The position numbers and the translations under genes are program-made. From a virus: 26,120 nucleotides of DNA. Location: positions 1 to 26,120 of IMG/VR virus record IMGVR_UViG_3300032770_000087; one strand, given 5' to 3'. The notes under the pieces are model-generated. The model ran no database searches. It worked only from the letters and a program-made list of their open reading frames with translations, and had not been told where the DNA came from. Of the stretch, positions 1 to 26,120 are shown piece after piece. Position 1 is the stretch's first letter, and each line of letters starts with the position of its first letter.

Positions 1-286
1 GAGCAGTAACATCAATACCGTTAAGCCAGCGAGCAACCCAAAGAGGAACTTCATAAACTTCTCCGTCTGTCATCCATTTATCAAACATGGGCAGTTCTTT
101 ATATTTTCGCTGCTGAATTCTCTGGCGAGAACCGGGTGTTTCATAACATTTGAATCTACCCTTAACCATTTTAGATTCTTCTTCAACGAATCTAAGAAGA
201 CGATCTTTGTTACTTTCGTGTTTATCTTCTTTATGCATAGGGGGCTTTTCGGTTATTACCGATTCAGCGATATTTAAATTTTTCAT
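1..286 (-). CDS. Conserved phage hypothetical protein, 3' end outside window
   Basis: An open frame begins at ATG 284-286 behind an AAGGAT ribosome binding site and runs off the left edge, so only the first 95 residues are seen. It starts MKNLNIAES, is hydrophilic and charged, and has a conserved-looking stretch around residues 55-90 (GRFKCYETPGSR, then FDKWMTDGEVYEVP and LWVARWLNGID). That stretch resembles small proteins often encoded beside capsid genes in podovirus-like phages, but I cannot name a function. It lies just downstream of the head operon terminator, so its expression probably depends on read-through or on a promoter I cannot see. Confidence 0.75.
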   Translation of the reverse strand, partial: MKNLNIAESVITEKPPMHKEDKHESNKDRLLRFVEEESKMVKGRFKCYETPGSRQRIQQRKYKELPMFDKWMTDGEVYEVPLWVARWLNGIDVTA

Positions 287-300
287 AACGATCCTTGGGT

Positions 301-330
301 TTTAATAAAAAGGGGGAGTTTCCTCCCCCA
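301..330 (-). terminator. Rho-independent terminator after the capsid operon
   Basis: Reading the minus strand, GGGGGAG-GAAA-CTCCCCC forms a perfect 7-bp stem (313-330) closed by a GAAA tetraloop, followed directly by TTTTTATTAAAA. It lies 36 bases after the stop of the 366-1355 gene and 15 bases before the start of the next minus-strand gene. Confidence 0.9.
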
Positions 331-365
331 GCGTCACCGACCGGGTATTCCCAATCCTTAATGAC

Positions 366-1355
366 TTACAATGAAATGCCTCTTTCGGCAACCCATTGAT
401 AAAGTTTAGAAGCTGTTTGAACAGCTGTACCAATAATGACTCCATTGAAAGAAGTATTACGGGTAGCATCGTCAAGCAGATTTCCATATGGCTGTGATGT
501 GCTGTTTACCGCACCTTCACCAACAGGAACTACTAGCGCAAAACTTACACCAAGAGCGGCTGTAGCCGATGAAGGGAAAGCAAACGCTGTGAAACCAGAG
601 CTATCAATATTTACAGTAATAGTATTATTAGTTGTATTTATAGCTGTGATAATTCCCAGTTGGTTATTCATTTCAGTCATTCCAAAAGCAGAAGGAACAA
701 TAATTCTAACTTCCTGACCCACTGTATATTGGTGAGTTACAGAAAGTGTAATTACTGCGCTTGTAGCTTGAGTAATTGCTGTAATGAAACGATATGGAGG
801 GTAGAAACGAGGATCATAAGGAACTCTTCTTACTGATCCACCTGTTCCAGCCCCACCTGGTGCACCCATATACTGAAGTGGGAAGCTAGTATTGGCAACA
901 ACTGTACCAATAGTAAAATCCATTCCAGAAATATTGAGCTGCCCTGCTGAGTTTACATAACGAACAACGTCGCCTGTGTTTAGACCAGCAGTAGATGCTA
1001 GGGAAACAACAGGAGGAGCAGCGTTGGTAGTTGATGTAACTGTCAGAGCTGCACCCAAATTGCTAGAAGCGCTGTCTTGGACAAATGTAAATCCACCCGC
1101 ATTTGCAGCTAAGTGAACGGGAGTGCCAAGTGTAGCAGCACCGTTTGTCTTTGGAACATAAATACCAGAACCAGCAGCCATGCTAGATGTAGCATAAGCT
1201 TGCATGATATTGGTATTGGCAGCTGTCGAGCCCATATCTGTGATGTTGTAAACTGTAATCTTTGTGTACTCAGAAGGAATACTTAGATTGATCGCAACGG
1301 GTGTAGCCGCTGTAGTATATGTACCTGTTAATATAGCATTAATTGGCGAACTCAT
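366..1355 (-). CDS. Phage virion structural protein with FCCH-like domain
   Basis: This 329-residue protein starts at ATG 1355 behind a good AAGGAGAT site, 10 bases after the major capsid gene stop. It is rich in Thr, Ala, Ser and Gly, as expected of a beta-rich virion component. Residues about 190-260 (FITAITQATSAVITL, then HQYTVGQEVRI, then GMTEMNNQ, then ITVNIDSSGFTAF) follow the pattern of the E1 FCCH-like fold seen in phage head and tail proteins: an opening on entering the domain, a 'G..V.I' strand, a 'GM..(N)' turn and a closing 'DSSGFTAF'. Position directly after the capsid suggests a head-associated or neck protein. The exact role is inferred, not shown. Confidence 0.75.
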   Translation of the reverse strand: MSSPINAILTGTYTTAATPVAINLSIPSEYTKITVYNITDMGSTAANTNIMQAYATSSMAAGSGIYVPKTNGAATLGTPVHLAANAGGFTFVQDSASSNLGAALTVTSTTNAAPPVVSLASTAGLNTGDVVRYVNSAGQLNISGMDFTIGTVVANTSFPLQYMGAPGGAGTGGSVRRVPYDPRFYPPYRFITAITQATSAVITLSVTHQYTVGQEVRIIVPSAFGMTEMNNQLGIITAINTTNNTITVNIDSSGFTAFAFPSSATAALGVSFALVVPVGEGAVNSTSQPYGNLLDDATRNTSFNGVIIGTAVQTASKLYQWVAERGISL

Positions 1356-1365
1356 GTTTATCTCC

Positions 1366-2313
1366 TTATGCTAATGTGCAACGTAGGTTAAATACCCATT
1401 GGTCATTCAGAATTCGTGGCACTTCCGCGAATTTATAACCAACTGATGCGTTCAGAGCGAGTGGCCCGTCATAAATTGGCGGACGATAGATAAACTGAGC
1501 GCTGTATCCATCTTGCTCAATAGCTGCGAAAGCTTCACGACCAGCAACAAAGATGTTGTAGACGTTGTTTCCGAGCATAGAAGCATTAGGAGTAATAGAT
1601 CCGATGCTAGAGAGCAGGAATCTAACGTTAGCAACAGTACCCCACTCTGGATCGAGTGTTGATTGTTGGTTAGGATAGTTCCATTTTTGGATAAATCCAG
1701 CAACGTTGTCTAGCTGACCAATCAGATCTGTATGACCTAGTCCAAAGTACGCATCTCGTACAGGAGCAGTACCAAATCTATTTTCACCTTCGATACCTGT
1801 TAGGAACGAATAGGCGTTGTTGCCTCTAAGTGTTCTAACAACTGTATCAACGTCAGAGCGTGTAATTTCAGTTGGGTTATCACCATCTGTACCGCCGACG
1901 CAGTTAATGAAAGAAGCAGTAGACTGAAGCATATCTCTCATCAACTGATCTTCAGTTTGACGAAGAGAAACGCCGAGACGCTGAGCAGCTTCATTCAGCA
2001 CAGGGTCTTGGTTTTGCAATGTTACTTGTTCATTAAGAAGAACATAAGTACCATAGAAATCCATCTTAGCATCGATATTGATCGCTGTTAAGTTTTGTGG
2101 TGGAGGAGTAACTCCACTATTTCCTAAAGGAGCTGGAGCAGTTGCCAAAGGATTGTAACGTCTCATTCTCAGAGTCGTACCGCCATTTCTTGGCATTGCT
2201 TTCAGATCCGCAGGAATCTTGTGAATCATGTACGGAACAGGCACAGAGAGCAGCTTAAATGAAAAAGACTGCTGTACTGGAGCCGGAAGCGTACTTGTCG
2301 TAGTGATTGACAT
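1366..2313 (-). CDS. Major capsid protein, N4-gp56 family
   Basis: A 315-residue protein that forms the icosahedral shell. The N-terminal third has the hallmark run of the N4-gp56 family: 'MPRNGGTTLRMRRYNPLAT' near residues 40-58, then a 'GVTPPPQNL' stretch, then 'DFYGTYVLLNEQV' and 'DPVLNEAAQRLG' with a following 'Q.ED.LMRDML' helix. The C-terminus carries 'NVYNIFVAGREAF' and 'GYKFAEVPRILND', typical of the HK97-like core of this family. It sits directly downstream of the scaffold gene, the usual order. The start ATG 2313 has an AGGAAAC site. Length and motif order fit a complete gene. Confidence 0.92.
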   Translation of the reverse strand: MSITTTSTLPAPVQQSFSFKLLSVPVPYMIHKIPADLKAMPRNGGTTLRMRRYNPLATAPAPLGNSGVTPPPQNLTAINIDAKMDFYGTYVLLNEQVTLQNQDPVLNEAAQRLGVSLRQTEDQLMRDMLQSTASFINCVGGTDGDNPTEITRSDVDTVVRTLRGNNAYSFLTGIEGENRFGTAPVRDAYFGLGHTDLIGQLDNVAGFIQKWNYPNQQSTLDPEWGTVANVRFLLSSIGSITPNASMLGNNVYNIFVAGREAFAAIEQDGYSAQFIYRPPIYDGPLALNASVGYKFAEVPRILNDQWVFNLRCTLA

Positions 2314-2337
2314 AGTTGTTTCCTATCTTTTAGCCCT

Positions 2338-3054
2338 TTAAGCTCTTTTCCTTAAGTCTTGCATTTCCTTCCAAAGCTGAGCTTTCAGCTCTGGAGTTAA
2401 TCCATTTTCAAACTGATGGGCTTGGCCAATAGCGCTTGTTTTACCAACCGCCTGAACCGAAAGAGGTTTTTTACTATTTTCCTCAGCTTTTTTCTTTTCC
2501 TTGGTCATAGAATCCTCTTTTTGTGGTACGTATGCTTTTATGTACTCATAAGCCAGCTCAGATTGCTCATATGGATCATCAGCAAATTTAAGTAAGGACT
2601 TTGCTAATTGGGGCTTTGTTTCTTTCAATATTTCAATGTTTTCTCGTGTAACAACGGATTTAAAATCGGGGTATTTGTAGTTCAATCTCTCATCAACAGT
2701 AGAAGCTTCTTTTTCTTTGATTAGAGCTTCAGCCGTTTGTCTAGCTAATTTAGTCGCAAGCTTCTTGGCTTGTGCTACAGTAAGGATATCGTCCTCTGCT
2801 AGTCGATTGAGCTCGTCATCCTCTTGAGGAGCAGCTTTTTGGTTGATTTTCTGATACTGACCTTGTAATTCCTCGATCTGGCGATCCTTTTCACGCATTT
2901 GCCGCCTCATTTCGGCCCAATTGTATTCAGCATCGTTACGCGCGCGACGCTCTTCATGGGTTTCTTGTGGCTGCTGCGCATCAGTAGATTCTTCTGGCGG
3001 AGCGACTGCCTCCGGCACTTCTGCCTCTACGCTCTGATTTTCATCTTCTGACAT
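2338..3054 (-). CDS. Capsid scaffolding protein
   Basis: About 238 residues, acidic N-terminus (MSEDENQSVEAEVPEA) followed by a long charged coiled coil (residues 30-75, 'EERRARNDAEYNWAEMRRQM' and following), more helices, and a basic C-terminal helix ending 'WKEMQDLRKRA'. Acidic, helical composition, a basic tail and a location directly upstream of the major capsid gene are the signature of phage scaffolds, which chaperone procapsid assembly and then leave. A start 63 bases further upstream is in frame, but the ATG at 3054 is preferred because it has AAAGGAAA at the right spacing and the upstream ATG has no ribosome binding site. Confidence 0.85.
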   Translation of the reverse strand: MSEDENQSVEAEVPEAVAPPEESTDAQQPQETHEERRARNDAEYNWAEMRRQMREKDRQIEELQGQYQKINQKAAPQEDDELNRLAEDDILTVAQAKKLATKLARQTAEALIKEKEASTVDERLNYKYPDFKSVVTRENIEILKETKPQLAKSLLKFADDPYEQSELAYEYIKAYVPQKEDSMTKEKKKAEENSKKPLSVQAVGKTSAIGQAHQFENGLTPELKAQLWKEMQDLRKRA

Positions 3055-3140
3055 TACATTTCCTTTGGGCTGGCGAGTCCCTTTTACGCCTAAGACGTTG
3101 TCGCGTTTACGACGCATACGAAGACAACTAAATTATTTAC

Positions 3141-3169
3141 TTGATAACACGGGCGCATTATCGTGTCAA
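3141..3169 (-). promoter_or_regulatory. Sigma-70-like promoter for the scaffold-capsid operon
   Basis: On the minus strand TTGACA (3169-3164), a 17-base spacer, and TATCAA (3146-3141) form a consensus -35 and a 4/6 -10. Transcription would begin about 80 bases before the scaffold start. ACACG...CGTGT inverted half-sites lie inside the promoter and could be an operator. No other promoter of this quality is seen for the block. Confidence 0.55.
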
Positions 3170-3242
3170 AAAATATTTTAGTATGTGCAGAAATTTGGAG
3201 GTTCCGTTTAATATTTGGTTGTCTTCAAAAAAGGAGAACCAT

Positions 3243-3917
3243 ATGAAGAAATATTTATATACATTGCTTTTAAGTTCGGCTGCCTTTGCCTCCGAAGAAC
3301 CACAAGAAGAATTAAAGCTTCCTGAATCGATTATTTCTCATCACGAAATAACACCTAACTATAGGTGGCTTAAGCACAAAGAAAACAACTTCACCTATTC
3401 CAAAATTATTGGTGGATTAGAATATAACTATGTAAGATCTAGCGGTGTTAATTTCAATTCATTTATTGGATATTCAATTTACAAAGACAAAACCTATTTC
3501 ATTGCTGATTGGGGAGTAAAATATCTTATAAACGCAACAGAAAACCTTGACTATTATCCAGTTCTGGGAATTTCAAATACCTCTCACTTTTCTACAGATG
3601 CAAACGATCAGACATTCCAAATTTACCGTTCGGCTTTTAACGGGGGCATTGGAGCTATTTACAATCTAAAAGATCTTGTTGTTATGGACGTCAATGTTAC
3701 TTATTTTAAAGACCTTTCAACTAGCTGCATCCTTCATAAAGGAGACGAATTTTGGGGAAAGAATTATTATTCTCCATCAGGAGCAAAGCTGAACTTGAAT
3801 TTCCGTTTCCCTACATTTTTGAGCAAGCCTATTGAGATTGGTGGGTTTTATGCTCAAACAATTAAAGATTGTTATAAAGAATTTGGCTTTAAAACAGCCG
3901 TAGCATTTACTTTCTGA
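3243..3917 (+). CDS. Predicted outer-membrane beta-barrel protein (moron)
   Basis: A 224-residue protein starting at ATG 3243 with an AAGGAG site; an upstream in-frame ATG at 3141 has none and would bury the signal peptide. The N-terminus MKKYLYTLLLSSAAFA is a classical Sec signal peptide with cleavage after AFA. The mature part alternates polar and aromatic/hydrophobic residues in short strands rich in Tyr and Phe (for example 'LEYNYVRSSG', 'FNSFIGYSIY', 'FNGGIGAIYNL', 'KLNLNFRF') and ends 'KTAVAFTF', a terminal Phe as used by the BAM machinery. I infer an outer-membrane beta-barrel of roughly 8-10 strands. It is on the opposite strand to the head genes around it, with its own terminator after the next gene, typical of a lysogenic-conversion moron. 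Specific function unknown. Confidence 0.7.
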   Translation: MKKYLYTLLLSSAAFASEEPQEELKLPESIISHHEITPNYRWLKHKENNFTYSKIIGGLEYNYVRSSGVNFNSFIGYSIYKDKTYFIADWGVKYLINATENLDYYPVLGISNTSHFSTDANDQTFQIYRSAFNGGIGAIYNLKDLVVMDVNVTYFKDLSTSCILHKGDEFWGKNYYSPSGAKLNLNFRFPTFLSKPIEIGGFYAQTIKDCYKEFGFKTAVAFTF

Positions 3918-3924
3918 GGTAGAA

Positions 3925-4275
3925 ATGAAAAAGGTGTTAATTGGACTTTTAGCAATAAGTTCTATTTTTGCAGAGAATTCAAGTATCGAGCGGCCAAATT
4001 TAAATGGGAAAATTGATCAAACCGCCGAATATTTGGAAAGAATAGAATATACTGTTGAAGGAATTTTAACTAGCTTAAATGACTATGTTTCGATCCCTCT
4101 TGAACAAAGACAGTCGAACTACTTTTTAAGCGAAATGCATCAACAATTAGCACATTTGATTAATACTTTAGAAAGAACAAACAGCCTACTAGATCATTTA
4201 ATTTGGTTACAGGATCATAAATTAGATGCTAGTTTGCCCAAAAAAAACCTTAACGGTAGGGGTTCTGGGGGCTAA
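3925..4275 (+). CDS. Small secreted helical protein
   Basis: A 116-residue protein starting seven bases after the barrel gene, with a GAGG site before ATG 3925. Residues 1-16 (MKKVLIGLLAISSIFA) form a Sec signal peptide; the mature chain is amphipathic helix (residues 28-100, 'TAEYLERIEYTVEGILTSL', 'QQLAHLINTLERTNSLLDHL') with a short polar tail ending NLNGRGSGG. It has no cysteine lipobox. Tight spacing implies co-transcription with the barrel protein, so the two may act together in the envelope. No family is recognised. Confidence 0.7.
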   Translation: MKKVLIGLLAISSIFAENSSIERPNLNGKIDQTAEYLERIEYTVEGILTSLNDYVSIPLEQRQSNYFLSEMHQQLAHLINTLERTNSLLDHLIWLQDHKLDASLPKKNLNGRGSGG

Positions 4276-4296
4276 GTGGCTCCCAGTTTATTTTAA
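4265..4296 (+). terminator. Rho-independent terminator of the moron operon
   Basis: CTGGGGGC (4265-4272), a six-base loop, and GCTCCCAG (4279-4286) form an 8-bp stem with one G-T wobble, followed by TTTATTTTAATTTT. The stem overlaps the stop codon of the secreted protein, and the tail runs into the end of the convergent gene at 4288. There is no U-tract on the minus side, so it serves the plus strand. Confidence 0.75.
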
Positions 4297-4767
4297 TTTT
4301 CCTTTGAAACATTCATCGATCCACTTACATAGTTGAGGATCATACAGTTGAGGGTGATTCATAATGCTCACGCAATCCTGGATTCCTGGAATTGTCCATT
4401 TCAGGCTAACTTCATTTGTGTCTTTGTCGACAGCATATAGAATCTTCGAGTGATTGGGGTATTGAGCTACCATATCTAGAGCATCGGGGGCGGTGGCCCT
4501 TGCGACGAACCAATTGCGGACAACATTAAGCGCCCACATTTCTTTATTACTGAGGACAAATACGTAAAAAGTCTTTTGATATTTATGCTCATTCGATTTA
4601 ATCGTGTCTTCAAGTTCTTTAACAAAGCTGTGAGCGTACTCATCTATGATTTCCTCTACCGTTGTCGTTTGCTCTTTGGCCGATAAAATATCATAAACAG
4701 CTTGGCCCACACGGGCGCCTTTCATGTTGAATCGATCGTACGAATACCGCTTATCTTTTGGGTCCAT
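4288..4767 (-). CDS. Phage hypothetical protein, last gene of portal operon
   Basis: A 159-residue soluble protein (starts MDPKDKRYSYDRF) of mixed helix and strand. A central segment near residues 65-110 ('KTFYVFVLSNKEMWALNVVR' then 'ARATAPDALDMVAQYPN') and a 'LYAVDKD' strand are the best ordered parts. No catalytic motif or family is recognised. Its start ATG 4767 lies inside the end of the upstream lipoprotein gene (17-base overlap) and has no clear ribosome binding site, so translational coupling is likely. Position at the end of the portal operon suggests a virion-assembly accessory or late function. Confidence 0.75.
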   Translation of the reverse strand: MDPKDKRYSYDRFNMKGARVGQAVYDILSAKEQTTTVEEIIDEYAHSFVKELEDTIKSNEHKYQKTFYVFVLSNKEMWALNVVRNWFVARATAPDALDMVAQYPNHSKILYAVDKDTNEVSLKWTIPGIQDCVSIMNHPQLYDPQLCKWIDECFKGKLK

Positions 4768-4918
4768 GAAAATTATCTATTTGCTGTTGAAGTTCGGTGC
4801 AGTTTTCAGGAAACTTTTGGAAATCAACAGTTTCTTTAGGCTTTGTGATATGAAAATATGCGCCACAACCAAAAAAAATTAATGGCAAAATGACAAAACA
4901 TGCAGTTTTCAACTTCAC
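4751..4918 (-). CDS. Small phage lipoprotein (GTG start)
   Basis: A 55-residue frame starting at GTG 4918, four bases into the end of the upstream gene (overlap GTGA), with AAAGGAAAAAAGAA as ribosome binding site. Residues 1-20 (VKLKTACFVILPLIFFGCGA) form a lipoprotein signal with lipobox FFGC, so Cys18 would be acylated. The remaining 38 residues are polar and end NFHGPKR. An outer-membrane lipoprotein of this size could be an o-spanin (Rz1-like), but it lacks the proline-rich stretch common in Rz1 proteins and no inner-membrane partner is adjacent, so I leave function open. Overlaps on both sides support it being a real gene. Confidence 0.65.
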   Translation of the reverse strand: MKLKTACFVILPLIFFGCGAYFHITKPKETVDFQKFPENCTELQQQIDNFHGPKR

Positions 4919-5037
4919 TTCTTTTTTCCTTTTTTCATGCCCATCTCGCAGGCCTTGTCCCGTTTAACGTCGGCTTTTACAAGCTTATCCATGGATTTGT
5001 CCATTTTCTTTTTTACTGCTTTGATTTTCTTGTCCAT
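4915..5037 (-). CDS. Very basic 40-residue phage protein
   Basis: A 40-residue frame, ATG 5037, whose start overlaps the stop of the previous gene by one base (TAATG). It is about 40 percent Lys (begins MDKKIKAVKKKMDKSMDK and ends MKKGKKK) with one Cys. No domain can be seen. Its net charge and its setting in a run of lysine-rich small genes suggest nucleic-acid binding, for example a minor internal head protein; that is inference. Confidence 0.6.
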   Translation of the reverse strand: MDKKIKAVKKKMDKSMDKLVKADVKRDKACEMGMKKGKKK

Positions 5038-5234
5038 TATTTACTCCTAGGGCCATGATGGCGTGGCAATTTTTTAAGGGTTTCAGCTAGTCGTGCTCTT
5101 TTACCTTCAACACCACCTTTTTTGGCAGCTTTGGCGAGCATTTTAGCAGGTATTTTTTTGCCTTCTGGAACGCCTAACTCTTTATGAAGCGCGCCTTTAT
5201 GTTTTATCGCTTTTTGAATCCATTTCTCGGCCAT
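5037..5234 (-). CDS. Basic 65-residue conserved phage protein
   Basis: Starts MAEKWIQKAIKHKGALHKEL and continues through 'GKKIPAKMLAKAAKKGG' and 'RARLAETLKKL'. I recognise this arrangement (WIQKAI..KGAL...LG..E...IP...L..A...GG..G.RARLA.TL) as a small conserved protein common in phages with P22-type portals, without a known function. It is strongly basic and helical. One-base overlaps with both neighbours show tight translational coupling in the operon. Confidence 0.75.
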   Translation of the reverse strand: MAEKWIQKAIKHKGALHKELGVPEGKKIPAKMLAKAAKKGGVEGKRARLAETLKKLPRHHGPRSK

Positions 5235-5440
5235 TATTTTCTTTTGCCTCCGACTTTAAGCCCTTTTTTACGGGCTTCTGATATAGCGATCGCAATACCT
5301 TGTTTGGGATTCGTAACGATCGGACCCTTTTTGGATCCGCTATGAAGCTTTCCTTCATCCATTTCTTTCATTACTTTCTTTATTTTCTTTTCGGCCTTCA
5401 CCGAATACTTTCTTTCTTTAGCAGGCATTCTATGTGCCAT
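5234..5440 (-). CDS. DUF6496-like small basic phage protein
   Basis: A 68-residue protein with the pattern of DUF6496: 'KVMKEMDEGKLHSGSKKGP' (residues 22-40), then 'NPKQGIAIAISEARKKG' near the end. The family is widespread in phages and plasmids and uncharacterised. The start ATG 5440 has a GAGAGG site. Strongly positive charge matches the neighbouring genes. Confidence 0.8.
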   Translation of the reverse strand: MAHRMPAKERKYSVKAEKKIKKVMKEMDEGKLHSGSKKGPIVTNPKQGIAIAISEARKKGLKVGGKRK

Positions 5441-5485
5441 ATAAACCTCTCAATTTCATCCTTTTGCATGACATCACGAAAATGA

Positions 5486-5617
5486 TCAATGATAAAGGAA
5501 AGGCCCAGTTAAGGGCTTTTTGATGTTCGCTTTCGGTTTAGCAACCTTTACACCCTTATTGGCCAAGATTGCCTTAGCAATTTTATAAGCCTTACCGCTC
5601 TGACGTAGCATTACCAT
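5486..5617 (-). CDS. 43-residue basic phage protein
   Basis: ATG 5617 with AAAGGT six bases upstream opens a 43-residue frame (MVMLRQSGKAYKIAKAILAN, then KGVKVAKPKANIKKPLTG). It overlaps the end of the upstream gene by 26 bases in another frame. The frame stays open further upstream, but that part is only the shadow of the neighbour's coding frame. The pattern 'GKAYKIAKAILANKGVKV' looks like a short helix plus basic tail. No family recognised. Confidence 0.55.
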   Translation of the reverse strand: MVMLRQSGKAYKIAKAILANKGVKVAKPKANIKKPLTGPFLYH

Positions 5618-5930
5618 CCATATACCTTTGAGTAGCTTCATTTTCATGAATGTCAGATACTTCGGTGAGTCCGCATGTAAAACTATTGATAATACCGTCT
5701 CTGTAACTGTCGCGATTATCAAATCTTAAGTACATAGGTCGATTTGGCAAATTTGCATAATCCTTATCACCCATTCGCGTGATCGGCTCCTGCTGAACTG
5801 CAAAGTTATAATTTGCGTTCGGACCTTTTTTTCTAAGAGTTTCACCTCTTAATTTAAGTTGATCCGGGGCTTTATCACCATTTTTCTTACTTAACTCATC
5901 GTTAAGAGATTTAGTGTATTTTTTAGCCAC
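5592..5930 (-). CDS. Phage hypothetical protein, 112 residues (GTG start)
   Basis: Begins at GTG 5930 with GGGGGATAT upstream. The N-terminus (VAKKYTKSLNDELSKKNGDK) is basic and helical; the middle holds 'YNFAVQQEPITRMGDKDYAN' and 'NRPMYLRFDNRD', and the C-terminus ends 'YMDGNATSER'. It reads as a soluble accessory protein of the portal operon. No known domain identified. Confidence 0.75.
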   Translation of the reverse strand: MAKKYTKSLNDELSKKNGDKAPDQLKLRGETLRKKGPNANYNFAVQQEPITRMGDKDYANLPNRPMYLRFDNRDSYRDGIINSFTCGLTEVSDIHENEATQRYMDGNATSER

Positions 5931-5941
5931 ATATCCCCCAA

Positions 5942-6148
5942 TTAATGTTGGTTAGAAAGATATCTTCGTCTCTTTCCTTCAGCGCGCATATCAACATCAT
6001 CAATTTCGCTCATTGTGTCATCGATATTCTCGTTTTCTGTAAGACGTGTAGATTTTGGGTATTCTTCCATGTAAACATCTTTTGGCATACCGGCATAGTC
6101 TCTACGTCCGATAGATGGTTCATGGCCTTCAATTCTTGCTTTAGACAT
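5942..6148 (-). CDS. Phage hypothetical protein, 68 residues
   Basis: Starts MSKARIEGHEPSIGRRDYAG behind a perfect AAAGGAGA site, and is polar and disordered-looking with Asp/Glu-rich middle and Arg/Lys-rich end (GKRRRYLSNQH). It follows the portal gene after 68 non-coding bases. The residues 'YAGMP' echo 'YANLP' in the next gene downstream. Function unknown. Confidence 0.7.
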   Translation of the reverse strand: MSKARIEGHEPSIGRRDYAGMPKDVYMEEYPKSTRLTENENIDDTMSEIDDVDMRAEGKRRRYLSNQH

Positions 6149-6216
6149 ATATGTCTCCTTTGTGGTTTTTTTTCACACCATACTACATTTGGTAAATATG
6201 GTAAAAATTATTTTAT

Positions 6217-8247
6217 TTATACGATCTTTTTCTTTGGTTGGAGAGCTTCTTGGGCTGCTTCTGTACCTTCGTCTCTTGCTTCTTCTTGGAGGCTTTTAAG
6301 GATTTCGATGGTTTGAGCGAGTTGATCCAAGTCAATTCCTTGAAGCTCTTTAGCAGCTCTGACACGGTCAAGTGTGCCAAGATCGCGATCCTTTTGTGCC
6401 GCGGCAATGCGTTCCACCGCGAGAGCCTGGTTTTCTTGGACTCTGGACGCTCTTTCGAAACCGAGCCCTTCGTTTGCCATTGCCCTTGACTTGAGGTCTT
6501 CGATTTGGGCTTTAAGGACTTCAAGTTGGACTTGTTGCTGCTGCTGCGCTTGCTGCTGCTGCTGTTGTTCGCTCTGACCGATTGCATCGATAAGCTCCTG
6601 TTTGTTTTGTAAAGTTGAGTTTTGGATAAGTAGCTCAGTTGGTACCGGAACCCCAAGTTCTCTCATATAAAGAAGCTGCTGCATCTGCATTTGTCGTTGA
6701 GTAGTAGTATTTAGACCATCTTCAACCACTGCATCGTATTTACCAAAAGCCCTATTATAGAATTCTTCCGACGGCTGCTCTTGAATAATTCTTTGTACTT
6801 TACCTGGCGTCCAGTTCTGCTGCATTAACCTAATACATAGATTGCCAAGATGCTTTTGAGCGAAATCCAGGTTATCAAAAAGTACGCGCAGGGTGGTTAG
6901 CCCAGCACCCTGCCGTAGCATAGAGAGAATCCCCGCTTTATCATCTTGGGCTGAACCGAGTAATTCTTCATTAACGCCTGAGATCTCCTGAATCTCTTTT
7001 CCAAGGAGTTCTGATAGCTGAATCATCGAAGGAGGAATTTGTGGAGCCGGAATCTGTTGAACATCTGTGATTTGAGCATCGGCCTTAAGCGCTAAGCTTC
7101 TTCCCTGACCCTGCAAGAACGCATCTTTAGGATTAACTAAAGCATTCTCTTTGAATATGATACCAGAATTTATTTGAGACTCTAATATATCAAGCTCAAT
7201 AATTTTTCGGCGATTATATAAATACTGAGCATCACGAAGCCCACGGACCACACCTTGGACACGCCAAGGAAAATAAGGGATCTGTGGTTCATAGTAGCCC
7301 CACACAGGCAGAAAAGGATATTCATCGATGCCAAGAGGATTGGGGCCATGATACATTACCTTCCCTTGAACGGTGATGGCAAGCTTGACACTCGGTATAC
7401 GATGATCAATAACAGTAATCTGAGGAAACATTCGGAGATATTCCCTGAGATCTTCATCGTTTCCCTTCCACTCAAGCGTCTCACCCGTCTGAGTGTCAAC
7501 GAGCATTTTCTGCATTCTCGAGTCCAAGTACCAGAATTCATCATAGATGAGAAGATCTTGCATGCCGTAGTTGTAGCTTTCCGGTAAAAATTGAAATTTT
7601 CCATCGCGGTTTCCCCAGCCTTTGAAGTTCATTATTTCATCTTCTCGCCCGGGAAGTAGTGCAACAACCTGGTCACGAGAAAGATACTTCCTTGTCCAGA
7701 TATCATTGCAATCTGACAAGTCCATTTTTTTGAAGTAAGGATCTATCAAATAACCGTTGTATGCTACATTGTCAACCTTTATATCACCGTTCACAGGATC
7801 GCTGCGATAATCCATCCATACGGAAAGAAGGTTCATTCCGCCAACTAAAGCTCCTTTAAAGGCATCGGATACGATATGCCCTAGATTCGCAGTGCGATCT
7901 GTATAAAACAGGCATTTAGAGAATTGATCGGCTGTATGTTGGCTGCTATTTTCTATTGGCTGGCAAATGATCGATTTGCGATGCTCGCGCTGATAACCAT
8001 CTATCATATTGATAACGCGACGGATACGGTTGAAGTTAAACTGGCGACGACGAAAAGCTGGAACATTTCCATAAATATCGTTCCAAAGAGTCTGATCGCC
8101 TGCGTGAAATCTTGAATCTATATCGGCCTCCGACCAAAAACTCTGATTAATAGTAATATTTTTAGCATACGTATAGTCCATTCGTTTCAAAATATTATTA
8201 TCGTTGTCTACATAGTAGCTATCGGTAAGTTGCGGGAATAGAGTCAC
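6217..8247 (-). CDS. Portal protein, P22 gp1-like
   Basis: A 676-residue protein forming the dodecameric DNA-entry ring at one capsid vertex. Recognisable P22-type features, in order, are 'FNFNRIRRVINMIDGYQREHR' near residue 70-90 (cut here as consecutive motif pieces NRIRRVINMIDGYQR and EHRKS), 'DPYFKKMDLSDCNDIW', 'EYPFLPVWGYYEP', 'GVVRGLRDAQYLYNRRK', 'ISGVNEELLG' and 'AGILSMLRQGAGLTTL'. The C-terminal 120 residues are a Gln-rich coiled coil with a run of 13 residues that are almost all Gln around residue 560-575, equivalent to the extended barrel region of P22-like portals. The GTG start at 8247 has AAAGGAG seven bases upstream, inside the HNH gene, with which it overlaps by 29 bases. Confidence 0.93.
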   Translation of the reverse strand: MTLFPQLTDSYYVDNDNNILKRMDYTYAKNITINQSFWSEADIDSRFHAGDQTLWNDIYGNVPAFRRRQFNFNRIRRVINMIDGYQREHRKSIICQPIENSSQHTADQFSKCLFYTDRTANLGHIVSDAFKGALVGGMNLLSVWMDYRSDPVNGDIKVDNVAYNGYLIDPYFKKMDLSDCNDIWTRKYLSRDQVVALLPGREDEIMNFKGWGNRDGKFQFLPESYNYGMQDLLIYDEFWYLDSRMQKMLVDTQTGETLEWKGNDEDLREYLRMFPQITVIDHRIPSVKLAITVQGKVMYHGPNPLGIDEYPFLPVWGYYEPQIPYFPWRVQGVVRGLRDAQYLYNRRKIIELDILESQINSGIIFKENALVNPKDAFLQGQGRSLALKADAQITDVQQIPAPQIPPSMIQLSELLGKEIQEISGVNEELLGSAQDDKAGILSMLRQGAGLTTLRVLFDNLDFAQKHLGNLCIRLMQQNWTPGKVQRIIQEQPSEEFYNRAFGKYDAVVEDGLNTTTQRQMQMQQLLYMRELGVPVPTELLIQNSTLQNKQELIDAIGQSEQQQQQQAQQQQQVQLEVLKAQIEDLKSRAMANEGLGFERASRVQENQALAVERIAAAQKDRDLGTLDRVRAAKELQGIDLDQLAQTIEILKSLQEEARDEGTEAAQEALQPKKKIV

Positions 8248-8830
8248 TTACAACTCCTTTCTTTGTGCGAGAAGATAATGCGCCAGCACATTTTGGAGAA
8301 CAAGTTTTGGCTTTTCCCTTTTCGGCGCGAAAGGTTGCACCACAAATTTCGCATTTTAATTCGACAATCCTTGCCAAATAACCAGCCTTGGTTCGACATT
8401 TTTGGGAACAGTATTTTGTACCCGTAAAGTTCTTGGTATGAAATTTTATAAAGCATACTGTACACGTCCTTTCAATTGGCTCGCGAACCACCCAATTAGC
8501 TTTAGATGCCCTAGATAGCTTTTCTTTTCCATCATTAGTTTTTTGCCATTGGTGAGCTTTTTCCTGAATTTCTTTAGAATGCAAAATACCCAATTGCTTC
8601 TCTCGATCAAAATGCATAAGGTGGTGGTCAATTTTATGGATGCATTCCAAATTCTCAATGCGATTGTCTGTGCTATCACCATTTTTATGATGGATATGAT
8701 GATCCTCGGGGATTGGACCATACACATCTTCCCACATCCGTCGGTGTAGTCGCTCGGAATAAATGTAATATCCTTTATTGTGATAATATTTGCGTCCTTT
8801 GTAAATGATAAATTTCTTTTTGTCTTCCAT
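8219..8830 (-). CDS. HNH homing endonuclease with two C-terminal zinc motifs
   Basis: A 203-residue protein with a HNH/NUMOD-type core: 'WEDVYGPIPEDHHIHHKNG' (residues 33-51), then 'DNRIENLECI' and 'HKIDHHLMH'. After a helical linker come two cysteine pairs arranged as zinc ribbons: C123-x2-C126 with C141-x3-C145, and C160-x2-C163 with C177-x3-C181. Such enzymes nick or cut a DNA target and help their own gene spread. It is freestanding, with AAAGGTGAATT before ATG 8830, and sits immediately before the portal, whose start lies inside its last codons. The short upstream stretch 8880-8913 repeats the portal's first codons (see findings), consistent with recent insertion. Confidence 0.9.
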   Translation of the reverse strand: MEDKKKFIIYKGRKYYHNKGYYIYSERLHRRMWEDVYGPIPEDHHIHHKNGDSTDNRIENLECIHKIDHHLMHFDREKQLGILHSKEIQEKAHQWQKTNDGKEKLSRASKANWVVREPIERTCTVCFIKFHTKNFTGTKYCSQKCRTKAGYLARIVELKCEICGATFRAEKGKAKTCSPKCAGALSSRTKKGVVSDSIPATYR

Positions 8831-9019
8831 AATTCACCTTTGTTTGAATTTCGGAAGTATTTTATCATATTACTACGCAACTTGCAACTGCTTTGGTGGG
8901 GAAATAGGGTCATGCTTTTTTGGCCATATCAAATATTTTCTTTACACTAGCCTTTTTCCTTTTTCTTTTCAAAAAATAAATCTTTCGGCTAAGATAATTC
9001 GACATCGGGGGTAAAAAAA

Positions 9020-9187
9020 ATGATACAACTAGATCTTTTTGAGGATAATCAGTTAATACTAATACTAAAAGAGCTGAGAAAGGTAAAGGAATCATCTGAG
9101 GCTGTGAGAAGGGGAGTGTTTCAGCGAGTAGCCGAATTGGAACAGAAACTTAAGGAGCTTCAATATGCAAAGGAGAAGGCAGGATAA
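9020..9187 (+). CDS. Small coiled-coil phage protein, 55 residues
   Basis: ATG 9020 opens a 55-residue frame (MIQLDLFEDNQLILILKEL, then RKVKESSEAVRRGVFQRVAE and a helical end). It resembles small proteins widespread in phages that begin with 'QLDLFE' and continue with 'V..SS..VRRG.F.R..EL'. No function is known for that group. The stop overlaps the next start (TAATG), so the two are coupled. First gene of the plus-strand block, divergent from the portal operon. Confidence 0.75.
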   Translation: MIQLDLFEDNQLILILKELRKVKESSEAVRRGVFQRVAELEQKLKELQYAKEKAG

Positions 9188-9462
9188 TGCCACAATTTAT
9201 TGAGGTCTATCCATTTAAAACTAATAATTCAATTTCTCTATTAAATGTTTCATTAATTAAAATGTTGCATGTAAAACTTCTTAATGAAAGTATAAAAGAT
9301 AATTCTAATAAAATATATGGACTAGAGAAATGGTTTATCGTCGCCGAACTTAAAGGAGGGGAGCAATATTTATTGATTCCTTGCTATGATAATGAAGATG
9401 ACGCAATATCCGAAGCTTTAAATATTTTTCCATTAATGCACGTCGAAGAGGCTGAGGATTAA
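9187..9462 (+). CDS. Phage hypothetical protein, 91 residues
   Basis: Starts MPQFIEVYPFKTNNSISLL; short beta-rich soluble protein with an acidic C-terminus (HVEEAED). 'KWFIVAELKGGEQYLLIPCY' near residues 57-76 resembles a small beta-sheet. It may have a role in early functions together with neighbours, but nothing specific is recognised. Its start overlaps the previous stop by one base. Confidence 0.65.
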   Translation: MPQFIEVYPFKTNNSISLLNVSLIKMLHVKLLNESIKDNSNKIYGLEKWFIVAELKGGEQYLLIPCYDNEDDAISEALNIFPLMHVEEAED

Positions 9463-9472
9463 GGAGAAATAA

Positions 9473-9655
9473 TTGTCTGGTGAATGCGATAAATGTGGTG
9501 AGCACGCAACTAATTGTACTTGCCTATATAATGTTTGGCTAGACGCAGAGGAAAGAAAGCCCTATACGGTTTATCGGGGACTAAACGGTGAGGTTTTTTT
9601 AGCTTTCGGCAACTACGATGAATATATTAAGTGGATAAAAGAACAAAATGAATGA
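9473..9655 (+). CDS. Small zinc-ribbon-like protein (TTG start)
   Basis: The frame starts at TTG 9473, six bases after AAGGAG, and codes 60 residues. Residues 5-17 (CDKCGEHATNCTC) contain CxxC...CxC and are likely to bind zinc; the rest is a small sheet-helix ('YTVYRGLNGEVFLAFGNYDE' then 'YIKWIKEQNE'). The TTG is chosen because no ATG lies nearby in frame and the ribosome binding site is ideal. Confidence 0.6.
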   Translation: MSGECDKCGEHATNCTCLYNVWLDAEERKPYTVYRGLNGEVFLAFGNYDEYIKWIKEQNE

Positions 9656-10004
9656 GAAACATACTGAATTCTTAATCGAAACCTTTCAGCCACTTTATGA
9701 ATATTGCAAATATTTCGAATGCGGGGACGGGTGGTTTGAACTCATAAAAGATCTTTCCGATAAACTTAACCAATTGATTCTTATAGATGAATGCTCTTGC
9801 CGAGCTTCTCAAGTCAAAGAAAAATACGGCACGCTTCGGTATTACATGGACACTGAAACAGATGCGATGAGCGAACTTATTCGCCTAGCAGAAAAACAAA
9901 GCCATACCATTTGCGAAATTTGTGGGGAAGCTGGTAAATTGCGCGAGGGTAGATGGATATCAACCCTTTGCGATAAATGTGCGACGAAACTAGAAAAGAA
10001 ATAA
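9648..10004 (+). CDS. Conserved zinc-binding phage protein, 118 residues
   Basis: The N-terminal helix-rich half has 'CGDGWFELIKDLSDKLNQL' (residues 25-43) and then 'ASQVKEKYGTLRYYM'. The C-terminal part holds C89-x2-C92 and C108-x2-C111-type pairs ('CEICGEAGKLREG' and 'LCDKCATKLEKK'). This order (GWF.LI..L, QVKEK.GTLR.Y, two CxxC pairs) matches a common uncharacterised protein of phages and prophages. The start overlaps the previous gene by eight bases. Confidence 0.8.
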   Translation: MNEKHTEFLIETFQPLYEYCKYFECGDGWFELIKDLSDKLNQLILIDECSCRASQVKEKYGTLRYYMDTETDAMSELIRLAEKQSHTICEICGEAGKLREGRWISTLCDKCATKLEKK

Positions 10005-10150
10005 TCCTAATAGCCATGGAAAATGGAACGAATGTTTACTACGATCCTAACTATAAACAAGAAGCATATATCACTAACACCCAATTTGTTGAAGCCCTTT
10101 TCCGCAACAAACTGACAAAACAGCGATTTGTTGCGGCACAGGAGAAGTAA
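9977..10150 (+). CDS. Small hypothetical protein, 57 residues
   Basis: A frame from ATG 9977 (MCDETRKEIILIAMENGTNV) to TAA 10150, overlapping the preceding gene by 28 bases. 'GTNVYYDPNYKQEAYITN' then 'FVEALFRNKLTKQRF' looks like an ordered alpha/beta mini-domain. An internal ATG at 10016 gives 44 residues but starts within the first helix. Neither start has a good ribosome binding site, so coupling to the upstream gene is the likely route. Function unknown. Confidence 0.5.
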   Translation: MCDETRKEIILIAMENGTNVYYDPNYKQEAYITNTQFVEALFRNKLTKQRFVAAQEK

Positions 10151-10152
10151 CA

Positions 10153-10377
10153 ATGACTGAAAAAGACTTAAATCAGAAACCTTTAACTGTAACAGTAACT
10201 CCTGAGCTATGCGAATGCGGACGTCTATATAAAGATAGCCGCGACAAAACCGGCAAGTTTATGTGTGGGGCCTGCTATATGAATTTGGGTATTGAAGATT
10301 TGAAGAAGTTGTGGGGATCTCCTATGCCGAATGAAATCAAACAAATATTCAGCCCAAAAACAAAAGAAACGAAATGA
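10153..10377 (+). CDS. Zinc-ribbon-like protein, 74 residues
   Basis: ATG 10153 is preceded by CAGGAGAAG. The centre of the protein has 'LCECGRLYKDSRDKTGKFMC' followed by GACY, a CxC...CxxC arrangement that probably binds one zinc, then a helical 'NLGIEDLKKLWGSPMP'. The stop overlaps the next start (ATGA). No specific family recognised. Confidence 0.65.
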   Translation: MTEKDLNQKPLTVTVTPELCECGRLYKDSRDKTGKFMCGACYMNLGIEDLKKLWGSPMPNEIKQIFSPKTKETK

Positions 10378-10562
10378 TTTGCGACCAATGCTTTGAAGAG
10401 TTTAATTATTCAACTTGCTGCATTAAAATGTCCTGCGAAGAAAATCCGAATTTCAATCAAAACTTTCATTTCTGTTGTTTAAAATGTATGAGCGAATGGG
10501 TAGTTGGAAGAAGTTCTAGAAAACCAGGTTCGGCGCAGGCCCATAATCCCGAGGATCAATAG
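10374..10562 (+). CDS. Cys-rich protein, 62 residues
   Basis: Contains C3-x2-C6 ('MICDQCFEEF'), a 'CCIKMSC' group and a 'FCCLKCMSEW' group, eight cysteines in the first 40 residues, so probably a zinc-stabilised minidomain. The last 15 codons run antisense into the 3' end of the large terminase gene (47-base convergent overlap). Start overlaps the previous gene at ATGA. The C-terminal tail (GRSSRKPGSAQAHNPEDQ) looks disordered and may be an artefact of the overlap. Confidence 0.55.
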   Translation: MICDQCFEEFNYSTCCIKMSCEENPNFNQNFHFCCLKCMSEWVVGRSSRKPGSAQAHNPEDQ

Positions 10563-11820
10563 CCCAGTCGGGCATGTTTGACAGCATCCCAAAGGCTTCA
10601 GCCCGCATCCGGTCGTATTCTTGGGCGGTCATTCCTTTTGAGTCCTTAGCAAATAAATGGCTATAGACAGCATAACGCAAAGAGTCAAGTGCATGGTCAT
10701 TGACTTTAAGCGGTTTATCTATTCCTGTCAATAAAGATTTTGAATCCCAAACATAAGACTGAAACTCTTTAATCAAGTTAGTGCATCTTCCACAAATCTT
10801 TAGTGTTCCGTTATTTAACAGATCCCCGACCTTTCTTATCCCATCAATCACCTCATTCTCGGCCTCATACAGATTAGCAATCCCTTGCTTTTGGCATTCG
10901 ACTTTGAAAGACGCCGCACTAGGATCAATATATATAGCCTTCACACCTTTGTCTTGAACGAATCGAGCAAGATCTGACGCATATTCAGAGTCTGTCTTTT
11001 GCCGCTGATGCACTTTAGAATCGTAATAATACTCAGCTTCAACCCATATGTTAGGGTGCTTATCACGATTAACACCGAGAAGAGTAAAAGCACAGGGGTT
11101 AGTAGTACCGTAATCAACACCAACCACGTAGTACTTAGCAGTGTGTGGAGCAAAGTCGATAACGTGTAGTTTGGGGTCAAAAAAGTCATAAATTGCACCC
11201 TCGGCTTGTACCCATTTTCCTTCAATAAAACGCTGAAACCAAAGGCCTCGATATTGTCTACAAAGGTAGGCTTTCTCTTCATCGGTAAGTTGCGGGTTAT
11301 CATCCAGTTTAAAAGCCCACGATCTTACATCAGGGTTGTTTTCTAGGAAATCTTTTTTGAGCCAATGGTACGGTGAATCCGGATTCGTGGTGGCAAATAT
11401 CTTAGCACCTCCCATAGCGCAACGAGAGATAAGCATCTTAAACACAGACTCTGGGATAATGGTAGCTTCGTCCACATATGCACCAGCAAAAGTAGGGCCC
11501 CGAATTTTAGACTCAGCACGCTCATCATCAGCACCAACAATGTGAACCACTTTACCGTATACATGCATCTCCCTCTTGCCTGAATAATGTCTAACATCGC
11601 CCCCAATCATCTCAACAAGCTGGGGAAGTGTATTACGCTTGAATGAATCATATGTTCTGCAGATCAGAGCATATTCACCCTCTGGACCCTGTTGAAGCTC
11701 TTTAATGAACCGCCAAAGCGAAATAAAGGTCTTTCCAGAACGAACAGCCCCTTCCCAAATGTTGATCCTTGCATCGGACTCTTTAAAGGATCTGATTTGC
11801 TTAGAGCTAAACAGTTTCAT
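10516..11820 (-). CDS. terL: Terminase large subunit, PBSX type
   Basis: A 434-residue packaging motor with both expected activities. ATPase: Walker A GAVRSGKT (residues 24-31), Walker B 'GAYVDEAT' with D117-E118, and coupling motif 'FATTNPDSPYHW'. Nuclease (RNase H fold): 'VVGVDYGTTNP' with D236, 'AIYIDPSAAS' with D299, and 'NDHALDSLRYA' with D379. Order and length match the PBSX/phage-type terminases that cut concatemers and drive DNA into the prohead. The start ATG overlaps the HTH gene stop (ATGA) and has no own ribosome binding site, so translation is coupled. Confidence 0.94.
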   Translation of the reverse strand: MKLFSSKQIRSFKESDARINIWEGAVRSGKTFISLWRFIKELQQGPEGEYALICRTYDSFKRNTLPQLVEMIGGDVRHYSGKREMHVYGKVVHIVGADDERAESKIRGPTFAGAYVDEATIIPESVFKMLISRCAMGGAKIFATTNPDSPYHWLKKDFLENNPDVRSWAFKLDDNPQLTDEEKAYLCRQYRGLWFQRFIEGKWVQAEGAIYDFFDPKLHVIDFAPHTAKYYVVGVDYGTTNPCAFTLLGVNRDKHPNIWVEAEYYYDSKVHQRQKTDSEYASDLARFVQDKGVKAIYIDPSAASFKVECQKQGIANLYEAENEVIDGIRKVGDLLNNGTLKICGRCTNLIKEFQSYVWDSKSLLTGIDKPLKVNDHALDSLRYAVYSHLFAKDSKGMTAQEYDRMRAEAFGMLSNMPDWAIDPRDYGPAPNLVF

Positions 11821-12059
11821 TTTTTATCTAATGGTTGGTAGAAGTCTTTCCAAGTAAATATTCCTACACCAGCTGCAGAAAAAAACTCTGCCAGTCTTCT
11901 AGCCGCTAATTCTCCAATTGGGCGTTTCCTATTTTCCATATCACATAGAGCATTGCGATTTATCTTCACAATAGGCGATAATTCATTTTGCTGTAATCCC
12001 AACTGAGTGCGTAATTTATATAAAAGCAAAGATCCCGATTCTGAATGTCCATTGTTCAT
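11817..12059 (-). CDS. XRE-type HTH DNA-binding protein upstream of terL
   Basis: An 80-residue protein with a helix-turn-helix of Cro/C1 type: 'LLYKLRTQLGLQQNELSPIV' (residues 12-31) and 'NRNALCDMENRKRPIGELAA' (34-53), then 'RRLAEFFS'. This is the usual size for a stand-alone transcription regulator. It sits directly before terL with a four-base overlap, an unusual spot, so it may tune packaging-gene expression or may be an inserted regulator. Its first codons overlap, in another frame, a short sequence resembling the beginning of terL (see findings). Ribosome binding site is weak. Confidence 0.8.
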   Translation of the reverse strand: MNNGHSESGSLLLYKLRTQLGLQQNELSPIVKINRNALCDMENRKRPIGELAARRLAEFFSAAGVGIFTWKDFYQPLDKK

Positions 12060-12102
12060 AGTTTCTAATTTGTGTAGGGCCTAATAACTTCATAGTTTAA
12101 AG

Positions 12103-12128
12103 GGGGTAGCGGGGATTAGCCGCACCCC
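12103..12128. promoter_or_regulatory. GC-rich hairpin ahead of the HTH-terL pair
   Basis: GGGGT-(A)-GCGG (12103-12112), a seven-base loop, and CCGCACCCC (12120-12128) form a nine-bp stem with one bulged A. On the minus strand it is followed by CTTTAAACT, a poor U-tract, so it could attenuate transcription entering the HTH-terL pair, or be an operator. It lies in the 107-base gap between 12060 and 12166. The 10-base TTCATAGTTT occurs twice nearby (12055-12064 and 12089-12098). Confidence 0.45.
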
Positions 12129-12166
12129 AAACCTAATCTACACATGGCAGATAAGGCTAAATAGAT

Positions 12167-12328
12167 TCACTGGTGGAACTTTCTAAAGTTTAATGCTATT
12201 GATTTCCAGTGACAGACTTCTTTCTCGAGCTTAACAATTTCTTCCTGAAGCTCTTTGATTTCTTTCTCATATTCATCAGAAGATTTCTTGATTACTTGTG
12301 GATTAAATAGCCAACCCCAAAAGTTCAT
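12167..12328 (-). CDS. Small coiled-coil protein, 53 residues
   Basis: Starts at ATG 12328 overlapping the previous stop (ATGA), with GGGAGC upstream; a longer in-frame start would overlap the neighbour by 34 bases without a ribosome binding site. After a hydrophobic N-terminus (MNFWGWLFNPQ) comes a charged heptad region ('YEKEIKELQEEIVKLEKEV'). It might be membrane-attached by the aromatic N-terminus, though no true membrane segment is present. Function unknown. Confidence 0.6.
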   Translation of the reverse strand: MNFWGWLFNPQVIKKSSDEYEKEIKELQEEIVKLEKEVCHWKSIALNFRKFHQ

Positions 12329-12600
12329 ACTTGCTCCCAAAAAAGTTGAGCCTTCCAACCAATCGATCCTTTAATTCCTAAATTTCCATCTTTAAAAGGT
12401 GGCCGCATAACAATAGTTTCATTTTCGATTCGATTAGGCTTAGGCATATACTCTAGAACCGTTGCCTTAATTCCTCTAATAATGAATTGAACTCGAGGAT
12501 CTTCTTGAGAATCAGGAAACGGTGATTCTTCAGCCCACACCAAATGATCGCCATACCAGTTATCTCCTCGCCAGTATTCAGTTTTATATTCGCTTATCAT
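12325..12600 (-). CDS. Phage hypothetical protein, 91 residues
   Basis: Starts MISEYKTEYWRGDNWYGDHL, Trp- and acid-rich in the N-terminal 30 residues ('LVWAEESPFPDSQEDPRVQF') and beta-like after that. It overlaps the previous and next genes by four bases each, within a coupled run of small genes between the terminases. No motif recognised. Confidence 0.65.
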   Translation of the reverse strand: MISEYKTEYWRGDNWYGDHLVWAEESPFPDSQEDPRVQFIIRGIKATVLEYMPKPNRIENETIVMRPPFKDGNLGIKGSIGWKAQLFWEQV

Positions 12601-12836
12601 ACATCAACCGTTGTGCCCGCTGCTGGCTCTGCCCCCTGTTCAACGGCTTCCTCAACAACAACGAAAGTAATTTGCTTTGGATTAATCAGAACGTCACCAA
12701 CGCGAAACATATCGCTACATTCAGATCTATCTATTTTATCTTTCCAAATATCCATGGCGATGTCTTTGTCAGCATGTTCTTCAACAGTGTATGTGTTTAC
12801 TTGTCCGCAATGAATTGAAATCTTAAATTTGGCCAT
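12597..12836 (-). CDS. Phage hypothetical protein, 79 residues
   Basis: ATG 12836 has AAGGAG ten bases upstream (AAGGAGTTATGAT). A small alpha/beta protein: 'KFKISIHCGQVNTYTVEEHA' (residues 3-22) and 'DVLINPKQITFVVVEE' (48-63), with a low-complexity acidic tail. It may be a small Sm-like or beta-barrel domain, but this is only an impression from the strand pattern. It is coupled to the next gene by a four-base overlap. Confidence 0.65.
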   Translation of the reverse strand: MAKFKISIHCGQVNTYTVEEHADKDIAMDIWKDKIDRSECSDMFRVGDVLINPKQITFVVVEEAVEQGAEPAAGTTVDV

Positions 12837-12872
12837 ATCATAACTCCTTGGGCTATAGGCTTTATCAAAGAT

Positions 12873-13133
12873 TTAGATGGTAGAAGATTTTTTGTCATCT
12901 ATTTTTAAAGCAATTATTCGATTCCACGGCTCTTTATGAGCGAAACTCTCACCGTAAAAACCATCGATATCTGCTAGAATGGTTTGTTGTGTGGGAACGG
13001 ATAATTGATCCCAATTAGATTCGATAAACCTAGCAACTAGATCGGGCATGTAAGAATTTCTAGGTAGGCAATAACGAAGGGAGCAAATGATAAGGCACTC
13101 AAGGTCTTTGTTAAGCTTGATCTGAGTCATCAA
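12873..13133 (-). CDS. Phage hypothetical protein, 86 residues
   Basis: Starts MMTQIKLNKDLECLIICSLR within the last codons of the small terminase gene (23-base overlap). Helical, with 'YMPDLVARFIESNWDQLSVP' near residues 28-47 and 'QQTILADIDGFYG'. Ends KIDDKKSSTI. Its placement just after terS suggests an ancillary packaging or host-interaction role; nothing in the sequence proves it. Confidence 0.65.
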   Translation of the reverse strand: MMTQIKLNKDLECLIICSLRYCLPRNSYMPDLVARFIESNWDQLSVPTQQTILADIDGFYGESFAHKEPWNRIIALKIDDKKSSTI

Positions 13134-13536
13134 GCTTATCCAATTTATCTAGGAATTTCTCAACGAGGGTAGCTTTAGAATCTTTGTGAGATTGATCCTC
13201 TTTGTCCCAGCCGAATTTGTTACGCATGACCATTTGCAAGGAAGCTGTGTTAGCGTCTTTATTTATGCCTTTTGCACTATCTTCAGCTACTTGTTCCCAA
13301 ATGTTATAACCTGCTGATTTTGCGCGTTCTATTTTTAAGGAGTTGAAAACTTGCGGTTCGTTTTTAATATATGTTTCCATGGTTTGCCAAGTAATCGTTA
13401 TGTCTTCATGATCAAACCACCAAGACTTTTTGGATTTCCCTTTAGCTATATGGGCTAGATAAGAATCAAAAGCTTCTTTCTTTAATTCATCAGTTGTGAG
13501 TTTTTTTGCGTAAGTGTTCTCTTTATGCGCTACCAT
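13111..13536 (-). CDS. terS: Probable terminase small subunit
   Basis: A 141-residue, mostly helical protein. The N-terminal half has 'TTDELKKEAFDSYLAHIAKG', then a helix-turn-helix-like 'ITWQTMETYIKN' (about residues 48-59) that could bind the packaging site, then 'AGYNIWEQVAEDSAKG' and 'TASLQMVMRNKFGWD'. The end is a Lys/Asp-rich helix ending 'DKLDKLDDSDQA'. 'W...M.TY', 'WE..A...A.G', '(L)Q..MRN.FGW' is a pattern seen in phage TerS proteins. First gene of the block that ends with terL. The small size and position fit; the sequence family is weakly conserved, so this is probable rather than certain. Confidence 0.7.
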   Translation of the reverse strand: MVAHKENTYAKKLTTDELKKEAFDSYLAHIAKGKSKKSWWFDHEDITITWQTMETYIKNEPQVFNSLKIERAKSAGYNIWEQVAEDSAKGINKDANTASLQMVMRNKFGWDKEDQSHKDSKATLVEKFLDKLDKLDDSDQA

Positions 13537-13611
13537 AGCAAGTATTTTAGTCCTTTATTCTGAATCATTACCACTAAAATAATTTTTATGTCTAGCTTTT
13601 ACTGCTGATCG

Positions 13612-13620
13612 TGCTATAAT
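13612..13620 (+). promoter_or_regulatory. Extended -10 promoter for a candidate small RNA
   Basis: TGCTATAAT (13612-13620) is a perfect extended -10 (TGnTATAAT), with no good -35. Transcription would start near 13627. The only product in the next 80 bases is a compact hairpin RNA ending in a strong terminator. Confidence 0.6.
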
Positions 13621-13626
13621 GACTTC

Positions 13627-13703
13627 AGCGGCAACATATCCGCTATCCGACATTAAAGTGCCCTTGATTGGGCGAGTATTTTCCCCGGGAACGGGGTTTT
13701 TTT
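13627..13703 (+). ncRNA. Candidate three-hairpin small RNA
   Basis: Between an extended -10 promoter and a strong terminator lies a 77-base stretch that folds into three hairpins: AGCGG/CCGCT (13627-13644), TGCCC/GGGCG (13659-13674) and CCCCG-GGAA-CGGGG (13683-13696), the last followed by U7. Single-stranded linkers of about 14 and 8 bases could hold a target-pairing sequence. There is no convincing open reading frame. It is transcribed away from terS and toward the small-gene block, and the U7 run should stop it before 13804. It does not match an RNA family that I can name; function is unknown. Confidence 0.6.
13683..13703 (+). terminator. Strong rho-independent terminator
   Basis: CCCCG-GGAA-CGGGG stem-loop (13683-13696) followed by seven T (13697-13703). 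A second CCCGGG lies at 13707-13712 and can pair with the CCCGGG at 13684-13689, giving an alternative helix that would break the terminator. Confidence 0.85.
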
Positions 13704-13753
13704 ATGCCCGGGAATAAATTAATTTTTAGTCTTTTTTTATTTTTCTTGTGGAC

Positions 13754-13784
13754 TATAATGTAGCTCATAACTGTGAAACACAGT
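13754..13784 (+). promoter_or_regulatory. -10 element plus palindromic operator for the 13804 gene block
   Basis: TATAAT (13754-13759) lies 45 bases before the next gene, with only a T-rich stretch in place of a -35. Ten bases on, ACTGTG-AAA-CACAGT (13770-13784) is a perfect 15-base palindrome that would lie just inside the transcript. It could be a repressor site or a 5' leader hairpin. GGAG precedes the start codon at 13804. Confidence 0.5.
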
Positions 13785-13803
13785 GAAAAAATGGAGAATC
13801 AAA

Positions 13804-13959
13804 ATGAAATATAGGCGCGATGATTTTTATAATGATGTATTAGATTTGGCGAATGACAAATACGGTCTTGATCATATAAATTTTATCAAAGAACTTTCTA
13901 CTTTAATTGCTTTAATTTGTGATGCTAATTTAATTAAAGAAAAGATAGAAACAAAATGA
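13804..13959 (+). CDS. Small hypothetical protein, 51 residues
   Basis: ATG 13804 behind TGGAGAATC opens a 51-residue frame (MKYRRDDFYNDVLDLANDKY, then helical to KEKIETK). A helical, slightly acidic protein of no recognised family. It overlaps the next gene by four bases (ATGA), starting the plus-strand small-gene run. Confidence 0.6.
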   Translation: MKYRRDDFYNDVLDLANDKYGLDHINFIKELSTLIALICDANLIKEKIETK

Positions 13960-14159
13960 GTTGGATTAAAGTAACCGATAAAAAGCCCGAACATGATCAA
14001 TGGTGCTGGATATTTATTCCACCGAAGCTCGTGATATATGGTTGTTACGATCAAGATTGTGGCGATTGGTTTTATGGATCGATCGAGAATTATTGGCCAG
14101 AAGAAGAGGTAACTCATTGGATGCCTTATTTTACGCCGGAGCCGCCACATGACGTTTAA
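13956..14159 (+). CDS. DUF551-like small phage protein
   Basis: A 67-residue protein with the DUF551 layout: start 'MSWIKVTDKKPEHDQWCWI', central strand 'YGCYDQDCGDWFYG', and end 'VTHWMPYFTPEPP'. DUF551 proteins (W.....P....V.....V.HW.PLP..P) are common in phages and prophages and have no settled function. Overlaps neighbours by four and eleven bases. Confidence 0.8.
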   Translation: MSWIKVTDKKPEHDQWCWIFIPPKLVIYGCYDQDCGDWFYGSIENYWPEEEVTHWMPYFTPEPPHDV

Positions 14160-14340
14160 GTTCAAGTGCAAACGAGTTTACGGTCGAACACTTTTTTATC
14201 CAATAGATGAAGCTGGCAAGAGTTTGCTTAAGATTTTTAGGCGAACGTGTATAGATGGCCAAAAGCACATGGGTTTGCTTAAGTCTATTTTGCCTATTGA
14301 AATAGAGTATGAATCAATAAATTGGGATGAAAGTAAATGA
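14149..14340 (+). CDS. Small basic hypothetical protein, 63 residues
   Basis: Starts MTFKFKCKRVYGRTLFYPID within the end of the DUF551 gene, with only GGAGCC upstream. Small beta-rich and basic, containing 'LLKIFRRTCIDGQKHMGLLK'. It is coupled to the next gene by a four-base ATGA overlap. No motif recognised. Confidence 0.6.
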   Translation: MTFKFKCKRVYGRTLFYPIDEAGKSLLKIFRRTCIDGQKHMGLLKSILPIEIEYESINWDESK

Positions 14341-14582
14341 GCGAGCTTAATCAAGAAAAGATTCTAGAATGTTATGATCATTTGCATCAGCTCGTTTTAA
14401 AGTTTATTCATGAGGGTTTTCCGGAAGAAGCTCATGTTGCTGTAACTCATATTATGTCGATGGTTATCGTCGCTGAAGCGGCTTTGTTTAAAGAAAATGT
14501 AGAACAGGTTATGGAAAAGTACTTCGATAAAATTGGAGATATCAGTAATCGCGTGGTCACAAAAGGAGATAAAGTTGAATAA
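14337..14582 (+). CDS. Helical hypothetical protein, 81 residues
   Basis: Starts MSELNQEKILECYDHLHQLV with GATGAAAG upstream. Almost all helix ('FPEEAHVAVTHIMSMVIVAE', then 'AALFKENVEQVMEKYFDKIG'). Ends 'VVTKGDKVE', overlapping the next gene's TTG start by eight bases. Possibly a small dimeric helical bundle; no family recognised. Confidence 0.65.
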   Translation: MSELNQEKILECYDHLHQLVLKFIHEGFPEEAHVAVTHIMSMVIVAEAALFKENVEQVMEKYFDKIGDISNRVVTKGDKVE

Positions 14583-14715
14583 AGGTTTATTCAAATCGTT
14601 TTTTTTTAAGATTCTTTTAGCCTGTATTTTAGGTGTTCTGGCCTTTTATACGTTTGCTTTAATGTACGAGCATCTGTTTGGAAAAGCGCCAGTTTGTAAA
14701 ACTTTTCAAGCGTGA
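14575..14715 (+). CDS. Small single-pass membrane protein (TTG start)
   Basis: TTG 14575 is seven bases after AAAAGGAG and starts a 46-residue frame, first residues LNKGLFKSFFFK. Residues 13-32 (ILLACILGVLAFYTFALMYE) form one membrane helix, followed by a short polar tail ending CKTFQA. An upstream in-frame ATG is in the preceding gene and has no ribosome binding site. It might be a small holin-like or host-envelope protein, but with one helix and no lysis genes nearby I leave it unassigned. Its end overlaps a convergent gene by ten bases. Confidence 0.6.
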   Translation: MNKGLFKSFFFKILLACILGVLAFYTFALMYEHLFGKAPVCKTFQA

Positions 14716-14903
14716 TTTCCCGTTGGGCCAAAAAGCTGATCCAAGGCGTCGGCTCTTTCCTGATCCGACGCATCGGGATCGTCAAGGGTTTCTTCTGCCT
14801 CTCGGTTAGCTCTCTCTCTTTCCATCTCATATTCAAAGCCAAAGTCATGAGAAGTAGGGATGTGTATGTCAACTAGGTGCGCAAAAATCAATGTCAAAAG
14901 CAT
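14706..14903 (-). CDS. Small acidic protein with hydrophobic N-terminus, 65 residues
   Basis: The N-terminus MLLTLIFAHLVDIHIPTS is hydrophobic but short; the rest is a charged helix ('FEYEMERERANREAEETLDD') and 'SDQERADALDQLFGPTG'. Perhaps peripheral to the membrane. It follows the 14910 gene by six bases. The ribosome binding site is poor, so coupling is likely. Function unknown. Confidence 0.55.
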   Translation of the reverse strand: MLLTLIFAHLVDIHIPTSHDFGFEYEMERERANREAEETLDDPDASDQERADALDQLFGPTGNHA

Positions 14904-14909
14904 AGTTTC

Positions 14910-15050
14910 TCAAAAGGGTTGTTTATCCGATTTGAGCGACTCTATCATTTCCTTGAGTTCTTGCAAAGCTTTTAAGATATCTTTGTTCTGAAAATAGAGA
15001 GACTTGACATTGTCTTCCATAGTATATGTTTTTTTTGGCTGTTCGTTCAT
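14910..15050 (-). CDS. Small hypothetical protein, 46 residues
   Basis: ATG 15050 is preceded by AAAAAGGAGCAAA, an excellent ribosome binding site. Encodes a 46-residue polar helical protein (MNEQPKKTYTMEDNVKSLYF, then 'NKDILKALQELKEMIESLK'). No family recognised. First gene after the 90-base gap that contains interleaved inverted repeats. Confidence 0.6.
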   Translation of the reverse strand: MNEQPKKTYTMEDNVKSLYFQNKDILKALQELKEMIESLKSDKQPF

Positions 15051-15140
15051 TTTGCTCCTTTTTCAGGTCAATTTTCCTACAACGTCTGATAAACGCTGCT
15101 ATGTTTGGTAAAAAGACGTCGTTTATTCATATTCAATTCT

Positions 15141-15224
15141 TTAATATATTTTGTTAAGAAATTTCGTCAAATATTTGCTTGGTTTGTGAAGAAACGCCAA
15201 AGTCTTTTTTTTAATTTTACTCAT
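15141..15224 (-). CDS. Possible basic 27-residue peptide
   Basis: ATG 15224 lies within the end of the upstream gene (eight-base overlap) and opens a 27-residue frame, MSKIKKKTLAFLHKPSKYLT then KFLNKIY. The peptide is basic and amphipathic. It has no ribosome binding site of its own, so it would need coupled translation. It may be chance. Confidence 0.25.
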   Translation of the reverse strand: MSKIKKKTLAFLHKPSKYLTKFLNKIY

Positions 15225-15420
15225 CGTCGGTCCAGTCTTGTTCGCCATAAAGTTCCCTGGCTGTCGCAGTTCTAACCCACAAGTTAAAGAATTGTCCGTT
15301 AATAAATATACGTACAGGTTCGATTGATCGGTCGCGTAGTTCGCGTTCATCGTTGGGTTCTAAGATTAGGTCGATATAAGTTTCATCATCGATGGTTTCG
15401 CAAATCGTGCGCATTTTCAT
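15217..15420 (-). CDS. Phage hypothetical protein, 67 residues
   Basis: Starts MKMRTICETIDDETYIDLIL and continues 'VRIFINGQFFNLWVRTATAR', ending 'GEQDWTDDE'. A small beta-rich acidic protein. Longer in-frame starts exist within the RusA gene, but the N-terminal residues they add are only its shadow. The start is weak (ACAGG upstream), with a 35-base overlap with rusA. It may cooperate with or be co-regulated with RusA. Confidence 0.55.
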   Translation of the reverse strand: MKMRTICETIDDETYIDLILEPNDERELRDRSIEPVRIFINGQFFNLWVRTATARELYGEQDWTDDE

Positions 15421-15844
15421 CCGGTTGTTGGCAAACCTGTTCAACGGGAAATATCCTAACATAAGTGCCCGGCTTCGAGGAATAAACTTTTTTAGCATGA
15501 ACCTCTACAATCTGAGAGTCGTTTTTAATGACCACTTCGTTCAAAACATCATATAAGAATTTTTCAAGGTTATCTATATCGGGCTTGACCATGTGATGGT
15601 AGGTCCCATTTAACATAGCGCGTTGTTTAACTTTAGATGTAGATTTAGGGATTGGCATATGAAAGATAACATCTAAAACAACAGGACAGCCTAAAGGTTC
15701 TTCGCGATATTGCGAGCGAATCTGCCATTTATAGCCTTCTTTAATTTTGTCTTGAGAGTCCCACGTAACAATTTTTCCGCGGTTATTAAATGTTCTTGCT
15801 CGTTTTTTAGGAACTGGATCGCCAAATATATCTAGAGAAATCAT
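15386..15844 (-). CDS. rusA: RusA-type Holliday junction resolvase
   Basis: A 152-residue endonuclease that cuts four-way DNA junctions made during phage recombination and packaging. It shows 'FGDPVPKKRART' (residues 7-18), 'VVLDVIFHMPIPK', and the catalytic block 'MVKPDIDNLEKFLYDVLNEV' followed by 'VIKNDSQIVEVHAKK'. D89, D91 and D109 match the Mg-binding aspartates of RusA (D70, D72, D91 in E. coli), and K119 the following basic residue. In many homologues D109 is preceded by another Asp; here it is Asn. ATG 15844 has GAGG at correct spacing; a GTG six bases further up is too close to the site. Confidence 0.9.
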   Translation of the reverse strand: MISLDIFGDPVPKKRARTFNNRGKIVTWDSQDKIKEGYKWQIRSQYREEPLGCPVVLDVIFHMPIPKSTSKVKQRAMLNGTYHHMVKPDIDNLEKFLYDVLNEVVIKNDSQIVEVHAKKVYSSKPGTYVRIFPVEQVCQQPDENAHDLRNHR

Positions 15845-15877
15845 ATTCACCTCATCTTTTAAATAGACGGAAGCAAA

Positions 15878-16093
15878 TTAATTTCCAATTAAATTTTTTC
15901 CTATAAGGTCCTCAGCTTTTAATTTTTTGTTGGTCCCGTTTTCTATTCCTCTAGCCTTTAGAGGATGAATCGGTTCTCCTTTTAGGTATTTGTGCAAAGA
16001 GGAACGATGAATATGACAGTCTTTGCAGAACTGGACTTTGGTGATTCCGGAATTAACGAGATACTCTTCTATAAGTTGGGCTGATGTCTTCAT
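15878..16093 (-). CDS. Cro-like HTH repressor
   Basis: A 71-residue DNA-binding protein starting MKTSAQLIEEYLVNSGITKV. The helix-turn-helix is residues 17-40 ('ITKVQFCKDCHIHRSSLHKY'), followed by a short C-terminal stretch, so the size is that of a Cro or small repressor with no oligomerisation or cleavage domain. A longer in-frame start at 16276 is rejected because it would include the operator region. The leader has little ribosome binding site. It is divergent from the recombination genes and probably binds the TGTCTA palindromes 30-75 bases upstream of its start. Confidence 0.8.
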   Translation of the reverse strand: MKTSAQLIEEYLVNSGITKVQFCKDCHIHRSSLHKYLKGEPIHPLKARGIENGTNKKLKAEDLIGKNLIGN

Positions 16094-16122
16094 GAGAAAA
16101 GAATAAAAAAAGAGAGAATTTT

Positions 16123-16168
16123 TGTCTAGGTCGACTTTTTTTTCTTGTATAAAATGTCTAGGTAGACA
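16123..16168. promoter_or_regulatory. Tandem operator sites between repressor and recombination genes
   Basis: TGTCTA-GG-TAGACA (16155-16168) is a perfect inverted repeat. TGTCTAGGTCGACT (16123-16136) has the same left half and a diverged right half. Their centres are 32 bp apart, three helical turns, so dimers could cooperate on one face of the DNA. Half-site-like copies occur at 16303-16308 (AGTCTA) and about 16363-16368 (TAGACA). The likely ligand is the Cro-like protein at 15878-16093. Confidence 0.6.
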
Positions 16169-16190
16169 TATACTCGACTGTAATAAACAA

Positions 16191-16210
16191 CCCCTAGTTA
16201 GAGCTAGGGG
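16191..16210. promoter_or_regulatory. CCCCTAG/CTAGGGG hairpin in the divergent regulatory region
   Basis: CCCCTAG-TTAGAG-CTAGGGG is a perfect 7-bp stem. On the minus strand it is followed by TTGTTTATT (a weak U-tract), so it might terminate minus-strand transcripts entering from the recombination genes. On the plus strand it lies three bases before TATAAT (16213-16218). It could equally be a second operator class. Confidence 0.45.
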
Positions 16211-16293
16211 TCTATAATGGAAAACCACATGAAAAAAGAGTTGTTTCTTAAGAATAGCCTCAAATCTATTTTCCAAAAAGAACTTTCGCGTGG

Positions 16294-16322
16294 TTGACCT
16301 TTAGTCTAGTCCAATGTAAACA
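16294..16322 (+). promoter_or_regulatory. Promoter for the recombination genes
   Basis: TTGACC (16294-16299), 17-base spacer and TAAACA (16317-16322) give a good -35 and a modest -10. The start of transcription would be about 16330, leaving a short leader with ACAGGAGAT before ATG 16346. An AGTCTA half-site (16303-16308) lies in the spacer, so the Cro-like protein could repress it. Confidence 0.5.
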
Positions 16323-16345
16323 AAATATTTTACAGGAGATTAGTA

Positions 16346-16441
16346 ATGATTGGATTAAGTCGATTAGACATGTGGCCAGATGATGAGCCAGAAGAAGAAA
16401 ACCTAAAGGAGGAATATGATGAACCAGCAGATTTCGAGTGA
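16346..16441 (+). CDS. 31-residue acidic leader gene of the recombination operon
   Basis: ATG 16346 has CAGGAG upstream. The frame codes MIGLSRLDMWPDDEPEEENL and continues to YDEPADFE. It overlaps the ERF start in another frame and includes its ribosome binding site. Strongly acidic; may be a DNA-mimic-like peptide or just a translational leader. No family known. Confidence 0.5.
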   Translation: MIGLSRLDMWPDDEPEEENLKEEYDEPADFE

Positions 16442-17021
16442 AAATATCGGCAAGCTAGCGGAAGCACTTGCCAAAGCTCAAAGCACAATGCAAGAGGCCA
16501 AACAGGACGCGAAGAATCCTTTCTTCAAGTCTAACTATGCAGATCTTACCAGCGTATGGAGAGCTTGCAGAAGATCTCTAACTGAAAATGGACTTTCTAT
16601 CTCCCATTCAACGATGCTATCAGATGGGGAGATCATTTTGGTCACAACACTTTTGCATTCATCGGGCGAATGGCAGCGAGGATATTATCCGCTGATGCTA
16701 GCAAAGCGCGATGCTCAATCCATGGGCTCGGCGATCACATATGCAAAAAGATATGCGCTAGCTGCAATGGTTGGGGTTTGTGCAGAAGGCGAAGATGATG
16801 ATGCAGAAGCTACAATGGATCGTAAAGCTTCTATTTCCGATGATCAACTCAAGCTTTTGATCAAGTCAATTGGCGACAATACGGAAGCAAAAGACATCAT
16901 TCTGAAAAGGTTCTCAGCGAAAGCGTTGAATGAGATCCCTAAAGATAGCTTTGCTACAGTGATGAATTGGCTAGAGACGCAAAACAAGGAGAAAGCAAAT
17001 GGAAAAACAAGAGTGGCTTAA
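16419..17021 (+). CDS. erf: ERF-family single-strand annealing protein
   Basis: A 200-residue ERF (essential recombination function) protein that anneals complementary single strands, working with the exonuclease encoded next. It has the family core: 'IGKLAEALAKAQSTMQEAK' near the start, 'NPFFKSNYADLTSVWRACR' (30-50), 'TENGLSISHSTML', 'ILVTTLLHSSGEWQRGYYPL', and 'GSAITYAKRYALAAMVGV' (about 105-122), then an acidic linker 'CAEGEDDDAE' and a helical tail. Two ATGs stand three bases apart (16416 and 16419); AAAGGAGG is better spaced for the second. Overlaps the exonuclease gene by 23 bases. Confidence 0.92.
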   Translation: MNQQISSENIGKLAEALAKAQSTMQEAKQDAKNPFFKSNYADLTSVWRACRRSLTENGLSISHSTMLSDGEIILVTTLLHSSGEWQRGYYPLMLAKRDAQSMGSAITYAKRYALAAMVGVCAEGEDDDAEATMDRKASISDDQLKLLIKSIGDNTEAKDIILKRFSAKALNEIPKDSFATVMNWLETQNKEKANGKTRVA

Positions 17022-17871
17022 GGCTAGAAAGATCGGTTCAAGCGATGCGATTGTAATCATGGGATGCGCTCCAAGGGAGTGGGAGATAAACACTCCCTAT
17101 AAGCTATGGCAGCAGAGGATCAATCAAACCGAGACAACAGAGACATTTGCCATGCAGAAAGGCAAAGCCTATGAAGAAAATGTAATCGCATGGGCTGAAG
17201 ATGAATTTGGGATATTGCTTGAAAGACAAAAGCTTATGTTCCACGCAGAGCATGAATTTATGTCGGCAACGCTTGATGCGATTTCTTACGATGGCAGAGT
17301 CATCATTGAGGCCAAAGTTAGCGGCAACTCTTTCATGCAGGTTTCAGCCGGGAAGATTCCCGCAACTTATTATCCTCAGGTACAGCATCAACTCGAAGTA
17401 TCTGGGGCTGAAAAAGCTTATCTTGTAGCCATGATGGTAGGAGATTCAGATGATGAACATATGATTGCAAGCATAGAAGTGGCAAGAGATGACAAGTATA
17501 TTGCAGAGATGATCAAGAAAGAAAAGGTTTTTTGGGATTGTCTTGTGTCTTATACGCCGCCAGATCTAACAAGCTGGGATTATGTCGAGAGGCAAGATTC
17601 GCTTTGGGATGAGGCTGCATACGAGCTCATTATGCTTGATAAAGAGCTTGAGCAGTATGAAGACCTCAAAAAGAAGCGGGACTCGATTAGAGACCGTTTA
17701 ATCGAGCTTGCTAACGGTCGTAATACAAGAGGTGGGGGAGTGAAGCTTACTCAAACCTTCCCAAAAGGCCGGATCAATTATGAAGTCATACCAGAACTTA
17801 AGCTTGTGGACTTAGAGAAATATCGAGAGCCCGCAAAAGAGAGATGGACTCTTTCAAAATATGGTAGCTGA
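16999..17871 (+). CDS. YqaJ-type viral recombinase exonuclease
   Basis: A 290-residue 5'-3' double-strand exonuclease of the YqaJ/lambda-exo (PD-(D/E)XK) superfamily. It shows 'KARKIGSSDAIVIMG' (8-22), 'GKAYEENVIAWAED' (55-68), catalytic 'ATLDA' (D93), 'IIEAK' (E104, K106) and 'YYPQVQHQLEV' (Q127-L132), then C-terminal helices with a Lys/Asp coiled coil (210-240). The pairing with ERF is the Red-like two-gene module for homologous recombination. GGTGGGG-type linker near residue 250 is followed by a beta segment. Its ribosome binding site AAGGAG lies within erf, just upstream of ATG 16999. Confidence 0.93.
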   Translation: MEKQEWLKARKIGSSDAIVIMGCAPREWEINTPYKLWQQRINQTETTETFAMQKGKAYEENVIAWAEDEFGILLERQKLMFHAEHEFMSATLDAISYDGRVIIEAKVSGNSFMQVSAGKIPATYYPQVQHQLEVSGAEKAYLVAMMVGDSDDEHMIASIEVARDDKYIAEMIKKEKVFWDCLVSYTPPDLTSWDYVERQDSLWDEAAYELIMLDKELEQYEDLKKKRDSIRDRLIELANGRNTRGGGVKLTQTFPKGRINYEVIPELKLVDLEKYREPAKERWTLSKYGS

Positions 17872-17931
17872 AAAAACGTAGAAATATTATTTTGAAGTTA
17901 CTCTAAAGTTCACAAAAACCTCCTTGGTTTC

Positions 17932-17963
17932 CCGCTAGCCCTAAAAAAGTTAGCGGTTTTTTT
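17932..17963 (+). terminator. Rho-independent terminator after the recombination operon
   Basis: CCGCTAGC (17932-17939) pairs with GTTAGCGG (17949-17956), 8 bp with one G-T, nine-base A-rich loop, then seven T. Lies 60 bases after the YqaJ stop. Confidence 0.9.
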
Positions 17964-18394
17964 ATGCCCAAAAAAGAAGGGGAGTCATCGGACTCCCCGG
18001 TGTTTAGTCAAAAGGCGCTATGGAGAACAGCGCCAGGAGAAAATTTGGTTAAAAAAGGCACCTCTGAATTTATAACTGGAGTCAAAAAATTCAGAACTTG
18101 GGTCGTCGCAGCTATAAAAGCGCTTTCCAAGCTTAGACCATGGTGCCAACAGCCTAGATGAGGAGATCATCAACATCTAACTTGATGCTATATGAAAAAG
18201 AATTTTGTGGAAATTAAATTTTGAGGTGAGATAGTCTCGCGATTACTACAAAAAACCGAGGGGCCCTGGAAGGCCCCCTAACTCGGAAAATAATAAGCTG
18301 TCCGAGATCATAACAGATCGACCAATTAAATCAACAAAAAAGTCGAGTTAGGGGAGTTTTTCAGGGTTCCAAGGTATAAACCGAAGGAATTTTC
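17964..18394. other. Gene-free hairpin-rich region before the replication gene
   Basis: No convincing gene lies here. A 65-codon frame from ATG 17964 exists but begins at the last base of the terminator and has no ribosome binding site. The region holds repeated stem-loops: GGGGAGTC/GACTCCCC (17979-17998, ATCG loop), GGCGCT/AGCGCC (18014-18034), CTGAATTT/AAATTCAG (18064-18094), GATGA/TCATC (about 18157-18171), and the competing helix group at 18256-18361. It could be a structured leader RNA, part of the origin of replication, or both. Confidence 0.5.
18256..18361 (+). promoter_or_regulatory. Switch-like leader with mutually exclusive helices
   Basis: CTCGG at 18282-18286 can pair in three ways: with CCGAG at 18256-18260 (closing a nested GGGCC/GGCCC hairpin), with CCGAG at 18302-18306 (as CTCGGA/TCCGAG), or as part of CCCCTAACTCG (18275-18285) with CGAGTTAGGGG (18344-18354), an 11-bp helix followed by AGTTTTTC. 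The third structure resembles a terminator and the first an antiterminator. TCGAC (18318-18322) and GTCGA (18342-18346) are a further alternative. The next gene, the replication initiator, starts 34 bases later. Confidence 0.55.
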
Positions 18395-19282
18395 ATGGAC
18401 AATTTACACCGAGATTTTAAAGGCATTTGGATACCCAAAGAAATTTGGCTTGATACGAAACTTAGTTATTTTGAAAAACTGCTTTGGGCAGAAATAGATA
18501 GCTTAGATGGGGAAAATCACTGTTATGCTTCTAATGAATATTTTGCAAAATTTTTCAATGCCAAAGAAAAAACCATAAGTGAAGCAATTTCCAGATTGAA
18601 AAAGTTAGGATATGTTTATCTTATCGGGTTTGATGGTAGGACAAGATATCTAAGCACGAAAACTACTCAGGAAAAATTTGAGGAGGCAGCATCCGGAAAA
18701 AACCGGAGGCAGAATCCGGAAAAAACCGGAGGCTCTTCCATAGCAAGTTTAGCAGTGAGGGAGAACAAAGAAGATATCTTAAAAGAAAAAAATTCTAAAA
18801 AAAGAAAAAGCAAAGACGAATCCCCCTCAATTACATTCAATTCTCTAACACGAAGGTTTGAAGGAATAACTGAGGAAGATATTAACGCCTGGAGAAAAGC
18901 ACATCCTTCAGTCAATGTATTGAAAGTGATAGATGAATGCGCAATTTGGGCATTATCGAATCCTCGGGAACATTATCGGATCTCTCTCAATACATTCATG
19001 AAAAATACCGAGCTGAACCATACAACACCTTGGAAGCCTCCCTCAGAACCTACAAAAGAAGTTCCAATTGAAGATATTCAGATTAATAAAAAATTAGCTG
19101 AACAATGGGAGCTTATTTATAATAAAAAACGCATCCAAAATTATGATATACAGGCTAAACCATCAAAGGTTTTATTTTTATTTCCAAATAATCATTCGGA
19201 AGAAATAGAATACACAACGTCAACTGAGGAGTTTAAGAAAAAATGTCATATAAGCTTATTGAAAATGAAGTTAGAAGAATAG
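18395..19282 (+). CDS. Phage replication initiator with winged HTH domain, lambda O-like
   Basis: A 295-residue protein. Residues 5-90 form a winged helix ('FKGIWIPKEIWLDTKLSYFE', 'CYASNEYFAKFFNAKEKTIS', 'EAISRLKKLGYVYLIGF'), matching replisome organiser HTH domains. Residues 96-115 are a charged linker (EEAASGKNRRQNPEKTGGSS) encoded by tandem DNA repeats. The C-terminal half ('FEGITEEDINAWRKAHPSVN', 'DECAIWALSNPREHYRISLN', 'PWKPPSEP') resembles DnaD/DnaT-like or O-type C-terminal domains that load helicase. Architecture (DNA-binding N-terminus, repeats inside the gene, helicase-contact C-terminus) parallels lambda O. AAGGAATTTTC precedes ATG 18395. Confidence 0.75.
   Translation: MDNLHRDFKGIWIPKEIWLDTKLSYFEKLLWAEIDSLDGENHCYASNEYFAKFFNAKEKTISEAISRLKKLGYVYLIGFDGRTRYLSTKTTQEKFEEAASGKNRRQNPEKTGGSSIASLAVRENKEDILKEKNSKKRKSKDESPSITFNSLTRRFEGITEEDINAWRKAHPSVNVLKVIDECAIWALSNPREHYRISLNTFMKNTELNHTTPWKPPSEPTKEVPIEDIQINKKLAEQWELIYNKKRIQNYDIQAKPSKVLFLFPNNHSEEIEYTTSTEEFKKKCHISLLKMKLEE
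18682..18733 (+). repeat. Tandem 23-bp iterons, candidate replication origin
   Basis: Two 23-base copies (18682-18704 and 18705-18727, one mismatch, C to A) and the first six bases of a third (18728-18733). Each contains TCCGG-AAAA-family spacer-CCGGA, an inverted repeat with a six-A loop. They lie inside the initiator gene, and an A-rich tract (about 18767-18815) follows 35 bases later, a plausible unwinding element. This matches the arrangement of the lambda origin in gene O. Confidence 0.65.
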
Positions 19283-19458
19283 AAGAACTGGCATATAGAA
19301 GAGGGGTAGCTCATGGATTACAGGTAGGCCTTTCTATACCTGAAGATCCAAATGAACTTGAAAGAAAAATTGAAGAATGGAGACACGATTTAACAAATAA
19401 AAATGGAATACCTGGAACGCGATTTGAGAACGTTAAAATGTATTTTGACGAATACTAA
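19243..19458 (+). CDS. Small helical protein downstream of the initiator
   Basis: A 71-residue protein (MSYKLIENEVRRIEELAYRR, then 'GVAHGLQVGLSIPEDPNELE' and 'RKIEEWRHDLTN') overlapping the initiator's last 40 bases. GAGGAG lies 11 bases upstream. Helical with charged faces. Last plus-strand gene before the convergent fibre block; it may help the initiator, for example as a loader or inhibitor, but nothing in it proves that. Confidence 0.6.
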   Translation: MSYKLIENEVRRIEELAYRRGVAHGLQVGLSIPEDPNELERKIEEWRHDLTNKNGIPGTRFENVKMYFDEY

Positions 19459-19521
19459 CATGATTCCCTTCCGAAACTTTTTGACGCGAAATTTAGGCCG
19501 TTTAAAGCAGCCTGGAGGCCA

Positions 19522-20274
19522 TCAGGCAAGTAGGAAGCCACAGAAAAATGTATTGCCGTTAGCGTCGCCATCAGCTGCCACTGTTTTTGTAGATCCGTCG
19601 ATCCTGATGTTGCAAATGGCAGTATCTCCTGCGCTCATATTAGCAATGATAGATCCGGAGAAAACGTAGAGATTAGGAAAACCTCCGGTTGTGCGTACTG
19701 CTCCAGGATTTACTGTATTGAAGGGAAAGGCTTTGGCTGTAGTAAAAATATTGCAAGTGCCGATGTTATGTGCCGCTGCAATGTTTCCCATTTTAAATTG
19801 ACATTGGAGAAGATAGATTCCGGTTACGGGAGCTGTGAAAACACCAGCAGTTGTAAAATTGTTGCCTCGATCAAAAATTTTCGTTAAAGCAGTAACAGTT
19901 CCTAAGGTATAAACTGATGTATCACCAGTAACATTAAGGTCGTTAGACTCCAAAATTCCTAAAAATGCTGGTTGTAATGGTAATGTTCTTCTTCCTGAAG
20001 TATCCATTCGCCAAGTGTCATTTGTGCCTAAAGCTGTTCCTTGTGAAATAGTAAGATTGTCGCTGACACTATTATCTATTCCCATTTCCCAATTAGTTAC
20101 GCCAGAGACGTTCCAATTAATTGTAGGATCGCCGGCGGTTCCTCCACCGACCACTATAGTTTCTCGTGCAGCCGAAGAGGCCGTATTACTTGGATTAGTG
20201 ATAGTTAATGTATTTGTGACTCCAGAAATAGAAGCCCCGACGGTATTATAAATTGCGTTGTTTGCTGCTACCAT
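19522..20274 (-). CDS. Tail fibre-like protein with C1q-like C-terminal domain
   Basis: A 250-residue Thr/Asn/Gly-rich protein. The N-terminal half has a repeat widespread in phage tail proteins ('NPSNTASSAARETIVVGG', 'VSGVTNWEMGIDNSVSDN', 'ISQGTALGTNDTW'). From residue about 97 the C1q/TNF-like fold begins: 'LPLQPAFLGILES', 'IFDRGNNFTTAGVFTAPVTG', 'IYLLQCQFKMGN', ending 'GNTFFCGFLLA'. C1q-like heads trimerise and bind ligands; here probably a receptor-binding tip. Start ATG 20274 with AGGTGA. Last gene of the fibre array; it overlaps nothing. Confidence 0.75.
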   Translation of the reverse strand: MVAANNAIYNTVGASISGVTNTLTITNPSNTASSAARETIVVGGGTAGDPTINWNVSGVTNWEMGIDNSVSDNLTISQGTALGTNDTWRMDTSGRRTLPLQPAFLGILESNDLNVTGDTSVYTLGTVTALTKIFDRGNNFTTAGVFTAPVTGIYLLQCQFKMGNIAAAHNIGTCNIFTTAKAFPFNTVNPGAVRTTGGFPNLYVFSGSIIANMSAGDTAICNIRIDGSTKTVAADGDANGNTFFCGFLLA

Positions 20275-20282
20275 TTTTCACC

Positions 20283-21353
20283 TCAAGTTAAAATTAGATT
20301 TCCATCACCATCAATTACACGAAAAGTCGTATCTGCTGTTATACACAGAAGCTCTACAGTAGCAGTCGCTTCAGATGCGGCCATGGTACCTCCAGCCCCT
20401 ACTGTAGTTGAAGTAGGACCTACTAATACAGACTGACCAGCATTTTGCCCCAGTATCCAACCTCCTGCACCTTTACCGACAATTCTTATAATGCTTCCAA
20501 AGGCCGCTGTTAGTGGAAGTGTCAATTGAACTTGGGCGCCGTTATTTGTTACGTAACCGTTATTTACTGCTAATGCGGTAGGGCCAACAACTGTCACTTC
20601 TGTCCAAGCTAATCCCCCGCCTGTAGAAGTAATCGTTATCGTAGATCCTGCGCCAGAAGTTGTTGTAGAGCCAGCTCCCAAAATATTGAGATTATTTGCT
20701 GCTGGTGTTGCAGATCCTGCGTTAGCCGTAAAAGTCAAAGGCACAGTGGCGGCCGCAGTAATAGTAACGGTGGACCCTGCACCCGACGTGGTTATACCTG
20801 TGCCACCTAAAATATTTAAATTATTAGCCGCGGGTGTCGCTGACCCTGCATCCTCGGTAAATGTGGTGGGTACAGTCGCACCGGCGGTAATTGTTACAGT
20901 AGAACCGGCTCCCGAAGTTGTGATGCCTCCTGCTCCAGTAATCGTTAATGCTCCTAAGGCTGGTATTGCTGTACCTGCCATCGTCGGGAATGAAGTGGCG
21001 ACGGCACCTGTAACTCCTATAGTGACAGTATTTGTTCCTGGACTATTGGTAATGGTTATAGGAGATGTGCCGGCAATTGTTATATTACCTGCTCCATCTG
21101 GGGGGACGCTGTTTATCGAAGAAATACCGACACTTGATGCTCCCATTTGAACCCAAGTTCCAGAAGTAGCAGTGCGATCTACCATGATCCATGCTCTGTC
21201 GGCCAAATCATTTATCCAAATATCAAAGATTTGAAACTGACGAAAATCACCATTTGCACCGGATACCGGATCTCGAAGAGGATCTAGCCACTTCCTTACA
21301 GGGAAAGAGTTGGTAGCGGGGTATGTTAGGGTACTTCTATCAATAAAAGGCAT
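20283..21353 (-). CDS. Tail fibre-like protein with repeats and receptor-type C-terminal domain
   Basis: A 356-residue protein. The N-terminus ('WLDPLRDPVSGANGDFRQFQ', 'IFDIWINDLADRAWIMVDR') may attach to the tail. A central Thr/Gly-rich part holds about three 43-residue repeats (127-247, unit with GSATPAANNLNILGG and TTSGAGSTVTIT) that likely form a beta-solenoid shaft. The C-terminal 105 residues ('GLAWTEVT', 'NNGYVTNNGAQVQLTLPL', 'GGWILGQNAGQ', 'VGAGGTMAASEA') are closely similar to the end of the 23123-24355 protein. Start ATG 21353 directly abuts the stop of the upstream gene. Confidence 0.75.
   Translation of the reverse strand: MPFIDRSTLTYPATNSFPVRKWLDPLRDPVSGANGDFRQFQIFDIWINDLADRAWIMVDRTATSGTWVQMGASSVGISSINSVPPDGAGNITIAGTSPITITNSPGTNTVTIGVTGAVATSFPTMAGTAIPALGALTITGAGGITTSGAGSTVTITAGATVPTTFTEDAGSATPAANNLNILGGTGITTSGAGSTVTITAAATVPLTFTANAGSATPAANNLNILGAGSTTTSGAGSTITITSTGGGLAWTEVTVVGPTALAVNNGYVTNNGAQVQLTLPLTAAFGSIIRIVGKGAGGWILGQNAGQSVLVGPTSTTVGAGGTMAASEATATVELLCITADTTFRVIDGDGNLILT
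20613..20975 (-). repeat. Three 129-bp coding repeats in a fibre gene
   Basis: Successive 43-residue units in the 20283-21353 protein (GTAIPALGALTI..., GSATPAANNLNI..., GSATPAANNLNI...). At DNA level the spacing between matching positions (for example 'aaaatatt' at 20680 and 20809) is 129 bases. Synonymous differences between copies are many, so the copies are old and not a recent slippage product. Confidence 0.8.
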
Positions 21354-21644
21354 TTATTTATTTTCCGAGTCTCTTTGTGATCTATTTTTATAATCTGGTT
21401 GAGAGAAAATTAGCTCGGCTAATGCATCAGGATCTGTGGGAATAGAAGTATATCTTGATTGCAATTTTGGTTCCCATTCTCTTTTCAATCTATCAAAACA
21501 TCTCTCATATTTATGCTGAATAATATAAGCAGCTCTTCTCTCCATATCTTCTTTAAAGATTTCGGAGAGAATATCGTTCTGTATAACTTTCTTGCGAATT
21601 TCGCTTAAGTTTAAAACTTCTTTACCATCTACATGAATTTTCAT
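21354..21644 (-). CDS. Conserved small charged phage protein between fibre genes
   Basis: ATG 21644 with TAAGGAGATAT opens a 96-residue protein (MKIHVDGKEVLNLSEIRKKV, then 'EDMERRAAYIIQHKYERCFD', 'RLKREWEPKL' and 'TSIPTDPDALAELIFSQPDY', ending KNRSQRDSENK). I recognise this as a short conserved phage protein family from its 'VLNLSE..KKVI', 'IQHKYE.C..RLK.EW.PKL' and 'DPDALAELIFSQPDY' motifs, function not known. It is helical and charged, unlike the fibre proteins around it, and may be a chaperone or assembly factor for them. A longer in-frame start lacks a ribosome binding site. Confidence 0.75.
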   Translation of the reverse strand: MKIHVDGKEVLNLSEIRKKVIQNDILSEIFKEDMERRAAYIIQHKYERCFDRLKREWEPKLQSRYTSIPTDPDALAELIFSQPDYKNRSQRDSENK

Positions 21645-21652
21645 ATATCTCC

Positions 21653-23113
21653 TTAACAAGCTAAATAACCGTACATATTAACTCTTCTATTTCCAACTGA
21701 AATGTCGGCGGTATTTCCGGCACCACCATGAACAGCATACGTTAATGTATAAGTATCGGCAGCATCCATATCTGCTAAAACTTGGTTAATATTGTACCCC
21801 AAATCTGACGCAGCTGCTACAGTTCTAGCGGGACCAATACTAATAAATCCCGAATCATACGTTGCATTACTTGTAACTATTGCAAGATCGGCAAATGTCA
21901 TTGCTGAAGTTAATTGTGCAACTATAATGTTGCCTCCAAGAACATATCTTCCAGTAACAGGAGCTGTGAATGTTCCTGATGTAACAAAATCCCCATTTTG
22001 GTCAAAGACTTCTGTCAAAGCATTTCCCGATCCAAGAGTATAAGTAGCTCCGTTTCCCGTTACGTTATTATCCCCGGTGCCTAAGAATGCTAAGAATGCA
22101 GGCTGTAGGGGATAGTTTATTTCCCCTGAAGTCGCAGCTGATATTACATTTGTAGTACCTAAGGCTGTTGAGGCTGCTAAAACAAAAGCATCTGAAGCAG
22201 AATTATCGACCCCTATGGACCAATTAGTTGTACCACTAACTGTATAAGTAGTAAAAGCATCTCCAGCGCTTGTGCCTGCGACAGTAACTTGATGAAGAGC
22301 GTTAGAGGAAGCAGTGTTTGATGTATTGCTGAGCGTCATCGATAATGTTGCGCCAGCAGCCGAATTGGAGTCTGTAATGTTTCCCGTATCATCTATCGTT
22401 ACAGTACTATTTTGAATAATTTTTCCAGTTGTGCCGTCGAATCTAGCAATAGCATTATCTGTGGCACTTCCTGGTCCAGTAACATCACCTGCTCCGGCGG
22501 GTGTAGCCCAGGTAGCATCTCCTCTCCAAAATGTGCTTGCAGATGCCGATGTACCGCTATTAAGATTTGCTACTGGTAAATTGCCTGTTACACCGTTTGC
22601 TAAGTTAACCTGATCCCAGTTTGGGTTATTCGAAGCACCCGTATTGGCTAAATATCTTGAAGATGTAGTGTTTTTTGTAAGAGCCGATATAACATTTGAA
22701 GCTGAACCATAAAACAAGTCCCCTTGAGCATTTGTGCTAGGATAGGTTGAAGAAGAAAAGCTTGGAGCCGCAGCAGCGTTAGATTGAAGAATATTTCCAG
22801 TAGTTCCAGGCCCAGCTAATATAGAAGGAACTCCGGTATTGCTCGTAACTAGCGTTCCATTGTTTGCAGTTGTAATGCCTCCAACCACGTTAGCTGAGGA
22901 TGAATATAGAATTTGGCTAACTGTAGTAGTAGTTGGATAAGTCGCTGTAGTTGCAACCCAATTAGTGCCATCTGCTCGCAAAATAGTGCCCGTCCCTGTT
23001 GCTGTTGAGGGATAGGTGGCCGTAGAAAAAGCATTATTTGTTCCAATTCCAGCACCTTGAAGTACTTTTCCACTCGCGGCTGTTGCTATATTTGAACTGT
23101 TATTTGTTACCAT
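21653..23113 (-). CDS. Long tail fibre-like protein with C1q-like end
   Basis: A 486-residue Thr/Ser/Asn-rich protein. The N-terminal half is built of tail-fibre modules, including '[18 protein letters not shown]', '[18 protein letters not shown]', '[20 protein letters not shown]' and '[13 protein letters not shown]', which occur in many phage and prophage fibres. A middle module ('[18 protein letters not shown]', '[18 protein letters not shown]') matches the N-terminal half of the 19522 protein. The C-terminus is a C1q-like domain ('[15 protein letters not shown]', '[20 protein letters not shown]'). Start ATG 23113 with TGAGGAAAT. Likely part of the host-recognition device. Confidence 0.8.
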
Positions 23114-23122
23114 ATTTCCTCA

Positions 23123-24355
23123 TTAAGCCACAGTAATATTTCCCATTGAATTAAATACTATCCAGACTGAATTTGCAGAAGTATTAGATGCCACAGCATA
23201 AATGCAGTCATTTGCATTGGTCGAAGCTAAACTTCCTCCTGCTCCAACACTAGTTGCGGATGATCCTATTTTTATTTGTTGGTTTGCATTTTGTGCAAGA
23301 GTCCATGAGCCTTGTACACCGGCGATGACAAACACATCTCCCACGGTAGAAGCAGCAGGAAGGGTAAATGCAACACCCCCTCCTCTATTAGCTAAATATC
23401 CATTACCAGCAACAATTGTTTGTGTAGCTCCTGTTACATCTGTCCAAACTAGTCCACCTCCTGCTGCTCCTGTAGCAGCAATCGATATACTGTTTGATCC
23501 ATTGGTAATAGATATACCTGCACCAGCTGTCAAAGTTGCTGCTGCCGGAGCTCCAGCAGTTGAACCAATCAAAACTTTTCCATCTGTAGCCATTGAAACA
23601 AAGCTTGGTACACCAGTTGTGCTGGTGATTAATGTGGCCTGGTTTGCGGTTGTAATTTCAGAAATAGTGTTGTTTGCAGAGGAATATAGGATTCTGTTGA
23701 TAGTAGTGGTAATTGGATAAGTTGCAGTGCTGAATCCAGGATCTGAACCAACACCGTTAGATTGTAGAACGCATCCGGTAGAGGCGACTGGTCCAACTGT
23801 GCTTATTGCAGATGTAGCATTACCTATTAAAACAGCATGTTGAGTTAATGAGGTAGAGCTCGTCCCACCATTAGCTACCGCGATTGTGGTTCCGTTCCAA
23901 ACACCGGCTGAAATTGTCCCTGTACCACCGCTATTTACTACCAAGCCACCTATGTTGGCAGCGTAATTTGTTGAGCCGAAAGTAGGAGATGTTACATATA
24001 ACCCATAGCCAGTAGTCACTGTTCCTAATCCAGCTTGCGTACCTGAGGCAATGTATAAGCCATAACCATTGGTTATTGTTACACCAACGGGAGGAGTAAA
24101 AGTAGGATAAAGGCCAATTGATGCGCAATTTACTACGTTTGCGGAAGGTCTAAAATCTGCATCTACAAATATTCCGTCTGCATCAGCGCCAGTAGAAACG
24201 TTTGAGCCAGTTACCCATGTCCCGATACGATTTGTAGCATTAACATATAGAGCTGAAGTAACGGCAGCTGCACCCACCCCTACAGCGCTAAACTGCCCTG
24301 TATTTTGGACAACGTTTCCTATAGTTGGAGGAGAACTAAGTTTTACATATGCCAT
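23123..24355 (-). CDS. Tail fibre-like protein, 410 residues
   Basis: Begins MAYVKLSSPPTIGNVVQNTG with TAGGAATAATTT upstream. N-terminal part (residues 1-150) has a repeat of 'ITNGYGLYIASGTQAG' and 'VTTGYGLYVTSPTFGS', typical of tail-spike-like beta-prisms. It is followed by the widespread module 'GVWNGTTIAVANGGTSST' and 'AVLIGNATSAISTVG', then 'INRILYSSANNTISEITTAN', similar to the 21653 protein. The C-terminal 110 residues ('GLVWTDVTGATQ', 'AGNGYLANRGGGVAFTLPAA', 'GSWTLAQNANQQIKIGSS') repeat the receptor-type domain of the 20283 protein. Probably a trimeric fibre. Confidence 0.78.
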   Translation of the reverse strand: MAYVKLSSPPTIGNVVQNTGQFSAVGVGAAAVTSALYVNATNRIGTWVTGSNVSTGADADGIFVDADFRPSANVVNCASIGLYPTFTPPVGVTITNGYGLYIASGTQAGLGTVTTGYGLYVTSPTFGSTNYAANIGGLVVNSGGTGTISAGVWNGTTIAVANGGTSSTSLTQHAVLIGNATSAISTVGPVASTGCVLQSNGVGSDPGFSTATYPITTTINRILYSSANNTISEITTANQATLITSTTGVPSFVSMATDGKVLIGSTAGAPAAATLTAGAGISITNGSNSISIAATGAAGGGLVWTDVTGATQTIVAGNGYLANRGGGVAFTLPAASTVGDVFVIAGVQGSWTLAQNANQQIKIGSSATSVGAGGSLASTNANDCIYAVASNTSANSVWIVFNSMGNITVA

Positions 24356-24364
24356 AAATTATTC

Positions 24365-25159
24365 CTAATAGGCCTCGTAGCTTGTTCCGTTAAAAATGAA
24401 GTTCGTAGCCTGGAAAGCCGAATTAATAACAAATGTTGTTGCTCCATCGATTGTAACTACTCCGCCAACTGTCGTAACAGTAATCGGATTTGCAAGCGAA
24501 GTACCAGCTCGATCTTTAACTACAAAAACTCTTCCTGTTGTCGGAGCGTTGGGAAGTTGGATAGTAATTGCGCCTCCTGAAGAATCAACTCCCATATATT
24601 GATCGGCCGGGAGGACAATGTAAGGAGTCGAATTTACAAGCGTGTAAGTAAAACCCGAACCTCCAGTATTTGAGATCGTAATAGTTCCAGGGCCATTGGT
24701 GATACCTATACCAGCTCCAGCTGTCAAAGTATTCAATACGGGTGTAAGGCCTGTTGATCCAATTAAAACTTGACCATCTGTAGGAGCAGCCGTCCAAGAA
24801 ATTGCAGAAGAATTCCCCGCTCCGATAGGTAAAGCAAATTGTGTTTGTGTACCCAACTTAGCTTTTAAGTCGTCGGAAGTAATAGCTTTAGCTGTGTCTG
24901 TTCCCGCAATAGCTTCAGCATTCGTAGCTAATTGAATAGTTCCTATTTGAGTTGTAGAAGATTGTAATGCAATGATGTTGATTTGATTAGTAGCTGGGGT
25001 ACCAACAGTTGTGATACCCATAGTCGTATTGGCGAGAAGATTGAAATTGTTAGATGCGTCTGGTCCAACTGGTCCACCAGTGTTGCCGGTAATAGTTTGG
25101 ATGGGCATTCCTGTCCCACCACCCCCACCACTGGAATTTAATGGACCACCTTGAGACAT
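24365..25159 (-). CDS. Tail fibre-like protein with Phage_fiber-type repeat
   Basis: A 264-residue protein with Gly-rich N-terminus (MSQGGPLNSSGGGGGTGMPI). It holds 'IGTIQLATNAEAIAGTDTAK' and 'AITSDDLKAKLG', the classic T4 gp37/lambda Stf-type fibre repeat, then a 'GQVLIGSTGLTPVLNTLTAG' segment similar to its neighbour and a C-terminal globular part ('YIVLPADQYMGVDSSGG', 'ITIQLPNAPTTGRVFVVK'). Start ATG 25159 shares a base with the previous stop (TAATG). Confidence 0.78.
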   Translation of the reverse strand: MSQGGPLNSSGGGGGTGMPIQTITGNTGGPVGPDASNNFNLLANTTMGITTVGTPATNQINIIALQSSTTQIGTIQLATNAEAIAGTDTAKAITSDDLKAKLGTQTQFALPIGAGNSSAISWTAAPTDGQVLIGSTGLTPVLNTLTAGAGIGITNGPGTITISNTGGSGFTYTLVNSTPYIVLPADQYMGVDSSGGAITIQLPNAPTTGRVFVVKDRAGTSLANPITVTTVGGVVTIDGATTFVINSAFQATNFIFNGTSYEAY

Positions 25160-25503
25160 TAGACGCCTCCGATAGCACTCACGACTTCAACCCAAACTGA
25201 GCCGCTAGTCGGAGCTCCCGATACCTGCTTTGCGTAAAATTGTGTTCCTACTGAAAGAAATAGACCATCATTCTGAATTCTATTAGTTGAAAAATCAAAC
25301 AAAACGAATCCATTAACGGCCATCCTAATATGATTGGTTGTGCCATCTATAGAAAAATAAATTTCTGCATTAGTAGAATTAGATATTCTAACTATTCGAG
25401 CATGATCTGTAAGGGGAGCACCGACTGGAGCATAAGCTCCAGAAATTCCTCCAAATGCCAGTTCTCGAACTGCATCAAATTGCGCCTTTGTTCCAAATGC
25501 CAT
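25159..25503 (-). CDS. Small virion-associated protein, 114 residues
   Basis: Starts MAFGTKAQFDAVRELAFGGI with a perfect AAGGAGAAAA site at ATG 25503; an earlier in-frame start at 25572 overlaps the upstream fibre gene and is rejected. A beta-rich protein with 'AEIYFSIDGTTNHIRMAVNG' and 'FLSVGTQFYAKQVSG', ending 'VWVEVVSAIGGV'. It has the compact beta-sandwich feel of small virion proteins. No confident family call. Confidence 0.65.
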   Translation of the reverse strand: MAFGTKAQFDAVRELAFGGISGAYAPVGAPLTDHARIVRISNSTNAEIYFSIDGTTNHIRMAVNGFVLFDFSTNRIQNDGLFLSVGTQFYAKQVSGAPTSGSVWVEVVSAIGGV

Positions 25504-25511
25504 TTTTCTCC

Positions 25512-26120
25512 TTAGCCGATTAAGTGTCCACAGAAATACGATGTTCTTGTAGCGCCGCCTAAAATATCGCACGTCGCTGCAGCTTCACCGCTTACTACAA
25601 TCGTAACTGTTGCTGTATTGGTAGCAGTCATATTAGCGTATGCTGTGATGTCTACTGTTTCATCTTGTGCACCCGCAGCTTTTGTAAATGTTTTAGTATA
25701 TGTAGCTAAGGTAGTTACAATAGAGATCACAAATGTAGTTGCAATTGTACAGCCTGTGATTGCTACTTGGGCATGAAGGTTATATAGCCCAGTTACACCC
25801 GCAGTGAAAGTACCGTTTGTATTAAATCCGCCATCTCTATCATAAACTTCTGTAAGAGCATCCGTACCGAGTGTGTAAGATGTGCCGTCACCGGTTTTAT
25901 TAACCGCAGTAGCTGCTAAATAACCTAAGAATGCTGGAGAAGTTGTTTTAAGAACATTTCCTACTAAGGTTAAATTGCCGGTACCAGAGTTTATCGTAGT
26001 AGCAGAAGTGGTATTTGTTGAGCCGATTGTTACAGTATTGGCTCCAGCGCCAGTTGCCAAAGTAACCGTTTTACCGCCAGTAGAGTTGGCGATGTTAATT
26101 GTCTGAGCACCTGTACCACC
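25512..26120 (-). CDS. Tail fibre-like protein with C1q-like end, 5' end outside window
   Basis: The frame is open to the right edge; an internal TTG at 26060 is not a credible start because the same repetitive coding pattern ('GGTGAQTINIANSTGG', 'KTVTLATGAGANTVTIGSTN', 'ATTINSGTGNLTLVGN') continues to position 26120. From about 25940 down there is a C1q-like domain ('SPAFLGYLAATAVN', 'YDRDGGFNTNGTFTAGVTGL', ending 'SYFCGHLIG'). It is the third C1q-like protein of the array. Confidence 0.75.
   Translation of the reverse strand, partial: GGTGAQTINIANSTGGKTVTLATGAGANTVTIGSTNTTSATTINSGTGNLTLVGNVLKTTSPAFLGYLAATAVNKTGDGTSYTLGTDALTEVYDRDGGFNTNGTFTAGVTGLYNLHAQVAITGCTIATTFVISIVTTLATYTKTFTKAAGAQDETVDITAYANMTATNTATVTIVVSGEAAATCDILGGATRTSYFCGHLIG

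Follow-up and report, generated by a model that had tools for sequence, protein, structure and literature searches.

The window analysed here is the 26,120-base virus record of an uncultured tailed phage. Portal, major head protein and PBSX-type terminase large subunit genes run leftward, and genes for an Erf-like annealing protein, a RecE-like exonuclease and a replication initiator run rightward. On the strand opposite to the surrounding late operon, two secreted-looking proteins are encoded at 3231-4275, one of them a weak match to outer-membrane beta-barrels; these are possibly lysogenic-conversion or host-derived genes. Three genome matches were obtained for the host, all of them metagenome bins of unrelated phyla and not reliable as host evidence.

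The locus under study lies between a putative terS gene and a block of small rightward genes (Table 1), where the sequence-only reading had placed a small RNA. The putative terS had no Pfam or PHROG match in profile searches. The intervening stretch holds a predicted promoter (P1), two short hairpins, an intrinsic terminator and a second promoter-like sequence (P2).

Table 1 Features of the terS boundary and of related elements in the window.
Feature	Position	Strand	Remarks
Putative terS	13111-13536	leftward	assigned by position alone
Conserved boundary element, TAAAATAATTTTTATGTCTAG	13575-13595	+	upstream of P1; ~14 related phage loci, same boundary
P1 extended -10, TGC-TATAAT	13612-13620	+	19 nt after CTAG; direct reading
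Predicted non-coding RNA, ~77 nt	13627-13703	+	start inferred ~7 nt after the -10
Hairpin 1, AGCGG-CAACATAT-CCGCT	13627-13644	+	arms 13627-13631/13640-13644; 5 pairs
Hairpin 2, TGCCC-TTGATT-GGGCG	13659-13674	+	arms 13659-13663/13670-13674; 5 pairs, outer pair U-G
Intrinsic terminator, CCCCG-GGAA-CGGGG then T7	13683-13703	+	stem-loop 13683-13696; T7 13697-13703
P2, degenerate element copy (TAAATTAATTTTTAGTCT) and TATAAT	13715-13759	+	GTCT-N21-TATAAT; P1 spacing kept
Small-gene block: 51 aa, DUF551 67 aa, 63 aa, 81 aa and following small ORF	13804-14715	+	taken as served by P2
Third element copy (AATTTTTGTCTAG), then TATAAA	16117-16147	+	control region of small HTH protein

Related phages were collected via TerL and the terS-like protein. 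At the same boundary, the relatives carry the element AAAAKAATTTTTATGTCTAG (loci including L002, L003, L026, L038, L051, L053 and L056, and others). This ~20-bp element sits at the junction of leftward and rightward genes, and it varies hardly at all between phages in which the identity of the terS-like proteins is only 38-45%. Both a rightward and a leftward promoter may make use of it: a leftward promoter using TAGACA as its -35 is plausible, with a -10 that is not clear.

The promoter sequence that had been noted upstream of the RNA (TGCTATAAT) was confirmed by direct reading. Its -10 keeps a constant spacing to a 15-20 bp element (AATTTTTATGTCTAG) that is kept at the same boundary in relatives. 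Across 16 element contexts, a -10-like hexamer located 20-21 nt after TCTA scored above the cut in 12, no other distance giving as many, and in the alignment the P1 TATAAT was in register with the TATAATs of L002, L003, L038 and L056. As the element and its spacing to the -10 are both conserved in divergent relatives, the TATAAT of P1 appears to mark a genuine promoter and not to be a chance occurrence. The -35 is poor (CTAGCT, 17 nt before the -10), and P1 was not listed by a simple promoter scan.

A terminator scan over 9.6 kb returned 12 sites, with 6.6 expected. The combination of an extended -10 with a strong terminator 40-150 nt downstream occurred once in the window and in none of 300 dinucleotide shuffles, a pairing criterion that, like several other shuffle controls, was chosen after the feature had been seen. 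CCCC-stem terminators with T-runs are found at other gene boundaries of the relatives, and the RNA terminator shares GGTTTTTTTATGCCC with the window terminator at 17955, after the exonuclease gene. It is thus of a type used by this phage group. The GGTTTTTTTATGCCC repeat was also considered as a second RNA and rejected; in L010, L021 and L022 it is an apparent terminator between recombination (Erf- or Bet-like) and replication genes. Several hairpins lie between the exonuclease and replication initiator genes (17940-18280), and at the apparent counterpart of this place the same three relatives carry GGGCTTTTTTATGCCC.

All three stem-loops and the seven T of the sequence-only reading are present, as verified by direct reading and folding. 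The predicted RNA folds at -24.7 kcal/mol, with all three stems at a pairing probability of at least 0.98, and these stems dominate the ensemble of a 78-nt transcript. A single-stranded linker of 14 nt (AUCCGACAUUAAAG) is part of the predicted fold. Local G+C is ~50% at the RNA stretch, compared with ~30% around it. Against shuffled sequences, folding gave a z of -1.75 (10 of 200 shuffles) in one test and -1.7 (5%) in a second. The upstream hairpins 1 and 2 are marginally better than chance and not statistically compelling alone. Since the fold is only slightly better than that of shuffles, the case rests on promoter and terminator and not on the two small hairpins. The earlier proposal of an RNA with its own promoter and terminator is supported at the level of sequence, more by the comparative promoter evidence than by the hairpins. 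Elsewhere in the window, ACATCAAAAAGCCCTTAACTGGGCC at the end of a small gene (5502-5526, minus strand) resembles the linker and hairpin 2 (11 bits, E 0.9); this likeness is probably due to chance.

The relatives have the boundary promoter and lack the RNA. In L002, L003, L026 and L038 the first small gene begins ~20-50 bases after the promoter, and neither a terminator nor an RNA was found between promoter and small-gene block in these four. The block of L026 and L002 includes the DUF551-type gene and the 63-aa gene that are also present in the window. Close relatives without the RNA have TerL proteins 80-86% identical to that of the window. No homologue of the RNA was detected in ~40 related phage records, by blastn and a single-sequence covariance model, or in 377 kb of further pieces of ten of them, and blastn with the RNA region found no match in phages, plasmids or E. 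coli genomes. The Rfam covariance-model search returned nothing at gathering score and chance-level matches alone at E up to 10, in agreement with the earlier statement that the RNA matches no nameable family. Conservation of the stems in relatives, which the same reading had put forward as a check, was not seen, as the relatives lack the whole RNA. The unit is therefore lineage-specific, which does not make it unreal. Two pattern searches of viral contigs were also made. The exact hairpin 2 pattern had two matches in 2.9 million contigs, both inside unrelated sequence, and the two-hairpin pattern with free loops had ten, none of which was accompanied by a correctly placed promoter or terminator; all were taken as chance.

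Downstream of the RNA terminator, P2 (TAAATTAATTTTTA-GTCT, 21 bases, TATAAT) repeats the arrangement of P1. Shuffling the local sequence 5000 times gave a copy as good as P2 once. The two tandem promoters are ~140 bp apart and flank the RNA. As P2 is paralogous to P1 and has the same spacing, the gene block would not need P1, and the product of P1 would be the RNA. The P2 spacer is closer to the L002 spacer than the P1 spacer is. This points to P2 as the original promoter of the gene block and to P1, together with the RNA, as the later addition.

With the third copy the window holds three elements, a number reached in none of 400 shuffles. Just beyond this third copy lies a perfect palindrome, TGTCTAGGTAGACA, at 16155-16168. 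Together with the operator-like TGTCTAGGTCGACT it forms a stretch (16113-16168) upstream of a small HTH gene on the minus strand (15878-16093), and GTCTAG is common to these operator-like sequences and the P1 element. The P1 element and the HTH control region are a candidate phage regulon, and a common regulator is likely. In the window and in two relatives, L098 (~1588) and L100 (~7060), the leftward intergenic stretch that separates the recombination operon from the HTH gene (16189-16345 of the window, minus strand) closes with a CCCC-stem terminator. Remains of a short frame are present in these relatives (VNHENFAFEKELEELFF in L098, VNLEKVLLENKLEKLIL in L100), and the frame looks broken in the window.

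We propose, with a probability of about 0.45, that the locus is an orphan, lineage-specific transcription unit which arose by promoter duplication or RNA insertion and which encodes a structured RNA of ~77 nt, perhaps trans-acting. P1, as a copy of the conserved rightward promoter of the terS boundary, would start a transcript near 13627; the polymerase would stop at the intrinsic terminator near 13703 and release an RNA made up of two short hairpins, the linker and a terminator tail. Within this lineage, either the promoter would have been duplicated to give P1 and P2, or the RNA would have been inserted behind the promoter, and P2 would now take over the small-gene block, which in relatives stands directly under the promoter. 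Because P1 shares the operator-like element with the HTH control region, the RNA would probably be under the same phage control as the HTH protein. Its likeliest role would be that of a small RNA acting in trans, with base pairing via the linker or the loops. Among phage targets within the window, the longest exact complementarity to the RNA was 9 nt and no gene start scored convincingly; the best RNA-target duplex reached a z of -2.5 among 49 phage genes. Conservation and duplication of the promoter, the terminator and the absence of the unit from relatives can be read from the genomes themselves, and a base-pairing regulatory role of the predicted RNA is possible. A variant that we hold to be improbable sees a newly born small-RNA gene near its origin, in which a duplicated promoter copy gained a terminator and hairpins. 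The RNA would then share its element with the small HTH protein, and a single phage regulator would act on proteins and RNA alike.

The unit could also be an insulator or a relic, its terminator, after the promoter duplication, keeping P1 transcripts or antisense read-through across the ter region out of the small-gene block and its RNA being a functionless by-product. Relatives that manage without the RNA, hairpins 1 and 2 close to chance, the restriction of the RNA unit to one site in one lineage and the description of a terminator insulating a mobile element for Tn916 (PMC11658703) all speak for it. However, the stretch from the -10 to the terminator is compact and higher in G+C than its surroundings, both extra hairpins are nearly fully formed, and P1 has retained an intact extended -10. 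We regard this explanation as somewhat unlikely. Also unlikely is an attenuator or a regulated leader of the lambda PR'-tR' kind, in which P1 transcripts would end at 13703 and would be extended into the block only when a phage factor or a different fold let the polymerase through. Such a leader would suit a unit directly upstream of a co-oriented gene block, and the arms of hairpin 2 can indeed pair with the terminator arms instead, in a fold that is 3 kcal/mol less stable for the 78-nt RNA and about as stable as the terminator fold for a transcript extending to 13720. Yet this swapped fold takes both terminator arms and so would form only after the polymerase has passed, P2 right after the terminator would already serve the block, and a two-stem, put-like layout is absent. 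Attenuation was judged unlikely after folding without the terminator stem.

Two further readings carry very little weight. At the DNA level, the inverted repeats could matter as an operator, packaging or replication site and not as RNA, and the place adjoins the putative terS and a conserved element that resembles half of the palindrome near the HTH gene. We consider this very unlikely, since a packaging or replication site should be conserved, whereas the conserved part here is the element upstream of the hairpins and the hairpins themselves are unconserved. A short peptide gene is the least credible of all. It had been stated that no reading frame fits, which proved incorrect: a frame from ATG 13619 to TAA 13717 (MTSAATYPLSDIKVPLIGRVFSPGTGFFYARE; 32 open codons) is open across the whole RNA unit. 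However, about one in five random frames of such length would be open by a simple estimate, and the frame has no Shine-Dalgarno sequence, while its ATG falls within the -10, ahead of the expected transcript start. It is probably meaningless, and the peptide reading was rejected for want of a ribosome site and of counterparts in relatives.

Phage small RNAs are already a known kind, and the window probably adds a lineage-specific unit to them. What makes this proposed orphan transcription unit notable is chiefly that both the empty site and the promoter duplication can be seen. If transcribed, it would be a datable case of a phage gaining a small RNA gene, with an empty site in close relatives and a readable duplication, and the GTCTAG element of this group of uncultured phages would gain an RNA in its probable regulon.

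Transcription from lambda PR' to tR' yields the short, terminated 6S RNA, which is read through when Q acts. The window unit is similar in having a promoter, a short terminated RNA and co-oriented genes beyond; it differs in its second promoter after the terminator and in late genes that run in the other direction. The 6S RNA is listed among the lambda sRNAs (PMC12197685). The putRNA of HK022 (~70 nt) is likewise a structured RNA of similar size just past a phage promoter, but it consists of two long stem-loops with bulges and has no terminator of its own (PMC9378689), whereas the window RNA has two 5-pair hairpins 14 nt apart, followed by a terminator. Compared with that description, its fold does not have the features of a putRNA-type antiterminator. 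STnc280 (Rfam RF02071), an 83-nt RNA with a 5' hairpin and a terminator, can be aligned end to end with the window RNA, but it scores 15.8 bits where the gathering score is 80 (E 2.3), which is a chance-level match. Trans-acting small RNAs encoded by phages include VpdS of VP882 and PreS of lambda (review PMC12197685). The window RNA differs from these in being predicted only and in having no sequence relation to any RNA in Rfam; it resembles them in being short, non-coding and encoded by a tailed phage, and in apparently having a promoter and a terminator of its own, which are recognised here from sequence alone.
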